A stretch of 64,000 nt of DNA. Source: Litoreibacter halocynthiae. Its GTDB lineage: Bacteria > Pseudomonadota > Alphaproteobacteria > Rhodobacterales > Rhodobacteraceae. Of the stretch, positions 1 through 64,000 are shown in pieces. The position numbers and the translations under genes were made by a program. The notes beneath the pieces were generated by a model that saw only the letters and a program-made list of their open reading frames with translations, was not told the DNA's origin and searched no databases. Every line of letters starts with the position of its first letter. Positions within the stretch are counted from its first letter, which is position 1. The DNA is taken from contig NZ_SOBH01000001.1 in the NCBI RefSeq assembly GCF_004365635.1, positions 310,001 through 374,000 on the forward strand. Reading direction: 5' to 3'.

Positions 1-1351
1 GCAGCTTGTCGCGCAGTGGCTGGATCGGGGCGATCTTGTTTTGCAGCGGGCGCAGCGCGCGGGCGATTTCAGCGTCCAATACAGCCTCGTCAGGATCGCG
101 CAACGCGCCCATGTTACGAATATCCATGCCCATCACGTCGCCCGCGACGCCGCCATAGACGGTGGAGTTCGCCACCCCGTTGCCGCCCAAACGGTTGGAG
201 CCGTGGGCGCCGCCCGCGTCTTCGCCCGCCACATAGAGACCTTCCAACGCGGTGCGGGTGTCGGGGTCGACCACGACGCCGCCCATGAAGTAATGCGCTG
301 TGGGCACGACCTCGACCAGCCCGGCGGCCAGATCGAAGCCTGAATCGGCGCAGCGCTTGACCATGCCGGGGAATTTGGCGCGTACGTTTTCAGGGCCAAG
401 ATGGGACATGGAGATGTATACGCCGCCATTGGGCGTTGTCGTGTTCGACTTGCGCATTTCGGCGAAGATGCCACGGCTGACCACGTCGCGGGTGGCGCGT
501 TCGCCCTTGGCGTCATAGTCGAACATGAAGCGGTTTTCCGCGCCATTGAGCAATTGCCCGCCCGCGCCGCGCAGGCCTTCCTCCAGCACTGTGCCGGTCA
601 TCTTGGTGTGATCGCCCGCCAGAAGTCCCGTGGGGTGAAACTGCACCATTTCCATGTCGCGGAGCGGCAGGCCGACGCGCAGGGCCATTGCTAGCCCGTC
701 CATCGTTTTGTCGCCCGAGGGTGTGTGATACTTGTACATGGTCGGGCCGCCGCCGGTGCCCATCAGCACGGTCTTGGCGCGCACGAAGCGGAACTTGCCG
801 CTGCGCATGTCGATCATCAAAACGCCCGCAAGCGCGGAGCCGTCCTTGGTCGGGATCAACCCGATGGCGCGGTGCTCTTGCAGTTTCTCGACGGGGCGGG
901 ACAGGACTTGTTCCATCAACCGATTGATGATCTCAATGCCCGTCAGGTCGCCCTTATGCACCGTGCGGTCGGCAGTCTGGCCCGCAAACGCCTTCTGGTG
1001 CAGAGAGCCGTCGGGGTTGCGGTCGAAGAAGCAGCCGATTTCGTTTTCCAGCTCGCGGATGCGCACCACGGCCTGCTCGCACAGCTTCCACGCCATGTCC
1101 TGATTGGGCAGCCATTTGCCGCCTTGGATGGTGTCCATGAAATGCCGCTCGACCGTGTCGCCGCCGCCAAGGGCGACGTTGTAGCCGCCTTGCACCATGC
1201 GGGTGCAGCCGCATTTGCCGATCAGGCCTTTGACGGCGATGGTGATTTTGGTGCCTGCCGGTGCGCTTTGCTGGGCGTGCAGCGCGGCGAACATACCCGC
1301 GCCGCCGGTGCCGAGGATCAGGATGTCGGTGTCGTGTCTCTCGATCTGCAT
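1..1351 (-). CDS. SdhA/FrdA-like flavoprotein subunit (C-terminus outside window)
   Basis: Flavoprotein subunit of a succinate dehydrogenase/fumarate reductase-like complex; about 450 residues are visible of an expected 570-600, and the stop lies beyond base 1. The N-terminus carries a dinucleotide-binding motif (LGTGGAG, residues 13-19), and further on there is the substrate-domain motif FHPTGL. The start ATG is the last of a chain of coupled genes: the upstream membrane subunit ends at the same base. Odd point: where SdhA proteins have SHTxAAxGG, with the His that binds FAD covalently, this protein has GCTRMVQGG (Cys49 in place of His). FAD is therefore probably bound non-covalently. The family is certain; whether it works as succinate dehydrogenase or fumarate reductase is not. 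Confidence 0.9.
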   Translation of the reverse strand, partial: MQIERHDTDILILGTGGAGMFAALHAQQSAPAGTKITIAVKGLIGKCGCTRMVQGGYNVALGGGDTVERHFMDTIQGGKWLPNQDMAWKLCEQAVVRIRELENEIGCFFDRNPDGSLHQKAFAGQTADRTVHKGDLTGIEIINRLMEQVLSRPVEKLQEHRAIGLIPTKDGSALAGVLMIDMRSGKFRFVRAKTVLMGTGGGPTMYKYHTPSGDKTMDGLAMALRVGLPLRDMEMVQFHPTGLLAGDHTKMTGTVLEEGLRGAGGQLLNGAENRFMFDYDAKGERATRDVVSRGIFAEMRKSNTTTPNGGVYISMSHLGPENVRAKFPGMVKRCADSGFDLAAGLVEVVPTAHYFMGGVVVDPDTRTALEGLYVAGEDAGGAHGSNRLGGNGVANSTVYGGVAGDVMGMDIRNMGALRDPDEAVLDAEIARALRPLQNKIAPIQPLRDKL

Positions 1352-1692
1352 CAGATGGCCCTCAGAAGGAAAATGCCCGCAAGGAATGTCGACGCGGCGA
1401 CGGCGCTGGCGGCGGCGGTTTTCTGGCCCGACGTCCATGGCAGGAACTCCAGCGCCATCAGGCGGAGCCCGCCGAGCATGTGGACAGAGAGCAGGAACAC
1501 GAGGCCGAATTCTGCGAACTTGACGATGGGGGTTTCCGCCCAGTGCAGGAACCCGTCCAGTTTTTGCGGCGCGTTGAGCGCGTAGGACAGCACCCAGAAA
1601 TGCGCGGGTAGAAACAGCGCCAAAGCCACACCGGAGATGCGGTGCAGCAGGAACGCGATCCAGAGCGTGTGGGTGCGGTATCCGTGTATCAT
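1351..1692 (-). CDS. Succinate dehydrogenase/fumarate reductase cytochrome b-type membrane anchor (first-type, HRISG motif)
   Basis: Membrane anchor of 113 residues with three predicted helices (about residues 12-35, 55-75 and 93-110). LLHRISG near residue 15 resembles the SdhC signature, and His residues in helices 1 and 2 (His31, His71) could ligate heme b. It would pass electrons from the iron-sulfur subunit to quinone in the inner membrane. The start ATG overlaps the stop of the preceding anchor gene (ATGA), and its stop abuts the flavoprotein start, so all four subunits form one operon. A longer start far upstream would run through the neighbouring anchor gene and was rejected. Confidence 0.85.
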   Translation of the reverse strand: MIHGYRTHTLWIAFLLHRISGVALALFLPAHFWVLSYALNAPQKLDGFLHWAETPIVKFAEFGLVFLLSVHMLGGLRLMALEFLPWTSGQKTAAASAVAASTFLAGIFLLRAI

Positions 1693-2018
1693 GTTGCCGT
1701 CACCCCATAGACGGCCTGCATCCCGAGGATCAGGAGCAGGGCGAGGACGGCCCATGCGACCGCGTTCAAAGCGGTGCCGCGCAAGCCTGCCCATTCCGAC
1801 AGCACCGTGCGCAGGCCTAAGGCCGCGTGGATGGACACGGCGACGACGAAAGTGCCGTAGAACGCGAACCACAGGATGCTGCCTTGGGTGCGGCCAAGGA
1901 TTTCCGCTGCTGATAGCCCGCCTTGGATGGCGTAGATCATCACCGCGATATGCATCAGCACCAGCGGCGCCATGATCAGCGCCGAGATGCGCTGCGCCAT
2001 GTAGAGCTTCAGCGTCAT
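1689..2018 (-). CDS. Succinate dehydrogenase/fumarate reductase membrane anchor (second)
   Basis: Small integral membrane protein of 109 residues with three hydrophobic segments. The N-terminal stretch (AQRISALIMAPLVLMH, residues 8-23) has the Arg-Ile-Ser and His pattern of Sdh cytochrome b subunits, and His63 in the second helix is a second possible heme ligand. It pairs with the adjacent 113-residue anchor to form the membrane domain. The gene overlaps the iron-sulfur subunit gene by four bases upstream and the next anchor by four bases downstream, which implies translational coupling and fixed stoichiometry. Assigning it specifically as SdhC or SdhD is not safe, because both anchors resemble the cytochrome b type. 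Confidence 0.82.
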   Translation of the reverse strand: MTLKLYMAQRISALIMAPLVLMHIAVMIYAIQGGLSAAEILGRTQGSILWFAFYGTFVVAVSIHAALGLRTVLSEWAGLRGTALNAVAWAVLALLLILGMQAVYGVTAT

Positions 2019-2719
2019 GTGCGCCTCTTGAAGAAGTTGCGGGCGGTTTCGCGTTTCAGGCCCGCGATGGCGTTCATCGGGTTCAGCTCATTGGGGCAAT
2101 GCACCGCGCAACTGCCCTGACTGTGGCAGTTGTGGCAGCCACCGACGCCGGAGACCGCGTCAAGGATCGCCTGCTTGTCGGAGTCCTTGCTGTCATTGTA
2201 GACGCTCCACGCCCGTTGTAGGGCGGCGGGGCCAAGGTAGTCGGGGTTGCCCGCGACCGTGTCGCAAGCGGCGTAGCAGACGGAGCAGTTGATGCACTCG
2301 ATCCCTGCATTGGCTTCGACGCGCGCGGCGCTGGCGGGGTCGATGGCCTCGATCGGGTCGTGGCGGGTCTGGGTCGGGTGGTGCAGGCCTTCGGCGGCGA
2401 CCCATTTGTTGAAGAACGAGTCCATGTCGGTGGCCAAGTCCTTGATAACGGGCAGGTTACGAAGGGGGCCAATTTCCATATGGCCGTCTTTCAGCACCTT
2501 TTTAACGTGAGTGCGGCAGGTCCAGCGCGGCACGCCGTTCACCATCATCGCGCAAGAGCCGCACATGCCGACGCGGCAGGCGTAACGGTAGCTGAGCGTG
2601 GGGTCGGCGTATTGCTGGATCCACGCGACGACGTCGAGGACGGTCTGGTTGTCCTCCATCTTCACATCGAAGGACTGATAAGCCCCTGCAGCCCCGCCAC
2701 GCCAGACGGATACGGACAT
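2015..2719 (-). CDS. SdhB/FrdB-like iron-sulfur subunit
   Basis: Iron-sulfur subunit of 234 residues. The N-terminal ferredoxin-like domain has Cys48, Cys53, Cys56 and Cys68 for a [2Fe-2S] cluster. The C-terminal domain has Cys142/145/148/152 and Cys195/198/204/208 for two further clusters; the second set follows the pattern CHNC-x5-C-x3-CP. It moves electrons from FAD to the membrane anchors. The ATG at 2719 was chosen because the family homology starts there and an AGAG lies just upstream; an extension to 2821 would add 34 residues unlike any Sdh N-terminus. It is the first gene of the B-C-D-A operon, whereas standard alphaproteobacterial sdh operons run C-D-A-B. Confidence 0.9.
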   Translation of the reverse strand: MSVSVWRGGAAGAYQSFDVKMEDNQTVLDVVAWIQQYADPTLSYRYACRVGMCGSCAMMVNGVPRWTCRTHVKKVLKDGHMEIGPLRNLPVIKDLATDMDSFFNKWVAAEGLHHPTQTRHDPIEAIDPASAARVEANAGIECINCSVCYAACDTVAGNPDYLGPAALQRAWSVYNDSKDSDKQAILDAVSGVGGCHNCHSQGSCAVHCPNELNPMNAIAGLKRETARNFFKRRT

Positions 2720-2908
2720 CTGCTGCTCTTTTGGCAAAGCGTTGCTCCCCCTTGGATTTACCGACGCATCGCAAATATAGATGCAGGTTTTGCTAACATA
2801 AAGGAATAATGACTTACCCATTCTGTAAGTTATAATTACATCGGTTGCACCTTTCCAAACCGCGCGTCGCCGCTATTGTCGGATGGCAATGTCAGGGGAG
2901 GAACGGGG

Positions 2909-3523
2909 ATGTTGACGCTCTACTATGCCAAGGGGACCGCCGCCTTGCCGGTTCATATCGCATTGGAGGAGGCAGGGGCGGAGTATGATCTGCGCCTGCT
3001 GGACTTTGGCAACAAGGACCAGCTTCACTCGGACTATCTGGCTATTAACCCCAAGGGCCGCGTGCCGGCTCTGGTCACGCCGGAGGGCGTGCTGACCGAA
3101 ACGCCGGCGCTGCTGGCCTATATCGGACAGGTGTTCGGGGCGGCTAAGTTGATCCCCGAAACGCCGTTCGGCTTCGCAAAGGCGCAAGAGTTCAACCTGT
3201 ATCTGGCGGCGACTGTGCATGTCGCGCATGCGCATAAACACCGCGGGGCGCGGTGGTCGGATGATGCGGCCTCGCATGAGGCGATGCGTGCGAAGGTGGC
3301 GTCAAACATGACGGAATGTGCGGCTCTGATCGAGACGCACTACCTGCAAGGACCGTGGGTGATGGGCGAGCAGTATACGGTTTGCGATCCGTATCTGTTC
3401 TTGGTGGCGCGGTGGCTAAAGGGGGACGGCGTGGATGACAGCGCGTTTCCGAAGATTTTGGCGCATCGCGCAAGAATGGAGGCGCGTCCGGCGGTGCAGG
3501 CGGTTTTGAAGCACCATGACTAA
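2909..3523 (+). CDS. Glutathione S-transferase family protein
   Basis: Cytosolic glutathione S-transferase of 204 residues. The N-terminal thioredoxin-like domain (about residues 1-78) begins MLTLYYAKGTAALPVHIALE and holds the conserved cis-Pro segment GRVPAL and the following TET stretch that bind glutathione. The C-terminal helical domain ends with a conserved CDPYLFLVARW helix near residue 155. It probably conjugates glutathione to electrophiles or acts as a thiol peroxidase. ATG 2909 follows a strong AGGGGAGGA ribosome site; an ATG 33 bases upstream lacks this. It overlaps the nitroreductase gene by 8 bases, so the two are co-translated and may serve one detoxification route. Confidence 0.9.
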   Translation: MLTLYYAKGTAALPVHIALEEAGAEYDLRLLDFGNKDQLHSDYLAINPKGRVPALVTPEGVLTETPALLAYIGQVFGAAKLIPETPFGFAKAQEFNLYLAATVHVAHAHKHRGARWSDDAASHEAMRAKVASNMTECAALIETHYLQGPWVMGEQYTVCDPYLFLVARWLKGDGVDDSAFPKILAHRARMEARPAVQAVLKHHD

Positions 3524-4343
3524 CAGGCTGTCCGACGTTCTGGCCGCTCGGTTCATCGATGCCCCTGACGTGCCAGAGGAATTGCAGGACAACCCTGTGT
3601 TGCGAGGGATCGCGGGGCGGGCGTCATGTCGCGCGTTCCTGCCCGAGCCGGTTCCGTTGGAGGTACTGAAAGCGCTGAGTGCTGTGGCGCTAACGTCCCC
3701 GTCGAAAAGCGACCTGCAACAGCGCGACATCGTGATTGTCGAGGATGCGGAGGTGAAGGCGCGGCTGGTGGAGCTGGTCTCGGCGCAAGCTTGGATAGCG
3801 GATGTGCCGAGCTTGGTGGTGATCTGCGCCAACAACCGCCGCCAACGGCAGCTGCATGCGATGCACGGGCTGGACTTCGCCAACGACCATCTGGACGCGT
3901 TTTTCAACGCCAGCGTGGATGCGGGGATCGCTTTGGGGAGCCTCGTGATCGCGGCGGAGGCGGCTGGCTTGGGCTGCTGCCCGATCAGCACCATCCGCAA
4001 CCACGCGCAGGAGGCGAGCGATTTGCTGGGCCTGCCGGACCATGTGTTTCCGGTGGCGGCCTTGGCGCTGGGGTATCCTGCGCGAGAGGGGCAGATCAGC
4101 CCGCGATTGCCCTTGCGGGCGACGGTGCATGTGGACCGGTTCAGCGAAGACCCCGCGCGGGATTTGGCAGCGTACGATGCCCACCGCGCGCAAGTGCAAC
4201 CGTACCGCACGCAGCGCAGTGCGGAGCTTTACGGCACCAGTGACGGTTACACGTGGTCGATGGATAAGGCCCGCCAATACAGCCTGCAGGAGCGGGCAGA
4301 TTTCGGCGCTTTCATCAGGGCCAAGGGCTTCAAGCTGGACTAG
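3516..4343 (+). CDS. Nitroreductase family NAD(P)H:FMN oxidoreductase
   Basis: Flavin oxidoreductase of 275 residues in the nitroreductase superfamily. The N-terminal GRASCRAFLPEPV (about residues 34-46) is the typical FMN-phosphate-binding arginine/serine stretch, followed by SPSKSDLQQ. The central GLGCCPISTIRN segment (about residue 150) and the ALGYP motif are also typical. The C-terminal extension (SMDKARQYSLQERADFGAF) resembles NfsA-like two-electron nitroreductases. It likely reduces nitroaromatics, quinones or flavins with NADPH. It overlaps the upstream GST gene by 8 bases and the convergent thiamine-diphosphate enzyme gene by 4. The physiological substrate cannot be told from the sequence. 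Confidence 0.88.
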   Translation: MTNRLSDVLAARFIDAPDVPEELQDNPVLRGIAGRASCRAFLPEPVPLEVLKALSAVALTSPSKSDLQQRDIVIVEDAEVKARLVELVSAQAWIADVPSLVVICANNRRQRQLHAMHGLDFANDHLDAFFNASVDAGIALGSLVIAAEAAGLGCCPISTIRNHAQEASDLLGLPDHVFPVAALALGYPAREGQISPRLPLRATVHVDRFSEDPARDLAAYDAHRAQVQPYRTQRSAELYGTSDGYTWSMDKARQYSLQERADFGAFIRAKGFKLD

Positions 4344-5941
4344 TGCGCCGTCCCGCTGGGGGCGGGCAGGCCCTCGATCTGGACGTTGACGCAGGCGGGT
4401 TTGCCGCTTTGCACCGCGCGGTCGAGGGCTGCGTCTAGCTCGGCCAGATCCGTGACGTATTCACCATGCGCGCCCAAGCCTTTCGCCGCCGCGTCGTAGC
4501 GGGCACCGCTGAGTTCGCAGCCGATCAGGCGGTCGGGGCCGTAGTCGCGCAGCTGGATTTGGTGCTCGGCGTTCCAGCGCTCGTCGTTGCCGATGACCAC
4601 GATATAGGGCAGGCCCGCACGGGCGGCTGTCTCGAATTCGGCGAAGTGGAAGCCCACAGTGCCGTCGCCCATCAGGGCGAAAACAGTGGCGTCAGGGTGG
4701 GCGGCTTTGGCACCGATCCCGTAGCACAGCCCGCCGCCGATAGCGCCGGAGATGCCGTTGGTGACGCGGAGGTCGGCCTTCGTGGCGGCTTGCGCCCATT
4801 GGCCGAACTCACCGCCATCGCAGATCATCACCGAGCGCTCGGCCTTGTCGAGTTGCCGTTGCACGGCGGCGCAAAGCTGGGCGGGGGTGATCTTGCCGGA
4901 CGGCACGGTGTCGCCCTCTTTGAAGCTGCGGGCGGTGAGGTTGATTGCGACCTGTTCGCGCCATGTGTCATGGCCACCCTGGCCTGCTGCTGTGAGCGCC
5001 TCGATACTGTCGCGCGGATCGGCGGGGAAACAGGCTTGGAGGCGTGTGCCGAGGTTGCGGTGGGCGCGGTCGCGCTCGTTGGGGCAGGGCTGGACGGTGA
5101 TCCAGTCGCAAGCCGCGTCGACCACGTTTGTGCCGCCGAACCCCAGCGTGAAGTCGATGCGCTTGCCCAAGGTCACGATCAGGTCGGCCTGCGCCAAGGC
5201 TTTGCCGACGTCACCCAAGGCTGGGTCTTTCAGCCCGCGCGGGCTTTCCATCGCGATCACGGGCGCGCCCAACGCATCCTGCAACGCGGCGAGCTTGCCG
5301 GGGTTGCGGGTGTCATTCATGGCGGGGCCGCATAAGACCAGCGGGCGTTTCGTCTTGGCGATGGCCTGCGTGATGGTCTGGACGTCGGCGTCGGACAGAG
5401 GCATCGGTTCTTTGCCGAGCGCCGAAGGGATCTCACCGCCCGTAGCATCGGCGTCGACCAGATCGAATGGCAGAGCCATATGTACCGGGCCGGACCTGCC
5501 GGAAAGCGCTGCGCGCAACGCGCGGGCGGTGTCGGTGCCGAAATCCGCCGCGCGGGTGGGTCGGAAGGACAGCTTGGTGACGGGGGTGGTCATCGGCACC
5601 TGATCAAGCTCCTGAAATGCGCCCCTGCCGTCCTGGCCAAGGGGCGAGTCGCCGGTGAGCAGCAGAACGGGGGTTTCCGACTCGGACGCCGTGAACAGCG
5701 GACCCAGAGCGTTCGCAGCGCCCGCGCCTGCGGTGACCATGGCGACGCCGACGGTGCCAGTGAGTTGCGCATAGGCTTCGGCCATGAACACGGCGGCGGC
5801 CTCGTGACGGGTGTGGATGATCTCGATCCCTGCATCAAAGCAGGCGTCATAGACCGGCATGATCTGATTGCCCGACAGCGAAAAGATGCGCGTGACGCCT
5901 GCGGCGGCCAGCGTTTTTACCAGAAGGTCTGCGCCTCTCAT
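4340..5941 (-). CDS. Thiamine-diphosphate-dependent enzyme, acetolactate synthase-like
   Basis: Protein of 533 residues with the three-domain layout of the acetolactate synthase/benzoylformate decarboxylase family. The N-terminal pyrimidine-binding domain contains HTRHEAAAVFMAEAYA near residue 42, including the catalytic glutamate. The central domain resembles a Rossmann fold, and the C-terminal domain has the GDG-x-ND thiamine-diphosphate motif (MGDGTVGFHFAEFE, then VIGND). It is a stand-alone large-subunit type with no small regulatory subunit gene beside it, so a catabolic 2-oxoacid decarboxylase or carboligase is as likely as branched-chain amino-acid synthesis. An AAAGGA ribosome site precedes the ATG. 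It is divergent from the GlxA-type regulator at 6077, a possible controller. Confidence 0.85.
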   Translation of the reverse strand: MRGADLLVKTLAAAGVTRIFSLSGNQIMPVYDACFDAGIEIIHTRHEAAAVFMAEAYAQLTGTVGVAMVTAGAGAANALGPLFTASESETPVLLLTGDSPLGQDGRGAFQELDQVPMTTPVTKLSFRPTRAADFGTDTARALRAALSGRSGPVHMALPFDLVDADATGGEIPSALGKEPMPLSDADVQTITQAIAKTKRPLVLCGPAMNDTRNPGKLAALQDALGAPVIAMESPRGLKDPALGDVGKALAQADLIVTLGKRIDFTLGFGGTNVVDAACDWITVQPCPNERDRAHRNLGTRLQACFPADPRDSIEALTAAGQGGHDTWREQVAINLTARSFKEGDTVPSGKITPAQLCAAVQRQLDKAERSVMICDGGEFGQWAQAATKADLRVTNGISGAIGGGLCYGIGAKAAHPDATVFALMGDGTVGFHFAEFETAARAGLPYIVVIGNDERWNAEHQIQLRDYGPDRLIGCELSGARYDAAAKGLGAHGEYVTDLAELDAALDRAVQSGKPACVNVQIEGLPAPSGTAH

Positions 5942-6076
5942 GATGTATGTCCTTTGGTGGAGTTATCTTGCGCCAATTGAACTTATCCGGGCGCTGTCGT
6001 CCAGCACCATGGTTGATGCGGGTACGCGAAACGTCTTAGATACATGCTACCTTATCCGTGAAGGACTTGACGGCTC
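5942..6076. promoter_or_regulatory. Divergent intergenic region between the ThDP enzyme and GlxA-type regulator genes
   Basis: This 135-base stretch must hold the promoters of both divergent genes. AAAGGA serves as ribosome site for the leftward gene, about 9 bases from its ATG. GAAGGA at about 6060 serves the rightward regulator with a longer than usual spacer of about 11 bases. No convincing palindrome or sigma-70 hexamer pair stands out by eye. Confidence 0.5.
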
Positions 6077-7102
6077 ATGGCAGCACAACCGCCCGTTCTT
6101 TCAGCGTCCAGCGGCGCGGGAGCATCCCGACGTCGTTCGTTCGAGCTGTTCGTTACGGGTGGCTTTTCCGAGTTGGAGTTGGCGGCAGTCACTCACACCC
6201 TGTCGCAGGCCAACGAGACGTTGGCGGATCAATGGTTCTCGTGGCGGTATGTGTCGGACGCGGCAGGTCTGGTAAAGGGGATGTCTGGCATGATGGTCCG
6301 TGCAGAACCTGCGATTATGAACTACGGCTTTTCCGACGTGATGATCGTCGTAGGCGGGCGTCAGGACGACAAGCCCGCATGGCTGGCGCGGGCGCGGGCC
6401 ATGCAGCGTCAGGCGCGGCTGGTGGTGCTTTTATCGGATGCGGCCACGGTCTATATCATATCCACGACGCAGCCTGCGGGCGGTGTGACGACCCATTGGC
6501 GCGACATCGCCGCATTGGAAGAAAGCGGCTACCACCCAAATCTAACCACGCGGTTTTCGGAGAATAGCGACGGTATCGTCACCGCTGCGGGCGTCGGGGC
6601 AACGGCGGAACTGGTCATCGGCCTGATCGCGTCAGAGCTTCAAGCCCCGCATGTGGCCGAGCTTGGCAACCGGTTGCTGCTGCACACGATCCGCAAGAGC
6701 GACGCGGAGCAACCCAAGGACATCGCCGACAACGAGGGTCTGTTCGACATCCATGTGACGCAAGCGATCCGGCTGATGGAGGATACCATTGCCGAGCCCA
6801 TGCCAATGGCGGAGCTGACCGCGCAGGTCGGCTTGTCGACCCGCCATCTGGAACGGGTGTTTCGCAAGGTGTTCAATGACAGCCCCGCGCGGTTCTACAA
6901 AAAACTGCGGGCCAAACGGGCGCGGACGATGATCGAGGAAACCCTGATGCCTATGGTAGATATTGCCGTGGCGACGGGGTTCGGCTCGGTCAATACGCTG
7001 TCCAAGGCGGTGAAGGATGAATACGGCATGACGCCCTCGAAAATGCGGGCGCGGCGCAAGATATCATTGCTGGCCTTCGACGAGGATCAGAGCGCCAGAT
7101 AG
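6077..7102 (+). CDS. GlxA family AraC-type transcriptional regulator
   Basis: Regulator of 341 residues. The N-terminal half (about residues 20-195) is a DJ-1/PfpI-like ligand-sensing domain of the GlxA type, including FVTGGFSELELAAVTHTLSQ. The C-terminal third (about residues 230-325) is an AraC/XylS DNA-binding domain with two helix-turn-helix units: MAELTAQVGLSTRHLERVF and VDIAVATGFGSVNTLSKAV, followed by GMTPSKMR. In Rhodobacteraceae such proteins often control quaternary-amine or amino-acid catabolism. The neighbouring divergent thiamine-diphosphate enzyme is the obvious candidate target, but this is inference. The 3' end overlaps the convergent transporter remnant by 16 bases. Confidence 0.88.
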   Translation: MAAQPPVLSASSGAGASRRRSFELFVTGGFSELELAAVTHTLSQANETLADQWFSWRYVSDAAGLVKGMSGMMVRAEPAIMNYGFSDVMIVVGGRQDDKPAWLARARAMQRQARLVVLLSDAATVYIISTTQPAGGVTTHWRDIAALEESGYHPNLTTRFSENSDGIVTAAGVGATAELVIGLIASELQAPHVAELGNRLLLHTIRKSDAEQPKDIADNEGLFDIHVTQAIRLMEDTIAEPMPMAELTAQVGLSTRHLERVFRKVFNDSPARFYKKLRAKRARTMIEETLMPMVDIAVATGFGSVNTLSKAVKDEYGMTPSKMRARRKISLLAFDEDQSAR

Positions 7103-7500
7103 CCAATCCCTGTGAAGGCCACGAGGCATCCGGCCCACTGGGTAGGCCCCATCCGTTCGCGCAGGAAAGCCCATGCCATGACGATAGTTAGCAAGCCGAA
7201 GACCGCTGCCGCGACGGCTGCATATTGCGCGTTGGGCAACCCGTCCGCCGACAACACCGCCATCAACGCGACACCATCGAGGCACCCCATCGCGATCAGC
7301 ACAGGCATGGCGCTGCGGCCGGGGTTGAACGGCAGGTGGCGCAGGATCATCAGGGCCGCCAGCCGGGCGATGGACACAAGGCGGGTGATCAGGATGACGG
7401 GGAGGTCGGAGGCCATTTCAGTGGCGGCCTGACCATTTGTGAAAGTGACCGCGAAGCCCACGCTTGCGATCAAGGCCAAGGCCCAAGACGCTCATCTTGA
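7087..7500 (-). pseudogene. Remnant of an EamA/DMT-family transporter (C-terminal half only)
   Basis: About 130 residues remain open, matching only the second EamA domain of a 10-helix drug/metabolite transporter: four to five hydrophobic segments, the internal stretch LPNAQYAAVAAAVFGLLTI and the terminal FLRERMGPTQWAGCLVAFTG. A normal protein is about 280-300 residues. In-frame reading upstream meets a TGA about 20 bases before the transporter homology begins, and only about 150 bases remain before the ABC exporter gene. There is therefore no room for the N-terminal domain, and the only possible start is a weak TTG. The likeliest explanation is a deletion that removed the promoter and first half, perhaps when the exporter gene arrived. 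A functional half-transporter is possible but less likely. Confidence 0.7.
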
Positions 7501-7651
7501 ATTGTCCAGAGAGATGTCGGGACCCCCTATGTCCGGTATCGCTCGCGTCATACCTTCCAGCGCGCCCAAACGCCACGTTGCATGCGGCCTCTGGGCGCTT
7601 GCGGCTGTTCCCCCCCTCCGGTAAGCCATGCCGACGATAACCGGAGGCACC

Positions 7652-9439
7652 ATGGCAAAGGCACTAGGCAGCGAAGCAGAGCGCGAAAAATCCAAGCGGA
7701 TTGGCGCGCTGGGGGCCCTATGGCCGTTCATGAAGCCATACCTGTCTTTGATGATTGCAGCGCTCATGGCGTTGACGCTCACGGCCTGTGTGTCGCTGGT
7801 TCTGCCACTTGCGGTGCGCCGCGTGGTCGACGGGTTCGGCACCGACGAGGCCGCCTTGCTGGACCAGTATTTTGGCGCGGCCTTGGCCGTGGCCGCATTG
7901 CTCGCCGTCGGGACAGGGTTCCGTTACTACCTTGTGACCCGATTGGGCGAGCGCGTGGTGGCCGACATCCGTCGTGCCGTGTTCGACAAAACCATCGGCA
8001 TGGGGCCGGAGTTTTTCGAACGCGTCATGACCGGTGAGGTTTTATCGCGGATTACCACCGACACCACGTTGATCTTGTCGGTGATCGGCTCGTCCGTGTC
8101 CATCGCGTTGCGTAACGTGTTGATTTTAATCGGTGGTTTGATCTTAATGCTGCTGACATCGGCCAAGCTGACGTCGCTGGTTTTGCTGATTGTCCCTGCC
8201 GTGATTGTGCCGATCATCGTTTTGGGCCGCCGTTTGCGGGTCTTGTCGCGCGAAAACCAGGACCAGATCGCGGCATCCTCCGGCAACGCGTCCGAGGCGC
8301 TTTTGTCGGTGCAAACGGTGCAAGCGTTTACCAACGAAGCCCCGTCGCGGGTGAAATTTGCAGGCTTCACGGAAGCCGCGTTCGAGGCCGCGCGCAAACG
8401 CATCGGCACCCGCGCGGTGATGACGGTGATTGTGATCTTCCTCGTGTTCACGGGTGTTGTCGGCGTGCTTTGGATCGGCGCGCGGGACGTGCGCGCGGAC
8501 ATCATGACTGCCGGTGAACTGGTTCAATTCCTGATCTATGCGATCATGGTGGCGGGGGGCGTGGCTGCGCTGTCCGAAATTTGGAGCGAGCTGCAACGCG
8601 CTGCCGGGGCGACGGAACGGCTGATTGAATTGCTATCCGCCGAAGACACGGTGAAAGACCCCGAGAACCCAGCCGCCGTCGAGCGGCTCAGTGGTGCGGT
8701 CCAGTTCGACAACGTGACCTTCCGCTACCCTGCGCGACCCGATATTGCGGCGCTTGACGGCGTGTCCTTGGACGTGGCTGCGGGCGAGACGATTGCCCTT
8801 GTCGGGCCATCGGGCGCTGGCAAAACCACGATCATTCAACTGCTGCTGCGCTTTTATGACCCGACCACCGGCGCGATCCGCTTGGATGGCCGCGACCTGC
8901 GTGACATGACGCGCGAGGACTTCCGCCGCTTCATAGCTTTGGTGCCTCAAGATCCGGTGATTTTTGCGGCCTCCGCCCTTGAGAATATCCGATTTGGCCG
9001 CCCCGATGCGACGGATGCCGAAGTGCAAGAGGCCGCGAAAGCCGCCGCAGCGCATGAGTTCCTGAGCAAGCTACCCGACGGGTATAACACCTATGTGGGC
9101 GAGCGTGGCGTGATGCTGTCGGGCGGACAAAAGCAACGGATTGCCATCGCGCGCGCCATCCTGCGTGACGCGCCAATCCTGTTGCTGGATGAGGCGACCT
9201 CGGCGTTGGACGCGGAAAGCGAGGCCTTGGTGCAAAAGGCCGTCGACCGCCTGAGCCGTGACCGCACCACCCTTGTTGTGGCGCACCGTCTGGCCACCGT
9301 GAAGAAGGCAGACCGGATCGTGGTGTTCGACGAGGGCCGCATTGTGGCCACGGGTACACATGACGCGCTGGTCGCCCAAGACGGGCTATATGCGCGTTTG
9401 GCGAAGCTGCAATTTACCGCTGGTATTGCGGCAGAATAG
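7652..9439 (+). CDS. ABC exporter half-transporter (MsbA/LmrA-type, fused TMD-NBD)
   Basis: Protein of 595 residues that would act as a homodimer in the inner membrane. The N-terminal half is a six-helix exporter membrane domain (about residues 25-310). The C-terminal half is an ATPase domain with Walker A GPSGAGKTT (near 385), signature LSGGQKQRIAIARA (near 490), Walker B ILLLDEATSALD (near 509) and the switch His in VVAHRLATV. ATG 7652 was preferred to 7628 because GGAGG lies five bases before it. Such exporters move lipids, drugs or peptides; no neighbour indicates a substrate. It is divergent from the DMT remnant and stands alone. Confidence 0.92.
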   Translation: MAKALGSEAEREKSKRIGALGALWPFMKPYLSLMIAALMALTLTACVSLVLPLAVRRVVDGFGTDEAALLDQYFGAALAVAALLAVGTGFRYYLVTRLGERVVADIRRAVFDKTIGMGPEFFERVMTGEVLSRITTDTTLILSVIGSSVSIALRNVLILIGGLILMLLTSAKLTSLVLLIVPAVIVPIIVLGRRLRVLSRENQDQIAASSGNASEALLSVQTVQAFTNEAPSRVKFAGFTEAAFEAARKRIGTRAVMTVIVIFLVFTGVVGVLWIGARDVRADIMTAGELVQFLIYAIMVAGGVAALSEIWSELQRAAGATERLIELLSAEDTVKDPENPAAVERLSGAVQFDNVTFRYPARPDIAALDGVSLDVAAGETIALVGPSGAGKTTIIQLLLRFYDPTTGAIRLDGRDLRDMTREDFRRFIALVPQDPVIFAASALENIRFGRPDATDAEVQEAAKAAAAHEFLSKLPDGYNTYVGERGVMLSGGQKQRIAIARAILRDAPILLLDEATSALDAESEALVQKAVDRLSRDRTTLVVAHRLATVKKADRIVVFDEGRIVATGTHDALVAQDGLYARLAKLQFTAGIAAE

Positions 9440-9464
9440 TTCCCCGCGATATGACGTCAGCCGG

Positions 9465-9659
9465 CTAATGGCAGTGGTAGGGTTTCGAGCCTGCGTGGCA
9501 GCATTGACCTTGTGGCGAGTCTTTGCGGCACCCACCGCCGTGGCTCACTGTGGAGGAGCCTATGCTGGCCTCGGGGCTGGTCTCGGGGGCGGAGAACAGC
9601 CCAGCCTGAACAGACGAAATGGACAGCGCGAATGTGGCGACACAAATCATAAATTTCAT
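9465..9659 (-). CDS. Small secreted Cys/His-rich protein
   Basis: Protein of 64 residues with a clear signal peptide (charged start, hydrophobic FMICVATFALSISS, then VQA cleavage near residue 19). The mature part of about 45 residues ends with HGGGCRKDSPQGQCCHAG and a terminal PYHCH. Three Cys and a final HCH suggest metal binding or disulfides in the periplasm; similar small proteins ending in YHCH exist as uncharacterised families. A GAGGA ribosome site sits 8 bases before the ATG, and signal-peptide composition supports real coding despite the small size. It faces the exporter gene convergently. Function unknown. Confidence 0.65.
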   Translation of the reverse strand: MKFMICVATFALSISSVQAGLFSAPETSPEASIGSSTVSHGGGCRKDSPQGQCCHAGSKPYHCH

Positions 9660-9882
9660 AGTAAGATCCTCGTCTTGTTAACAGTTCGTTAACTAAGGTT
9701 ATCCAAAAAATTGTGGCTGTCTTGCGGCAAATTAGCGTTTCACGCATTACTCACGGGCAAAGCTCCAAAAACACTAGGCGGGCACAAGTCGGAATAATTC
9801 CCCGCAACTCGCCGCTTGCCAAATGGCGCCGGGGCGATCATCGTCTTTGGCAACCTAATATGTCATCAAAGGGAGATACGAC
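9660..9882. promoter_or_regulatory. Divergent intergenic region, small secreted protein / kbp
   Basis: About 220 bases between two divergent genes, AT-richer than the surroundings near 9670-9730 (a run reading GTTAACAGTTCGTTAACTAAGG). GTTAAC occurs twice there, separated by five bases, and could be part of a promoter or operator. A good ribosome site (AAGGGAG) precedes the rightward gene. No gene is visible in it. Confidence 0.4.
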
Positions 9883-10308
9883 ATGGGGCTTTGGAGCTTT
9901 GTAAAAGACGCTGGTAAATCGCTGTTCGGGGCCGCTGAAGCGGCTGAGCCGGATGCGGCTACCTTGCAAAAGGAAATCGCTGATCTGGGGCTGGATGCCT
10001 CTGGTCTGGACATCTCGGTGGAGGGCGACAAGGTCAAAGTGACCGGTGACGCCGTAAGTCAGGAGATCAAGGAAAAGATCATTCTGGCCGTGGGCAACGT
10101 AGAAGGCGTGGCCGAAGTTGAGGACGAGGTGGCCGGTGGCGATCCTGTGTTCCACACGGTCAAGAAAGGCGACACCCTTTGGGGTATCTCCGCCAAGACT
10201 TTGGGCAACGGCGCACGCTACGAAGAGATCTTCGAAGCCAACAAACCGATGCTGACCCATCCCGACAAAATCTATCCGGGTCAGGTTCTGCGCATCCCGC
10301 AAGGCTAA
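9883..10308 (+). CDS. kbp: BON and LysM domain potassium-binding protein Kbp (YgaU)
   Basis: Protein of 141 residues matching E. coli Kbp/YgaU (149 residues) along its whole length: the start MGLWSFVKDAGKSLFG, a BON domain (about residues 28-85) and a LysM domain (about residues 90-139) ending NKPMLTHPDKIYPGQVLRIP. E. coli Kbp is a cytoplasmic potassium sensor; this protein also lacks a signal peptide. A strong AAGGGAG ribosome site lies eight bases before the ATG. It is a single-gene unit, followed by an intrinsic terminator. Confidence 0.93.
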   Translation: MGLWSFVKDAGKSLFGAAEAAEPDAATLQKEIADLGLDASGLDISVEGDKVKVTGDAVSQEIKEKIILAVGNVEGVAEVEDEVAGGDPVFHTVKKGDTLWGISAKTLGNGARYEEIFEANKPMLTHPDKIYPGQVLRIPQG

Positions 10309-10332
10309 GCCACTCGAAATATGTATAGATTG

Positions 10333-10353
10333 GGGGCCGATTTGGCCCCTTTT
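10333..10353 (+). terminator. Rho-independent terminator after kbp
   Basis: Perfect six-base stem GGGGCC/GGCCCC (10333-10338 with 10344-10349), loop GATTT, followed by four T. It lies 25 bases after the kbp stop codon. Confidence 0.8.
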
Positions 10354-10454
10354 CGCATTTTAGCGTAGCGTCAGACTTGCGCGCCGCCGCATTCCCTTTA
10401 CGTTTAATCCCAACAAAAGAATGGTTCGATAACGGACCGCCAAGGGAGGAAAAT

Positions 10455-12335
10455 ATGGGAAACTTCGCCACAAAGGCGGATCGGGACGCGATTCAAGCTG
10501 AAAGCGCTTGGGAAGATCGTGACCTGCCACGCACGATGTATCAGTTCCTGACTGCAACGAAGGACAAATTCGGGTCGCGCAATGCGTTCTCGTATCAACT
10601 GACCTCGGGACCTACGGACAAGAACGAAACGCTTACTTGGGACGAGTTGCACGGCAAATGTTGTCAGGCGGCCAACCTGTTCCGCTCCTTGGGCGTGGGC
10701 GAGAACGATGTGGTTGCCTATGTGCTGCCCAACGCGTCGGAGACTGCATATACGTTGCTGGGCGGCTCCATCGCGGGGATCGTGAACCCGATCAACCCGC
10801 TGCTGGAACCCGAGCAGATCAGCGCCATCCTGCGCGAGACAAACGCCAAGGTCGTGGTGACGCTGAAGGCTTTCCCTAAAACGGACCTGGCCCAGAAAGT
10901 CGCGGAAGCGGTTGGTCATGCGCCGAATGTAAAGCATGTGCTGGAAATCGACCTGCTGCGCTACCTGACGGGTCTGAAGAAATTCATTGTGCCGTTTATC
11001 CGGCCCAAGGTTCATGCGGTGCACCATGCCAAGGTGCTCGACTTTTGCACCGAGCTGAGCAAGCAGCCCACGTCGCTTGCGTTTGAGGATAGCGCCGGCG
11101 ACCGCGTGGCCTTCTACTTCCACACCGGCGGTACGACAGGCATGCCGAAAGTGGCGCAGCATAAATATTCGGGCGTGGTTTATAACGGCTGGCTGGGGCG
11201 CAAGCTTCTGTTCACCGAAAAAGACGTACTTATGTGTCCGCTACCTTTGTTCCACGTGTTTGCATCCCATGTGGTGCTAATGGCTGTAATTGCCTCCGGT
11301 GCGCATGTGATCTTTCCGACCCCGCAGGGCTACCGTGGGGAGGGTGTTTTCGACAACTTCTGGAAGCTGATCGAGCGGTACAAAGTGACCTTCATGATCA
11401 CGGTGCCGACGGCGATTTCCGCGTTAATGCAGCGGCCTGTTGATGCGGATATCTCCAGCCTGAATATCGCGTTCTCCGGTTCGTCCCCGTTGCCAGTGGA
11501 ACTGTACAACCGCTTCGAGAAAGCCTGCGGGGTGACCATCGTTGAAGGTTATGGTCTGACCGAGGCGACCTGCCTTGTGTCGATCAACCCGCCCTCGGGC
11601 GAGAAGAAAGTCGGCTCCATCGGTATTCCGTTCCCATACACAGATATCACCATCCGCCGTGTTACCGACGGATCAGTCTGCGACGTGGACGAGATCGGCG
11701 AGATTTGCCTAAATAACCCCGGCGTTTACGTAGGCCACACCTATACCGAAGCCGATAAGAACGTGGATCTGTATTATGACGACAAATATCTGCGCACCGG
11801 TGATCTGGGGCGTTTGGATGCGGATGGCTATTTGTGGATCACAGGCCGCGCCAAGGATTTGATCATTCGCGGCGGTCACAACATTGACCCTGCCGAAATC
11901 GAGGAAGCCTTGGCCGGACATCCGGATGTCGGCTTTGCCGGGGCAATCGGGCAGCCCGATGCCCATGCTGGTGAAATTCCTTGCGTCTATGTGGAGCTTG
12001 TTGATGGCGGCAAAGCGACCGTCGACGATCTTATGACCTTCGCCAAAGAGAAGGTGCACGAGCGCGCGGCCCATCCGAAATACATCGAGCTAATGGACGA
12101 GCTGCCGAAAACAGCGGTCGGCAAGATTTTCAAGCCGGAACTGCGCAAGATGGCGATCACGCGCATTTATAACGAAGCGTTGAAGAAAGCCGATGTAGCG
12201 GCGGAGGTCGTGTCGGTCGTTGAAGACAAGAAGCGCGGTTTGGTGGCGAAAGTTGCGAAGCGCGGCGACGTTAATACCGAAGCTGTGAGCCATGTGCTCG
12301 GCTCCTTCACCCGTCCGTGGGAATGGGTGGACTAG
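10455..12335 (+). CDS. Acyl-CoA synthetase (AMP-forming)
   Basis: Adenylate-forming ligase of 626 residues. The ATP/AMP motif FHTGGTTGMPK lies near residue 222, the second motif (VEGYGLTEAT) near 363, the hinge aspartate in YLRTGDLGRLD and the catalytic lysine in PKTAVGKIFKPEL near 560. It activates a carboxylic acid to its CoA thioester. The length exceeds typical fatty-acid ligases and resembles the acyl-CoA synthetases of Rhodobacteraceae annotated for long-chain or aromatic acids; the substrate cannot be read from the sequence. The ATG at 10455 follows GGGAGGA closely, while an ATG 78 bases upstream lies in the post-terminator spacer. A terminator follows. Confidence 0.9.
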   Translation: MGNFATKADRDAIQAESAWEDRDLPRTMYQFLTATKDKFGSRNAFSYQLTSGPTDKNETLTWDELHGKCCQAANLFRSLGVGENDVVAYVLPNASETAYTLLGGSIAGIVNPINPLLEPEQISAILRETNAKVVVTLKAFPKTDLAQKVAEAVGHAPNVKHVLEIDLLRYLTGLKKFIVPFIRPKVHAVHHAKVLDFCTELSKQPTSLAFEDSAGDRVAFYFHTGGTTGMPKVAQHKYSGVVYNGWLGRKLLFTEKDVLMCPLPLFHVFASHVVLMAVIASGAHVIFPTPQGYRGEGVFDNFWKLIERYKVTFMITVPTAISALMQRPVDADISSLNIAFSGSSPLPVELYNRFEKACGVTIVEGYGLTEATCLVSINPPSGEKKVGSIGIPFPYTDITIRRVTDGSVCDVDEIGEICLNNPGVYVGHTYTEADKNVDLYYDDKYLRTGDLGRLDADGYLWITGRAKDLIIRGGHNIDPAEIEEALAGHPDVGFAGAIGQPDAHAGEIPCVYVELVDGGKATVDDLMTFAKEKVHERAAHPKYIELMDELPKTAVGKIFKPELRKMAITRIYNEALKKADVAAEVVSVVEDKKRGLVAKVAKRGDVNTEAVSHVLGSFTRPWEWVD

Positions 12336-12366
12336 CGCTGCCTCCCCAAAATGAGTGATCCAAAAG

Positions 12367-12400
12367 CACCCGTCTCGCAGTGAATGCGGGGCGGGTGTTT
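12367..12400 (+). terminator. Rho-independent terminator after acyl-CoA synthetase
   Basis: Twelve-base stem with a few G-T pairs: CACCCGTCTCGC (12367-12378) with GCGGGGCGGGTG (12386-12397), loop AGTGAAT, then TTT. It lies 31 bases after the stop codon. Confidence 0.7.
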
Positions 12401-12469
12401 CTTTGAGAGGGGCCAAGATACATCGACGAGATGTGTGGCAGCCGCGCGACGGCTGTGTCATGAGAGGAT

Positions 12470-13186
12470 ATGTCGGATTCTCTTGCCAGAAAAACCCAAC
12501 CGCTGCTTGATGAAAGCCTGCTGACGTTTTTGCCACCGTTCTCCAAGCTGGAATCGCGGCAAATCAGGGCGATTCTGGATCAAGCCACGACACGGCGTGT
12601 CGAGGAGGGAGCTGCCATTTTCGACGAAGGTGCGCCTGCGGAGCGGTTCTATCTGTTGTTGGACGGATATGTTCGGGTGGTCCGCCTGTCCCCGACCGGA
12701 GAGCGCATCACCGCGCTTCATATCCCGCCCGGGCAGCTGCTGGGCATCGCGCGCGCACTTGGCCGAACCGACTACCCCGCAACGGCAGTTGCGGCAGCGG
12801 AATCGATTGTTCTGAGTTGGCCGACACGGTTATGGGACAGCTTTGCCGCCGAGTATGAAGGCTTTTCGACCGAGACTTACGCAGTTGTCGGCAAGCGGCT
12901 TGAAGAGATGAGCGAGCGGATCATGGAGCTTGCGACACAGCATGTTGAGCAACGGGTTGCCAACGCGCTGGTTCGGCTGATCAACCAAAGTGGCCGCAAG
13001 GTTCCGGGCGGAATAGAGATCGACTTTCCGATCACCCGTCAGGACCTGTCGGAGATGACTGGCACTACATTGCATACGGTGAGCCGTCTTCTAAGCGGTT
13101 GGGAAAAGCAGGGGCTGGTGAAAAGCCAGCGCAAACGCATCATGGTCTGCGACGCCCACGCGCTGGTGGTTCTGAGCCAGCCCTAA
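12470..13186 (+). CDS. Crp/Fnr-family regulator, probably NO-responsive (NnrR/Dnr type)
   Basis: Regulator of 238 residues with an N-terminal cyclic-nucleotide-like sensor domain (about 20-140), a dimerisation helix (FSTETYAVVGKRLEEMSERI) and a C-terminal winged helix with the recognition helix GTTLHTVSRLLSGWEKQGLV. The sensor domain has no cysteines, so it cannot carry an FNR-type iron-sulfur cluster, which favours the heme/NO-sensing Dnr-NnrR branch. It lies directly before the nor cluster, and an Fnr/Nnr-like palindrome occurs in the nor promoter. An inverted repeat, CAGCCG-N5-CGGCTG at 12439-12455, lies just before its start. Identity as NnrR is inferred from context. Confidence 0.85.
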   Translation: MSDSLARKTQPLLDESLLTFLPPFSKLESRQIRAILDQATTRRVEEGAAIFDEGAPAERFYLLLDGYVRVVRLSPTGERITALHIPPGQLLGIARALGRTDYPATAVAAAESIVLSWPTRLWDSFAAEYEGFSTETYAVVGKRLEEMSERIMELATQHVEQRVANALVRLINQSGRKVPGGIEIDFPITRQDLSEMTGTTLHTVSRLLSGWEKQGLVKSQRKRIMVCDAHALVVLSQP

Positions 13187-13201
13187 CGCGGCACGCTTGA
13201 T

Positions 13202-13417
13202 CTAGACGCCGGTTTCTATGACCGCACGCAGCTCGTCGATGAACGTGTCGTAATCCAGATGGTATTCGATGCAGGCATCCATAACGGCGTGAAACGGGGC
13301 GATCATGCACCCCACGCACAGCATTTTATGGCGCAGGAAGACCTCGATAGTTTGGGGCCAGCGACTCATCAAGTCCTGCAAGGGCAGGTCAGGGTCGTCG
13401 AATTTCCTGTGAGGCAT
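13202..13417 (-). CDS. DUF1858 domain protein
   Basis: Small cytoplasmic protein of 71 residues with the DUF1858 pattern: DLMSRWPQTIEVFLRH followed by MLCVGC. The CVGC pair (residues 33-36) is redox-type and resembles the hybrid-cluster-protein-associated domain. An AAAGGA ribosome site lies before ATG 13417; a longer reading to 13477 would run into the palindromic operator. The gene is divergent from norC across 120 bases and shares the Nnr-like box, so it probably belongs to the NO or anaerobic regulon. Molecular function unknown. Confidence 0.8.
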   Translation of the reverse strand: MPHRKFDDPDLPLQDLMSRWPQTIEVFLRHKMLCVGCMIAPFHAVMDACIEYHLDYDTFIDELRAVIETGV

Positions 13418-13462
13418 CGCATGTCCTTTCACCCTTTTGATACCATCCCTTCCGCTTGAAAC

Positions 13463-13478
13463 TTTGCTCTGGCGCAAA
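13463..13478. promoter_or_regulatory. Nnr/Fnr-like operator between DUF1858 gene and norC
   Basis: A perfect palindrome TTTGC-TCTGGC-GCAAA with the core TTGC-N6-GCAA at 13464-13477. It has the spacing of Fnr/Dnr/Nnr boxes (TTGA-N6-TCAA). Its centre is 67 bases before the norC ATG and 54 before the DUF1858 ATG, so one site could activate both divergent genes. Confidence 0.65.
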
Positions 13479-13537
13479 CTCTGTGTTTTCGGTGCGGGTT
13501 AAGTCCGAGCCATCCCGAAGCAAGAGGAGGCCCGAGA

Positions 13538-13990
13538 ATGGCTGAGTTTCTTACCAAATCGCGGGCGCGCAATATCTTCTACGGGGGATCATTATTCTTC
13601 GTGGTTATCTTCATTGCGTTGACCGTTCAAAGCCACAAATACGTGGTAGAAGTATCGACCGCCGGCATGCCGCTGACCGAAGAGGTGGCGCTTGGCAAAC
13701 ATGTGTGGGAGCGCCACTCCTGCATCAACTGCCACTCACTACATGGCGAGGGTGCATACTTCGCGCCCGAGCTTGGCAACGTCATGACCCGCTGGGACGT
13801 GCAAGAAGACCCAGAAGCTGCCTACGAGACATTGGACGGCTGGATGAGTTCCCAACCATCGGGCATCGAGGGGCGTCGCCAGATGCCGCTTTTCGAGATC
13901 ACCGAAGAAGAGATGCGCGGCTTGTCCGAATTCCTTCGCTGGGCCGATCAGACCGACACGCAGGGCTGGCCGCCCAATGACGCGGGTTAA
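13538..13990 (+). CDS. norC: Nitric oxide reductase subunit C (cytochrome c)
   Basis: Membrane-anchored cytochrome c subunit of the respiratory nitric oxide reductase; 150 residues. One N-terminal helix (about residues 13-30) anchors it, leaving the heme domain in the periplasm. The heme motif is CINCH (Cys62, Cys65, His66), and Met116 in RRQMPLFEI is the probable sixth ligand. It accepts electrons from periplasmic donors and passes them to NorB. An AGAGGAGG ribosome site precedes the ATG. First gene of norCBQD, downstream of the TTGC-N6-GCAA palindrome. Confidence 0.96.
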   Translation: MAEFLTKSRARNIFYGGSLFFVVIFIALTVQSHKYVVEVSTAGMPLTEEVALGKHVWERHSCINCHSLHGEGAYFAPELGNVMTRWDVQEDPEAAYETLDGWMSSQPSGIEGRRQMPLFEITEEEMRGLSEFLRWADQTDTQGWPPNDAG

Positions 13991-14002
13991 GGAGACAACA
14001 TC

Positions 14003-15352
14003 ATGAAATATCAATCTCAAAAAGTCGCGATGGCCTATTTCGTCTGCGCCATGGCGCTGTTCGGAATTCAGGTGATCGGTGGGCTGCTCGCCGGCTGGAT
14101 CTACGTCTCGCCCAACTTCCTGTCGGAGCTGTTGCCCTTCAACATCATCCGCATGATCCACACCAACGCGCTTATCGTCTGGCTGCTGCTGGGCTTCTTT
14201 GGTGCGGCCTATTTCCTTGTGCCAGAGGAATCAGAGCGGGAAATCTACTCGGTCAAGTTGGCTTACCTGCAACTGATCATCCTGATGGTCGGCACGCTGG
14301 GCGCGGTCGGCTCCTACCTTGTGGGCATCCACGGCGGGCGCGAATTTCTTGAGCAACCGCTCTGGGTCAAGTTCGGCATCCTCGTCGCGGCGCTGATCTT
14401 CCTGTTCAACATTTCCATGACGGTGCTGGCGGGTAAGAAAACCGCGATCACCAACGTACTGCTGATGGGCCTGTGGCTGCTGTCATTGCTATGGATTTTC
14501 GCCTTCATCAACCCCGACAACCTGTCGCTCGACAAGATGTACTGGTGGTTCGTGGTTCACCTGTGGGTGGAAGCCACGTGGGAGCTGGTCATGGCCGCAA
14601 TCCTCGCCTTCTTGCTGTTGAAGCTGACCGGCGTGGACCGGGAGGTCGTGGAAAAATGGCTCTATGTCATCGTCGCCACGGCACTGTTCTCGGGCATCCT
14701 TGGCACCGGGCACCACTTCTATTGGATCGGCTTGCCGGGCTACTGGCAGTGGATCGGGTCCATCTTCTCGACCTTCGAGGTGATCCCGTTCTTCCTGATG
14801 ATGAGCTTTGCCTTCGTCATGGTCTGGAAGGGCCGCAAGAACCACCCCAACAAGGCGGCACTTTTGTGGTCGCTGGGGTCCAGCACGGTTGCCTTCTTCG
14901 GCGCCGGTGTCTGGGGCTTTCTGCACACGCTGCACGGGGTAAACTTCTACTCTCATGGCACGCAGATCACCGCCGCGCATGGTCACTTGTCCTTCTACGG
15001 GGCGTATGTGGCGCTGAACCTGGCGATGTTCACCTATGCAATGCCGATGCTGCGCAACCGTGAGCCTTATAACCAAGTGCTCAACATGGCGTCGTTCTGG
15101 TTGATGACGGGTGGCATGGCGTTCATGACCTTCGTGCTGACCTTTGCCGGCACCATCCAGACGCATATGCAGCGTGTGGTGGGCGACTATTACATGGACG
15201 TGCAGGACGCGCTGTCGATCTTCTACCTGATGCGCTTTGGCGCAGGGGTGGCGGTCGTCGCTGGTGCCATTCTGTTCATCTACGCCATGCTGGTTGTCCG
15301 TAAGCGTGAAGTTATCACGCCCGGCTCGGCCAACCCTGTTGCGGGGGAGTAG
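14003..15352 (+). CDS. norB: Nitric oxide reductase subunit B (catalytic)
   Basis: Catalytic subunit, 449 residues, about 12 membrane helices; it reduces two NO to N2O. Compared with Pseudomonas NorB, all metal ligands are present: His53 and His328 for heme b, His326 for heme b3, and His186, His237, His238 with Glu190 for the non-heme iron. The conserved Glu194 and Glu259 are also in place. It lacks the N-terminal extension of quinol-dependent NorZ enzymes, so it is a cytochrome-c-dependent cNor, consistent with norC 12 bases upstream. It has a GGAGA ribosome site. Confidence 0.97.
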   Translation: MKYQSQKVAMAYFVCAMALFGIQVIGGLLAGWIYVSPNFLSELLPFNIIRMIHTNALIVWLLLGFFGAAYFLVPEESEREIYSVKLAYLQLIILMVGTLGAVGSYLVGIHGGREFLEQPLWVKFGILVAALIFLFNISMTVLAGKKTAITNVLLMGLWLLSLLWIFAFINPDNLSLDKMYWWFVVHLWVEATWELVMAAILAFLLLKLTGVDREVVEKWLYVIVATALFSGILGTGHHFYWIGLPGYWQWIGSIFSTFEVIPFFLMMSFAFVMVWKGRKNHPNKAALLWSLGSSTVAFFGAGVWGFLHTLHGVNFYSHGTQITAAHGHLSFYGAYVALNLAMFTYAMPMLRNREPYNQVLNMASFWLMTGGMAFMTFVLTFAGTIQTHMQRVVGDYYMDVQDALSIFYLMRFGAGVAVVAGAILFIYAMLVVRKREVITPGSANPVAGE

Positions 15353-16150
15353 ATGATGAACATGCAGACAACACCACACCTGCCGTTCTATCACGCGACG
15401 GCGCGCGAATGTGAGCTGTTCGAAACGGCGTATGAAAATGGTTTGCCCCTTCTTTTGAAGGGGCCGACCGGCTGCGGCAAAACCCGCTTTGTCGAGCATA
15501 TGGCCGCCAAGTTGGGCAAGCCGCTTTACACGGTGGCCTGCCATGACGACCTGTCGGCAGCCGACCTGATCGGGCGCTACCTGTTGAAAGGCGGGGAGAC
15601 GGTCTGGGTCGACGGCCCGCTGACCCGCGCGGTGCGTGAAGGCGGCATCTGCTACCTCGATGAGGTGGTGGAGGCCCGCAAGGACGTCACCGTGGTCTTG
15701 CACCCGTTGACCGATACGCGGCGCACGCTGATGATCGACCGGACGGGCGAGGAACTGGTGGCGCCCAAGGGCTTCATGTTGGTGGCGTCCTATAACCCCG
15801 GCTACCAGAACGTGCTGAAGCGGCTGAAGCCGTCGACGCGCCAGCGGTTCTTGTCAGCGTCGTTCGACTTCCCGACCCCTGAGATCGAGATTGCTGTTGT
15901 CGCGCAGGAAAGCGGGCTGGATGCCGGGCGCGTGGCCCCGTTGGTACGGCTTGCCGGCCATATCCGCGCGTTGTCCGGCATGGATTTGGAGGAGGGGGTT
16001 TCCACCCGCCTGTTGATCTACGCAGCCACCTTGATGGCCAGCGGCATGGGGGTGGACCAAGCCCTTGAGGCGGCGATTATCGAGCCTCTGAGCGACGAGC
16101 CGGATGTGGGTCTGGCTTTGCGTGATCTGATCTCCACGATCTACGGATAA
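15353..16150 (+). CDS. norQ: NorQ, MoxR-type AAA+ ATPase for NO reductase maturation
   Basis: AAA+ ATPase of the MoxR/CbbQ group, 265 residues. Walker A is GPTGCGKTR (near 37-45), Walker B CYLDEV (near 95), and the arginine-rich sensor region KPSTRQRFLSASFDFP lies near 160. With NorD it is thought to insert the non-heme iron into NorB. The gene starts directly after the norB stop. Three in-frame ATGs (15353, 15356, 15362) are possible: the GGGGGAG ribosome site lies very close to the first and better spaced for the second. Confidence 0.94.
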   Translation: MMNMQTTPHLPFYHATARECELFETAYENGLPLLLKGPTGCGKTRFVEHMAAKLGKPLYTVACHDDLSAADLIGRYLLKGGETVWVDGPLTRAVREGGICYLDEVVEARKDVTVVLHPLTDTRRTLMIDRTGEELVAPKGFMLVASYNPGYQNVLKRLKPSTRQRFLSASFDFPTPEIEIAVVAQESGLDAGRVAPLVRLAGHIRALSGMDLEEGVSTRLLIYAATLMASGMGVDQALEAAIIEPLSDEPDVGLALRDLISTIYG

Positions 16151-16155
16151 GTGCA

Positions 16156-18042
16156 ATGAAGCTCCTCGATCTCATGGAACCCGAAGAAACGGTCGGCAAC
16201 CTGTGGCATGACATGGCCAGCGGGATCGGGGCGCATATTTCATACCCCGAGGCGGGTGTTACACTCGCCTCGGTTCGGCCCAGCCTTGCGGTGCTGTTTC
16301 GCGCCTTGGGTGGTGCCGCGGGCGTTGAACTGGGTGAAGCCCCTGCAACGCTTGCCCGTCACCGTCGGCCGCTGCGCCGCAAGCTGGGGGCCGAACGCGA
16401 CCGCGAATGGATCGCGGGCTTTGACGGGGAGCGCTTGGCGCTACCACCGGTCATCGCGGATTTCCCAGAGGCGCGGCTGAATCGTGCCGCCTATTTCTGG
16501 CTGACGGCTCTGGCCGCCGTAACGGATGTGTCGGCGCTTGATCTGTCGGGCGAGGGGGCCGCATCGGATTGCGCCCAAATTCGCGCCAATGCCACCGCCG
16601 CCGATCAGGCCTACGCGGCCTGTCCGGGGTTGAGCGACGCCTATGCTGAAATGGTTCAGCATTGCGCGGCCAACAGGCCCGACGTGACGCGCCCCGCACA
16701 AGAAGGCATCATCGAGACCGCCCTGCGTGACCAGCTTTGTGGCGGGACGCCCGTCATGGTGAGCAAAGACACCCCGCGCGGCTACATGCCGTTCGCGCCG
16801 GTACCGATCTGGCTGCGGTTTTCGCCCGCCGGTTCAGGGGCCGCCGCGAGCGAGGAACACGCAGACCCCGCCGCCCCGCCACCCAATGCCGCGACCACCA
16901 CGCGAAAGCTTGGCAGCCGCAAGGATCAGGAGCAGCAAAACCGCAAGGATAGCTTCATCATCCACCGTTTCGAGTCGATCCTGTCTTGGGTCGAGTCGAT
17001 GAACATCAACCGCAGCGTGGATGATGACGACGACGAGAACGCCCAGAAGGCGGCGGATGATCAGGACGAGATTGTCTTGTCCAAGCATGACCGCAAAGCC
17101 GCGACGCGCTTGCGGCTGCATCTGGACCTGTCGCCGTCGGACGCGGATCACGAAGCGCTCGCGGGCAAGCACATCTACCCCGAATGGAACCACCGCAGCC
17201 GCAGCTATATGGACGGTCATTGCCGTGTGCTGGATGCCCCTGCACAGCCTGATCCGGCGTCCATCTACCGTCCCAACGAGCGCCGCATCCGCGAGGTGCG
17301 CCGCCAGTTTGAAGCCCTGCGCCCGCGCCGCATTCTGCAACCGCGGCAGGTGGATGGCACGGAGCTGGACCTTGACGCGCTGTTAACGGCGCGCGCTGAT
17401 CTACTGGCCACCGGACGCGGCTCCGACCGGATCTGGCAAAGCGCGCGGCAGGTTGAACGCGATCTGTCCGTGGCGTTTCTTATCGACACGTCGCGCTCGA
17501 CTGAAGCCGCGATTGGCGACACCTCGGTGATCGAGGTTGCCCGAGAGGCCATGGCGTCGCTGGCCGCCGGCATCGACGCGGCGGGGGACAGGTTGGGCAT
17601 CTGGGGCTTTTCATCTCTGCGTCGCGACCGCGTTTTCCTGACCCGTTGCAAAGGGTTCGAGGCCCCGATGAACGCCGAGGTGACCAACAATATCGGTGCA
17701 TTGAAACCCGGCCACTACACGCGACTGGGGGCCGCCATCCGTCACGTTAGCGCGCAACTGGCCGAGGAGCCGAGCGCGCGAAAGCTGCTGATCGTGCTGA
17801 CCGATGGCAAGCCGAACGATCTTGACCACTACGAGGGCCAGCACGGCATCGAAGACAGCCATATGGCCGTCAAGGAAGCCCGTCGCGCGGGGCAGAACCT
17901 GTTCGGCGTTATTATCGACGAGGACGGGCAGGACTGGTTTGCCCGCATCTTCGGGCGTGGTGGCTTCGCGTTGTTGCCCAACCCTGAACGTCTTACGCGG
18001 GCCTTGCCCGACATTTACCGCACACTCACGCAGGAGGTTTGA
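16156..18042 (+). CDS. norD: NorD, VWA-domain protein for NO reductase maturation
   Basis: Protein of 628 residues. The C-terminal von Willebrand factor A domain (about 435-628) has a complete metal-ion site: FLIDTSRSTEA (Asp444, Ser446, Ser448), a Thr in HYTRLGAA and LTDGKPND. The middle contains an acidic, low-complexity stretch (DDDDDENAQKAADDQDE, near 290) and a proline/alanine linker near 235. It works with the NorQ ATPase as a chaperone for active-site metal loading. It follows norQ after five bases. The length fits known NorD proteins. Confidence 0.94.
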   Translation: MKLLDLMEPEETVGNLWHDMASGIGAHISYPEAGVTLASVRPSLAVLFRALGGAAGVELGEAPATLARHRRPLRRKLGAERDREWIAGFDGERLALPPVIADFPEARLNRAAYFWLTALAAVTDVSALDLSGEGAASDCAQIRANATAADQAYAACPGLSDAYAEMVQHCAANRPDVTRPAQEGIIETALRDQLCGGTPVMVSKDTPRGYMPFAPVPIWLRFSPAGSGAAASEEHADPAAPPPNAATTTRKLGSRKDQEQQNRKDSFIIHRFESILSWVESMNINRSVDDDDDENAQKAADDQDEIVLSKHDRKAATRLRLHLDLSPSDADHEALAGKHIYPEWNHRSRSYMDGHCRVLDAPAQPDPASIYRPNERRIREVRRQFEALRPRRILQPRQVDGTELDLDALLTARADLLATGRGSDRIWQSARQVERDLSVAFLIDTSRSTEAAIGDTSVIEVAREAMASLAAGIDAAGDRLGIWGFSSLRRDRVFLTRCKGFEAPMNAEVTNNIGALKPGHYTRLGAAIRHVSAQLAEEPSARKLLIVLTDGKPNDLDHYEGQHGIEDSHMAVKEARRAGQNLFGVIIDEDGQDWFARIFGRGGFALLPNPERLTRALPDIYRTLTQEV

Positions 18043-18043
18043 C

Positions 18044-18217
18044 ATGCGTATCCTTGCCCCCCTCTTTTTCCTGATGACGATGCCTGTTTGGGCCAGTTCA
18101 TTTGACCGCCCGATCCCGCAGGCGCAATCTGCCACGGCAGAGTTCTGGTTCGCCTTGGGCAGTCTGGGCTTAATCGCGGCGCTGTATCTGGTGCACAGAC
18201 TGGTCTCTCGCAGATGA
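18044..18217 (+). CDS. Small membrane protein in the nor cluster
   Basis: Protein of 57 residues with an N-terminal hydrophobic segment that looks like a signal peptide (LAPLFFLMTMPVWAS) and a second membrane helix (FALGSLGLIAALYLVH), ending in arginines. It starts one base after the norD stop with AGGAGG seven bases upstream, and overlaps the next gene by four bases, so it is surely co-expressed with norCBQD. By position it might correspond to the poorly characterised NnrT-type proteins of Rhodobacter nor clusters, but I cannot confirm this. Function unknown. Confidence 0.72.
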   Translation: MRILAPLFFLMTMPVWASSFDRPIPQAQSATAEFWFALGSLGLIAALYLVHRLVSRR

Positions 18218-18453
18218 CCGATAAGGGCTGGTCTGTTGCGCGTATCGCGGTGGTCCTTTACCCGTTCGGGGCAGGGGCCATGGCGGTGAACGTGTTTTTC
18301 GCCTCTCTGATCTTCAGCTGGATCAGTGGGCCCGTTCTGACGGCCTTCTGGTCGATCGCGATTGGTTGTGTGATTGGCATTCCCGCCACATGGTATTTCG
18401 CCCGCCATATCCGCTATCTTATGGATACGGCAGACGCCCGCAGCGCAGACTAA
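18214..18453 (+). CDS. Small two-helix membrane protein in the nor cluster
   Basis: Protein of 79 residues with two predicted membrane helices (about 10-32 and 40-60) and a charged C-terminus (RHIRYLMDTADARSAD). It overlaps the previous small gene by four bases (ATGA) and is followed ten bases later by nnrS. I do not recognise a family with confidence. Conserved position between norD and nnrS would suggest a role in NO reductase assembly or NO response. Confidence 0.72.
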   Translation: MTDKGWSVARIAVVLYPFGAGAMAVNVFFASLIFSWISGPVLTAFWSIAIGCVIGIPATWYFARHIRYLMDTADARSAD

Positions 18454-18463
18454 GGAACACGAC

Positions 18464-19654
18464 ATGGCAACTTCATCCGCAGAGCAGATGCGCGCGTGGC
18501 AAGGTCCGGCGCTGTTCAGTTTCGGCTTCCGCCCGTTCTTTTTGTTCGGGGCGGTTTGGGTCTGTTTCGCGATGCTGCTGTGGATACCCGCATTGTCTGG
18601 TGCGGTGACGTTGCCCACGCGATTCGATCCCGTCTCCTGGCACGCGCATGCGTTCCTGTTCGGCTATCTGGGCGCGGTGCTGGCAGGGTTCTTGTTGACG
18701 GCGGTTCCGAATTGGACCGGACGCCTGCCTTTGGTTGGCTGGCCGCTGGCGGCGATGTTCGGGATATGGCTGGCGGGACGTGTGGCGGTGCTGTTCTCGG
18801 AGTTGCTACCGTCTGGAGTCGCCCCTACGATTGATCTGGCATTCCCCGTTATCCTTGGCGCGGTGATCCTACGCGAGATTGTCGCCGGAAAGAACTGGCG
18901 TAACCTGATGGTGCTGGGCCTGCTTGCGGTCTTCACCTTGGCGAACCTGCTGTTTCACATCGAAGCCGCGCAAGGCGAAGTTGCGGCGCAGGGCGTCGGC
19001 CTGCGGCTGGGCGTTGGCACCGGAGTGATGATGATCGCGGTGATCGGCGGGCGCATCGTGCCGTCCTTTACCCGCAACTGGCTGGCCCGAGAGAACAAGG
19101 ACGCGCGACCGATCCCGCCGATGCAAATGTTCGACAAGGGTGTCTTGCTAGGCAGTGTCGCGGGATTGCTCCTTTGGGTTTTGCGTCCTGAAAGTGGGAT
19201 CACTGGTGTCGCTTTGCTGGCTTTGGGCGTGCTGCATCTGGTGCGGATGGTGCGCTGGAAAGGGCATCACACCGGCGGTGAGGCCTTGGTCTGGGTGCTG
19301 CATGTCGCTTATGCCTTCATTCCGCTGGGCGCGATTGTCATCGGGCTGGCGATTGTGCTGCCTGATCTTGAGCTGACGCAATCAGCGCAACATCTGTGGA
19401 TGGCGGGCGCGATTGGGGCCATGACCTTGGCGGTGATGACCCGTGCGACGCTGGGACATACCGGGCAGAGCTTGCATGCGGGCGGTGGGACGCTGGTTAT
19501 CTATCTCGCGCTGTTCGGGTCGGTCGCCGCGCGGGTATTCGCCGGAGGAGAGCCGGTGTTCTATCATATCTCGGGCTTGCTGTGGATCGTCGCCTTTGGC
19601 GGCTTCGTCGTGGCCTACGGGCCGCTATTGCTGCGCCGCAAAGACGGTACCTGA
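18464..19654 (+). CDS. nnrS: NnrS family heme- and copper-containing membrane protein
   Basis: Integral membrane protein of 396 residues with about 12 hydrophobic segments. The N-terminal motif SFGFRPFFLFGA (residues 19-30) is the hallmark of NnrS. Conserved His residues follow in WHAHAFLFGYLGAV and HTGQSLHAG, suited to heme or copper binding. NnrS proteins are induced by NO and protect cells from nitrosative stress. ATG 18464 has AAGGA upstream; the longer in-frame reading overlaps the previous gene and was rejected. Confidence 0.93.
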   Translation: MATSSAEQMRAWQGPALFSFGFRPFFLFGAVWVCFAMLLWIPALSGAVTLPTRFDPVSWHAHAFLFGYLGAVLAGFLLTAVPNWTGRLPLVGWPLAAMFGIWLAGRVAVLFSELLPSGVAPTIDLAFPVILGAVILREIVAGKNWRNLMVLGLLAVFTLANLLFHIEAAQGEVAAQGVGLRLGVGTGVMMIAVIGGRIVPSFTRNWLARENKDARPIPPMQMFDKGVLLGSVAGLLLWVLRPESGITGVALLALGVLHLVRMVRWKGHHTGGEALVWVLHVAYAFIPLGAIVIGLAIVLPDLELTQSAQHLWMAGAIGAMTLAVMTRATLGHTGQSLHAGGGTLVIYLALFGSVAARVFAGGEPVFYHISGLLWIVAFGGFVVAYGPLLLRRKDGT

Positions 19655-19658
19655 GCCC

Positions 19659-20327
19659 ATGAGCTGGACAGCCTTTGCCGCTGTTTTTGTGGCGTTCTTC
19701 ATGACTCATTCGATCCCCGTGCGCCCCGCAGTGAAGTCGCGGATCGTCGCGCGGATTGGCGCGGCGGGGTTCGGAATGGCCTATTCTGCGCTATCGGTTG
19801 CCATGCTGGCCTTGCTGATCTGGGCTACAGGGCAAGCGCCGTTTGAAGTGTTGTGGTCACAAATGTCGTGGCATCGCCACGCGGTTCATCTGGGCATGCT
19901 GGCGGTGTGTTTGATCCTAGCGCTGTCGCTTGGAAGGCCTAACCCGTTTTCTTTTGGCGGGGCGCGGAATGATGAATTTGATCCGGCCAAAGCGGGCGTT
20001 GTCAGATGGTCCCGCCATCCGGTTTTGCTGGCGCTGGCCCTTTGGGCAGGGTTGCATTTGCTGCCAAACGGTGACCTTGCCCATGTGATCATGTTTGGCA
20101 CGCTTGGAGGCTTTGCGGTCATCGGACGCCTGTTGATCGACAGGCGCAAACGGCGCGTTATGGGCGCGGAACGGTGGCAGGCGTTGCGCGATGCGACCCG
20201 CGCAGCCCCGCGCTTCTACCGCCCGCGCTCTTGGCTGGAACTGGTGGTGCGCCTCGGCGCAGGCGTCGTGGCATTCGTAACGCTATTGTGGCTGCATCCG
20301 GTGGTGATCGGCGTGCCCGCGCTCTAG
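19659..20327 (+). CDS. nnrU: NnrU family membrane protein
   Basis: Membrane protein of 222 residues with six or so helices, matching the NnrU family: the N-terminal FVAFFMTHSIPVRP, a central FDPAKAGVVRWSRHPVLLAL with the conserved Arg-His-Pro, and a basic loop IDRRKRRVMG. It begins four bases after nnrS. NnrU genes belong to NnrR regulons in denitrifiers, but the molecular role is unknown. The 3' end overlaps the convergent hemN gene by four bases, so the nor transcript and the hemN transcript meet here. Confidence 0.88.
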   Translation: MSWTAFAAVFVAFFMTHSIPVRPAVKSRIVARIGAAGFGMAYSALSVAMLALLIWATGQAPFEVLWSQMSWHRHAVHLGMLAVCLILALSLGRPNPFSFGGARNDEFDPAKAGVVRWSRHPVLLALALWAGLHLLPNGDLAHVIMFGTLGGFAVIGRLLIDRRKRRVMGAERWQALRDATRAAPRFYRPRSWLELVVRLGAGVVAFVTLLWLHPVVIGVPAL

Positions 20328-21679
20328 GACGCGCGGGAGTAACGCACACCTTCTGGAACATGCGCATCAAAGCAACTTGCGATAATGCGGGTCAGCGCGC
20401 GGCCTTCGGGTTTGATCTCGAGACATTGGTTTTGCAGCGATACCAGCCCGTCAAACTTGGCGGCGACCTGCGGTAAAAGCGGTGCGATATTCGCCACTTG
20501 CGGGCCAAACTCTTCTTGCAGGTCCGCGATGTCCAACCTGAAATCACACATCACGCGCTCGATTGCGCGGGCGCGGATTTGATCGTCGAAATTCATCTCG
20601 TATCCGCGTGTACCTGCAAGCTGGCCTGCCGTGGTGCGCTGGATGTAGGCCGCCGTAGCGGGGGCGTTCTGGATATAGCCGTTGGGAAAACGCGATATGG
20701 ACGACGCGCCAAGCCCGATCAGCGTCTGGCAGGTGTCAGCGGTGTAGCCTTGGAAGTTGCGGCGCAAACGGCCCGTGCGGCGGGCCGTGTCCAGCTCGTC
20801 ACCGGGGCGGGCGAAATGGTCGATACCCACGGCGGGAAGGCCGGCGCCCTCGAACCGTTCCGCCGCAAGCTGCGCAAGATGATAGCGGGCCAGATCGTCG
20901 GGCAAGGCGTCCTCGTCAATCAGCTTTTGCCGCTTCGATACCCAAGGAACATGGGCATAGCCGAACAGCGCCACGCGGTCCGGCGCGAAGGTCAGGACCT
21001 TGTCGATGGTGTCGGAAATGCGCGCCTCGGTTTGGTGCGGAAGCCCGTAAACCAGATCGGTGTTGAGCGAGGTGATCCCCGCCGCGCGCAGATCGTCGAC
21101 GCAGGCACGGGTGACTTCGAACGGTTGCTCGCGCCCGATGGCGGCTTGGACCAGCGGGTCGAAGTCCTGAATGCCGATGGAGGCGCGGGTCATACCCTCG
21201 GCGGCTAGCGCGTCAATCTTGGCACGGTCCACCATGGTCGGATCAATCTCGACCGAGAACTCAAAGTCCTCGGCGGGTGGAAAGACATCGCGCACGGCTT
21301 TCGCCAGGCGGTGGATCAGGTGCGGTGGCAAAATGGTGGGCGTTCCGCCACCCCAGTGCAGCCGCCCCATGCGTATGCCCTTGGGCAGGGTCGCACGCAG
21401 CAACTCCAGCTCGGCTTCCAGCGTCCCGACATAGCTTTCGACAGGGCTGAGGGTCACGGTGCCTTGTGTGTGGCAGGCGCAAAACCAGCAAAGCCGCTCG
21501 CAAAACGGGATGTGGAGATAGACAGACACCGGCACATCGGGATCAAGAGAGCCAAGCGATTGCGCTTGGAAATCATCGCGTACATCCGTGGTGAAGACCG
21601 CAGCCGTCGGATACGAAGTGTAGCGCGGCACGCGCGCATCAAAGAGGCCGTGAGCCTTGAGGGTGTCTATATGTTCCAT
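20324..21679 (-). CDS. hemN: Oxygen-independent coproporphyrinogen III oxidase (radical SAM)
   Basis: Radical-SAM enzyme of 451 residues that decarboxylates coproporphyrinogen III to protoporphyrinogen IX without oxygen. The [4Fe-4S] motif is Cys60-x3-Cys64-x2-Cys67 in FCERLCWFCAC, with the extra Cys69 of true HemN, and GGGTPTIL near 110 binds SAM. Residues PRYTSYPTA near 18-26 match the HemN N-terminus. ATG 21679 was chosen over 21760 because the N-terminal homology starts there. It sits beside the NO-reductase genes, and an Fnr-like site lies 35-48 bases upstream, fitting heme supply under low oxygen. Confidence 0.94.
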   Translation of the reverse strand: MEHIDTLKAHGLFDARVPRYTSYPTAAVFTTDVRDDFQAQSLGSLDPDVPVSVYLHIPFCERLCWFCACHTQGTVTLSPVESYVGTLEAELELLRATLPKGIRMGRLHWGGGTPTILPPHLIHRLAKAVRDVFPPAEDFEFSVEIDPTMVDRAKIDALAAEGMTRASIGIQDFDPLVQAAIGREQPFEVTRACVDDLRAAGITSLNTDLVYGLPHQTEARISDTIDKVLTFAPDRVALFGYAHVPWVSKRQKLIDEDALPDDLARYHLAQLAAERFEGAGLPAVGIDHFARPGDELDTARRTGRLRRNFQGYTADTCQTLIGLGASSISRFPNGYIQNAPATAAYIQRTTAGQLAGTRGYEMNFDDQIRARAIERVMCDFRLDIADLQEEFGPQVANIAPLLPQVAAKFDGLVSLQNQCLEIKPEGRALTRIIASCFDAHVPEGVRYSRAS

Positions 21680-21713
21680 GACCCTGCAATGACGGAAATC
21701 GACACGGTTGTTT

Positions 21714-21745
21714 TTGCGCGATATCAAACTTTGCAGAAAAGTTTG
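21714..21745 (-). promoter_or_regulatory. Fnr-like site and overlapping perfect inverted repeat upstream of hemN
   Basis: On the plus strand TTGCG-CGAT-ATCAA (21714-21727) matches the Fnr spacing, with one perfect half-site. Overlapping it, CAAACTTT-GCAGA-AAAGTTTG (21725-21745) is a perfect 8-base inverted repeat. They lie 35-66 bases upstream of the hemN start and could be an anaerobic activator site plus a second operator, or a leader hairpin. Confidence 0.5.
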
Positions 21746-21791
21746 CGCGCCGGATGCCATCTGAGGGCGATAAAAGTCTGGCTTGGGAAGA

Positions 21792-21866
21792 TGGTGCTGT
21801 GAGAGAGGATTGAACTCTCGACCTCACCCTTACCAAGGGTGTGCTCTGCCACTGAGCTACCACAGC
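21792..21866 (-). tRNA. tRNA-Thr (anticodon GGT)
   Basis: Cloverleaf on the minus strand: acceptor GCTGTGG, D arm GCTC-loop-GAGC, anticodon stem CACCC with loop TTGGTAA giving anticodon GGT, T arm GAGAG-TTCAATC-CTCTC and closing acceptor TCACAGC. The discriminator A and a CCA end are encoded. Length 75 bases. Confidence 0.95.
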
Positions 21867-21891
21867 ATCTACACTTGCGTGTGGGCGGGGT

Positions 21892-21925
21892 ATTAGGGTG
21901 AAACTCTACTCGGTGCAACCCTAAT
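21892..21925. repeat. Inverted repeat between tRNA-Thr and the murA leader gene
   Basis: ATTAGGGT (21892-21899) and ACCCTAAT (21918-21925) are perfect 8-base reverse complements separated by 18 bases. The pair lies upstream of both the leftward tRNA-Thr gene and the rightward small gene, with no T run, so it is more likely a protein-binding site than a terminator. Confidence 0.4.
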
Positions 21926-21961
21926 CTGGACCCTTTTACCGCCCTAGGTTAAGACGGTCCC

Positions 21962-22132
21962 ATGAGCGACAAGATGTCCCCGAATAACCCGCCAAAGCCG
22001 CCAAACAGCGCACAAGCGCGCGAAGCGCGGTTGAAGGCGGCGTTGAAGGCCAATATGGGACGCAGGAAGCAGCAGGCGCGTGCGCGAAAATCCCCCGACG
22101 AGACGGGCAAAAACGAGTCAAAAGGGCAGTAA
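21962..22132 (+). CDS. Small basic hydrophilic protein upstream of murA
   Basis: Protein of 56 residues, rich in Lys, Arg, Pro and Ala: it starts MSDKMSPNNPPKPPNSAQ, continues with a basic helix (REARLKAALKANMGRRKQQ) and ends KNESKGQ. There are no hydrophobic segments. It stops three bases before the murA ATG, so the two are co-transcribed and perhaps coupled, since its last codons (AAAGGGCAG) also contain the murA ribosome site. Similar short proteins occur before murA in Rhodobacteraceae, but no function is known to me. Coding is supported by composition and tight spacing. Confidence 0.65.
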   Translation: MSDKMSPNNPPKPPNSAQAREARLKAALKANMGRRKQQARARKSPDETGKNESKGQ

Positions 22133-22135
22133 AAT

Positions 22136-23401
22136 ATGGATAAGATCATCGTCACGGGCAACGGTCCGTTGAAGGGGGAGATTGCGATCTCCGGGGCAAA
22201 GAACACCTGCCTGAAACTGATGACCGCCGCACTTCTGAGCGACGAGCCGCTGACGCTGACCAACGTGCCGCGCCTGTCCGACATCGGGACATTGTCGGAA
22301 CTGCTGGAATCCCTTGGCTGCGAAGTGGCGCTGTTGAACGGGGGCAACGTCATGGTGTTGTCTGCCGGTGAAATCACCAACCGCAAAGCCGAATACGAAA
22401 TGGTACGCAAGCTGCGCGCGTCGTTCAACGTTCTGGGTCCGCTGGTTGCCCGCGAAGGCGAGGCGACGGTGTCGCTGCCCGGCGGCTGCGCCATTGGCGC
22501 GCGCAAGGTGGATTTGCACCTGATGGCGTTGGAAAAGCTGGGGGCCACGATCACGCTGGACGAAGGCTACGTACATTGCTCTGCCCCGAACGGGCTGACG
22601 GGTGCCGTGATAGAGTTCCCATTCGTCACCGTGGGCGGCACGGAGAACGCGATCACTGCCGCGACGCTGGCGAAAGGCACCACGGTCATCAAGAACGCGG
22701 CGCGCGAGCCGGATACTGTTGATTTGTGCAAATGCCTGAGCGCCATGGGGGCCAAGATTTCCGGTGCGGGCACGTCCGAGATTACCATTGAAGGCGTCGA
22801 CCGGCTGCACGGCGCGACCCACGAAGTGATCGCCGACCGCATTGAATTGGGCACGTTCATGATCGCGCCTGCCATTGCGGGGGGCGAGGTCGAATTGATC
22901 GGCGGCCGCCGTGACTTGGTGGACGCGTTTTGCAACAAGCTGGAAGCAACGGGCGTTGTGGTCACCGAAACCGCCCGTGGCTTGAAGGTGTCCCACAATG
23001 GCGACCGGCTGAAGCCTGTCGACGTCGAGACCGAGCCCTTCCCGGGCTTCCCGACCGACCTGCAGGCGCAGATGATGGCGGCGCTGTGCCTTGCCGACGG
23101 CACGTCGAAACTGCACGAGACGATCTTCGAGAACCGCTTCATGCACGCGCCGGAACTGATCCGCATGGGAGCCAAAATTGACGTTCAGGGCGGTCATGCC
23201 ACGGTGACGGGTGTTCAGAAAATGAATGGCGCGCCGGTGATGGCGACCGACCTGCGGGCTTCGGTTTCGCTTATTCTGGCCGGTCTGGCCGCCGAGGGGG
23301 AGACGACCGTCGGCCGTGTTTACCACCTTGACCGTGGATATGAGCGGATCGAGCAGAAACTGGGTGGCGTGGGCGCGTTGATCAAACGGGTGCCTGAATG
23401 A
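22136..23401 (+). CDS. murA: UDP-N-acetylglucosamine 1-carboxyvinyltransferase MurA
   Basis: First committed enzyme of peptidoglycan synthesis; it transfers enolpyruvate from PEP to UDP-GlcNAc in the cytoplasm. The protein has 421 residues, the usual length. Lys22-Asn23 in SGAKNT and the catalytic Cys118 in [10 protein letters not shown] are present; Cys (not Asp) predicts fosfomycin sensitivity. The C-terminal motif [18 protein letters not shown] is canonical. It overlaps the DUF2948 gene by four bases (ATGA), at the head of a co-transcribed housekeeping block. Confidence 0.97.
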
Positions 23402-23877
23402 GCCGTGACGCGAGTTTCGAGGACGGCGCCGAGCGGTCCCTTCGCCTGACGGCGGAGGACGCGGATGACGTCACGGTGATCTCGTCGCTTGCGCAGGACG
23501 CGGTCTTTCCGGTGAGCGAGATGGCTTGGAAGCCTACGCAACGTCGCTTTGCAGTGTTGTTGAACCGCTTCCGTTGGGAAGATTTGCCTGCCGCCGAACG
23601 GCGCGGGCGGGATTTTGAACGTGTACGTGCGGTACTGGCCTTTGATGACGTGACCAAGGTGTCGTCTAGCGGCTTGGACCGGTCCGACCCTGAAATGGTG
23701 CTGTCCTTGCTGTCCATCGCGTGGATGGCGGGTGAGGATGGCGCAGGGCGCTTCGAGCTGACACTCGCGGGTGATGGCGCGATTGCACTGGACGCGGAAT
23801 GCGTGAACATCACGCTGCAAGACGTCACGCGCCCCTACATCGCCCCTTCCCGCAAAGCCCCGAAGCACCCGGAGTGA
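23398..23877 (+). CDS. DUF2948 family protein
   Basis: Cytoplasmic protein of 159 residues of the alphaproteobacterial DUF2948 family: [20 protein letters not shown] at about 16-35, [12 protein letters not shown], then a central [20 protein letters not shown] and a C-terminal [14 protein letters not shown]. No catalytic motif or membrane segment is visible. It overlaps murA by four bases and the acetyltransferase by four bases. The link to murA and hisD recurs in Rhodobacteraceae, yet its role is unknown. Confidence 0.85.
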
Positions 23878-24368
23878 AAGTCCGGACGCTCACCAGTGCG
23901 GATGCGGAGGCGTTTCAAGCGCTGCACATTGAAGGGGTTACCAACTACCCAACTGCGTTTCTGAGGTCGCTCGATGAAGTTCGTGATACGAGTCCGGACG
24001 AGGTGGCGCGGATTCTTGATAGCGGCAAGATAATGGGCGCCTTTGCGGGCGAGACGTTGATCGGCCTTGCGGGGCTGGCGCAGAACGGCTTTGCCTCGGC
24101 ACGGCACCGCGCAATGATCGGCCCGTTCTATGTGAGCACGGCCAGTCAAGGGCAGGGTGCAGCGCAGGCGCTGATGGATGCGCTGGCGGAGAAGGCCAGA
24201 CAGATGGGTGTGCTGCAACTGGAACTCTACGTCTGGGCAAAAAACCCGCGCGCCCAGCGGTTTTACATCCGCAACGGCTTCGAACAAGTGGGCCGAATTC
24301 CACGATCCGTGATCATCGACGGTGAAGAGTGCGACGATTTATTGATGGTACGCGCTTTGGATCGTTGA
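23874..24368 (+). CDS. GNAT family N-acetyltransferase
   Basis: Acetyltransferase of 164 residues with a single GNAT domain. The acetyl-CoA pyrophosphate loop is in VSTASQGQGAAQALMDAL (about 80-98; compare Q-x-x-G-x-G/A), and the C-terminal LYVWAKNPRAQRFYIRNGF is the motif-B helix typical of GNATs. The start is GTG at 23874, in a GTGA overlap with the DUF2948 stop; the homology begins immediately after it (VRTLTSADAEAF). Substrate unknown. An inverted GC-rich sequence follows before hisD. Confidence 0.82.
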   Translation: MKVRTLTSADAEAFQALHIEGVTNYPTAFLRSLDEVRDTSPDEVARILDSGKIMGAFAGETLIGLAGLAQNGFASARHRAMIGPFYVSTASQGQGAAQALMDALAEKARQMGVLQLELYVWAKNPRAQRFYIRNGFEQVGRIPRSVIIDGEECDDLLMVRALDR

Positions 24369-24399
24369 GCCTTCCGCGCCTGCGCGGTAAGGAGGCGAC

Positions 24400-25704
24400 A
24401 TGCCTATGTTTCTCAACAGCTCTGACGCTGAATTCGACACTCAATTTGCCCGGCTTCTGACGATGAAGCGTGAAGACAGCCCCGATGTGGACGCTGTCGT
24501 TGCAGGGATAATCGCCGATGTGCAATCACGCGGTGACGAGGCGGTTATCGAGTTGACCTCCAAATACGACCGGATGGAGTTGACGCCTGAGACGCTGGCG
24601 TTTTCGCGCGAGGAAATGGACGCTGAAATCGCGAAAGTTCCGGCTGAGGAGCGCGCAGCACTTGCGCTGGCCGCCGAGCGCATCCGCGCCTATCACGACC
24701 GCCAGATGCCCCAAGACGAAGCGTGGGACGGCCCCCATGGCGAGAGGCTTGGCTGGCGCTGGACGCCGGTCGAGGCCGCGGGGTTGTATGTTCCGGGCGG
24801 ACTGGCGAGCTATCCGTCATCGGTGTTGATGAACGCCATTCCAGCGCAGGTAGCGGGGGTGGAACGGCTGGTGATCTGCGCCCCCACACCGGACGGGGTT
24901 GCGAACCCGTTGGTGCTGCTGGCGGCGCGCTTGTCTGGCGTCGAGACTGTCTACCGCATTGGCGGCGCTCAGGCGATTGCGGCGCTGGCTTACGGCACGG
25001 AGACAATCACTGCGGTGGACAAGATCACCGGACCGGGCAATGCATTTGTCGCCGCCGCCAAGCGTCGCGTATTTGGACGCGTCGGCATTGATATGATCGC
25101 GGGGCCGTCCGAGATTTTGGTAATCGCAGACAAAGACAACGACCCTGATTGGGTGGCGGTAGATTTGTTGTCGCAAGCCGAACATGACGAAAGCGCACAA
25201 AGTATTCTGATCACCGACGACGCGGCTTTCGGCTTGGAGGTCGTTAAAGCAGTCGAGGCACGGCTGGAAACGCTGGAGCGTCGAGCGATTGCCGGACCAA
25301 GCTGGCGCGACTACGGCGCGGTGATTGTTGTGCGCGACATGGACGAGGCGCTGGTTCTGTCCGACAGGATTGCGCCGGAACATCTTGAAATTGCTTGTGA
25401 AAACGCCGAAGATCTCGCTGCACGGGTGCGCCACGCAGGAGCCATCTTTATTGGCGCATATACGCCTGAAGCCATCGGGGACTATATCGGTGGGCCGAAC
25501 CATGTACTTCCAACCGCACGATCAGCGCGGTTTTCGTCAGGACTGTCGGTGATGGATTTTGTGAAGCGTACGACGCTAGCCCGCATGACGCCGGAAGCCC
25601 TCAAAGCCATTGGCCCTGCGGCAGAGACCTTGGCCATAGCCGAAGGCTTGGAAGCCCATGGATTGTCCGTCCGCGCAAGATTGAATAGGTTAAATGAAGA
25701 ATGA
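24400..25704 (+). CDS. hisD: Histidinol dehydrogenase
   Basis: Zinc- and NAD-dependent enzyme of 434 residues that oxidises L-histidinol to L-histidine, the last two steps of histidine synthesis. Family signatures are WRWTPVEAAGLYVPGG (near 122), DKITGPGNAFVAAAKR, IDMIAGPSEILV, the zinc/catalytic stretch QAEHDESAQ (near 258), APEHLEI (near 323) and NHVLPTARSARF. An AAGGAGG ribosome site precedes the ATG. The stop overlaps the UPF0262 start by four bases. It is separated from other his genes, as is common in alphaproteobacteria. Confidence 0.97.
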   Translation: MPMFLNSSDAEFDTQFARLLTMKREDSPDVDAVVAGIIADVQSRGDEAVIELTSKYDRMELTPETLAFSREEMDAEIAKVPAEERAALALAAERIRAYHDRQMPQDEAWDGPHGERLGWRWTPVEAAGLYVPGGLASYPSSVLMNAIPAQVAGVERLVICAPTPDGVANPLVLLAARLSGVETVYRIGGAQAIAALAYGTETITAVDKITGPGNAFVAAAKRRVFGRVGIDMIAGPSEILVIADKDNDPDWVAVDLLSQAEHDESAQSILITDDAAFGLEVVKAVEARLETLERRAIAGPSWRDYGAVIVVRDMDEALVLSDRIAPEHLEIACENAEDLAARVRHAGAIFIGAYTPEAIGDYIGGPNHVLPTARSARFSSGLSVMDFVKRTTLARMTPEALKAIGPAAETLAIAEGLEAHGLSVRARLNRLNEE

Positions 25705-26171
25705 GTAAACTTTGCGAAGTCACCATCGACGACAGCGGCTTGCCGACACCCACAGCGGAGATCGAGCAAGAGCGCAAAGTCGCTATTTTCGACCTGATTG
25801 AAGACAATCTGTTCGACCTACCGCAGGACGGCGCACCGGACGGGCCGTATAAGCTGGACCTGTCCATTCGAGAGCGTCGACTGGTCTTTGATCTGCACAC
25901 CGAAGGCGGCGACAAGGCGGCGGAGTTCCATTTGTCGCTCGGGCCGTTTCGTCAGGTGGTGAAGGACTACTTCCAGATTTGCGAAAGCTACTTTGACGCC
26001 GTCAAGAAGCTGCCGCCAAGCCAGATCGAAACGATTGATATGGCGCGGCGCGGTATTCACAACGAGGGTGCTCGCGTTCTTGAGGACCGGTTGGAGGGCA
26101 AGGCTCAGGTCGACACCGATACTGCGCGGCGGCTCTTCACTCTCATTTGTGTTTTGCACTTCGGAGGCTGA
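25701..26171 (+). CDS. UPF0262 family protein
   Basis: Protein of 156 residues of the alphaproteobacterial UPF0262 family, recognised by QERKVAIFDLIEDNLF near the N-terminus, the central SLGPFRQVVKDYFQICESY, and DMARRGIHNEGARVL followed by DTDTARRLFTLICVLHF at the end. No catalytic residues are known. It is coupled to hisD by a four-base overlap and lies four bases before the phosphatase gene. This gene order is conserved in the family, but the function remains unknown. Confidence 0.92.
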   Translation: MSKLCEVTIDDSGLPTPTAEIEQERKVAIFDLIEDNLFDLPQDGAPDGPYKLDLSIRERRLVFDLHTEGGDKAAEFHLSLGPFRQVVKDYFQICESYFDAVKKLPPSQIETIDMARRGIHNEGARVLEDRLEGKAQVDTDTARRLFTLICVLHFGG

Positions 26172-26175
26172 GGAA

Positions 26176-26643
26176 ATGGCGGAGGAGCAACCACAATCGG
26201 TTCTGTTCTGCTGCGATCACAACGCTGTCCGATCACCTATGGCCGAAGGGTTGATGAAGAAATTCTACGGCACAGACATCTACATCCAGTCTGCTGGCGT
26301 GAAGAACGACCTCGACATTGATGGCTTCACCGTGGCCGTTTGCCACGAGATGGGTATCGAGCTGTCCCGCCACCGCACTCGATCGTTCGAGGAAATGCAG
26401 GAATGGGGAGACGACCTATCAGGATTTGATCTGATCGTCGCACTAAGCCCCGCATCGCAGCGCCAAGCACTGGAGTTGACACGGGTCTATCACTTGGCCG
26501 TCGAGTATTGGCCTATTCTGGACCCGACAGGATTGGGAGAGGGCCGTGAGGAAAAGTTGAATTCATACCGCATGGCCCGTGATCAGATAAAAGACCGGAT
26601 TTTGACGCGTTTCGGGGCGCCCACAGCGCTTGATGAGGCCTAA
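26176..26643 (+). CDS. Low-molecular-weight protein-tyrosine-phosphatase-like protein
   Basis: Protein of 155 residues with the phosphatase P-loop C-x5-R-S near the N-terminus (Cys13-DHNAV-Arg19-Ser20), the low-molecular-weight PTP/arsenate reductase fold. The general-acid aspartate is probably in ILDPTGLGEG (about 116-125). Family members dephosphorylate tyrosine or, in ArsC relatives, reduce arsenate. The ATG follows GAGGAA directly after the UPF0262 stop. Genomic context (hisD - UPF0262 - this gene - infA) is typical of Rhodobacteraceae. Substrate unknown. Confidence 0.88.
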   Translation: MAEEQPQSVLFCCDHNAVRSPMAEGLMKKFYGTDIYIQSAGVKNDLDIDGFTVAVCHEMGIELSRHRTRSFEEMQEWGDDLSGFDLIVALSPASQRQALELTRVYHLAVEYWPILDPTGLGEGREEKLNSYRMARDQIKDRILTRFGAPTALDEA

Positions 26644-26771
26644 GCGCACCAGAAACACCGATAAATCCGGTGTGACGCGATGGCCAAACCCACTTAACCC
26701 TTGAAAACCCCCAAGTCCCGGCGCATTTAGTGCCACGTCCGCACTTTGGTGGGCATAACAACGGAGTGAAC
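26644..26771 (+). promoter_or_regulatory. Intergenic region upstream of infA
   Basis: Gap of 128 bases separating the hisD-type operon from infA. An inverted repeat ACACCG-ATAAATC-CGGTGT lies at 26655-26673 without a following T run; it may be a weak terminator or an mRNA structure. The infA promoter must lie in this gap or further upstream. An ACGGAG ribosome site lies before the infA ATG. Confidence 0.4.
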
Positions 26772-26990
26772 ATGGCCAAGGAAGAACTGCTCGAATTCCC
26801 CGGCGTCGTGAAGGAACTCCTGCCTAACGCGACGTTCCTGGTCGAGCTGGAAAACGGCCATACGATCATCGCGCACACGGCAGGCAAGATGCGCAAGAAC
26901 CGCATCCGTGTTCTGGCAGGCGACAAGGTGCAGGTCGAGATGACCCCCTATGATCTGACCAAGGGTCGGATCAACTACCGCTTCAAGTGA
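26772..26990 (+). CDS. infA: Translation initiation factor IF-1
   Basis: IF-1, 72 residues, an S1-like OB-fold protein that binds the 30S A site during initiation. Characteristic stretches are [37 protein letters not shown] and [17 protein letters not shown]; the family length is 72. ATG 26772 gives the canonical N-terminus. The stop overlaps the maf GTG start (GTGA), so the housekeeping genes infA, maf, RNase G-like and yacG are coupled. Confidence 0.98.
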
Positions 26991-27583
26991 CCGCTCTGAC
27001 CCGGGAAGCCGGGTTGAGGCTCGTGCTCGGCTCCGGCTCGCCAAGGCGGCTGGAGTTTTTGGCGACTCTGGGGATCACCCCGGACGACATTCGCCCCCCT
27101 GATATAGACGAAGACCCGCTGCCCGCCGAGAAGCCGCGCGATTACTGCCGCCGCATTGCCCGCAGCAAGGCAGAAGCATTGGTGCTTGCGGATGACGAGG
27201 TGGCCTTATGCGCCGACACGACCGTCGCGTTGGGACGCCGTATCTTGGGCAAACCCGCCGATGCTGGCGAGGCCGCGCAGTTCTTGCTGTCGCTGTCAGG
27301 TCGTAGACATCGCGTAATTACCGCAATGGCGGTGAAACGTGGCGACCGGATTTGGACCGCTGACGTGGTGACCGCGGTCAAGATGAAAAACCTCTCGGAT
27401 GAAGAGTTGAACGCCTATCTTGCCACCGACGACTGGCAGGGAAAGGCGGGAGGCTACGCAATCCAAGGACCTGCTGGTGCGTTCATCCCGTGGATACAGG
27501 GCTCGTATACGGGGGTCATGGGACTTCCCGTGGCGGAGGCCGCTCAGTTGTTGAAAACCGCAGGATATGAGGCCGTGCGATGA
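26987..27583 (+). CDS. maf: Maf family nucleotide pyrophosphatase
   Basis: Nucleoside triphosphate pyrophosphatase of 198 residues that hydrolyses (modified) NTPs to NMPs. The Maf signature is present at the N-terminus ([18 protein letters not shown]), then [25 protein letters not shown] with the catalytic Asp, [11 protein letters not shown], and the C-terminal [11 protein letters not shown][12 protein letters not shown]. The start is a GTG overlapping the infA stop by four bases, and the stop overlaps the RNase G-like gene by four. Which nucleotides it prefers (dTTP/UTP or m7GTP) is unresolved. Confidence 0.93.
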
Positions 27584-28608
27584 AGGGTACTTTGATTGTC
27601 TTGGGCGAACTGGCTGGCCGCGAAGCCGCCGCACGCATGGTGGACGGCGTTCTGGATGATTTGCTGATTGCGCCGGATGATGATGCCCCGCCTGCACCGG
27701 GCGCGATTTACCGCGCTGTGGCCGACCGCCCGCTTAAAGGTCAGGGTGGCATGATGATGACCTTGCCCGACAGACAAGCAGCCTTGTTTCGCGGTGCACA
27801 GGGCTTGAAGCCCGGCACAACGATGCTGGTGCAGGTGACTTCCTACGCCGAGCCTCACAAGGCAGTACCTGTCACCGACAGGCTGATTTTCAAAGGCCGC
27901 AGCGTGATCGTGACACCCGGCGCGAAAGGGCTGAACGTCTCACGCCAAGTCCGCGATGAAGACGTGCGCGAGACGCTGTTAGAAGCCTTGCACCGCTCTC
28001 GGGCACCTGAGGCCGGACATGGGGTTATTCTGCGCACTGGCGCGGTTGGTCTGGATGCCGATGATATCGCCGAGGAAGCTGACAGCCTACTCGATCTTGC
28101 GGATGCGGTTTTGGCGGATATCGAGGGTGAGCCTGAGCTGCTGGTCGACGCGCAAGGGCCGCATGATCTGGCATGGCGTGACTGGCCGCATTCAGACCAG
28201 ACCGTTGAAGGCTTCGAGGCCCATGGCGTGTTGGACGCCTTGGCGCTGCTTGACCGTGAAGAGGTGCCACTTGGCCAGGCGTCCATGTTCATCGAGCCGA
28301 CCCGCGCACTGGTCGCCGTGGATGTAAACACTGGCGGCGACTTTTCACCCGCTGCTGGGCTGAAGGCAAATTTGGCCGTTGCGAAGGCTTTGCCGCGGAT
28401 GTTGCGACTGCGCGGATTGGGGGGGCAGATCACCCTCGATCTTGCGCCCATGGCCAAGAAGGACCGCAAGCAATTTGAAACGTCTTTGCGCAGCGCGTTC
28501 CGTGGCGATCCGATTGAAACCTCGCTGGTTGGCTGGACGCCATTGGGCCATTACGAGTTGCAGCGCAAACGCGAACGTCTGCCGCTACCGAAAGGACTGG
28601 CCCAATGA
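27580..28608 (+). CDS. Ribonuclease E/G-like protein (short form)
   Basis: Protein of 342 residues of the RNase E/G family, clearly shorter than RNase G (about 490). The catalytic-core motifs [13 protein letters not shown] (metal-binding Asp, about 246-258) and [19 protein letters not shown] (near 285) are kept. The first half is divergent and lacks a recognisable complete S1 domain, and the C-terminal zinc-link and small domains are missing. It is typical of alphaproteobacteria between maf and yacG. It may process RNA, but the short form may have altered activity. Four-base overlaps on both sides show tight coupling. Confidence 0.87.
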
Positions 28609-28823
28609 GTTGTCCCATTTGTTCCAAGGAAACCGTCGAGAAATTCCGCCCGTTCTGCTCGAAGCGCTGCGCTGATATTGATCTGGGTCGCTGGATGACG
28701 GGCGCTTATGCGCTTCCCAGCGAAGACCCGGTCGATGATGAAGAGTTGATGGAAGAGCTGGAGAAAAAACTGGGTGAGATCGCGTTAGGTGGTCCAGCCG
28801 GTGATGGCTCGAAGCCTCACTAA
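28605..28823 (+). CDS. yacG: DNA gyrase inhibitor YacG
   Basis: Zinc-binding protein of 72 residues. Four cysteines (Cys3, Cys6, Cys18, Cys22) in CPIC...FCSKRC form the YacG zinc ribbon, followed by the family stretch DIDLGRWMTGAY. YacG of E. coli binds gyrase and inhibits DNA supercoiling. The acidic tail (DDEELMEELEKKLGEI) could contact partners. The ATG overlaps the RNase G-like stop by four bases. It ends the infA-maf-rng-yacG operon. Confidence 0.93.
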   Translation: MSCPICSKETVEKFRPFCSKRCADIDLGRWMTGAYALPSEDPVDDEELMEELEKKLGEIALGGPAGDGSKPH

Positions 28824-28936
28824 CGGCCTGATGCGCCGGAGTTTGTACTTTTCGTGAACTAGGCTATGGACAGCACCAAATCACTAGCCTAAATAGGCCC
28901 ACGTTCGCAGGTAATCACCCTATGCGAACACCCGGT
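28824..28936. promoter_or_regulatory. Region upstream of tRNA-Phe
   Basis: Intergenic stretch of 113 bases with overlapping inverted elements: TAGGCT (28860-28865) with AGCCTA (28886-28891), and GCCTA-AA-TAGGC (28887-28898). It must contain the tRNA-Phe promoter; no gene is visible. Confidence 0.35.
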
Positions 28937-29011
28937 GCCCGGGTAGCTCAGGGGTAGAGCAGTGGATTGAAAATCCTCGTGTCGGTGGTTCAAATCCGCC
29001 CCTGGGCACCA
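28937..29011 (+). tRNA. tRNA-Phe (anticodon GAA)
   Basis: Cloverleaf: acceptor GCCCGGG with CCTGGGC, D arm GCTC/GAGC, anticodon loop TTGAAAA (GAA), T arm GGTGG-TTCAAAT-CCGCC, discriminator A and encoded CCA. Length 75 bases. The anticodon stem (GTGGA/TCCTC) contains one T-T mismatch, which is unusual. Confidence 0.95.
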
Positions 29012-29110
29012 CTTTAAATCCCTTATTTTGCGATTGTCAGAAAACCTTATGGCCGTAATCGGTCCCGGTTCTTTGGTCTGCTACTGGGAATCAGACACTG
29101 GTGAAACTGA

Positions 29111-29488
29111 TCATTCTTCAGCCTGCAACTCTTGTTCCGGCACGCTTAGCGTTGACCATGTGTCATCGCGTGGCGGCGATGGTGGCGTTGCGCAAGTTCG
29201 GGTGTGCATGCTGACCTTCGCGATGAAATGCGCAGATATCGGGGCTGTCACGAACAAGAAGGCCATGATCAGAATTTCATGCACCGACGTTTCGCCCAAG
29301 ACGAACGAATGGATCATCGAGGCCAATAGCAGCATGCCGATCCCGACAGTTCCAACCTTTGTCGGGGCATGAAGGCGGGTCATGGGGTCGTTGAACTTCA
29401 AAAGCCCGATGACACCCACGATGATGAATGCGGACCCGATAAGCAGGCTTATTGCGGTCGCGTAAGTTCCAATGATTTCACCGCTCAT
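29111..29488 (-). CDS. mnhG: Multisubunit cation/H+ antiporter subunit G
   Basis: Subunit G of the Mrp/Mnh/Pha antiporter, 125 residues with three membrane helices in the first 90 residues. The family stretch LLKFNDPMTRLHAPTKVGTVGIG lies between helices 1 and 2 and is characteristic. The C-terminus is a hydrophilic tail with CATPPSPPRDD. It is the last gene of the seven-function operon and overlaps mnhF by four bases. The complex exchanges cytoplasmic Na+ or K+ for protons. Confidence 0.93.
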   Translation of the reverse strand: MSGEIIGTYATAISLLIGSAFIIVGVIGLLKFNDPMTRLHAPTKVGTVGIGMLLLASMIHSFVLGETSVHEILIMAFLFVTAPISAHFIAKVSMHTRTCATPPSPPRDDTWSTLSVPEQELQAEE

Positions 29489-29772
29489 TCGATGATGTCC
29501 CCCCGCAACAAGAAGCGCGCCAGCGCGACCGTGGAAACAAACCCGAGCATCGCGACAAGCAAGGCAACCTCGAAGTAGATTTGAACGCCTAGGTGAATGC
29601 CAAGAACGATGATCAGGCCCAATGCGTTGATGACCATCGTATCAAGGGCAAGGATTCGGTCCCCCGGAGTTGGCCCCAAAACCAGCCGCACCATGGAGAG
29701 CAACTGCCCAAGTGCGAGGGCGACAAAGGCGACGACCGATGCCATGTCGAGAATTCCTAGGGCTAGGGTCAT
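29485..29772 (-). CDS. mnhF: Multisubunit cation/H+ antiporter subunit F
   Basis: Subunit F, 95 residues with three helices. The conserved VRLVLGPTPGDRILALDTM segment (about 28-46) is the MnhF signature, containing the essential-looking Asp residues. It overlaps mnhE and mnhG by four bases each, which fits the fixed stoichiometry needed to assemble the antiporter. Confidence 0.93.
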   Translation of the reverse strand: MTLALGILDMASVVAFVALALGQLLSMVRLVLGPTPGDRILALDTMVINALGLIIVLGIHLGVQIYFEVALLVAMLGFVSTVALARFLLRGDIIE

Positions 29773-30269
29773 TTGAAAATCTCCTTCAGGCGGTTTTGGT
29801 ATCGCGAGATGATATCGTCGCGAACGGCATCAGGGTCGTCGGTATGCAATACATGCACCAGAAGACTGTTCCCGTGCTCTGACAGGTCCGCCGAAACGGT
29901 GCCGGGTGTCAGCGTGATGGTTCCGGCCAACACGGTAATGGCCTCGGGTTGACGCAACTCGAGTGGCACAACGATCCAAGCCGGTTTCAGCTTCGAATTC
30001 GGGACGCTCAGGACGATCCAAGCGACCTGCACATTTGCGACCACAATGTCCCACAGCACCATGATGCTGTAAGTCGTCATCTTGCCCAACCGGAACCCTT
30101 TGGGGGTGTCAGGCCACCAAACCGATGTTCCCCACGGGATGATAATCCCGAGGATGACGCCAAAGACGATCATTCCCGCGGAGAACTCGTTTTGCAGAAG
30201 TGTCCACACCACAACAAGGAGAAGTGTCAGCAGCGGATGCGGGAGCAGCCAATAGAATGCGCGCGCCAT
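29769..30269 (-). CDS. mnhE: Multisubunit cation/H+ antiporter subunit E
   Basis: Subunit E, 166 residues. Two or three N-terminal helices (PLLTLLLVVVWTLL, then GMIVFGVILGIIIPW) precede a soluble domain with PAWIVVPLELRQPEAITVLA and LTPGTVSADLSEHGNSLLVH, both typical of MnhE. It lies one base after mnhD and overlaps mnhF by four bases. Confidence 0.93.
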   Translation of the reverse strand: MARAFYWLLPHPLLTLLLVVVWTLLQNEFSAGMIVFGVILGIIIPWGTSVWWPDTPKGFRLGKMTTYSIMVLWDIVVANVQVAWIVLSVPNSKLKPAWIVVPLELRQPEAITVLAGTITLTPGTVSADLSEHGNSLLVHVLHTDDPDAVRDDIISRYQNRLKEIFK

Positions 30270-30270
30270 A

Positions 30271-31815
30271 TCAGTGGTCCTCCTTGGATGGTATGCTCAG
30301 CTTGCCCGGCGTTTCTATCACAGTCGAGATGTAGGGCTCTGGAGCGAAAAGCTGTGAGGCCATGGTTGTGGTATAGGTATGCATCTGCCCCGCAAAGACC
30401 GTGTGCGCCACCAGCAGTGAGATAAGCCCGCCAACCGCGACATATGACAGGGCTGCCGGACGCTGATGGACAGGGGCGTCTTCAAGCGCCTCGATACTGT
30501 GTGCTTTCCAGAACAGAACGCTGCCCGCACGCGCAAAACCGACGATGCTGATCAAGCTCGACGTCAAAACGATCACCCAGATCCAGACCATGAGATCGGC
30601 GTCGTAGGCAGCATTCAAGATAAGCAGCTTACCCAGGAACCCCGACAATGGCGGCAGGCCCGCCATCGCAATCGCGCCTGTGAAAAATAACCCAGCGGTC
30701 AGAGCGTTGCCTACGACGGGGGGCTGCGGCGTCAGGTTCAGATCGGCGCGGCCGGTGCGCACAAGGTCCGAGATTAGAAACAGGACCGCGCCTGCCAATG
30801 TTGAATGCACAATGTAGTAGAGCGCAGCCGCGATGCCCTCCGGCGTGAACAGTGAAATCGACACCATCACCATGCCCATGGATCCGATCACGGAGAAAGC
30901 GATAAGCCGGTCCAGCCGCTTGGCAGCCAGCACGCCCACCATCCCGATGGCCAGCGACAACAGCGCCGCGGGGAGCAACCAAAGGTCGTGCAAACCTGCG
31001 GTGACGTCTAAATCCGGCGGAAAAATCATCGTGTAGACGCGGATGATTGCGTAAGCCCCGACCTTCGTCATGATGGCAAAAAGCGCGGCCACGGGGGCGG
31101 GTGCCTCGGCATAGCTTGACGGCAGCCAGAAATGCAGCGGTACGAGGGCCGCTTTGATTGCAAAGACCAGCAGCAAAAGAACGGCGGCTATGCGGATGCC
31201 TACAGTGTCCTCGGGGCCGATCATAGCGACGCGATTGGCCAGATCGGCCATGTTCAACGTGCCGGTTTCGGCATAGATCGAGCCAAGCGCAAACAGAAAG
31301 AGCGTCGAACCGATAAGGTTGAACAGCACGTACTGGACACCGGCGCGCAATCTTTCGTTGCCACCTGCGTGGATCATCAGGCCGTAAGACGCGATCAGCA
31401 ACACTTCGAAAAAGACGAAGAGGTTGAAGAGGTCTCCGGTCAGGAACGCGCCCATGATGCCCATCAGCTGGAACTGGAACAGCGCGTGGAAATGTCGCCC
31501 GCGGTTATCCCAGCCAGAGCCAATCGCATACAGCAGCACGAAAAGCGCCAGCACTGCTGTCAGGAGAATCATCAGCGTCGACAGCCGGTCGGCCACCAGC
31601 ACGATACCGAAAGGAGCGGCCCAATCGCTGAGCTGGTAAAGCACAATGGTGCCGTCGGACACCTGAAAGGCCAACCCGGCTGCTATGCCGATCAGGGCCA
31701 GTACGCCAGCAATCGACAGGGTCCGCTGGATGCCGATGTGATACCGCGCCGCCAATACAATAAACGGTGCAAGCAAAGCGGGCAGGACGATGGGGGCGAT
31801 GATCCAATGATTCAT
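30271..31815 (-). CDS. mnhD: Multisubunit cation/H+ antiporter subunit D
   Basis: Subunit D, 514 residues and about 14 membrane helices, homologous to the proton-pumping NuoM/N subunits of complex I. The ion-transport core includes FEVLLIASYGLMIHAGG (helix 5 Glu), FAIKAALVPLHFWLPSSYAEAP with the conserved Lys, and MTKVGAYAIIRVYTM. Overlap with mnhC is four bases. Together with subunit A it forms the ion pathways of the complex. Confidence 0.94.
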   Translation of the reverse strand: MNHWIIAPIVLPALLAPFIVLAARYHIGIQRTLSIAGVLALIGIAAGLAFQVSDGTIVLYQLSDWAAPFGIVLVADRLSTLMILLTAVLALFVLLYAIGSGWDNRGRHFHALFQFQLMGIMGAFLTGDLFNLFVFFEVLLIASYGLMIHAGGNERLRAGVQYVLFNLIGSTLFLFALGSIYAETGTLNMADLANRVAMIGPEDTVGIRIAAVLLLLVFAIKAALVPLHFWLPSSYAEAPAPVAALFAIMTKVGAYAIIRVYTMIFPPDLDVTAGLHDLWLLPAALLSLAIGMVGVLAAKRLDRLIAFSVIGSMGMVMVSISLFTPEGIAAALYYIVHSTLAGAVLFLISDLVRTGRADLNLTPQPPVVGNALTAGLFFTGAIAMAGLPPLSGFLGKLLILNAAYDADLMVWIWVIVLTSSLISIVGFARAGSVLFWKAHSIEALEDAPVHQRPAALSYVAVGGLISLLVAHTVFAGQMHTYTTTMASQLFAPEPYISTVIETPGKLSIPSKEDH

Positions 31816-32168
31816 GATGTACCCTCCGCCTTGTCGTCGGCGTCGTCGATTGGATCGTCGACATGGTCATCGTCGGACCCTAAAAACGCGCCAAGTCCGA
31901 TCATCACCACGACGGCGGTCATCCCAAAGGAAATGACGATGGCGGTCAGCACCAAAGCCTGTGGCAGTGGATCGGTATAGACGGACACTCCATCGCTGAG
32001 GATAGGAGGTGCGCCGACGGTCAGGCGGCCGGAAGAGAACAGGAACACGTTCACAGCATAGGTCAGCAGCGATATTCCCAAGATCACCGGAAAGGTCCGC
32101 AGGCGAAGCATCAAATAGATGCCACCAGCAGTCATTACACCAATGGCGGAGGCAACCAGAAATTCCAT
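31812..32168 (-). CDS. mnhC: Multisubunit cation/H+ antiporter subunit C
   Basis: Subunit C, 118 residues, a NuoK homologue with three helices. The family motif GISLLTYAVNVFLFSSGR lies at about 31-48, and DPLPQALVLTAIVISFGMTA holds the third helix. It ends in an acidic tail (GSDDDHVDDPIDDADDKAEG), longer than in many homologues. ATG 32168 is one base after the mnhAB stop, with GGGAG upstream. Confidence 0.93.
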   Translation of the reverse strand: MEFLVASAIGVMTAGGIYLMLRLRTFPVILGISLLTYAVNVFLFSSGRLTVGAPPILSDGVSVYTDPLPQALVLTAIVISFGMTAVVVMIGLGAFLGSDDDHVDDPIDDADDKAEGTS

Positions 32169-32169
32169 G

Positions 32170-35049
32170 TCAGCTCCCCTCCTGTGCAGGTTTCGCGCCA
32201 ATCTGGAGTGGATTTTCCCGCGAGGGGTCGATGTCCATCGGGTGCTCGCTGTCAGGCACATGCGCGCGCCGCGCAAGGCGCGAGAAACTTTCCAGCGATA
32301 GCATTACGGCACCGACAACCGCCAGAAACACGCCAAGATCAAAGAGCGCTGCTGTCGCCAGTTCGAACTTCTCAAAGGGCGGGATACGGACATAGGTGAA
32401 GTCCGACGTCAGGAAGGGCTTACCGACAAACCATGAGCCGATGCCGGTAAAACCGGCAATCAACACACCTGCACCGATCACGCCATGATAGGGGTAGCGC
32501 AGCCGTGCCGAAGTCCACGCAAAACCGCTGGCCATGTATTGCATCACGACACCAATCGAGACGATGAGACCCGCGATAAAGCCGCCTCCCGGCTCGTTGT
32601 GTCCGCGCCAGAAGATGTAGAACCCGACCAAGAGTACCACCGGCATGATCACGCGGGTCAGGACCACCATCATCATCGGATGCACGTCGCCAGCGCGGGG
32701 CTGATCGGGCAAGCGGTTCAGAAGCCGCGCACGCACGGGGCCACCAAGCAAGGTTTCCGTCAGCGCATAGATCAGAAGCGCAGCGATACCCAGAACGATG
32801 ATTTCGCCATATGTGTCAAACCCCCGAAAATCGACGAGGATCACGTTGACCACATTGGTCCCACCGCCGCCTTTGTAGGAGTTGGCCAGGTGAAACTCCG
32901 AAATCGGGGTGCCGACCGCGTCGCGCAAAAGATAGTAATAAGCCAGCGCAAAGGTCGCCAGCCCGCCCGCAATTGCCAGCCCCGCATCGCGCACGCGGCG
33001 CAGAACCGAGCTTTCAATCGGGGTGCGGTTGGGCAAGAAGTTGAGCGCCAGCAGCATCAAGATGATCGTGACGACCTCGACAGTAAACTGGGTCATGGCC
33101 AGATCGGGCGCGCTAAAGAAGACGAACCCGACAGAGACCATCAGCCCGACGATGCCAATCAGGATCAGCGACAAAAAACGATTGCGGTGCATCAACACCA
33201 TACCGCAGGTCGCCGCGACCAACATCAACCAACCCGCGATGAGGACCGGATCGGCAGGCTGCACCATGCGGGTGGCAGTCCCGACTGATCCGGTACTCCA
33301 GGCGTGGAAACCCGCAGCGAGTATCGTCACGGCGGCGACAGCCGCATAGCGCGTAAACGCACCGTTGTGCAAAGGCAGAATGACTTGTTGAGACCCCCTG
33401 ACGACAGCATTGATAACGGTATCGAAGATTGCCTTGGCTTCGGGTCTTGGGGTGGTGTCCCAAAGGCGCAGGGCGGGGGTGAAAACGGCGATCATCAGTA
33501 AGCCGCCGACAACGGCTATCATCGACATGAAGAGGGCCGGAACTAGCCCGTGCCAGATTTTGAAGTAAGCCTTTGGCACCTCTGTCGCGTCACCAAGAAC
33601 GGATGCGGTGACCAGTTTCACGAAAGGCTCGGCCAGGAAAGGCGCAACACCGATTACCACGACCAGCACCACCAAAATCGCGGGTGGCATCCAAAGGCCT
33701 GCCTCCGGATCATGGGGCTTGGCGGGGTAGTCATCACGCACCGGACCCAAGAACACATGCCCGATCAACCGGAAACAGTAGGCCGCGGACAGAAGCGATC
33801 CGAATGTCGCCAGTGCGGGAACCAGCCAAGGTATTCCAAACAGCACAGTGTGGTTTGCCTCTTCCAGCATCATTTCTTTTGACAAGAACCCGTTGAGCAG
33901 CGGAATACCCGCCATCGACAGCGCCGCAAGGGACGCGATCATGAATGTGACAGGCATCAGCTTTCGCAAGCCCCCGAGGCGGCGAATGTCGCGGGTATGG
34001 GCTTCGTGGTCGATGATCCCGGCTGACATAAAAAGTGCGGCTTTGAAGGTCGCGTGGTTGAGGATGTGGAACACCGCAGCCATCGCGCCAAAAGCGGTGC
34101 CTGTGCCCAATAGCATGGTGATCAGACCAAGGTGGCTGACCGTCGAGAAGGCCAGAAGCGCCTTCAAATCATGCTTGAACAGCGCGATCAGCGCGCCCAG
34201 CACCATGGTGACCAATCCGGCGGTGGTGACAATCATGAACCATTCGGGCGTGCCGGAAAGGACGGGCCACATCCGCGCCATCAGGAATATCCCTGCCTTC
34301 ACCATCGTCGCCGAGTGCAGATACGCCGATACCGGCGTCGGTGCGGCCATAGCGTGCGGCAACCAGAAATGGAACGGGAACTGGGCCGATTTGGTGAAGC
34401 AGCCCAGCAATATCAGGATCAAAGCCGGGACATAAAGCGGGTCGGCCTGAATAAGGTCACGGTTCTCAAGGATCACACTCAGGTCGTAGCTGCCGACGAT
34501 CTGGCCCAAAATCAGCATGCCACCAATCATCGCCAGACCGCCCATGCCCGTGACGGTCAAAGCCATTCGCGCGCCTTGCCGACCCTCGGGCAGGTGCTTC
34601 CAATAGCCGATGAGCAGGAATGATGACAGCGATGTCAGTTCCCAGAAAACCAACAAAAGCAGGATGTTGTCGCTCAGAACGATGCCGACCATCGCGCCTT
34701 GGAACAGCAGAAGATAGGTGAAGAACTCGCCCATATTGTCATCGCGGCTGAGATAGTTCCGCGCATAAGCGATAATCAACAGGCCTATTCCCAAGATTAA
34801 CAGCGCAAAGAAAAACCCAAGCCCGTCCAGCATCAACGTGAAGTTCAACCCAAGCGACGGTATCCAGTCGACCCGTGCCGTCACGACTTCTCCGGCCAGA
34901 ACCATGGGCAAATTTGTCAGCAAACCTATGAAGGCGGCCAGTGAGACGGCAAAGGTGACGCCTGCACAGGCTGAACGCCCCGCGGAATTCATGAGGCCCG
35001 GCAAAAGTGCGCCTAAGAAGGGAAGTGCAACGATAATGAAAAGGGACAC
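32170..35049 (-). CDS. mnhA: Fused multisubunit cation/H+ antiporter subunits A and B
   Basis: Fusion of subunit A (NuoL-like, about 1-780) with subunit B (about 800-935), 959 residues, as in PhaAB of Sinorhizobium. Ion-channel signatures include FWELTSLSSFLLIGYW, the lysine helix FPFHFWLPHAMAAPTPVSAYLH and FSTVSHLGLITMLLG. The B part has MPVVLLVGFYIFWRGHNEPGGGFIAGL. The probable start is GTG 35049, preceded by GGAG at the right distance; a TTG at 35070 is an alternative. It is the first gene of a complete AB-C-D-E-F-G operon. Na+ or K+ specificity cannot be predicted. Confidence 0.93.
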   Translation of the reverse strand: MSLFIIVALPFLGALLPGLMNSAGRSACAGVTFAVSLAAFIGLLTNLPMVLAGEVVTARVDWIPSLGLNFTLMLDGLGFFFALLILGIGLLIIAYARNYLSRDDNMGEFFTYLLLFQGAMVGIVLSDNILLLLVFWELTSLSSFLLIGYWKHLPEGRQGARMALTVTGMGGLAMIGGMLILGQIVGSYDLSVILENRDLIQADPLYVPALILILLGCFTKSAQFPFHFWLPHAMAAPTPVSAYLHSATMVKAGIFLMARMWPVLSGTPEWFMIVTTAGLVTMVLGALIALFKHDLKALLAFSTVSHLGLITMLLGTGTAFGAMAAVFHILNHATFKAALFMSAGIIDHEAHTRDIRRLGGLRKLMPVTFMIASLAALSMAGIPLLNGFLSKEMMLEEANHTVLFGIPWLVPALATFGSLLSAAYCFRLIGHVFLGPVRDDYPAKPHDPEAGLWMPPAILVVLVVVIGVAPFLAEPFVKLVTASVLGDATEVPKAYFKIWHGLVPALFMSMIAVVGGLLMIAVFTPALRLWDTTPRPEAKAIFDTVINAVVRGSQQVILPLHNGAFTRYAAVAAVTILAAGFHAWSTGSVGTATRMVQPADPVLIAGWLMLVAATCGMVLMHRNRFLSLILIGIVGLMVSVGFVFFSAPDLAMTQFTVEVVTIILMLLALNFLPNRTPIESSVLRRVRDAGLAIAGGLATFALAYYYLLRDAVGTPISEFHLANSYKGGGGTNVVNVILVDFRGFDTYGEIIVLGIAALLIYALTETLLGGPVRARLLNRLPDQPRAGDVHPMMMVVLTRVIMPVVLLVGFYIFWRGHNEPGGGFIAGLIVSIGVVMQYMASGFAWTSARLRYPYHGVIGAGVLIAGFTGIGSWFVGKPFLTSDFTYVRIPPFEKFELATAALFDLGVFLAVVGAVMLSLESFSRLARRAHVPDSEHPMDIDPSRENPLQIGAKPAQEGS

Positions 35050-35149
35050 GGGAACTCCAGAAAGGATCAATTATGTAACTTGCACAAAGCTGGTCAGGAT
35101 TCGCAAGAGCACGAAAGCGATTATCCGCCTGATCAAGAGTACCGCGCCT

Positions 35150-38100
35150 TTAGTCAGATAGTGTTTCAACTCCGATACGTCGCTTGCGCTCGCCCAGCAT
35201 CAACATCGCAGGCGTTACCACCAGAGTGAGTATGGTGGCGATAACCAGCCCTCCCGCAATGGCGGAGGACAGTTCTGTCCACCATTGGGTCGAGGGCGCT
35301 CCGTACACGATGTTTCTGGTAAAGAAATTCAGGTTTACGCCAATAACCATCGGCATGAGGCCCAGAGCGGTCGTCACGGATGTCAGGATCACTGGACGCA
35401 AGCGCTGCGCCCCCGTGCGCAAAGCCGCTTCCAAGGGGGACTGCCCGGACGCTTTTAGGTCGTTGTAGGTGTCGATCAGCACGATGTTGTTGTTCACAAC
35501 AATCCCCGCCAGCGCGATGACCCCGATACCGCCCATCACGACGCCGAAGGGACGGCCGGTAATGATCAGACCCAGCAAAACGCCAGCGATCGAAAAAACG
35601 ATTGCGCTCATCACCACGAAGGCTTGGAAAAAGCTGTTGAACTGCAAAACAAGAATAACAAACATCAAGAAGATGGCCGAGATAAACGCACCGATCAGGA
35701 ACGCCATGCTTTCTGCCTGGTCTTCTGCCTCACCTGCAAAGCTGAATTTTACGCCCTCGGGAAGGTCCGCGGCTTCTAGCGATGCCGTCAACGCGCGCAC
35801 CTGATCATTGACCAAAACGTCCGGCGCGACGTTGGCCTCTATCGTGGTAACGCGCTTTTCGTCGATGCGGCGGATGACGCCCGTGCGCTCCGATGGCTCG
35901 AAGGTCACGAAATTCGAAATCGGGACAAGACCAGCCGATGTCGGAACGCGCAAGTTGCCAAGCTCGGCAAGAGAGCGCTCCTCTCGTGGGAAGCGCACGC
36001 GAATATCCAAAGACCCGTCGACATCGTCAGGCCGGTAATCGGCGATGGTAATCCCTTGTGTAAGCAGTTGCACAGCTTGCCCCAGAAGGCTGACATCTGC
36101 GCCAAAACGCGCGGCTTCGGCGCGATTGACAAGGATCGACACCTCTACGCCCGGCAGGGGCCGCGTGTCGGTGACATCGGTGAAGCCACCCTGCTTGTCC
36201 ATCAAGGCACGAATTTGTTCGACCGCAATAGTTTGCGTCTCGGGGCTGCGGGCGGTGATTTGCAGATTGATCGGCTTGCCCGTAGACGGGCCGCCGCTTT
36301 CGGTTTGAACCTGCACGTCGATACCCGCGATATCGGCAACGCTGTTGCGAATGTCGACGCCGATTTCGGCGGCTGGGCGGCGGGTGTCCCATGCCGTCAG
36401 TTCAAGTTGCAGCGTGCCGATTGTTTCCTCATCGCCCTGACCTGCGCTCATGGTGGAGCGGGCGTAAATGCTGGCAATCTCGTCATAGCCCAGAATGCGT
36501 TCTTCGACGGCGCGCACCAAGGCGTCGCGCTCGAAAATCGAAAAGTTATCGCGTGCGCGCACCTGGACTTGCATGAAGTCAGGCTCAACTGACGGGAAGA
36601 AGCTGATGCCCTTGCCGAATTGACCGTAAAGGCTGAATCCGCCCAATAGCAAAGCCAGCGCCAATAGCAGTGTTGTCAGAGGGCGCAGGATCGCCCATTC
36701 CAAGATTTTTATATATGCGCCAGTGGCGCCTCTGATATCGCGCGGGTCACCAAATTCCGCCGCATGTAGTGCGGCTTTTGCCGTTGCGGTTTGAGGCTGG
36801 CGTTTGCCGATCAGGCCGCCGACGACAGGAATAAAAACCAATGCCATGAACAGCGATGCGAACAATGTCAGGATCACTGTGATTGGCAGAAACTTCATGA
36901 ACTCACCCACCATCCCCGACCAGAAGAGCAGGGGGAAGAACACACTGAGGGTGGTCGCCGTGGATGCGATGATCGGCCATGACATGCGTTTGGCGGCGAA
37001 GGCATAGGCCTCCTTGGCGGACGCGCCTTCTTGCAAGCGCCGGTCGGCGAGTTCGGTGGTTACGATCGCACCATCCACAAGCATACCGACCACAAGGATG
37101 AGCGAGAACAAGACGACGATGTTCATCGTGTAGCCCATTGTCCATAGCGCAATGACACCAGCAAGAAACGCACCGGGAATTGCCAGACCAACAAGAATCG
37201 CAGACCGCAACCCGAGGGCGAGAACGATGACGATCATCACAAGGATCACGGCGGCTATCACGTTAGCTTCCAAATCGCTCAGCAGGTCTTTGACCTGTTT
37301 GCTTTGGTCTTGAAGGTAGGTGACTTCAACATTCTCGGGCCAATCCGCGCTCAAGCGGTCCACAAGCGTCTGAACTTCGGCAACGGTGTCGATGATATTC
37401 GCGCCGGAGCGTTTCTTCACTTCCAGAGCGAGCGCAGGCTGCCCGTTGATCCGCGCGAAGGACGTCGGGTCTTCAAACGTGCGCCGGATGGTGGCGACAT
37501 CGCCAAAGGTGACGACGGTATTGCCACGCACCAAGACGGGCATGGACATTACGTCCTCCAGCCCTTCGATGAGGCCCGGGACCTTCAACACGATACGGCC
37601 TGCGCCGGTCTCGATTGCGCCAGCGGCAATCAGGCGGTTGTTGCGTTGGATCTGGCCGATCAACTCGTCAAAGGACAGGTTGTAGGTTTGGAAAACGGTG
37701 GGGTCGATCAGGACTTCCAGAAACTCGAACCGCTGTCCGCCGATATCAACCTCCAGAACGCCGCTGAGACCTTCGATTTCTTCTTGCAGCGTTTCTGCAA
37801 GATTGTTGAGCGTGCGCTCCGGAACCGGACCGGACAGGATCGCTGTGATAATCGGGAATAGAGCCGTGTTTATTTCTGTGATCTTAACGTCATAGGCGTC
37901 GTCGGGCAGGTCGCCTTCGGCGCGGTCAGCAGCTTCGCGCACTTTGTCCAGCGCGCTCTCACTGTCAAAGCCGGGGCTGAACTCCAACTGAATGCTGGCG
38001 AAGCCTTCGGAGGCTTCCGACTTGAGACTTTCAAGCCCGCTGATGGAGGCGAATTCGGTCTCTAACGGTTCCAACAACAAGCGTTCCGCGTCGCTGGGGC

Positions 38101-38266
38101 TGATACCATCCAGCCCGGTTGAGACATAGAACAGCGGCAGCGGAACCTCGGGGTTGGCTTCCTTTGGAATGGATACATAGGCATAGGCGCCCACGGTCAG
38201 TACCATCACCAATGCCATGACCACGACCCGCGCGCGTGAGAACGCGGCGTTGATAATCGCGTTCAT
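35150..38266 (-). CDS. RND efflux permease (HAE family)
   Basis: Inner-membrane proton-driven efflux pump of 1038 residues with the standard 12 helices and two periplasmic porter domains. The N-terminus (NAIINAAFSRARVVVMALVM) enters the first helix. The proton-relay helix 4 reads VVGMLVDGAIVTTELADRR, so it keeps one Asp where AcrB has two (Asp407 kept, Asp408 replaced by Gly), as in a subset of RND pumps. It is preceded by its adaptor gene with a four-base overlap. No outer-membrane TolC gene is nearby. Substrates unknown. Confidence 0.93.
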   Translation of the reverse strand: MNAIINAAFSRARVVVMALVMVLTVGAYAYVSIPKEANPEVPLPLFYVSTGLDGISPSDAERLLLEPLETEFASISGLESLKSEASEGFASIQLEFSPGFDSESALDKVREAADRAEGDLPDDAYDVKITEINTALFPIITAILSGPVPERTLNNLAETLQEEIEGLSGVLEVDIGGQRFEFLEVLIDPTVFQTYNLSFDELIGQIQRNNRLIAAGAIETGAGRIVLKVPGLIEGLEDVMSMPVLVRGNTVVTFGDVATIRRTFEDPTSFARINGQPALALEVKKRSGANIIDTVAEVQTLVDRLSADWPENVEVTYLQDQSKQVKDLLSDLEANVIAAVILVMIVIVLALGLRSAILVGLAIPGAFLAGVIALWTMGYTMNIVVLFSLILVVGMLVDGAIVTTELADRRLQEGASAKEAYAFAAKRMSWPIIASTATTLSVFFPLLFWSGMVGEFMKFLPITVILTLFASLFMALVFIPVVGGLIGKRQPQTATAKAALHAAEFGDPRDIRGATGAYIKILEWAILRPLTTLLLALALLLGGFSLYGQFGKGISFFPSVEPDFMQVQVRARDNFSIFERDALVRAVEERILGYDEIASIYARSTMSAGQGDEETIGTLQLELTAWDTRRPAAEIGVDIRNSVADIAGIDVQVQTESGGPSTGKPINLQITARSPETQTIAVEQIRALMDKQGGFTDVTDTRPLPGVEVSILVNRAEAARFGADVSLLGQAVQLLTQGITIADYRPDDVDGSLDIRVRFPREERSLAELGNLRVPTSAGLVPISNFVTFEPSERTGVIRRIDEKRVTTIEANVAPDVLVNDQVRALTASLEAADLPEGVKFSFAGEAEDQAESMAFLIGAFISAIFLMFVILVLQFNSFFQAFVVMSAIVFSIAGVLLGLIITGRPFGVVMGGIGVIALAGIVVNNNIVLIDTYNDLKASGQSPLEAALRTGAQRLRPVILTSVTTALGLMPMVIGVNLNFFTRNIVYGAPSTQWWTELSSAIAGGLVIATILTLVVTPAMLMLGERKRRIGVETLSD

Positions 38267-39381
38267 CGGGTTGGTTCCTCAGGCCGTGGATTAACGGTTT
38301 CGCCCTCGCTAACGAACCCTTGTCCCACTGTAATGACGTCGGCCTTGTCAGGCAGACCCGTGACCCAGATGCCCTCGATTTGAGCGCGGACAACCTGGAT
38401 GGGATGGAATTCGACGGTCATGTCTTCGGCTACGGTTTTCACACCAAGCTCCCCGCGTTCACTAAGCGACACGATTGACGGTGACAGGAAATGGGCGGTA
38501 ACCTCTCCGGTGGGTATTTGGACGTTGGCAGAAATGCCAGCAGGGATTGCACCGTCTTCGTTTGGCACTTCAATTTCGGCAAGGAAGGTACGCGTCTGCG
38601 AGGAAGCGGAAGTGCCGACGAAGGAAACCGTGCCGCTGCGCTCTTCCCCGGTAATGAACTTAACCGTCGCGGATTGGCCGTTTTTGATGCGGGTTAGGGA
38701 TTGCTGCGGGACCTGTATCGTAACGGTCAGTGGCGTGTTGTCCACCATGCGCCCGATTGCCGAGCCTGCGGATACAAACTCGCCGGGGTCTAGATCCAGT
38801 GTTTCGATCCGGCCATCGAACGGGGCGGTGATCACAAGGTTTTTGGAGGCCTCCAGCGCGTCAGCGACCTGCGCTTGCGCCGATGCCAACGCGGCACGTG
38901 CCTGCGCGACGCGATCAGCGGTCGCAACGCCCCGTTGCAGCAACGCTTCGGCGTTATCGAATTCACGTTGGGCGCGGGCGAGTTCTTCGTTCGCGCGATT
39001 GATCTCGGCCTTGTTTGTGGTCGCATCCAGTCGGGCGATGATGGCACCAGCCTCTACATTCTGGCCTTTCGTGACGAGCACTTCGGCGACGTCACCGGAA
39101 ACCTCTGCACGCAACTCGGTGTCGCGGTCGGGTATCGCTTGGCCTTCGGCTTGGTAGTACTGGGTCACGCTTTCTGCGACGGAAGGTTTGACGGCGACCG
39201 CAATCGGCTTGGGCGCCTCTCGCTTTGGAGCGGCGGTTGGCTCAGTGGACGGGAAAATGAAACCGCTGCCCATCCAGGCTACGATAACCACCACTAGGGC
39301 CGTTGCAATCCAAGTGGAACGGGACGCGCCCTCGTCATCCTGGAACTCCAGCGCTTTTGCGTCTTGGGCCGTGTTGGTCAT
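38263..39381 (-). CDS. RND efflux periplasmic adaptor (membrane fusion protein)
   Basis: Adaptor of 372 residues linking the RND permease to an outer-membrane channel. One N-terminal helix (WIATALVVVIVAWMGSGFIF, about 24-43) anchors it. The lipoyl domain halves flank an alpha hairpin: AEVLVTKGQNVEAGAIIARL and ITAPFDGRIETLDLDPGEFV, with the coiled coil NRANEELARAQREFDNAE between them. A beta-barrel domain follows. No lipobox is visible. It overlaps the permease gene by four bases and is first in the operon. Confidence 0.92.
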   Translation of the reverse strand: MTNTAQDAKALEFQDDEGASRSTWIATALVVVIVAWMGSGFIFPSTEPTAAPKREAPKPIAVAVKPSVAESVTQYYQAEGQAIPDRDTELRAEVSGDVAEVLVTKGQNVEAGAIIARLDATTNKAEINRANEELARAQREFDNAEALLQRGVATADRVAQARAALASAQAQVADALEASKNLVITAPFDGRIETLDLDPGEFVSAGSAIGRMVDNTPLTVTIQVPQQSLTRIKNGQSATVKFITGEERSGTVSFVGTSASSQTRTFLAEIEVPNEDGAIPAGISANVQIPTGEVTAHFLSPSIVSLSERGELGVKTVAEDMTVEFHPIQVVRAQIEGIWVTGLPDKADVITVGQGFVSEGETVNPRPEEPTR

Positions 39382-39726
39382 GGTTTAATCCTTCCGAGCA
39401 GCAAACTGCTGGTGTGTTCTGAGCGGGTCTGTTGAGGAGCTTCGGTGAATACCTAAATTGTTGTGTTGCTTACAAACTCGTTTAAGCAATTCTGGTATCA
39501 TACATGGATCGAAATCCTTCTTTAACACTCGATTAGAGCGCGCTTTGCTTATACGTCAAGGGTCTTCAGTTTGAGCTGAACATTCAGACGTAACGTTTCT
39601 TTACGTTGGATTTTTCAGAAATGCGTTCCAGAAATCCCCGTGAAATTGCGATAGAGCACCCGAACGTCCGAAGGTGGCTTCCGGTTCCCGCGCTGCGTGA
39701 CGGTCAACCACCAGACGTCGAAAACG
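39382..39726. promoter_or_regulatory. Intergenic region upstream of the RND operon
   Basis: 345 bases without a convincing gene. It is AT-richer than the surroundings and holds the promoter of the leftward RND operon. An inverted repeat AACGT-TTTCTT-ACGTT lies at 39592-39607, and AGACGTC-like repeats occur at about 39714-39738 across the asparaginase stop. No regulator gene is adjacent to either side, so the pump is presumably controlled from elsewhere. A short plus-strand reading frame in it has codon use and composition unlike a real gene. Confidence 0.45.
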
Positions 39727-40218
39727 TCAGACGTCAAAGCGCCCCTGTTCGGTGTTCTTGGTCAAGGCGGCAGCCTCGAAAACGCGGCCGTTCATCACAC
39801 CATAAACCCCGTTTTGCATCACTTGAGCGGCGATGATCGCACCGCCCATGTTAAATGGCCCGTCAGAAAAACTCAGAGAATGCGGGCGCATTGCGCCTGT
39901 GAGTACGATGGTTTTTCCTGAAACACGCTCCGATATCCACCTTGCGCTCTGGCTCATTGTTCCGGTGCCGTGGGTGACCACAATTGCGGGCTCAGGTGTT
40001 GCAAGGATGGCTTCTACGATTGCAGTTCGATCGTCGTCATCGAAGTCGAGACTGTCCTTCAGCATCAGCAGCTGAACGGTCGGGAAATGGCAGCGGGCGA
40101 GGGATAGAATTTCCGGGATATGAGTGGCCTTGTCCTTCGAGAACGCCAGCGCCTCGGAGGCAGGGTCATGGACTTTGTCGATAGTCCCACCGGTCACGAT
40201 GATCCGAACATCTTTCAT
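39727..40218 (-). CDS. Single-domain asparaginase-like protein
   Basis: Protein of 163 residues corresponding to the N-terminal domain of type I/II asparaginases (about 320-350 residues in full). Both catalytic threonine motifs are visible: IIVTGGTIDK (Thr9-Gly-Gly-Thr) and VVTHGTGTMSQ (near 80). The product ends cleanly at TKNTEQGRFDV without the C-terminal domain. Stand-alone short proteins of this kind exist in Rhodobacteraceae, so I read it as intact rather than truncated. Whether it hydrolyses asparagine is uncertain, because the C-terminal domain normally completes the dimer interface. Confidence 0.75.
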   Translation of the reverse strand: MKDVRIIVTGGTIDKVHDPASEALAFSKDKATHIPEILSLARCHFPTVQLLMLKDSLDFDDDDRTAIVEAILATPEPAIVVTHGTGTMSQSARWISERVSGKTIVLTGAMRPHSLSFSDGPFNMGGAIIAAQVMQNGVYGVMNGRVFEAAALTKNTEQGRFDV

Positions 40219-40303
40219 ACCGTAATTTCTCCGTTGGAATTTCAGCGCCCGGCGCTAATCGCGAAGCGAACGCGGTTGTGCAAAGATCTGCCAAAGGGGG
40301 CGG

Positions 40304-40867
40304 CTACCGCAACCCGTTGCGTGCGATATAGACCGCAAGATCAAGGATCACCTGACCCCGCGCTGCGGCGATAGCCTGCGGTCCACCCAACGGGTCAAAC
40401 GGTACCGCAAGCTCAAACAGGCCAGAGCGTTCGCGCCCACCATCCGGAACGCCAACGAAAAACTGACCGGACGCACGGAACTGACCGTTCGCACCGGCGA
40501 TGAGGCTTTCAAAACGAACCTCCAAACGGGCATCCGGAAAGGCTTCGAACGGCCATGGCTCGGAGGCAATACGCGCACCGGTCAGACGCGCAAGATTGCG
40601 GGTCAACTCCAAGGCAACCGCCCGCTCGGGGCTGTCGGCCCATAGAATGGCCGAGTCAGTCACAAGCTTGCCGTCTAGATCCTCGATGGCGATCTCGTTG
40701 GCACCGGCATAGGCCGGTAACGAGACGTCGCGCACCTCGACCGCACGAAAGGCGATACGTTGCTTTTGCTCAACTTGCGGCGGGGTGACCGGATAAAGGT
40801 CGGGCGTCGCCCCGCAGGCAGCAAGCGCGAAAGCGGTCCCGACAAGGATCGGCTTTAGTCCAGTCAT
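40304..40867 (-). CDS. pqiC: PqiC-like lipoprotein (ABC-type transport auxiliary component)
   Basis: Outer-membrane lipoprotein of 187 residues with the lipobox FALAAC (Cys18). The mature part matches the PqiC/DUF330 family: QRIAFRAVEVRDVSLPAYAG, IAIEDLDGKL and LWADSPERAVALELTRNLA. PqiC anchors the PqiB tunnel to the outer membrane for lipid transfer between membranes. It lies two bases after pqiB and is the last gene of the operon. Confidence 0.88.
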   Translation of the reverse strand: MTGLKPILVGTAFALAACGATPDLYPVTPPQVEQKQRIAFRAVEVRDVSLPAYAGANEIAIEDLDGKLVTDSAILWADSPERAVALELTRNLARLTGARIASEPWPFEAFPDARLEVRFESLIAGANGQFRASGQFFVGVPDGGRERSGLFELAVPFDPLGGPQAIAAARGQVILDLAVYIARNGLR

Positions 40868-40869
40868 AA

Positions 40870-42954
40870 TTATCTTCCCCGTAAAAGTGAGCCTGGGTTG
40901 CGTTCCAGCATGCGTGCTAGTGATGTCATCGCCTCGGCTGCTTTAGAAATGTCTCGCAACGCGCTCTGGGCATCACGGCTTAGCACTTCGCCCTTGTTAT
41001 ACCCTGCAATCGTTTGATTGGCTTGGTTTAGCACCTGCTGCACCCGTTCGACCAATGCCGGCAAATCCTGCGTGGAAATGGCGACAGCATCGGCTGCTTT
41101 GCGCGTTGAATCCAGCGTCGCGTTTATGTTCGTGACGGCACCGCCTTCACGCAATTCCCGCAAGGTCGCGTTTATTTCGTTTAATGCAGAGCCGAGGTCT
41201 TCCGGTAGCTTCTTCGCCGCGTCGGTGCCCAAGATTGCATCCGCCGAAGTTGTAAGGGACGTAAGTTGCTCGGTCAAAGCATCCAGAGGCAGGCTTTCCG
41301 CCTTCGCGGCAACGGCTTGCAGCTGCGTGACAAGTGCGGGGACCCCTTCGACCGAGGCGTTCACGCCGTTTGCCGCCGCCGCCGCCGCATTGACCGCCGC
41401 GACGAGTTGGGTGGTGAATTTTTCCTCTTCCAACTGCGCCAACAAGGTTTCAAACCGACCAAGCGCCCCGTTGAGTTTGACGGGGATGTTTTGCACATCA
41501 TCCGACCCGACGATATCACGCACATCACCCAGCAAGGCGCGTACAGCTTTCGGCGTCTCGCGAAGGTCTTCGTTGGAAATCAGCGCGTCGGCACTGTTCA
41601 GGAACTGGATGGCGCTGTTGAGCAACTCTTCAATCGGCAGGTTGTTGATGCGTGAAACCACGCCCGCGACCGTTGCTGTGACGTCGGAGATGTCATTGCT
41701 GGTGCTAGGAATGATCGGGATTATGCCTTCACCGGATTGCACGACATATGAGGATACATTCTCGGTATCGACCAACTCGATCTTCAGGCCACCCGCAAGA
41801 AGGCTGGCGGACGCAAGCCGCGCACGCAGACCTTCCTCGATGCGACGTGACAGAAACTGCAACGCTGCCTCTGGTGTGACCTCGTCGGTCAAACCAAGCC
41901 GCGCGGGCTGGATGTCGATCAGCGCGTTCAGCCGCACACGTTCATCACCGAACGCATCTGCGTCAATGACGCCTGACACGCCGGTCACCCGGCCAATCGG
42001 AAAGCCGCTCAACTCGACGGGCGCGTCCACGGCAAGACCGGAGATGCTTTCGTCGAACACCACGCGCATTTGAAGCGGTTCTGCTTCCGAGGCGTTGAAC
42101 ACGCTGTCACGCGCTGACTCTTCGTCGGCAAACACTTCGAAGGACTTGCCGTCAGACACACGCCCACCGCTGGAAACGAAGGTCTCGAAGGTCAGGCCAC
42201 CGCTGACAAGTGTGGCGAAGGACGAGAAGTCGATTTCCGCGCCGCCTGGGCCGACCGAAAAGGTGAATCCGGAGGTGTCCCAGAACCGCGTCCTGTCAGA
42301 GATCAGGCGGCTATGGGGGTGATAGATAATTGCTTCCGCGACGGCAAAGCTGCCTTGCTGCGAAATATGCGCCTTGCCCACGCGCCCGACTTCGATCCCG
42401 CGAAACGTGATAGGGCTGTTGTCGGTCAAGTTGCCACCCGCCGTAGTGCGCAAGGTGATTTCGAGCCCCTCTTTACCATAGCGATACAGCGGGGTGTCTT
42501 TCAGGCCTTTGAATTTGGATTGCGCGGGGCCGATATCGCCATCCCAGGTGCCTTCGATGTAGACACCAGTCAAAACCGTATCGAGACCACTTACGCCTTG
42601 TGCGCTCAACTCCGGTTGGACCACCCAGAAACTGGCCCCCACATCCACAAACGGTGCAATGTCCTTGTCTATTCGTACAAGGGCCACGACGCCGGACAGG
42701 TTCGACGCGAACTTGACGTCTTCTACAACACCAACGGCCACATCCCTAAAGCGCAGCTCGGTCTCACGTTTTGCGATGCCGGCGCCATTCTCGAACTCGA
42801 TCTCGATGAGCGGGCCGCGGTCGGTATAGGATTGCCACGCGACGCCAAGGGCAATGGCCAAGGCCAAAATGGGGATGATCCAGACGAAGGAGGCATTCGC
42901 GAAGAACGACTTGCGTGCCGGTTCGATGGACACGGGTGTTGGCGTCTTACTCAT
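40870..42954 (-). CDS. pqiB: PqiB-like intermembrane transport protein (three MCE domains)
   Basis: MCE protein of 694 residues, longer than E. coli PqiB (546). An N-terminal helix (VWIIPILALAIALGVAW, about 24-40) anchors it in the inner membrane. Three MCE domains follow: about 47-145 (GPLIEIEFENGAGI), 160-270 (LEITLRTTAGGNLTDNSPIT) and 295-400 (PLQMRVVFDESISGL). A long C-terminal alpha-helical part (about 430-690) forms the hydrophobic tunnel wall typical of MCE needles. It overlaps the second pqiA half by eight bases and belongs to a PqiABC-type lipid-transport system. Confidence 0.93.
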   Translation of the reverse strand: MSKTPTPVSIEPARKSFFANASFVWIIPILALAIALGVAWQSYTDRGPLIEIEFENGAGIAKRETELRFRDVAVGVVEDVKFASNLSGVVALVRIDKDIAPFVDVGASFWVVQPELSAQGVSGLDTVLTGVYIEGTWDGDIGPAQSKFKGLKDTPLYRYGKEGLEITLRTTAGGNLTDNSPITFRGIEVGRVGKAHISQQGSFAVAEAIIYHPHSRLISDRTRFWDTSGFTFSVGPGGAEIDFSSFATLVSGGLTFETFVSSGGRVSDGKSFEVFADEESARDSVFNASEAEPLQMRVVFDESISGLAVDAPVELSGFPIGRVTGVSGVIDADAFGDERVRLNALIDIQPARLGLTDEVTPEAALQFLSRRIEEGLRARLASASLLAGGLKIELVDTENVSSYVVQSGEGIIPIIPSTSNDISDVTATVAGVVSRINNLPIEELLNSAIQFLNSADALISNEDLRETPKAVRALLGDVRDIVGSDDVQNIPVKLNGALGRFETLLAQLEEEKFTTQLVAAVNAAAAAANGVNASVEGVPALVTQLQAVAAKAESLPLDALTEQLTSLTTSADAILGTDAAKKLPEDLGSALNEINATLRELREGGAVTNINATLDSTRKAADAVAISTQDLPALVERVQQVLNQANQTIAGYNKGEVLSRDAQSALRDISKAAEAMTSLARMLERNPGSLLRGR

Positions 42955-43606
42955 CTGTCGTCATTTCCTCTTGTCTGGCACGTACGTCCCAGATCATGCG
43001 GCTGTCGAAGGCCTGTGCCGATAGCATCGTAAAAATCACCGAGAGCGCAAAAAACAAGCTGGCACGGCCCGGATTGACCGCAGCGAGAGTATTTAACTGG
43101 ACGAGCGACGACATGATCGCAACTACAAAAATATCAATCATCGACCAGCGCCCGATATATTCGACCACCTCATACAGCACCTGACGATGGTGATTGGACA
43201 CGCTGGAGGGGCGTTTGACCGATATGGCAAGAAAGGCAATCGCCATAAATTTGCCTATGGGGATGACGACACTTGCAATCAGGATGATCAGGGCAATGCC
43301 CACCGCCCCGTGATGGATCAGCTCGACCGCACCGCCGACGATTGTGTCTTCCTGCACGCTAAGCAAGGTGCGGGTTTGCAGCATCGGGTACATATTGGCA
43401 GGCACGTAGCACATCAGTCCAACCAGCCAAAGCGCCCACACCCGCTGCAAACTCAAGCGGTCGCGCGCGACAATTGTGCTGCCGCAGCGGCTACATATCT
43501 GCGTGCCCGCGGGCCAGACCTGCGTGCACCGCGTGCAGGCAACCACCCCGAGATCGCGCGCGCTTACGATGTTTGAGTTTTGTCCAGCGACTTCCATACC
43601 GACCAT
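42947..43606 (-). CDS. PqiA-like protein, C-terminal-half unit
   Basis: Membrane protein of 219 residues equivalent to the second half of PqiA. A zinc-ribbon pair CTRC and CSRC (about 24-42) precedes four helices, with the motif WALWLVGLMCYVPANMYPML and the conserved SMIDIFVVAIMSSLVQL. The start is uncertain between 43606 and 43597, both overlapping the first half gene by 34-43 bases in another frame. It overlaps pqiB by eight bases. PqiA feeds lipids to the PqiB tunnel. Confidence 0.88.
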   Translation of the reverse strand: MVGMEVAGQNSNIVSARDLGVVACTRCTQVWPAGTQICSRCGSTIVARDRLSLQRVWALWLVGLMCYVPANMYPMLQTRTLLSVQEDTIVGGAVELIHHGAVGIALIILIASVVIPIGKFMAIAFLAISVKRPSSVSNHHRQVLYEVVEYIGRWSMIDIFVVAIMSSLVQLNTLAAVNPGRASLFFALSVIFTMLSAQAFDSRMIWDVRARQEEMTTDE

Positions 43607-44199
43607 CTACATAAGAAATTGTCTTGAACCACAACTAGGACGACCAGCCCCGAAAACATCCAAAACGCGGGGCCGAACGCGACATCCGCCAAATCGCTGA
43701 TCTTGATCAATGCAACGGCGCAGCCCAGCACAAAGATTTCTGCCATCGACCACGGGCGCAAGGCTTCGGCCAAGCGGAAGGCCTGAGTTGACCTGCGCGC
43801 AGGGGGGCGGTCCAGTACAATCGGCACAAGGACGTAAATGGTGAGCAGAACCCGCGCCAAGGGCACGAAGATAATCAACGCCGCCGTGGTCAGCGCAAGC
43901 GCCACCAAAGGCCCGTCACTAAAGGCAAGTGCGGCATCGAGGATCGAGACCGAGTTCGTCGCGCCCGCCGCCGAAATCGACAGAAACGGGAAAACTGTGG
44001 CGGCAATAATCAAGATTGTAATTGCGACGGATACAGCAATAATCTGCAACCCTGCCTTGCGGCGCGGGGTGATCAACACAGTCCCGCAGCGCGCGCACAC
44101 GGCCCTTTGACCGACCTCGGGGCGCTCAAGCGTAAAGGCCGCATCGCAATGCGTACAGACAATCAAATTGTCGAGGGGAATCGGCAGGGGTTGGTCCAT
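43564..44199 (-). CDS. PqiA-like protein, N-terminal-half unit
   Basis: Membrane protein of 211 residues equivalent to the first half of PqiA. Zinc-ribbon cysteines CTHC and CARC (near 15-37) are followed by four helices with FPFLSISAAGAT and WSMAEIFVLGCAVALIKI. PqiA and LetA of E. coli are single proteins of about 420 residues holding two such units; here the two are separate, overlapping, out-of-frame genes. It is the first gene of the operon, with the divergent Nudix gene upstream. Confidence 0.88.
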   Translation of the reverse strand: MDQPLPIPLDNLIVCTHCDAAFTLERPEVGQRAVCARCGTVLITPRRKAGLQIIAVSVAITILIIAATVFPFLSISAAGATNSVSILDAALAFSDGPLVALALTTAALIIFVPLARVLLTIYVLVPIVLDRPPARRSTQAFRLAEALRPWSMAEIFVLGCAVALIKISDLADVAFGPAFWMFSGLVVLVVVQDNFLCRWSVWKSLDKTQTS

Positions 44200-44417
44200 T
44201 AGGCTACCTATCCGATTTTTGCGCCAGCTACACGAAATTCAATTTTCAAACCTTGAAGGCGCGACCGGCAGCTCCGCGCACGGATGGCGCGAACAGCAAA
44301 ATCCTTCGTCCCGTTCAGGGTCGTTTGATCAGATATTTTCGGGGCAAATTTGCAATTTGGTCAATTCATCAATATGTTATGCCGAACAACAAAAATAATA
44401 TCTTGAGCGGTTTCATT
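44200..44417. promoter_or_regulatory. Divergent promoter region, pqi operon / Nudix hydrolase
   Basis: About 218 bases, AT-rich in its right half (44330-44417). It contains the perfect palindrome GCAAATTTGC at 44344-44353, a candidate operator. No gene is visible in it. The Nudix coding sequence might start earlier, at ATG 44379, with ACAAAAATAAT-rich codons unlike the rest; ATG 44418 is preferred. Confidence 0.45.
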
Positions 44418-44876
44418 ATGGTCAGACATCTCCGTGGGGTCTGGGACAGTTATTTGTCCCCGATGTTGCAACGCCCGAAGCGTTTGCAAGTGGCAGCTTT
44501 GTGCTACCGTGATCGCGGAGATGATCGCGAAGTGTTGCTCGTGACCAGCCGCGACACCGGACGTTGGATTATCCCGAAAGGGTGGCCCATTCGCGGTTTG
44601 AGCTCTCCCGAAGCGGCCATGCAAGAAGCGTGGGAAGAAGCCGGCGTGTCTGACGGGCACTTGGAGACCGAATCCATTGGCACCTACACCTACGACAAGA
44701 CCCTGCGCAGCGGCTTGCCTGTTGCTGTAGAAACGCTGGTCTACTCCGTCGAAGTGGAAAATCTGGTGGAAGACTTCCCGGAAGCCCAAGAGCGTCGCCG
44801 CAAATGGGTCAGCCCGTCCGATGCGGCGGGTCTTGTTCGGGAGAGTGAACTCAAGTCGATATTCCGCACGCTGTGA
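44418..44876 (+). CDS. Nudix hydrolase
   Basis: Nudix protein of 152 residues. The Nudix box reads KGWPIRGLSSPEAAMQEAWE-EAGV (about 54-77): the EExGV core is intact, but the first Glu is replaced by Leu and the Arg of the RE pair by Gln, as seen in a PKGWP subgroup close to diphosphoinositol-polyphosphate phosphohydrolases. It likely hydrolyses a nucleoside diphosphate-linked or polyphosphate substrate. The start is inferred from where homology begins (VRHLRGVWDSYL). It is upstream of the phosphate transporter gene, which may be a functional link. Confidence 0.85.
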   Translation: MVRHLRGVWDSYLSPMLQRPKRLQVAALCYRDRGDDREVLLVTSRDTGRWIIPKGWPIRGLSSPEAAMQEAWEEAGVSDGHLETESIGTYTYDKTLRSGLPVAVETLVYSVEVENLVEDFPEAQERRRKWVSPSDAAGLVRESELKSIFRTL

Positions 44877-44908
44877 CATTTATAGCTGATCTGCAGCGCG
44901 GTCATTCG

Positions 44909-44930
44909 AGCGGTTGATTTTAGAACCGCT
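44909..44930 (+). terminator. Inverted repeat between Nudix gene and phosphate transporter gene
   Basis: AGCGGTT-GATTTTAG-AACCGCT is a perfect 7-base stem 32 bases after the Nudix stop, followed only by TTGAG. It could be a weak terminator, or a leader structure of the pit mRNA, whose ATG is 40 bases further on. Confidence 0.45.
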
Positions 44931-44969
44931 TTGAGAGACTACTCCCCCGACAAATTCAGGGGACGATTC

Positions 44970-46457
44970 ATGTCAGACCAACAACAGGGCGATCCGCGCC
45001 ATCTTGAAACGCTGGATCGGGACCTGGCGCGCTATTCCAACCTTGAGATGGCGACCAGTTACGTCTCCAGGCCTATCGTGGGGCCAAGTATCGCCTTCGT
45101 GTTCATTGTGCTGGCCGGCTTGGCTGCGGCGATGATCTTTGATCAAGCCAACGACTCGCTTATCGTCGTTATCGCTGCGTGTTTCGGGGCCTATATGGCT
45201 CTGAATATTGGGGCCAATGATGTGGCCAACAATATGGGTCCTGCGGTTGGCGCGAATGCGTTGACCATGGGCGGGGCCATTGCCATCGCCGTGGTCTTCG
45301 AGAGCGCAGGAGCCTTGCTGGCAGGCGGTGACGTTGTTTCAACTATTGCGAAAGGCATCATCGCGCCTGAAAGTATGGGCGACGCGCAGACGTTTATGTG
45401 GGCGATGCTCGCCGCGTTATTGTCGGCGGCACTTTGGGTGAACCTCGCGACATGGGTGGGCGCGCCTGTGTCGACGACCCACTCGGTTGTTGGCGGGGTT
45501 ATGGGGGCAGGTATTGCCTCGGCAGGACTTGCCGCCGTGAGCTGGTCAACGATGGGTGCTATCGCCGCCAGCTGGGTTATCTCACCAGTTCTGGGTGGCC
45601 TCGTGGCCGCTGGTTTTTTATGGCTAATCAAATCGCGCATCATCTATCAGGACGATAAAATCGCGGCAGCCCGCAAATGGGTGCCGATTCTGGTCGGTAT
45701 CATGGCCGGGGCCTTCGCTGCGTATCTGGCGCTCAAAGGCATCAAGAAGATCATAAAGATCGACATGTCTACCGCGTTGCTGATCGGTGCCGCGATTGGT
45801 GTCGCGACATGGGCCATCATGATCCCTACAATTCGCAAGCAGTCCGAAGGGCTGGAAAACCGCAACAAGTCGCTGAAAGTTCTGTTCGGCATTCCCTTGG
45901 TTGTATCGGCTGCATTGTTGAGCTTTGCGCATGGTGCGAACGATGTGGCCAATGCGGTTGGTCCCTTGGCCGCGATTGTGCAGGCGTCGCAGTCCGGTGA
46001 TTTCACCCATGCGATCAGTATCCCGATCTGGGTCATGGTGATCGGTGCTTTTGGTATCTCGTTCGGGTTGTTTCTATTCGGCCCCAAACTGATCCGCATG
46101 GTGGGCAGCCAAATCACCAAGCTGAACCCGATGCGGGCCTATTGCGTGGCGTTGTCTGCTGCGATCACCGTGATTGTGGCCAGCTGGCTGGGCCTTCCGG
46201 TGAGCTCGACCCATATCGCTGTTGGCGGCGTGTTTGGCGTGGGCTTCTTCCGCGAATGGGATGCCGAGCGGCGCATCAAGAAGGCACGGCTCGCTATGCC
46301 TGACCGTCCTGCCATGGCGACGGAAGAACGTCGACGCCGCAAATTGGTTCGCCGGTCGCACTTCATGACCATTATCGCGGCTTGGATCATCACGGTTCCC
46401 GCCGCAGCGATCCTGTCGGCGATTATTTTCTTGGGCATCTACACGATCATGATTTGA
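44970..46457 (+). CDS. pit: PiT family inorganic phosphate transporter
   Basis: Low-affinity phosphate/cation symporter of 495 residues. The duplicated PiT signature is present twice: GANDVANNMGPAVGANALT near 85 and GANDVANAVGPLAAI near 325. Cytoplasmic ends are extended, with a basic loop ERRIKKARLAMPDRPAMATEERRRRK before the last helix. It imports metal phosphate with protons. ATG 44970 follows AGGGGA; an upstream in-frame ATG at 44931 is inside the hairpin region. A strong terminator follows the stop. Confidence 0.93.
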   Translation: MSDQQQGDPRHLETLDRDLARYSNLEMATSYVSRPIVGPSIAFVFIVLAGLAAAMIFDQANDSLIVVIAACFGAYMALNIGANDVANNMGPAVGANALTMGGAIAIAVVFESAGALLAGGDVVSTIAKGIIAPESMGDAQTFMWAMLAALLSAALWVNLATWVGAPVSTTHSVVGGVMGAGIASAGLAAVSWSTMGAIAASWVISPVLGGLVAAGFLWLIKSRIIYQDDKIAAARKWVPILVGIMAGAFAAYLALKGIKKIIKIDMSTALLIGAAIGVATWAIMIPTIRKQSEGLENRNKSLKVLFGIPLVVSAALLSFAHGANDVANAVGPLAAIVQASQSGDFTHAISIPIWVMVIGAFGISFGLFLFGPKLIRMVGSQITKLNPMRAYCVALSAAITVIVASWLGLPVSSTHIAVGGVFGVGFFREWDAERRIKKARLAMPDRPAMATEERRRRKLVRRSHFMTIIAAWIITVPAAAILSAIIFLGIYTIMI

Positions 46458-46481
46458 TCGTATTGCCGATGAGTTTCAAAG

Positions 46482-46512
46482 GGCGCGGGCTTCAAATCCC
46501 GCGCCTTTTTTT
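46482..46512 (+). terminator. Rho-independent terminator after pit
   Basis: Perfect 8-base GC-rich stem GGCGCGGG (46482-46489) and CCCGCGCC (46498-46505), loop CTTCAAAT, followed by seven T. It lies 25 bases after the stop and just before the convergent pxpC stop, so it may serve both directions. Confidence 0.92.
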
Positions 46513-46516
46513 GTGA

Positions 46517-47530
46517 CTAGTCCTCAGCGCCGCTGATCACACCGCCAATTAGGTTTTCGCGCAGAAGCCGTTCGTTCAGGCTTGGACGGGGTTTGGCAAG
46601 CTCATCGAGATAGGCGCGTCTTTGACGGGCCTCTGCACGCACGATGGAGATCGCGTCTTCAGGGCTGACCGCGGTAAATGCAACGCTGTCATGTGCCCGC
46701 ATTTGAGACAACCGATCGAGGTCGGACGAGATGACGGTCGCAATCTTCGGATAGCCGCCTGTCGTCTGGTGATCCGCAAGCAGCACTGTGGGAACGCCAT
46801 CACCCGCCACCTGCACAGAGCCGCGCAGGATTGGCTCTGACGGGATGGAAAGGGCTTCGTTAAGCTTTAGTTGAGGGCCATTAAGACGTACGCCCATACG
46901 GTCAAATGCATCGGTGAGCTTATAGGGGGTGTTCAGAAATGTTGCGACCGAAGACGGTGCAAAGTGTTGGTCCTGCGGTCCGACCACAACGCGCGCCTGC
47001 CCATCGGGTTGGGCAAAGGCGGGGCAGGGGATGTCGCCCGTGCGATCGTTGCGGATTTGGGCATCTTCAATCTCGATGTCTTGACCGGATCGCAGCGCGC
47101 CGCCGCCAAACCCCGACATTGAATGTGTCGCCGTGTGCCCAAGCCATTTGCTCGCCTTCAGATCGCCTGCAAAGGTGAGGTAAGTCCAACTCCCCCACGC
47201 GCCACCTCTGATTGTAAGCTTTTCGCCCTCGTGTAACGTCTGCACTGTCCAAGCGGTCGTTTTGACGCCGGCGCAATCGACGGAAAACCCGCCACCGGCG
47301 ACAGCAATACTTACCGCACCTTGTTTGCATTCTAGAACCAGCCCGCCAAGCGATACCTCTAGTCCGGTCGCGCCCTCGGGCTGGCCAAGCGCGGTATTCG
47401 CAATGGCAAAGCTGGTGCGGTCCATCGGTCCTGAAGCAGACACCCCGAACCGCATATGCCCGTCGCGCCCGCCATCTTGGATGGAGACCAAGGGGCCTGC
47501 ATGAATGACTCGTAGGAGCGCGCTAATCAT
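46517..47530 (-). CDS. pxpC: 5-oxoprolinase subunit PxpC (biotin-dependent carboxyltransferase-like)
   Basis: Subunit C of ATP-dependent 5-oxoprolinase, 337 residues, homologous to KipA and allophanate hydrolase subunit 2. Recognised by the start IHAGPLVSIQDGGRDGHMRFGVSASGPMD, cited here as pattern IQDGGR near residue 17 and GVSASGPMD near 30, then SEPILRGSVQVAGDGVP and LLADHQTTGGYP. With PxpA and PxpB it converts 5-oxoproline to glutamate. ATG 47530 overlaps the pxpB stop by four bases. Confidence 0.93.
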   Translation of the reverse strand: MISALLRVIHAGPLVSIQDGGRDGHMRFGVSASGPMDRTSFAIANTALGQPEGATGLEVSLGGLVLECKQGAVSIAVAGGGFSVDCAGVKTTAWTVQTLHEGEKLTIRGGAWGSWTYLTFAGDLKASKWLGHTATHSMSGFGGGALRSGQDIEIEDAQIRNDRTGDIPCPAFAQPDGQARVVVGPQDQHFAPSSVATFLNTPYKLTDAFDRMGVRLNGPQLKLNEALSIPSEPILRGSVQVAGDGVPTVLLADHQTTGGYPKIATVISSDLDRLSQMRAHDSVAFTAVSPEDAISIVRAEARQRRAYLDELAKPRPSLNERLLRENLIGGVISGAED

Positions 47531-48189
47531 AGGGCCTCGCGTCGGACGCGGTTGAACGAAACGGTGTCCCCAACGTCGAACAGAAACGGGCGGTCCGGAT
47601 TGCCGGTCATGATCTTTGCGGGCGTGTGGCCGATGATTGACCAGCCGGTTGGCATGACGATGGTGGTCGCAAGGCATTGCGGTCCGGCGATCATCACGCT
47701 GCCGGCGGGGATGTCACGCACAGGAGCGGTTTTGCGGGGAACCTGGATCGCCTCAGGCACGCCAGCCAGATACGCGTATCCCGGTGCAAACCCGTACATG
47801 CCAACGCGGTAACGCGCGGAGCTATGGGCCTGAATGACGGCGTCTTCGCTCATGCCACAGGCTTTGGCGACGGCTGCAAGGTCGGGTGAAAAGTCAGCCT
47901 CGTAGCATATGTCGAGCGTGTGATGCGTGGCCTGCGCATCGCTGGCGGGTGCCACGGGGAGTAGGGAACGAACATCCTTCTCGACCTGAACGTGATCGGT
48001 TTCCAGTGGGTCAAAAACCACAAGGAGGTTCACCAACGCGGGGACAACCTCTTGCAGTCCCTTGATTTGTGCCGTGGTGATCGCGTGATCCAGCGCGATG
48101 ACCATACGATTAACGTCGTCGCTTATTTCAGAGGCGAAATCTACCAAGATGGCATGGTCAGCCACCGGTTTGAACTGCGGCGCGTTCAT
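47527..48189 (-). CDS. pxpB: 5-oxoprolinase subunit PxpB
   Basis: Subunit B, 220 residues, homologous to KipI/allophanate hydrolase subunit 1. Signatures are the YGFAPGYAYLAGVP loop (about 128-141), VPRKTAPVRDIPAGSVMIAG and TGWSIIGHTPAKI, which form the ATP-binding pseudo-cyclophilin domain. It overlaps pxpA upstream and pxpC downstream by four bases each. Confidence 0.94.
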   Translation of the reverse strand: MNAPQFKPVADHAILVDFASEISDDVNRMVIALDHAITTAQIKGLQEVVPALVNLLVVFDPLETDHVQVEKDVRSLLPVAPASDAQATHHTLDICYEADFSPDLAAVAKACGMSEDAVIQAHSSARYRVGMYGFAPGYAYLAGVPEAIQVPRKTAPVRDIPAGSVMIAGPQCLATTIVMPTGWSIIGHTPAKIMTGNPDRPFLFDVGDTVSFNRVRREAL

Positions 48190-48953
48190 CCTTGTGCGAA
48201 GCCGGAAATCGTGATGCCCGCCGCAGAGAGGCGTTTGCGAATTGCACCGGCCATGGCAACAGCACCGGCACTATCGCCATGAACGCAGATAGACTGCGCG
48301 TCGAGGGCGATTGGATCACCATCAATGACGGGCATTAATCCTGTCTCGAGAAAAGCAATCAGACGCTCCGCGGCCTCATCCGGATCGTGGATCATCGCCC
48401 CGTCTTGCCCGCGCGGGACGAGCTGGCCGTTGGACAGATACCCCCTGTCAGCGAATATTTCAGAATACACTTCCATCTTAGCACTGCGCGCGGCTTGCTC
48501 CAGCTGCATGCCGGAAATCGCAAGGATGGAGAGCTCTGGATCAATCTGAGCCACTGCGCTCACAATCGCATCCGCCACGCCGCGATCCGCCGCAGCAAGA
48601 TTGCCAAGCGCGCCATGAGGTTTCACATAGGTGACCTTGGTACCTGCCATCTTGGCGAGTGCCTGCAACGCGCCGATCTGCGCCGCAACCATGCGGCCGA
48701 TCTCGACTGTGGGCATCGGAATGATCCGGCGCCCGAACCCTTCGCGATCATTATAGCCGGGATGCGCGCCGACAGTGACGCCGTTGTCACGGGCAAGGCA
48801 CAGCGTTTCGTACATCGTCTCGGGGTCGCTTGCGTGACCGCCACACGCGATATTGGCGCTCGATACGATTGACAGCATGGCGGCGTCGTCGCCCATGGTC
48901 CACGGGCCGAAACTCTCTCCAAGATCGGAGTTCAGGTCGATGCTGCGAGACAT
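48186..48953 (-). CDS. pxpA: 5-oxoprolinase subunit PxpA
   Basis: Subunit A (LamB/YcsF family), 255 residues. The N-terminal LNSDLGESFGPW (residues 7-18) and SSANIACGGHASDP (about 32-45) hold catalytic metal-binding residues; VGAHPGYNDREGFGRR and VKPHGALGN follow. First gene of the pxpABC operon, with the promoter in the 89-base gap to the ROK regulator gene. Confidence 0.95.
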   Translation of the reverse strand: MSRSIDLNSDLGESFGPWTMGDDAAMLSIVSSANIACGGHASDPETMYETLCLARDNGVTVGAHPGYNDREGFGRRIIPMPTVEIGRMVAAQIGALQALAKMAGTKVTYVKPHGALGNLAAADRGVADAIVSAVAQIDPELSILAISGMQLEQAARSAKMEVYSEIFADRGYLSNGQLVPRGQDGAMIHDPDEAAERLIAFLETGLMPVIDGDPIALDAQSICVHGDSAGAVAMAGAIRKRLSAAGITISGFAQG

Positions 48954-49042
48954 GAGGTGCTCCTACTGTTGTCTGAATTTCTTCGCAGGATAGACCGTTT
49001 AGCGTGCGATGTAAGCGGCAACTGATCAAAACAATGGAGAAG

Positions 49043-50236
49043 TTACAATGTCAGACCGGAGTTGGTGTTGAGAAGGTACTGCGAGAAAATAGGGCTGCAC
49101 GCGGCCCCAAGCTCGCGGGCTTGTCTGCCAATGGTTCCGGCTTCGACCTGCGGAGTAATCAGCCCGCGTGTATCTTGGTTCAACAGATAGCGTCGTGTTC
49201 GGGCCACAAGCGTTTCCTTGACGTCCTGTGGCAACCCTCCGTCGATCATGATCGCTTCAAAATCAATTACCGCGCAGGTGGACAGGGCGGCCTTGGCAAG
49301 CTCTTGCGCCGTTTGCCGAATCCAAGGCTCGACATAGCGGGCGTAAGGCGACCAGTCGTCGCTTTCCCAAAGCCCGCTGGGGTCCAGACCCACTTCAGAC
49401 AAACGTGCTTCGAGCAGATGGATCGAGGCGATGTCGATGAGTTGGCGGCTTTCGCCGTTCGGCCCGACACTGCGCAAAGATCCCAAAGCGCCAGCATTTC
49501 CCTGATGACCTTCGAAAACGGAGTGGTTCAAAACGATACCGCCCCCGACGAATGCAGCAACAAAGAAGTAGGCATAGTCGCGAAACTCTTTGCCGCGCCC
49601 GTAGACATGTTCCGCACGACAGGCGGCGGTCGCGTCGTTAACGACATGCACGGGAAGATCACTGAACAAGGCGATTTCATCTTGAAAGCTCACCCCTTTC
49701 CACAGCGCAAATTCCTCCGCGGACGCGCCGACCATCTCGTGCCAGTTCCACAATTCGAACGGGGCGGCGATGCCGATACCGCATAGTCGTTGTTGAAGAT
49801 CAGGGGTGAGGGTCGATGTCATCTCGTCCAGTCCGCTGCGGATAAACGCAAATATTTCTGCGGGCAGGGGATATGAGAAAGTCGTCGACACATCTGCGCG
49901 AATGACGCCGGTGAAGTCCATCAGAACAACTTTGGCGCTGCGTCGACCGATGTTTACACCAAGGGAGAACACCCCGTCAGGGGCCAGTGTCATCGGAACT
50001 GAGGGCTTGCCAACCTTCCCGCGCACAGGTGCGCCGCGGGCGAGCAATCCGTCCTTTTCCAGCTTTCGCAGAATGACAGAAACTGTTTGCGGTGATAGCC
50101 CCGCAATCCTTGCCAGATCACTTCCGGGCATAGCTCCGCCACGCTGCAACATTGACAGCAAAAGGCGTTCATTGTGGTTGCGCAAACCGCTTTGGTTTGC
50201 GCCGCCGCTGAGCGATCTGATTTTGGACCCGTCCAT
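49043..50236 (-). CDS. ROK-family transcriptional regulator (FrcR-like)
   Basis: Regulator of 397 residues. The N-terminal MarR-like winged helix (about 18-80) includes GSDLARIAGLSPQTVSVIL. The ROK domain (about 85-390) has LGVNIGRRSAKVVLMDFTG and VVNDATAACRAEHVYG. The usual ROK zinc motif (GH-x-CxCGxxGCxE) is reduced to GHQGNAGALGSL with no cysteines. It lies divergent to frcB with an AT-rich palindrome between them, which fits a sugar-responsive repressor of the frc operon, as for FrcR in rhizobia. The specific ligand is inferred only from context. Confidence 0.87.
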   Translation of the reverse strand: MDGSKIRSLSGGANQSGLRNHNERLLLSMLQRGGAMPGSDLARIAGLSPQTVSVILRKLEKDGLLARGAPVRGKVGKPSVPMTLAPDGVFSLGVNIGRRSAKVVLMDFTGVIRADVSTTFSYPLPAEIFAFIRSGLDEMTSTLTPDLQQRLCGIGIAAPFELWNWHEMVGASAEEFALWKGVSFQDEIALFSDLPVHVVNDATAACRAEHVYGRGKEFRDYAYFFVAAFVGGGIVLNHSVFEGHQGNAGALGSLRSVGPNGESRQLIDIASIHLLEARLSEVGLDPSGLWESDDWSPYARYVEPWIRQTAQELAKAALSTCAVIDFEAIMIDGGLPQDVKETLVARTRRYLLNQDTRGLITPQVEAGTIGRQARELGAACSPIFSQYLLNTNSGLTL

Positions 50237-50290
50237 TTGCGTGGGACCCTATCCTCTACGATCTCATTAGAAAACATCGCATGCTAAATT

Positions 50291-50307
50291 AATAAATCAA
50301 GTTTATT
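50291..50307. promoter_or_regulatory. AT-rich palindromic operator in the frc promoter
   Basis: AATAAA-TCAAG-TTTATT at 50291-50307 is a perfect 6-base inverted repeat with a 5-base centre, flanked by more ATTTATT. It sits between the divergent ROK regulator and frcB, 54 bases from the former start and 106 bases from the latter, and is a plausible ROK-repressor site. Confidence 0.5.
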
Positions 50308-50413
50308 TATTTATTGACCCTAGAATGCGAATCGAGTTTCCTTAGCGTCAGTTCCGCCGGTAGGGCGGGGTTCTGATCCGTATGACGGATCACAACATGT
50401 CTGGGAGGACACC

Positions 50414-51433
50414 ATGAAAAAACTACTCGCTACCTCGGCTGTTGCGCTGACCACTCTGTCCGGTGCGGCATTTGCAGACGGCCACGCGGTCACTGCTTGC
50501 CTGATCACCAAAACCGACACCAACCCGTTCTTCGTCAAGATGAAGGAAGGCGCTGAAGCCAAAGCAGCAGAACTTGGCATGACGCTGAAGTCCTTCGCCG
50601 GTAAGGTCGATGGGGATCACGAAACGCAGGTTGCAGCCATCGAGACCTGCATCGCCGACGGTGCCAAGGGCATCCTGCTGACCGCATCCGACACATCCTC
50701 CATCGTGTCGTCAGTGAAGCAAGCCCGTGATGCCGGCCTCGTCGTGATCGCGCTCGACACCCCTCTTTCCCCGATTGATGCCGCAGACGCGACATTCGCA
50801 ACTGATAATTTCCTTGCTGGTGAATTGATTGGCAAATGGGCTGCTGCGACACTCGGTGATGACGCTGCAAACGCCAAAATCGCCATGCTTGATCTGGGAG
50901 TATCTCAGCCCACTGTTGGCGTGCTGCGCGACCAAGGGTTCCTGCAAGGCTTCGGCATTGATCTGGGCGACCCGAACAAATGGGGCGACGAAACCGACCC
51001 ACGTATCGTCGGCAATGACGTGACCGCAGGCAATGAAGAGGGTGGCCGCAAGGCGATGGAAAATCTCTTGGCGAAAGACCCTGAAGTTAACGTGGTCTAT
51101 ACGATCAACGAACCTGCCGCCGCAGGTGCATATGAAGCGCTAAAAGCGTTTGGTCGTGAAAACGACGTGCTGATCGTGTCGGTCGATGGCGGTTGCCCCG
51201 GAGTGCAGAACGTCAAGGACGGCGTGATCGGTGCTACCTCGCAGCAATATCCGCTGCTGATGGCGTCCAAGGGCGTCGAGGCGATTGCCGCTTGGGCCAA
51301 GGATGGCACCAAGCCAGCACTGACCCCCGGTAAGGACTTCTTCGACACAGGCGTGTCACTGGTCACCGATAAGCCTGCCGAAGGTGTCGAAAGCATCGAC
51401 GTCGCCAAAGGCATGGAGCTATGCTGGGGTTAA
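50414..51433 (+). CDS. frcB: Sugar ABC transporter substrate-binding protein (FrcB-like)
   Basis: Periplasmic binding protein of 339 residues with a signal peptide ([20 protein letters not shown], cleavage near 21). The ribose/fructose-binding fold shows [39 protein letters not shown] and [16 protein letters not shown]. Three later cysteines (CIADG, GGCPG, LCWG) resemble the FrcB branch. It delivers a sugar, likely fructose with ribose or mannose, to FrcC. A GGGAGGA ribosome site is present. A hairpin downstream probably raises its level over the permease genes. Confidence 0.9.
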
Positions 51434-51459
51434 CGTCCGAACGGCTAAGCTAAAACAGG

Positions 51460-51483
51460 GGGGCGGGTCATCCCGCCCCTTCG
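51460..51483 (+). terminator. Hairpin between frcB and frcC (partial terminator/mRNA stabiliser)
   Basis: Perfect 8-base GC stem GGGGCGGG-TCAT-CCCGCCCC at 51460-51479 followed by TTCGTCTT, 26 bases after the frcB stop and 23 before the frcC start. Such intercistronic hairpins limit read-through and protect the binding-protein mRNA. Confidence 0.75.
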
Positions 51484-51502
51484 TCTTCAACGGGAGGGAA
51501 CG

Positions 51503-52543
51503 ATGTCGAGCGCAGACACAGCAGATGACGGGGTCGCCAAATTCGTGCAACCCAACCGGGGCTTTCTGGGCACCGTCCAGCACTGGCTACACGTCAATCC
51601 GGCCTTGGTGCCGCTGATCGTCCTTGTGGCGTCAATCGTGGTCTTCGGGCTTTTGCTCGGCTCCAAGTTCTTCTCGCCCTTCGCGCTGACGCTGATCCTT
51701 CAGCAGGTGCAGATCGTCGGCATCGTCGCCGCAGCGCAGTCGCTGGTGATCCTGACCGCGGGTATCGACCTGAGCGTCGGGGCCATCGCGGTGATCTCTT
51801 CCGTGGTAATGGGACAGTTTACCTTCCGATACGGCCTGCCGGTCGAGGTCTCCATCATCTGCGGCCTGCTTTTCGGCACTGCCATTGGTGCTGTGAACGG
51901 TTGGCTGATCGCGGCCATGAAACTGCCGCCTTTCATCGTGACGCTGGGCATGTGGCAAATCGTGTTGGCCGCCAACTTCCTCTATTCCGCCAACGAGACC
52001 ATTCGGTCTCAGGAGATCGCGGAAAACGCCGCGATGCTGCAATTGCTGGGCGCGAAGTTCAGTGTCGGCGGCGCTGTCTTCACCGTGGGCGTGCTGTTCA
52101 TGGTGCTGCTGGTTCTCGTTCTGGCCTATGTGCTGCGTCACACCGCTTGGGGGCGCCATGTCTACGCTGTAGGTGACGACGCGGAAGCGGCCGAACTATC
52201 CGGCGTGAACGTCAAAGGCACGATCATTTCCGTTTACGCCGTCGCGGGGCTGATCTGCGCCTTCGCTGGCTGGGCTTTGATCGGGCGCATCGGGTCGGTC
52301 TCGCCAACCTCTGGCCAGCTTCTCAACATCGAATCGATCACCGCCGTGGTGATTGGGGGTATCTCGCTCTTTGGCGGGCGTGGCTCCATCCTCGGCACGT
52401 TCTTCGGCGCGTTGATTGTGGGGGTCTTCACCCTCGGCCTGCGCCTCATGGGCGCCGACGCGCAGTGGACCTATCTGCTGATTGGCGTGCTCATCATTGC
52501 GGCTGTGGCCGTGGACCAATGGATCAGAAAGGTGGCAGCGTAA
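51503..52543 (+). CDS. frcC: Sugar ABC transporter permease (FrcC-like)
   Basis: Permease of 346 residues with about ten helices, of the ribose/fructose (BPD_transp_2) class. Signatures are VILTAGIDLSVGAIAVISSV (about 82-101), the EAA-like coupling loop GDDAEAAELSGVNV (about 227) and ITAVVIGGISLFGGRGSILGT. The N-terminal 35 residues are hydrophilic. It would form a homodimer with FrcA. The gene starts with GGGAGG upstream and overlaps frcA by one base (TAATG). Confidence 0.92.
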   Translation: MSSADTADDGVAKFVQPNRGFLGTVQHWLHVNPALVPLIVLVASIVVFGLLLGSKFFSPFALTLILQQVQIVGIVAAAQSLVILTAGIDLSVGAIAVISSVVMGQFTFRYGLPVEVSIICGLLFGTAIGAVNGWLIAAMKLPPFIVTLGMWQIVLAANFLYSANETIRSQEIAENAAMLQLLGAKFSVGGAVFTVGVLFMVLLVLVLAYVLRHTAWGRHVYAVGDDAEAAELSGVNVKGTIISVYAVAGLICAFAGWALIGRIGSVSPTSGQLLNIESITAVVIGGISLFGGRGSILGTFFGALIVGVFTLGLRLMGADAQWTYLLIGVLIIAAVAVDQWIRKVAA

Positions 52544-53319
52544 TGGAACCTATTCTCAAAGGACGCGGCCTCGTCAAACGCTATGGCAAGGTCACCGCAC
52601 TCGACCACTGCGACTTCGACCTGATGCCGGGCGAAATTCTGGCGGTGATCGGCGATAACGGCGCGGGCAAATCCTCGCTGATCAAGGCGGTCTCCGGCGC
52701 GGTTGTGCCGGACGAGGGAGAGGTTTTCTTGGAAGGCCAGAAAATCCACTTCACCTCCCCCATCCAAGCGCGCGAGGCGGGGATCGAGACGGTCTACCAG
52801 ACCCTCGCCATGTCTCCTGCCTTGTCGATTGCCGACAATATGTTCATGGGGCGCGAGTTACGCAAACCGGGTTTCATGGGCAAATGGCTCCGCCAGCTCG
52901 ACCGCGCGAAGATGGAGCGTCTTGCTCGCGAGAAGCTGACCGAGCTTGGGCTGATGACGATTCAAAACATCAACCAAGCGGTCGAAACCCTGTCAGGTGG
53001 CCAGCGCCAAGGCGTCGCCGTGGCCCGTGCTGCGGCTTTCGGCTCCAAGGTCATCATTCTTGACGAGCCGACCGCCGCCTTGGGCGTGAAGGAAAGCCGC
53101 AAGGTGTTGGAACTTATTCAGGACGTGAAGTCGCGCGGCATCCCGATCATCCTGATCAGCCACAATATGCCGCATGTCTTCGAGGTCGCGGACCGTATCC
53201 ATGTCCACCGCCTTGGCAAACGTCTTTGTGTGATCAACCCCAAAGACTACACCATGTCCGACGCGGTGGCCTTCATGACCGGCGCGAAGGAGGCTCCTGC
53301 ACAAACGGAGGCCGCGTGA
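52543..53319 (+). CDS. frcA: Sugar ABC transporter ATP-binding protein (FrcA-like)
   Basis: Single-domain ATPase of 258 residues. Walker A is IGDNGAGKSS (about 36-45), the signature LSGGQRQGVAVARAAAFGSK (about 148), Walker B VIILDEPTAAL, and the His switch LISHNMPHVF. Unlike RbsA it has one ATPase domain, the FrcA arrangement. ATG 52543 overlaps the frcC stop; an earlier in-frame ATG would lie inside frcC. Its stop overlaps the frcK GTG start. Confidence 0.93.
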   Translation: MEPILKGRGLVKRYGKVTALDHCDFDLMPGEILAVIGDNGAGKSSLIKAVSGAVVPDEGEVFLEGQKIHFTSPIQAREAGIETVYQTLAMSPALSIADNMFMGRELRKPGFMGKWLRQLDRAKMERLAREKLTELGLMTIQNINQAVETLSGGQRQGVAVARAAAFGSKVIILDEPTAALGVKESRKVLELIQDVKSRGIPIILISHNMPHVFEVADRIHVHRLGKRLCVINPKDYTMSDAVAFMTGAKEAPAQTEAA

Positions 53320-53930
53320 CACACTCTGTTCCGCCGGAGGTTCTGACACTGATAAACGGCCTGCCCACAAAATCGCGCCGCCACCTGATTGCGGTCGCTG
53401 GCCCTCCTGCCAGTGGCAAGTCGACACTGGCCGAGCAACTGGCGGACATCCTGCCAGACGCTGCAGTGGTGCCGATGGACGGCTTTCACCTCGACAATGA
53501 TGTATTGTCGGAACGTGGCCTGTTGGGTCGCAAGGGTGCGCCACAAACCTTCGACGCGCTGGGGTTCGTGGACCTCGTCAAAGCGCTGCGAGAACCTGCC
53601 ACGGTGTCCTACCCGACGTTCGACCGCATCCGCGATTGCGTAGTGCCGGATGGCGGCGAGGTAAAAGCCGACTGCAAAACGGTGATCGTGGAGGGCAACT
53701 ATCTGCTATTGGACAGCGCCCCGTGGAACCAGCTGCACAAGCTTTGGGACGTCGGCATTTTCCTTGATGTGCCGCCCGAAATGCTGCGCGAGCGTCTGCT
53801 GCAACGCTGGCGCGACCACGGCTATTCAGAAGCGGAAGCGTTAACGAAAGCTGAATTGAACGACCTGCCCAACGCACAGGTGGTGATGCAAAGCGCGGTC
53901 AACGCCACGCATATCGTTAACGATGCCTAG
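53316..53930 (+). CDS. frcK: P-loop nucleoside/sugar kinase (FrcK-like)
   Basis: Kinase of 204 residues of the phosphoribulokinase/uridine kinase fold. Walker A is AGPPASGKSTLAE (about 28-40), followed by VPMDGFHLDN, PTFDRIRD and VIVEGNYLLLD (about 122-132). In Sinorhizobium frcBCAK the equivalent FrcK is a kinase-like protein of the fructose uptake operon. The start is GTG 53316 in a GTGA overlap with frcA. It likely phosphorylates the imported sugar or a nucleoside derivative; the substrate is unproven. It converges on the aspartoacylase-like gene by four bases. Confidence 0.88.
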   Translation: MTHSVPPEVLTLINGLPTKSRRHLIAVAGPPASGKSTLAEQLADILPDAAVVPMDGFHLDNDVLSERGLLGRKGAPQTFDALGFVDLVKALREPATVSYPTFDRIRDCVVPDGGEVKADCKTVIVEGNYLLLDSAPWNQLHKLWDVGIFLDVPPEMLRERLLQRWRDHGYSEAEALTKAELNDLPNAQVVMQSAVNATHIVNDA

Positions 53931-54970
53931 ATAATCTCGTCTTCATCGAACAACGGGTCTTCTTCCAATTGCACGGACAAATCCTCTACGGCGGTTTCCG
54001 CACGGGCATTGGAGACGACCTCCGCGATGTGATAAATCGCGTCGCCTTCATTCACGATAGGCATCACCGCGCGACCGATGATGATCCCGTCGAAGGATGC
54101 GAACAACTCCACTTCGTTTTCGCCGAACGGGTCAGAGACCGCCGCAAGCAACTCTCCATCTTCGACCACATCCCCTTCGCTTTTGAACGCACGTAAAAGT
54201 CCGCCTGCGGGTGCTCGCACCCACTTCGATGACTTGCACAGAATGGAGTTGGCCTTGGCCGGGGTCACCGCCTTACGCGGCAACATCTCGCGCGTGGCCA
54301 TCACCCGCAGGATACCCGCGACACCGGCCCGCACATACATCTCGTCAAATCGCAGACCTTCGCCGGCCTCATAAAGCAGCACGTCAATTCCGCGATCCCG
54401 CGCCGCTGCACGCAGTGACCCGTCGCGCAGCGCGGAGGTCAGGATAACTGGTGCTCCGAACGCGTCAGCGAGTTCCATTTTCTTGCGGGAGGTACCGGAG
54501 ACCCTGATTTGCGGCAGGTTGGTGCGGTGAATGGCGGCAGAGTGCAGATCAATGCCAAAACTACACCGCTCGACAACATGTCTCATGAAGTCATGCGCAA
54601 GGCGTGACGCCAATGATCCGGTGGGCGTGCCGGGAAAACAGCGGTTCAAATCGCGTCGGTCCGGTAGATACCGCGAATGGTTGTGGAAGCCGAAAGCGTT
54701 CACAATCGGAACCACCAGCAAGGTACCCCGCAGGGAACCCAGTGATTTTGTGCGTAAAAGGCGGCGCAAGATTTCGACGCCAATCACCTCGTCGCCATGA
54801 ATGCCCGCCGACACAAACATCGTCGGTCCCTGCCTTTTCCCGTGGATCACATGCACGGACATGGTGACGGGTGTATGATCCGACAAGGTCGATATCGGCA
54901 GGTTCACCGTCTTGCGGGTTCCAGCGTCGATAGAGACACCACCAATTTCAAAAGCGTCTCTTTTCGTCAT
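53927..54970 (-). CDS. Succinylglutamate desuccinylase/aspartoacylase family zinc hydrolase
   Basis: Carboxypeptidase-like zinc enzyme of 347 residues. The zinc ligands sit in AGIHGDEVIGVEIL (His-x2-Glu, near 58) and in GIDLHSAAIHR (near 139); NRCFPGTPTGSLASR is the substrate loop, and the catalytic Glu lies in VLLYEAGEGLRF. The C-terminal part (about 260-345) is a small beta domain with KSEGDVVEDGELLAAVSDP. It probably deacylates an N-acyl amino acid. Gene start overlaps the acyl-CoA synthetase stop by four bases, so the two are cotranscribed. Confidence 0.87.
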   Translation of the reverse strand: MTKRDAFEIGGVSIDAGTRKTVNLPISTLSDHTPVTMSVHVIHGKRQGPTMFVSAGIHGDEVIGVEILRRLLRTKSLGSLRGTLLVVPIVNAFGFHNHSRYLPDRRDLNRCFPGTPTGSLASRLAHDFMRHVVERCSFGIDLHSAAIHRTNLPQIRVSGTSRKKMELADAFGAPVILTSALRDGSLRAAARDRGIDVLLYEAGEGLRFDEMYVRAGVAGILRVMATREMLPRKAVTPAKANSILCKSSKWVRAPAGGLLRAFKSEGDVVEDGELLAAVSDPFGENEVELFASFDGIIIGRAVMPIVNEGDAIYHIAEVVSNARAETAVEDLSVQLEEDPLFDEDEII

Positions 54971-56610
54971 GGGGCAGAAGCCTTGCCGAGATCTGCCACC
55001 ATGGCATCCCGCATGATGAATTTTTGGGGTTTACCTGTGACCGTCATTGGAAGCTCGTCCTTGAATCGAATATGGGTCGGCAACTTGTAGTGGGCAATCT
55101 GGCCTTTGCAAAAGGCGCGAATGTCATCGTGGGTCGTTTGGGCTCCGTCACGCAATACGAGCCACGCGCAGACCACCTCGCCATAGGTGTCATCGGGGAT
55201 GCCGAACACCTGCACTTGAGACACGTCGGGGTGGGTGAACAGGAACTCCTCTATTTCGCGTGGATAGATGTTTTCTCCACCACGGCAGATCATGTCTTTG
55301 ACCCGCCCAGTAATCATCACGTAGCCCTCATCATCCATGGTTGCCAGATCGCCGGTATGCATCCAGCCGTCGCGAATGACGCTGGAGGTCTGTGCGTCTT
55401 CGCCCCAGTATCCCTGCATCACCGAATACCCGCGTGTCAGCAACTCGCCCTGCGTTCCGACTTTCACTGTTTGCCCGTTCTCGTCCACGATCTTTACTTC
55501 CACATGAGGATGGATGCGCCCCACGGTGCCGACGCGCTTGTCCAGCGGATCATCAAGGCCGGACTGGAACGATACGGGCGAGGTCTCCGTCATTCCGTAA
55601 GCGATGGTCACACCGGTCATGTGCATGTCGCGTTGCACCTTTTTCATAATCTCGCGCGGACAGGGCGCGCCCGCCATGATCCCCGTCCGCAGGTGGCTCA
55701 GGTCAAACGTGTCAAATTCCGGCAAAGCCATCTCGTTGACGAACATGGTGGGTACGCCGAAAAGTGCTGTGCACTTCTCGTCATGCACGGCTTGCAACGT
55801 ATCGCGCGGCTCGAACCCCTCACCGGGGATCACCATGGTTGCCCCATGGGCCACACAGCCAAGCGTGCCCATCACCATGCCGAAGCAATGGTAGAACGGT
55901 ACCGGAATGCAAAGCCGGTCAGCCTTGGTGAAGGCCATGGTGGCGGTGGTGAAATAGGCGTTGTTCACGATGTTGTGGTGCGTCAGGCAGGTGCCCTTCG
56001 GGTGCCCCGTCGTGCCCGAGGTGTACTGAATATTAATCGTGTCATGGGGGGCGAGCGTTGCCGAAATCGCGTCGAGCCGTTCGGTATCATCGGACAAGAT
56101 GTCGTCGAACGCCAGAAACCCGTCCGGCGCGTCCCCCATGGCAATGAGGTGGCGCAGAGTGTCCGGCTTTGGATCGACCGCGCGGATCATTGCAATGTAG
56201 TCCGACGATTTGAAATTTTGGGCGGTGACAAGAGCCGAGCAGCCGACTTTGTCCAGCGCATAGGAAAGCTCTGACTGGCGGTAGGCCGGATTGATGCATA
56301 CCAGAATGGCTCCGATGCGCGCAGTGGCAAACTGTGTCAGTAACCACTCGACACGGTTCGGCGACCAGATGCCGACGCGGTCACCCTTGCCAAGGCCGAG
56401 ATCGAGAAAACCCGCCGCAAGACGGTCCACCTGCTGGGCAAACTCCGCATAGGTCCAGCGGATGTTTTGCTTGGGAAAGATACAAGCTTCGTGGTCAGGC
56501 AAGCGCTTGGCGGTTCGGGCAAGCAGGGCCGGAATAGTCAGATCAAGCAGCGGCGTATCGGCTACGCCGGAAACATGCGAAAGCCCACCGATAGGGCGCC
56601 TGTTGGTCAT
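54967..56610 (-). CDS. AMP-dependent acyl-CoA synthetase
   Basis: Adenylating ligase of 547 residues of the FadD/AcsF2 type. The phosphate loop is IQYTSGTTGHPKGTCLTH (about 196), the aromatic-binding stretch VTIAYGMTETSPVSFQSG (about 335), the hinge MHTGDLATMD (about 416) and VTGKPQKF with the catalytic Lys (about 530). Upstream SGVADTPLLDLTIPALL resembles medium- to long-chain enzymes. It may activate the acyl group released by, or used with, the coupled aspartoacylase-like enzyme, but the substrate is not known. Confidence 0.9.
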   Translation of the reverse strand: MTNRRPIGGLSHVSGVADTPLLDLTIPALLARTAKRLPDHEACIFPKQNIRWTYAEFAQQVDRLAAGFLDLGLGKGDRVGIWSPNRVEWLLTQFATARIGAILVCINPAYRQSELSYALDKVGCSALVTAQNFKSSDYIAMIRAVDPKPDTLRHLIAMGDAPDGFLAFDDILSDDTERLDAISATLAPHDTINIQYTSGTTGHPKGTCLTHHNIVNNAYFTTATMAFTKADRLCIPVPFYHCFGMVMGTLGCVAHGATMVIPGEGFEPRDTLQAVHDEKCTALFGVPTMFVNEMALPEFDTFDLSHLRTGIMAGAPCPREIMKKVQRDMHMTGVTIAYGMTETSPVSFQSGLDDPLDKRVGTVGRIHPHVEVKIVDENGQTVKVGTQGELLTRGYSVMQGYWGEDAQTSSVIRDGWMHTGDLATMDDEGYVMITGRVKDMICRGGENIYPREIEEFLFTHPDVSQVQVFGIPDDTYGEVVCAWLVLRDGAQTTHDDIRAFCKGQIAHYKLPTHIRFKDELPMTVTGKPQKFIMRDAMVADLGKASAP

Positions 56611-56668
56611 GGTGTTGTCCTCCCTGATATTGAGAACCTACGCGCTAGATCGCGCGCCGCCAATGGGC

Positions 56669-57112
56669 CTATTGCGCGTCATCCAGCCAGATCGTGACGG
56701 GACCGTCATTTACCAAGCTGACCGCCATGTCTGCGCCAAATTCACCAGTTTCTACCGCGACACCACAGGCCGCTAAATCTTTTGCAAACTTCTCGTAAAG
56801 TGCGCGCCCTTCGTCCGGGCGGGCAGCGGCCGAAAAGCCCGGGCGGTTCCCACTGCGCGTGTCCGCTGCCAATGTGAACTGGCTGACGACAAGCGCGGAG
56901 CCTCCGATGTCCACCAAGGATCGGTTCATCTTGCCGGCATCATCCTTGAAGATTCGCAGTTTGGATATTTTGGAGGCCAGCTTAGCGGTCTGATCAGGTG
57001 CGTCGTCTGCCATTGCACAGATTAAAATCAACAGGCCTGCGCCACACGCCCCGACCTGTTCGCCGTCAACGGAAACCGACGCGCGCGAAACCCGTTGGAC
57101 GAGCGCCCTCAC
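56669..57112 (-). CDS. dtd: D-aminoacyl-tRNA deacylase
   Basis: Dtd, 147 residues, the usual length. It hydrolyses D-amino acids from mischarged tRNA. The active-site motif [17 protein letters not shown] (about 78-94) and the cross-subunit Gly-cisPro motif [10 protein letters not shown] (about 136-145) are both present, as is the start [18 protein letters not shown]. The ATG overlaps the stop of the upstream sugar kinase gene by four bases. A 58-base gap separates it from the acyl-CoA synthetase gene. Confidence 0.95.
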
Positions 57113-58029
57113 AACTCATACGCCCAAGGCGGGTTTGCGCCCGCGCGCGACACCGTAATTGCGGCAGTTTTGCTGCCCATGGCCATTGCCGTACGAAGCG
57201 TGTCCGCAGGCAAGGCGGCGAGCGTTGCTTTATCCAATGCGCCTTCTTGCTGTAGCCCTGCAAGAAAGCCCGCGTTGAAAGTGTCGCCCGCGCCAACCGT
57301 GTCGACAACGTCAACTTTAAGTGCGGGAACAGCAACGCGGTGTTCAGGCGTGTAGCCAATCGAGCCTTCGGAGCCTTGGGTGATCAAAACAACCTTGGTG
57401 CCGCGTGCGATAAGATCGGCAGCGAGGCTGTCCAGATCGCCTTCGCCTTCCAGCCAGTGCAGATCTTCGTCGCTTAGCTTTACGACATCCGAAATCGCCA
57501 TCATCGATTTGATGCGCGTGACATAGGCGTCTCGGTCGGTAATGAAGGACGGGCGGATATTCGGGTCGATCATGGTCACACGGGACGGAGCCTCGCGGGC
57601 CATCAGCGCCTCGTAGGCGGAACCGCACGGCTCCCCGACCAACGAGATGCCACCGAAGAACAGGGCCGTGATGTCAGCGGGCAAGACCGGCAAATCGGCC
57701 TCGGTCATCACCCGCAAGGCGCTGTTCTCGTCGTAAAAGGTATAGGTGGCGTGGCCATCGGTTAGGCGCACGAAGGCCAGTGTCGTCGGTCGCGCGGACC
57801 GGAACGCCAGATCTGAGGAAACGCCTGCCTCACTTAACTTGGTTTCCAGCATCTCGCCAAACAAGTCGGTAGACAGACCACAGAAGAACCCAGGGGCAGC
57901 GCCCAGACGTCCCAAGGCGATGGAGGTATTGTAGACAGCACCGCCCGCATAGGGGGCGAAAGCCAGCTCTCCCTCTTGGGAGACGCGGGGCAACATGTCG
58001 ATAAGGGCTTCGCCGCAGCACAGGATCAT
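57109..58029 (-). CDS. PfkB-family carbohydrate kinase (probable fructokinase)
   Basis: Ribokinase-like sugar kinase of 306 residues. The N-terminal [11 protein letters not shown] and [16 protein letters not shown] are the first PfkB signature region; the second signature with the catalytic base is [18 protein letters not shown] (about 237-254). Overall resemblance is to fructokinases (ScrK/Frk). It could phosphorylate fructose entering through the frc transporter 4 kb away. ATG 58029 was chosen because AAGGTGG lies seven bases upstream. It is 15 bases downstream of the zinc-ribbon gene and overlaps dtd by four bases. Confidence 0.9.
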
Positions 58030-58044
58030 TATTGCCACCTTGGG

Positions 58045-59154
58045 TTATTGGTTCAGGGCCATTCCATACCCAACAGCCAAAGCCACCAGCAAGCCAATGA
58101 TGACCGCAATCGCAATTTTGGCGGAAGAGTATGGGCGTTCGCCTTTTACAGTACCAGTCTGACCGTTGACGACAAAGCGATACGTCTTGCCGCGATACTT
58201 GTAGGCGGCCATCCAGACGGGCAGCAAAATATGCTTGAAGGTCACGTCCTTGACGGTGGTGTTGGCCGAGGTGATGCGCTGCTTGTCGCCACCGATGTCG
58301 AAGCGGATGTCGCGGGTAATCATCGCGTCCATCTTGGCGCGTGCCTCCAGAAACCCGGTTTCCAGGTCGACGGTGTAGCCCTCGGCCCGAAATCCGGCGA
58401 GATATTCGGGCGTGTAAGGGGCAAGCTGGGACAGCTTCCAAGGCGCCAACGCGTCGGTGTAGCTTTTTGGCAGAGAGGTCGAGGCCAGAACCAACACATC
58501 GTCAAAGAACCGCGCCACGCGCCCACCAACTGCAGACCAATGTGTTTTGGCGACGCGCTGCTGGTGGCGTTTGCCATCGCGCATCACGGTGCGGGTTTCA
58601 TAATAAATTTTGCCACGCTGACCGGTGTAGCTGGTCTTGGTGTCCGCGTCATACGTCCAGAATGGCACGTAGATACCGCTAAGCTTGCGGCCCTTCTTGG
58701 CGTATTCCTGCAAACCGTTCGGAGCAAACCAACGCTTGCCCAGCCAATCGACCATGGCCTGTTGCGCGTCCCGCTCTGCGATCTCGAACGGCAGTACGGC
58801 ACGAGGCTTGATGTGGCGATGTGTTCCGGTGTCAGTGACGACGGGGGTGGCACAAAACGGGCACTCTGCAGCATGGCTGTCGGGGTCAAACTCGACCTGC
58901 GCCCCGCAGTTGGGGCAGCTGGAGACGCGCGTCTCCTCCAGTTCGGAATCTTGAAGCGTGCCGCGAATTGCCGATTGGAAATCCAATTCGCGGATGTTGG
59001 ACTGGACCGCTTCCAGCATGGGCTCCACATTGCCGCAATGGTCGCACTTGAGCGCGTTGTCATCCGGATCGAACCGCAAGTCGGAACCGCAGGTGTCGCA
59101 CGGAAACCTGTGCTCGATTTCCGGAGCTGTCTTGTCGAGTGGGTTATCGCTCAT
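58045..59154 (-). CDS. Double zinc-ribbon membrane protein (YdjG-like)
   Basis: Protein of 369 residues with two N-terminal zinc ribbons (Cys19/22/37/40 and Cys80/83/98/101), a central soluble beta-rich domain (VPFWTYDADTKTSYTGQRG; LLPVWMAAYKYRGKTYRFVV) and one C-terminal helix (IAIAVIIGLLVALAVGYGMA, about 345-364). Database entries for this type are often labelled replication factor Y or helicase, but there are no helicase motifs. It resembles YdjG of Bacillus, a partner of the SPFH protein YdjI and PspA. Here it follows an SPFH gene, coupled through a 29-codon ORF. Role in membrane stress is inferred. Confidence 0.8.
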   Translation of the reverse strand: MSDNPLDKTAPEIEHRFPCDTCGSDLRFDPDDNALKCDHCGNVEPMLEAVQSNIRELDFQSAIRGTLQDSELEETRVSSCPNCGAQVEFDPDSHAAECPFCATPVVTDTGTHRHIKPRAVLPFEIAERDAQQAMVDWLGKRWFAPNGLQEYAKKGRKLSGIYVPFWTYDADTKTSYTGQRGKIYYETRTVMRDGKRHQQRVAKTHWSAVGGRVARFFDDVLVLASTSLPKSYTDALAPWKLSQLAPYTPEYLAGFRAEGYTVDLETGFLEARAKMDAMITRDIRFDIGGDKQRITSANTTVKDVTFKHILLPVWMAAYKYRGKTYRFVVNGQTGTVKGERPYSSAKIAIAVIIGLLVALAVGYGMALNQ

Positions 59155-59240
59155 GACGTGGGTATGTCCGCAGGTTCAGCGTTAATGGCAATGCGATGGA
59201 TCAGGTGGCAGGGTGTTCGTCCCGCCGCCAAATCGATCAT
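59151..59240 (-). CDS. Possible 29-residue coupling ORF
   Basis: A 29-codon ORF (MIDLAAGRTPCHLIHRIAIN, then AEPADIPTS) fills exactly the gap between the SPFH gene and the zinc-ribbon gene. Its ATG overlaps the SPFH stop (TGATG) and its stop overlaps the zinc-ribbon start (ATGA). The zinc-ribbon gene has no good ribosome site of its own, so this ORF could couple its translation. Chance arrangement cannot be excluded. Confidence 0.4.
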   Translation of the reverse strand: MIDLAAGRTPCHLIHRIAINAEPADIPTS

Positions 59241-60364
59241 CAGGCTTGCGGCGGCGGAGGCGGCAGAACTGTGAAAAGCTGCGCAAGTTCCTGCACATCC
59301 TCGGCGGGCATCCATCCGTCCTGGCCTGCTGTCCAAACAAGTGTTTCGCGCTGCAATGCGCCATCCGCTGCCATACGTCCCATGGCCGCCTTGGAATACG
59401 GTCCCTTGGTCTCGCCAGCTTCTGCGATGTGCCAGACATGTTCGACCGGTGGCGGGGGCGGGGCGGCGTGGGTGGCTGGTGCGGCTTGTGCCGCTTGACC
59501 CCAAGGCCCGCCATGGCCCATCTGGCCTGCCATCGCCATACCGAGACCCGCGCCGATACCTGCACCCATGCCACCGCCGGCGGCACTCGTATTCGAGGCA
59601 GCAGCGGTCATGGCTTCGGCGGCGGAATACTGGGTGAACTTGCCCAAATCGCCCGCAATGCCCATGGAGGAGCGTTTGTCCAAAGCGGCCTCAACCGCTG
59701 GCGGTAGTGATATGTTTTCGATGTAGAATTCCGGGATCGTCAGGCCGTATTGCGCAACAATCGGCGAGATGGCCGCTGCGATGAGCTTGCCCAGATCACC
59801 AGTATTTGCAGCCATGTCCAGCGCGGGAATGCCGGAAGATGCAATCGCGCGGGAGAACTCTTGCACGATGATGTTGCGGATCTGGAAGCTGATCTCGTCC
59901 ATGGTGAATTCACCGTCAGTGCCGACGATCTCGCGCAGGAAGACGGCAGGGTCGGTGATGCGGACGGAATAGGTGCCGAAGGCGCGGATGCGCAGGGGGC
60001 CGAATTCGGGATCGCGCAGCATGATCGGGTTTTTGGTGCCCCATTTCAGGTCGTTGAAACGGGTGGTGTTGACGAAGTATATCTCGGATTTGAACGGCGA
60101 TTTGAAGCCGTGATCCCAGTGGTTCAGCGTCGTGAGGATCGGCATGTTGTTCGTCTCGAGCATATACAGCCCCGGCGTGAACACGTCGGCCAGCTGGCCT
60201 TCATGCACGAACACCGCTGCCTGCCCCTCGCGTACGGTCAGCTTTGCGCCATATTTGATCTCGTGACCTTCACGCTCGAAGCGGGAGACCATGGTATCGC
60301 GGGTGTGATCAACCCAATGAATGACGTCGATAAACTCGCCGGTCAGAAAATCAAAAATACCCAT
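59240..60364 (-). CDS. SPFH-domain protein with C-terminal GYF_2 domain (YdjI-like)
   Basis: Protein of 374 residues. The first 250 are an SPFH/virion-core-like domain of the YdjI type (GIFDFLTGEFIDVIHW, then MLRDPEFGPLRIRAFGTYS and IPEFYIENISLPPAVEAAL). A Gly/Ala/Met-rich linker (about 265-310) follows, and residues 315-362 form a GYF_2 domain (WHIAEAGETKGPYSKAAMGR, VWTAGQDGWMPAEDV) that normally binds proline-rich or partner peptides. No membrane helix is present. YdjI recruits partner proteins to membranes in Bacillus. Starts 26 bases after the DUF2927 gene. Confidence 0.85.
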   Translation of the reverse strand: MGIFDFLTGEFIDVIHWVDHTRDTMVSRFEREGHEIKYGAKLTVREGQAAVFVHEGQLADVFTPGLYMLETNNMPILTTLNHWDHGFKSPFKSEIYFVNTTRFNDLKWGTKNPIMLRDPEFGPLRIRAFGTYSVRITDPAVFLREIVGTDGEFTMDEISFQIRNIIVQEFSRAIASSGIPALDMAANTGDLGKLIAAAISPIVAQYGLTIPEFYIENISLPPAVEAALDKRSSMGIAGDLGKFTQYSAAEAMTAAASNTSAAGGGMGAGIGAGLGMAMAGQMGHGGPWGQAAQAAPATHAAPPPPPVEHVWHIAEAGETKGPYSKAAMGRMAADGALQRETLVWTAGQDGWMPAEDVQELAQLFTVLPPPPPQA

Positions 60365-60390
60365 GTGGTCCTCACTAATTGGTCTTCGGG

Positions 60391-61341
60391 TTAGCTTTCA
60401 CCGCCCAACAGCTCCGACGCGATTACTTCAACGATCGGGCGGGCGCGGGCGGGGGATGTTCCAAGCGGAAGCCGCTGGTCATACAATATCTGGAGCAAGA
60501 TTTCGTCGTGGCGCGTCAGCAGCGCGAATTCGTCGTCATCGTTGAAAATGGAAGGTCGCGCGGCAGGGCTATCGTTGCTAAGGCCCAGTCCTTGGGCGAT
60601 TTCCTCGTGATAGCAGCTTTGACGCAAAAGATCGGGATGCTCGGCGCGCACGATGGCCACAGCAGAATGGAAGCTGTTAGGCGTGTCCGCATCCGAGAAG
60701 GCATAAACGGCGCAATAGATGGGGCGCGGCATGCTGGTGATCTGCCGCGCAATGCCAGCGTCCAATCCGGGGATCAGCTTCATGAGTTGAGGGCCGAACG
60801 CTTCGATTTCGTCGATGGTCAGGACAGCCACGTGGAAATTGCCTTTGCCGCGTGTCACGCCAACCTTTGCACCGGACACTCTCGAAAGGCGACGGGCATA
60901 ATTTGCGACGGTTTGCTGGTCTTTGGTTCGGATGCTTTGGGGAACAGCGGGGCCGAACTGCATCGAGATGTTGATCGGCTTTTCCCACCTTTGAACGCGG
61001 CCTTCCGACCGCTGGTTCGTGTAGAGCCCGTCAACAAGGGTGAACTCGTTGAAAACCCCGATCTGTATGAAGTTATTCACCAATTGGCGCTTGGAGAACG
61101 GCGTGTCGATGCCGCCGCCATCCGTGCGCAGCAAACCTTGCGAAAGCAAACTGCGTTGGACTTGGGCATAATAGGCCGACAACTCTTTCGACCGCTCGGA
61201 AGGCTCGACCAGTTTGGGGGCTGGCTTCGGGGCAGGGGCCACGCGCTGCTCCGGGCGCGGGCTGGACACAGGTGCGTCGCAGGCTGACAGCGTCACCGCC
61301 ATCAGCCCTGCAAGTGCGATATGGAGCGAAGCCCGCATCAA
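60391..61341 (-). CDS. DUF2927 domain lipoprotein
   Basis: Probable lipoprotein of 316 residues: the signal peptide ends in the lipobox VTLSAC (Cys21), followed by a Pro/Ala-rich linker (APAPKPAPKL). The mature domain matches DUF2927: FTLVDGLYTNQRSEGRVQRW, a mid-region and CYHEEIAQGLGLSNDSP with IFNDDDEFALLTRHDEILL (about 244-290). The HEE-x-Q segment resembles a metalloprotease helix, but no activity is known. It starts at the base next to the telA stop and ends 26 bases before the SPFH gene. Confidence 0.8.
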   Translation of the reverse strand: MMRASLHIALAGLMAVTLSACDAPVSSPRPEQRVAPAPKPAPKLVEPSERSKELSAYYAQVQRSLLSQGLLRTDGGGIDTPFSKRQLVNNFIQIGVFNEFTLVDGLYTNQRSEGRVQRWEKPINISMQFGPAVPQSIRTKDQQTVANYARRLSRVSGAKVGVTRGKGNFHVAVLTIDEIEAFGPQLMKLIPGLDAGIARQITSMPRPIYCAVYAFSDADTPNSFHSAVAIVRAEHPDLLRQSCYHEEIAQGLGLSNDSPAARPSIFNDDDEFALLTRHDEILLQILYDQRLPLGTSPARARPIVEVIASELLGGES

Positions 61342-62529
61342 TCAGCCTGTGGACGAGCCGATATTGTGGCCCGACGCGGTGCCCCGTGCGGAGGCGGATG
61401 CAAGCGTATCGCGAAGCTCCCCTTCCATGCGTTGCAACTCCACTTCGGCCTCGGCACGTTTGCGCTTGCCTTCGTCGGCGATTTGCAGGCTTTCCTCGAT
61501 GGTCCCGATAAGATCCGCGTTGGCTTGTTTGACTGCTTCGATATCGAACACGCCGCGTTCCATTTCCTCACGAACCGCCTTGTTGGCCGTGCGCAGGTTT
61601 TCGGCGTTGGCAGTCAGCAGCTCGTTGGTTAGATCGTTCGCGTCCCGCACGGCGGCGGCAGCCTCGGAGGAGCGCTGGATCGTCAGTGCCTGTGCCAGTT
61701 GAGTTTCCCAAAGTGGCACGGTGTTCACGAGGGTGGAATTGATCTTGGTAACCAGCGACTTGTCGTTTTCCTGCACCAAGCGAATGGACGGCAGCGATTG
61801 CATGGTTACTTGACGGGTCAGCTTCAGATCGTGAACGCGCCGTTCCAGATCGTCGCGGGCCGCACGCAAATCGCGCAATTCTTGGGCCACCATGACTTGA
61901 TCGTTTTCTTTGGCCTTTTTCACAGCGGCTTCTTTGGCCGGAATATCTTTGCTGTCGAGCTCTGCGATCTTTTCCTCTCCGGCGGTAATGTAGAGCGCCA
62001 GTTCGTCATAGAAATCCAAAGTGCGGTCATACAACACGTCGAGTGACTTGATGTCCTTGAGCAGCGTATGTTCATGCGACAGCAAATTGTTGGTGATCTT
62101 GTCGATCTGGCCCTGAACGGTTTCATAGCGCGCCATGAATTTTGCAGCAGGTGCCGCGCGGCCCAGCAGCTTTTCCCACCAAGAGCGCTCGCGGCGCATG
62201 TCCATCTCGGAGATCGAGAACCCGCGAATGGTGGTGACGATGTCGCGCAAGCTGCCGCCAGCGGGGCCAACGTCTTTGTTCTTCACGTCGGCCAGCATCG
62301 ATTGGCTGATCTCTTGCAAGCCGGCTTGCGCACCCGACCCGAACGACACGATGGAGTTCGTGTCGGTCATGTCAATCTCGTCCATGCGACGGCGAATTTC
62401 GGCGGCAACAGGTGCTTCGGCTTTTGCCAATGGCACAAGATCGGTTGAGGGCTCTTTAAGCACCACCGCCGTCAGCTCTGCCAGAGCTTGGGTGGATTGT
62501 TCAGCCTTTTGGCGGACAGTATCGGACAT
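61342..62529 (-). CDS. telA: TelA/KlaA-like toxic anion resistance protein
   Basis: Protein of 395 residues, mostly alpha-helical with long coiled-coil stretches, of the TelA/KlaA family (YaaN in Bacillus). Recognised by VSFGSGAQAGLQEISQSMLA, IRGFSISEMDMRRERSWWEK and PSIRLVQENDKSLVTKINST. TelA is linked to tellurite, colicin and other envelope stresses by unknown means. It is cytoplasmic by prediction. It starts three bases after the xpaC stop, and its stop is one base before the DUF2927 start. Confidence 0.9.
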   Translation of the reverse strand: MSDTVRQKAEQSTQALAELTAVVLKEPSTDLVPLAKAEAPVAAEIRRRMDEIDMTDTNSIVSFGSGAQAGLQEISQSMLADVKNKDVGPAGGSLRDIVTTIRGFSISEMDMRRERSWWEKLLGRAAPAAKFMARYETVQGQIDKITNNLLSHEHTLLKDIKSLDVLYDRTLDFYDELALYITAGEEKIAELDSKDIPAKEAAVKKAKENDQVMVAQELRDLRAARDDLERRVHDLKLTRQVTMQSLPSIRLVQENDKSLVTKINSTLVNTVPLWETQLAQALTIQRSSEAAAAVRDANDLTNELLTANAENLRTANKAVREEMERGVFDIEAVKQANADLIGTIEESLQIADEGKRKRAEAEVELQRMEGELRDTLASASARGTASGHNIGSSTG

Positions 62530-62532
62530 AAG

Positions 62533-63417
62533 TTATTCCCCTTCGTTCAGGCGGATGCCTTCGCGCTGCAAACGGTCGCGCAGCACGTCGATTTCAATAT
62601 CTAGATCGGTGCGATTATCCGACAGAAGCGCCTGATTTTTCGCGGTGAAATTTGCCTCAAGGTCGTCAAGAAGCGAGGTGTAGTCCGCTTTTACGGACGG
62701 GTCGCGGCCTTGGGCGTATAGCTTGGAAAACTTGATCGTCGCATCTTTGGCCCCCAGCAAATACACGCCCAGATAGCGGCGCGCGGTAGTCAGGTCGCGT
62801 GGATCGTTTTCCACCGTGCGGAAGAAGGACCGCGCGGTGGCTTGGAATTGCTCGACACGGGCGATCATGGTGCGGTCGCCCGCTGTTGCGATCGCGTCGG
62901 TCATCGCGCGCAGGTGGCGCTCGGCCTCGTCGACGGCACGCGCGACGCGGTCGGTCTGGAACGTGTCCACGCCTTCGAGTGCTTTGTCCCGCATCGGGTC
63001 CAGCCCGAACGATGCCAAATGCAAGATTACGGCGATGATGCCGTAAAGGACGCCATCCATCAGGCTGGTATCAAGTGTGGCAACGCCAACACCCAACCCG
63101 AGGGCGATCGCGCCAAAAATCTTACGCGGAATGGCAGGGCGACGGGCAATGGTCCGCGCTTCATAGGCGTTTTGCGCGTCAATGCCTTCGCGGGTCAGCC
63201 AAGCCCCAAGCGCCATAAGGGCGAACGCACCGATGGCTACGGCCATGTCGCGGGCACCGTCACCGATGGAGGTGAAAAGGATGGGCAAGGCCACGAGGAA
63301 TAGCAAATTGGCGCGGGTCCGTCCCTTGGCAGGTTGCTTGCCACTCAATGGGGAGGTTTTGGGCGCGGTCGGACCGGTCCCGTCCGGACTAAACTGCCCG
63401 CCGAATTTCTGCGCCAT
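62533..63417 (-). CDS. xpaC: XpaC-like 5-bromo-4-chloroindolyl phosphate hydrolysis family protein
   Basis: Protein of 294 residues. After a Pro/Gly-rich N-terminus come four hydrophobic segments in two pairs (ANLLFLVALPILFTSIGDG, MAVAIGAFALMALGAWL; FGAIALGLGVGVATLDTSLM, VLYGIIAVILHLASFG), then a soluble coiled-coil domain (about 145-290). In Bacillus xpaC and yaaN (telA) form a pair, as they do here with a three-base gap. The enzyme name is historical; there is no phosphatase motif. The start overlaps the stop of the upstream 26-residue ORF (TGATG). Confidence 0.85.
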   Translation of the reverse strand: MAQKFGGQFSPDGTGPTAPKTSPLSGKQPAKGRTRANLLFLVALPILFTSIGDGARDMAVAIGAFALMALGAWLTREGIDAQNAYEARTIARRPAIPRKIFGAIALGLGVGVATLDTSLMDGVLYGIIAVILHLASFGLDPMRDKALEGVDTFQTDRVARAVDEAERHLRAMTDAIATAGDRTMIARVEQFQATARSFFRTVENDPRDLTTARRYLGVYLLGAKDATIKFSKLYAQGRDPSVKADYTSLLDDLEANFTAKNQALLSDNRTDLDIEIDVLRDRLQREGIRLNEGE

Positions 63418-63497
63418 CAGATCGCGCCCGCCGACGCCATGGCCACGAGTGCCAAGAGCAACACATATGCGATTTTTTGAAGTGCGCTGGCAGACAT
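63417..63497 (-). CDS. 26-residue membrane microprotein upstream of xpaC
   Basis: ORF of 26 codons: a short polar start (MSASALQKIA) and one hydrophobic helix (YVLLLALVAMASAGAI). GGGGGTGG lies just before its ATG, and its stop overlaps the xpaC ATG (TGATG), so it would be made together with XpaC. The hydrophobic character and coupling support it as a real small membrane protein, but it could also be a leader peptide. Confidence 0.5.
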   Translation of the reverse strand: MSASALQKIAYVLLLALVAMASAGAI

Positions 63498-63571
63498 ACC
63501 ACCCCCGATGGCCGTTCTAGAGAAATCGTGCACGGCAAACATAGGCACTTGCCGCGCAACTTACCAGAAGT

Positions 63572-64000
63572 TCAGTGACCGCTTGTTTGCGTGCTGGCAC
63601 GTTCGGCTGCCAGCTTTTTGGCGTAACCCGACTGAATGAATTCCACGACGAACAACACAACAACCGAGAAGTAGAAGGTGGATTTGGACATCGGAATGAT
63701 CGGGTAGCCGAAAACATGCAGCGCCAGATCGTCATTATGGGTAGCATGCGCCGCTGCGACGCCTGCCTCGCCTAACAAGACAACGCCGACGATCAGCAAA
63801 ATGAACAGGCCCAAGACCTCGTACATCCGGTTTTTTTGCAGGAACGCCGTCACGCCGTCAGCAAGCAACAGCATGGCAAGACCAGAGATCAGGATTGCTG
63901 CGGCAAGCACGGGGAAGACTTCGGTAATTGCAATGGCCGAGAGGACCGAGTCAAAGCTGAAGATCAAATTCATGAAGATGATAAGGCCGACGACCTTTAC
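63572..64000 (-). CDS. TerC family membrane protein (N-terminus outside window)
   Basis: The visible 142 residues are the C-terminal part of a TerC-family protein. The TerC motif FSFDSVLSAIAITE begins near the truncated end, followed by helices LAAAILISGLAMLLLA, MYEVLGLFILLIVGVVLL and FYFSVVVLFVVEFIQ. The acidic-helix pattern IFMNLIFSFDSVLSA is metal-binding in this family. TerC members export or handle manganese and occur beside stress genes. It is upstream of and in line with the xpaC-telA block, 74 bases away. Confidence 0.88.
   Translation of the reverse strand, partial: VKVVGLIIFMNLIFSFDSVLSAIAITEVFPVLAAAILISGLAMLLLADGVTAFLQKNRMYEVLGLFILLIVGVVLLGEAGVAAAHATHNDDLALHVFGYPIIPMSKSTFYFSVVVLFVVEFIQSGYAKKLAAERASTQTSGH

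Follow-up and report, generated by a model that had tools for sequence, protein, structure and literature searches.

A conserved gene block in Rhodobacteraceae joins XpaC and TelA to an SPFH-zinc ribbon pair, a DUF2927 lipoprotein and a membrane microprotein

When parts of two known stress modules stand in one row on one strand, do they make up a single system? The XpaC-TelA pair is known from Gram-positive bacteria, and an SPFH-zinc ribbon pair is known on its own elsewhere; to our knowledge, neither TelA nor XpaC has a settled molecular function. In the window that we analyzed (a 64,000-nucleotide stretch of the Litoreibacter halocynthiae genome), parts of both modules are joined in one row together with genes for a lipoprotein and a 26- to 27-residue membrane peptide. 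As read from their sequences, the genes likely protect the membrane. The preliminary description had counted eight consecutive minus-strand open reading frames (ORFs) with gaps of 0 to 85 bases, frames and gaps that we could reproduce:

63572..64000, minus strand, running on to about 64396 beyond the window end: TerC-family membrane protein, 274 amino acids (Pfam PF03741; the complete gene is seen in locus L002)
63529..63558, minus strand: candidate terminator or attenuator, a 13-pair hairpin with a weak T tail between the TerC and microprotein genes
63417..63497, minus strand: single-transmembrane microprotein of 26 to 27 residues, a hydrophobic small ORF whose stop overlaps the XpaC ATG
62533..63417, minus strand: XpaC, 294 amino acids (Halogen_Hydrol, PF10112, E 2e-25), with three transmembrane-like segments
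61342..62529, minus strand: TelA, 395 amino acids (PF05816, E 5e-109), with no transmembrane-like segment and soluble by hydropathy
60391..61338, minus strand: DUF2927 lipoprotein, 315 amino acids (PF11150, E 6e-51), with lipobox LSAC-D and the motif HEEIAQGLGLSND...PSIFNDD
59240..60364, minus strand: SPFH protein, 374 amino acids (Band_7_1, PF13421, E 8e-100), with a C-terminal GYF_2 domain and no transmembrane-like segment
59151..59240, minus strand: 29-codon ORF between the SPFH and zinc-ribbon genes, not a conserved gene
58045..59154, minus strand: double zinc-ribbon protein of YdjG type, 369 amino acids, with a C-terminal transmembrane-like segment (residues 347 to 365) that is likely a tail anchor
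57109..58038, minus strand: PfkB-type carbohydrate kinase (PF00294), a flanking gene outside the core

For the DUF2927 gene, the ATG at 61338 was preferred as the start over the TTG at 61341. Short spacing did not delimit the block. The PfkB kinase gene lies 6 bases after the zinc-ribbon gene and is followed on the same strand by genes for a D-Tyr-tRNA deacylase, an AMP-binding enzyme and an AstE/AspA-type enzyme, and because these housekeeping genes continue with equally short gaps, intergenic distance is a nonspecific marker of the block. In L155, the nearest relative, a stop codon breaks the reading frame of the 29-codon ORF, which has no related ORF in the examples found elsewhere: an ATG ORF of 20 to 60 amino acids ended at the zinc-ribbon start in 18 of 66 loci, and the 12 examples compared had mutually unrelated sequences. 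We rejected it as a conserved gene. TerC was rejected as a core gene as well, being found in 20 of the 106 TelA-bearing loci of the family, which makes it an occasional neighbor. Since terminator-like sites in the region did not exceed shuffled sequence (11 versus a mean of 10.9), we regard the hairpin ahead of the microprotein gene as a hint only.

Rhodobacteraceae is a large family whose members live in the sea and in soil. Our family sample comprised 120 genomes, each from a different genus; TelA was found in 105 of these genera. We compared 106 TelA-bearing family loci, 87 of them with enough flanking sequence. We defined the core as XpaC-TelA-DUF2927-SPFH/GYF-double zinc ribbon and called it complete when all five genes were present, in order and on one strand. 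The core was complete in 85/106 TelA-bearing loci and in 77/87 of those with enough flank, so the block that combines YdjG/YdjI-like with XpaC/TelA parts, as first described from this one stretch, is found across the family. XpaC was present in 104 and SPFH in 97 of the 106 loci, and XpaC and TelA were separated by -20 to 300 bases in 102 of the 104. Among well-flanked loci, XpaC, DUF2927, SPFH and the zinc-ribbon protein each occurred in 81 to 85, with RluB in 70 and PfkB in 46; in the full set of 106, RluB lay upstream in 84 and a co-directional PfkB gene in 50. Loci without a co-directional RluB gene retained the complete core in 11 of 17 cases, and those with neither flank co-directional retained it in 7 of 11. 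The preliminary description had proposed a comparison of DUF2927 neighborhoods, in which genes rarely found together would speak against a shared system. They were not rare companions: TelA was present in 77, XpaC and SPFH each in 76 and the zinc-ribbon gene in 67 of the 80 best of 575 confirmed stretches, a selection that for this very reason favors near relatives. The block is real: most of the sampled genera of the family keep its core in order.

Exceptions to this arrangement were also found. The zinc-ribbon gene was missing nearby in 6 of the 87 well-flanked loci, five of which also lacked SPFH (L016, L018, L024, L035 and L071; L097 lacked the zinc-ribbon gene only), XpaC was missing in two (L072 and L088) and DUF2927 in four (L005, L016, L018 and L065). 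The parts are therefore separable. A DUF2927 match was present in nine of the 15 family genomes without TelA; in the five of these loci that we inspected, matches nearby to XpaC, TelA, SPFH and the zinc-ribbon protein all fell short of 1e-5 (L121 ends at a contig end), and looser profiles gave a 26-bit trace of XpaC in one TelA-less genome (L118).

The SPFH-zinc ribbon pair resembles part of the pspA-ydjG-ydjH-ydjI operon of Bacillus subtilis, in that an SPFH protein with no transmembrane-like segment of its own accompanies a membrane protein with two zinc ribbons. By its Band_7_1 domain the SPFH protein is of the YdjI type (PF13421, also matched in our B. subtilis control), and the adjoining double zinc-ribbon transmembrane protein is of the YdjG type, an assignment made through an Enterococcus protein rather than through B. 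subtilis YdjG. Enterococcus gallinarum carries, after an SPFH gene, a zinc-ribbon relative and then a TPM protein; our zinc-ribbon protein matched its counterpart there over 316 columns (hhalign, 99.9%), and the two SPFH proteins matched at E 5e-13 in a single blastp comparison. Because the zinc-ribbon protein of this SPFH-zinc ribbon-TPM cluster matches at such length, the pair can be tied to YdjI-YdjG-YdjH of Bacillus, and the suggested YdjG/YdjI likeness thus gains a sequence basis through Enterococcus, although not through YdjG and YdjI themselves. Two CxxC-CxxC ribbons were present in 87/87 zinc-ribbon homologues, and a GYF-like core, scored as a pattern, in 89/92 SPFH homologues; the best match of the SPFH protein in a search of solved structures (E 0.003) lay over the GYF part. 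The GYF domain, suggested earlier as a possible adaptor for gathering partners, is nonetheless dispensable to the pair, because one genome of the phylum (L131) has HTH_17 in its place and a Comamonas SPFH partner is annotated with a helix-turn-helix domain. PMC8581546 reports that B. subtilis YdjI reaches the membrane only with YdjG and YdjH and that all are needed for PspA foci. The block described here differs in having neither a PspA nor a TPM (YdjH) gene, in an SPFH protein that ends in GYF_2 where the Bacillus protein ends in zinc ribbons, and in being joined to XpaC-TelA, DUF2927 and the microprotein.

The second module is represented by XpaC (PF10112) adjoining TelA (PF05816), in the same order as in xpaC-yaaN of Bacillus and lmo1966-1967 of Listeria. 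Unlike those pairs, it is set in a longer row that also has genes for SPFH, zinc-ribbon and lipoprotein members. A microprotein precedes XpaC. XpaC is fast-evolving, and tblastn found it in one of six Paracoccus and Pseudorhodobacter plasmid records that carry SPFH, DUF2927 and zinc-ribbon genes; in Paracoccus denitrificans, which has these three, XpaC gave no match. A search of solved structures with TelA returned low-score matches only, mostly to helical-bundle fusion constructs. Resemblance to the yceC-H operon and to Ter systems consists of TelA (we take YceH to be a TelA protein) and, in a fifth of loci, a nearby TerC; it differs in that TerC is optional here and that TerD, TerB and TerF had no Pfam match among the block proteins. 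A listing in PMC3498285 gives xpaC-yaaN as a core sigma-W unit and includes yceF and yceH in the yceC-H unit. For Lactococcus lactis, XpaC-like and telA1 genes are among the entries of a response table in work that dealt with overproduced membrane proteins and with CesSR, an envelope-stress pair (PMC3139573), and a passage of PMC12791056, citing Collins 2010, states that disruption of lmo1967 (TelA) raised sensitivity to nisin and tellurite. All of these reports on envelope stress concern Gram-positive bacteria.

A hydrophobic small ORF occupied the microprotein position in 101 of the 104 family loci with XpaC, although at least one of these (L048) looks spurious. Its stop overlapped the XpaC start in 50 loci and lay no more than 7 bases before it in 48. 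A strict motif matched 117/179 sequences, compared to 2/179 on the reverse strand and 0/303 upstream of other genes, and synonymous bias was confined to the microprotein's own frame, a pattern which marks it as a genuine conserved gene of the block. Outside the family, three-frame inspection by eye upstream of XpaC revealed no microprotein in L110, L113 or L140; the L112 sequence breaks off at a contig end, and L109, L114 and L143 have a weak XpaC match downstream of TelA.

Among 99 DUF2927 homologues, 95 carry a lipobox and 97 the motif EExxQxxGxxND. The E-E-x-x-Q-x-x-G-x-x-N spacing matches the H-E-x-x-H-x-x-G-x-x-H of metzincins (PF00413 and relatives), with S-I-F-N near the place of the Met-turn and L-T-x-x-D...L-Y at the end, but all three zinc-binding histidines are replaced: HExxH, and with it the zinc-ligand pattern HExxHxxGxx[HD], occurred in 0/99. 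Profile comparison against six metzincins gave a local score of 18.9 (30 shuffles, at most 17.1; TerC control, 27.4), a trimmed local score of 17.4 (TerC control, 26.9) and a trimmed global score of 9.6 (eight controls, at most 3.8). With 19 metzincins the score was 15.0, lower than the best of the shuffles (16.9) and lower than five of the eight controls, a result that went against the likeness. Probabilities were <1% throughout, hhalign placed H244 of DUF2927 on a metzincin histidine with a one-residue gap, and a profile search of the PDB showed no zincin among the matches listed. None of the profile comparisons was significant, and a fold common to DUF2927 and metzincins is a possibility only. 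The name DUF2927 did not occur in the literature searched.

The statement in the preliminary description that the block has no PspA gene was right; one lies elsewhere in the genome (G000:C3:538142, a weak match). PspA passed the Pfam cut-off in 23/120 family genomes, as judged by a single profile against which family PspA proteins score low (52.7 to 88.6 bits for those that pass). It was equally common with TelA (20/105) and without it (3/15), and we rejected the idea that TelA replaces PspA by mutual exclusion. No TPM (YdjH) protein was found among the block proteins, and one TPM gene lies elsewhere in the genome.

How might these genes work? The reading that we prefer, and to which we would give roughly even chances, is that the core genes, the microprotein's included, are co-expressed and make up one platform of the inner membrane for stress or repair, with XpaC-TelA in the place of PspA and YdjH. 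The single inner-membrane surveillance or repair system proposed earlier would survive in reduced form, with its genes kept together in order but without TerC and the 29-codon ORF. In such a platform, the soluble SPFH oligomer and TelA would be brought to the inner membrane, on its cytoplasmic side, by XpaC and the tail-anchored zinc-ribbon protein. TelA, soluble and probably helical, would stand in for the PspA of Bacillus and XpaC would serve as the anchor in YdjH's stead, while the DUF2927 lipoprotein may report or respond from the periplasm. The microprotein, which sits at the XpaC start or overlaps it, could aid XpaC insertion or couple XpaC translation, and TerC, as an occasional extra, could supply metal to exported proteins. 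A bolder version, which we hold only tentatively and think rather unlikely in full, would make the block a counterpart to the Psp response that does without PspA: an XpaC-TelA repair scaffold on a YdjI/YdjG-type SPFH platform, with an inactivated-metzincin lipoprotein carrying a periplasmic signal and the microprotein tuning XpaC.

The same order could also be inherited synteny, with two or three independent modules in one operon through shared expression with envelope growth, a possibility that we take seriously but doubt. Because RluB, too, is kept upstream in 84 of 106 loci, background synteny at the locus is high. Moreover, each part can occur by itself: SPFH-zinc ribbon pairs outside the family are mostly without TelA, XpaC-TelA stands without the rest of the block in L113 (outside the family), Bacillus and Listeria, and DUF2927 occurs without TelA in the five genomes inspected. 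However, the core genes outnumber both flanking genes in well-flanked loci, the core persists in most of the loci that have lost both flanks, and XpaC-TelA-SPFH-zinc ribbon occurs without an intervening DUF2927 gene in two other families of the class (L110 and L112). Quite improbable, in our judgment, is a Ter-type chemical-stress or metal system in which TelA and TerC would handle toxic oxyanions or metal supply with SPFH and zinc-ribbon proteins as accessories. TelA is named in Pfam after toxic-anion resistance, a jumbo-phage study places it, in a passage of PMC7824862, among sub-membrane Ter-system components, and Bacillus TerC proteins are described in PMC10550928 as metalating exported enzymes; yet TerC is present in only a fifth of loci, the TerD, TerB and TerF families are unmatched among the block proteins, and the Listeria phenotype, as summarized in the passage cited above, covers nisin and not tellurite alone. 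An anti-phage or biological-conflict system seems very improbable indeed. TelA and TerC have relatives in phages (PHROGs), with TelA in 57 phage records, the jumbo-phage passage proposes that Ter components counter superinfecting phages (PMC7824862), and a Vibrio plasmid carries an SPFH-zinc ribbon pair near a TIR gene. But the wide occurrence of TelA in the family, in mostly constant surroundings, is unlike that of patchy defense islands, and PADLOC gave weak, partial matches only (16.7 and 21.5 bits), on which we rejected a defense role.

The block links TelA and XpaC to SPFH and YdjG-type proteins family-wide and thereby provides a concrete setting for testing the role of TelA, in bacteria that mostly have no PspA detectable by the Pfam profile. 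Further gains are a conserved microprotein and, for DUF2927, a lead at the level of a motif.

The minus-strand genes named in the preliminary description are present as it had them, apart from some details corrected in the earlier part. The window spans G000:C1:310001-374000, and its genes here read as follows.

Upstream of TerC: pseudouridine-synthase-like gene, which we take to be RluB
Minus strand: TerC (Pfam match)
Minus strand: XpaC (Pfam match, Halogen_Hydrol)
Minus strand: TelA (Pfam match)
Minus strand: DUF2927 (Pfam match)
Minus strand: SPFH protein (Pfam matches, Band_7_1 plus GYF_2)
Minus strand, last of the block: zinc-ribbon protein, ZnR (Pfam zinc-ribbon matches below threshold)
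Downstream of the block: PfkB
Downstream of the block: D-Tyr-tRNA deacylase
Downstream of the block: AMP-binding enzyme
Downstream of the block: AstE/AspA-type enzyme

TelA was found in 105 of the 120 genera sampled within the Rhodobacteraceae, in 11 of 115 genomes of a class-wide sample and in 40 of 249 of a phylum-wide sample. DUF2927 occurred in 114 of the 120 family genomes, compared to 16 of the 115 from the class, with at least two matches in most family genomes among the matches listed. We took loci of up to 20 kb around TelA from the 105 family genomes with TelA (that of the window among them) and from genome G022, and annotated these 106 loci by phmmer with the window's own proteins (cut-off, 1e-5). 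The whole five-gene core, from XpaC to ZnR, was ordered on a single strand in 85 of the 106. On the same strand as TelA we found XpaC in 104, DUF2927 in 100, SPFH in 97, ZnR in 89, RluB in 84, PfkB in 50, and TerC in 20. When only the 87 loci reaching 5 kb or more upstream and 7 kb or more downstream were counted, the core was complete in 77, and the same genes numbered 85, 83, 82, 81, 70, 46, and 17, respectively. The ten incomplete loci lacked, in the stretch around TelA to which these absences refer, DUF2927 alone (L005 and L065); DUF2927, SPFH, and ZnR (L016 and L018); SPFH and ZnR (L024, L035, and L071); XpaC (L072 and L088); or ZnR (L097). A DUF2927-anchored sample, the best 80 of 575 confirmed stretches, which includes contig ends and partly overlaps the TelA-anchored one, contained TelA in 77, XpaC in 76, SPFH in 76, ZnR in 67, RluB in 51, PfkB in 44, and TerC in 29. 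The window's DUF2927 protein is 98% identical to its counterpart in Litoreibacter ascidiaceicola DSM 100566.

Two variations were seen within the family. Same-strand genes resembling cytochrome b561, in two clusters (9 and 2 loci) named by inspecting one example of each, lie between SPFH and ZnR in 11 loci (including L006, L015, L025, L022, and L056), and a second, weaker XpaC match precedes XpaC in 12 of the 106 (including L011, L028, L029, and L034).

A hydrophobic open reading frame of 15 to 60 residues, whose end falls in the span from 60 bases 5' to 40 bases 3' of the XpaC start, was found in 101 of the 104 XpaC-bearing family loci; the match in L048 seems spurious, and the sequence diverges in a few more. 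The stop codon overlaps the XpaC start in 50 loci; in 48 it precedes that start by at most 7 bases, and in 3 it lies farther away. A strict motif composed after the first list had been viewed ([LVI][QRKS][KNRTG][LIVATWF][AS][YFA] plus a nearby stop) occurred in 117 of 179 loci; the reverse strand had it in 2 of 179, and none of 303 sites upstream of TelA, DUF2927, or SPFH did. Mean entropy at codon positions 1, 2, and 3 was 1.28, 0.79, and 1.52, and single-base codon differences, counted over sequence pairs without correction for shared ancestry, were synonymous in 59% of cases in this frame, compared to 21% and 15% for the two alternative frames (expected, 28 to 33%). Motif, entropy, and synonymous bias together support a translated membrane peptide of about 26 to 30 amino acids.

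Outside the family the modules come apart. In 12 phylum loci (L124, L126 to L133, and L152 to L154) ZnR comes immediately after SPFH and the stretch has no TelA match, as is also the case on Vibrio, Comamonas, and Tsukamurella plasmids. SPFH stands at a contig end in L125, adjoins ZnR matches of just 21 to 32 bits in L134 to L137, and has no partner in L138 and L139. XpaC lies directly 5' of TelA, with no SPFH, in L113; three loci (L109, L114, and L143) have a weak XpaC match on the downstream side of TelA, beyond a gene that by eye looks VWA type. Family-built profiles gave no XpaC match in eight further TelA-bearing loci (L108, L116, L141, L142, L144, L146, L147, and L150), where divergent XpaC may escape because these profiles also score several of the TelA proteins low. 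Some outside loci hold parts of both modules: L110 and L112, which represent two further families of the class, carry XpaC-TelA-SPFH-ZnR with no DUF2927 in between (the L112 genome also has a short contig, L111, with XpaC-TelA only), and L140, from elsewhere in the phylum, has XpaC-TelA and then a 27-bit SPFH match. Five non-family genomes of the 249 hold TelA as well as a strong Band_7_1 match (G012, G440, G414, G298, and G241); the two adjoin in none of them, as far as the contigs, compared by eye, show, and in four they lie on separate contigs. On a Vibrio coralliilyticus plasmid (L257) a TIR-domain gene lies about 3 kb from the SPFH-ZnR pair on the opposite strand, and on a Novosphingobium plasmid (L259) a gene of the same SPFH family heads a row with other partners, DUF4178-DUF350-polyamine aminopropyltransferase.

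The SPFH-ZnR half has a relative in Enterococcus gallinarum. The ZnR relative there (tblastn E value, 1e-29; query residues 13 to 343) is flanked by a TPM gene and an SPFH gene whose product has zinc ribbons at its C terminus; profile comparison of our ZnR alignment (A3) with it gave 99.9% probability over 316 columns, and the two SPFH proteins matched at 5e-13. According to the available portion of PMC11237479, the Bacillus operon encodes, besides PspA, a two-zinc-ribbon transmembrane protein, a TPM protein, and a band-7 protein with a C-terminal zinc ribbon; this source prints ydjFGHL/YdjL where the accessible text of PMC8581546 has YdjI. By that description the E. gallinarum cluster has the gene content of the ydj operon minus PspA, and the block's ZnR is tied to YdjG through this relative and the described gene content, rather than through the YdjG sequence. 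In B. subtilis, membrane recruitment of YdjI depends on YdjG and YdjH, and PspA foci require all of them (PMC8581546, in part).

The preliminary description saw no PspA gene in the window, and this holds: the sole PspA of the genome over the Pfam cut-off (56.7 bits) is on another contig, adjoining a 95-amino-acid hydrophobic protein and, by inspection of reading frames, lipid-synthesis-like genes. PspA passed the cut-off in 23 of the 120 family genomes (26 at an E value of 0.001). It was found in 20 of the 105 genomes with TelA, so the block usually occurs without detectable PspA, the low scores leaving room for divergent PspA proteins to have been missed. There was no sign of mutual exclusion, PspA being over the cut-off in 3 of the 15 genomes lacking TelA.

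Among 99 operon-type DUF2927 proteins, 95 have a lipobox pattern, with Asp or Glu after the Cys in 43 of the 95; in E. coli, from which the rule comes, Asp at +2 retains lipoproteins in the inner membrane. The motifs EExxQxxGxxND and S-x-F-N-D are present in 97 and 96 of the 99, and HExxH in none. In our own reading of the alignment at exact spacing, the three His of the metzincin motif correspond to E, Q, and N, a register from which the hhalign alignment departs by one residue at the first ligand. Against six metzincins of the class the local score was 18.9, compared to a maximum of 17.1 in 30 shuffles and 27.4 for a TerC control; with the alignments cut back to their cores, it was 17.4 (TerC, 26.9) locally and 9.6 globally, the latter judged by eight controls only (at most 3.8). 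Against 19 metzincins the local score, 15.0, fell short of the top shuffle score (16.9) and of five of the eight controls. Since no profile comparison was significant (probability below 1% in all runs) and Pfam and PDB profile scans of DUF2927 returned no zincin, we treat the metzincin resemblance as a lead, not a result.

DUF2927 also occurs in other settings. The genome's second DUF2927 protein (454 amino acids; L149:9058-10422, about 521,060-522,420 on G000:C1) retains HEExxQxxGxxND...SIFNDD and adjoins, by inspection, reading frames resembling a MoxR-type AAA ATPase and a VWA-type protein. Loci L118 to L122, from five genomes in which no TelA was found, keep DUF2927 with TerC adjoining in two and RluB in four; XpaC, TelA, SPFH, and ZnR gave no match at 1e-5 beside it (L121 ends at a contig end). 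In L116, from another family of the class, a weak TelA lies about 4 kb from DUF2927 on the opposite strand, and L091:10533-12388 carries two DUF2927 genes in tandem behind TelA, the first with V for H before the EE pair.

In the literature searched, which most subscription journals lie outside, we found no paper on the block and none that names DUF2927. Anantharaman and co-workers may mention parts of these neighbourhoods in their 2012 work on Ter-dependent stress systems, so we make no claim to priority. YceH is a TelA protein. The accessible parts of PMC3498285 list xpaC-yaaN as core sigma-W and yceC-H (with yceF and yceH) as sigma-W/B/M, YceF being of the TerC family (PMC10550928, in part); the L. 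lactis CesSR paper (PMC3139573, in part) has XpaC-like and telA1 genes in a response table, seen without its column heads. The XpaC-TelA pair is thus part of Gram-positive envelope-stress regulons. In a plastisphere metaproteome, TelA, maybe a different one, is listed as expressed by Paracoccus (PMC11962581, in part). Given those regulons and the SPFH/YdjG half, the likeliest role of the block in the Rhodobacteraceae would be that of a membrane-stress platform.
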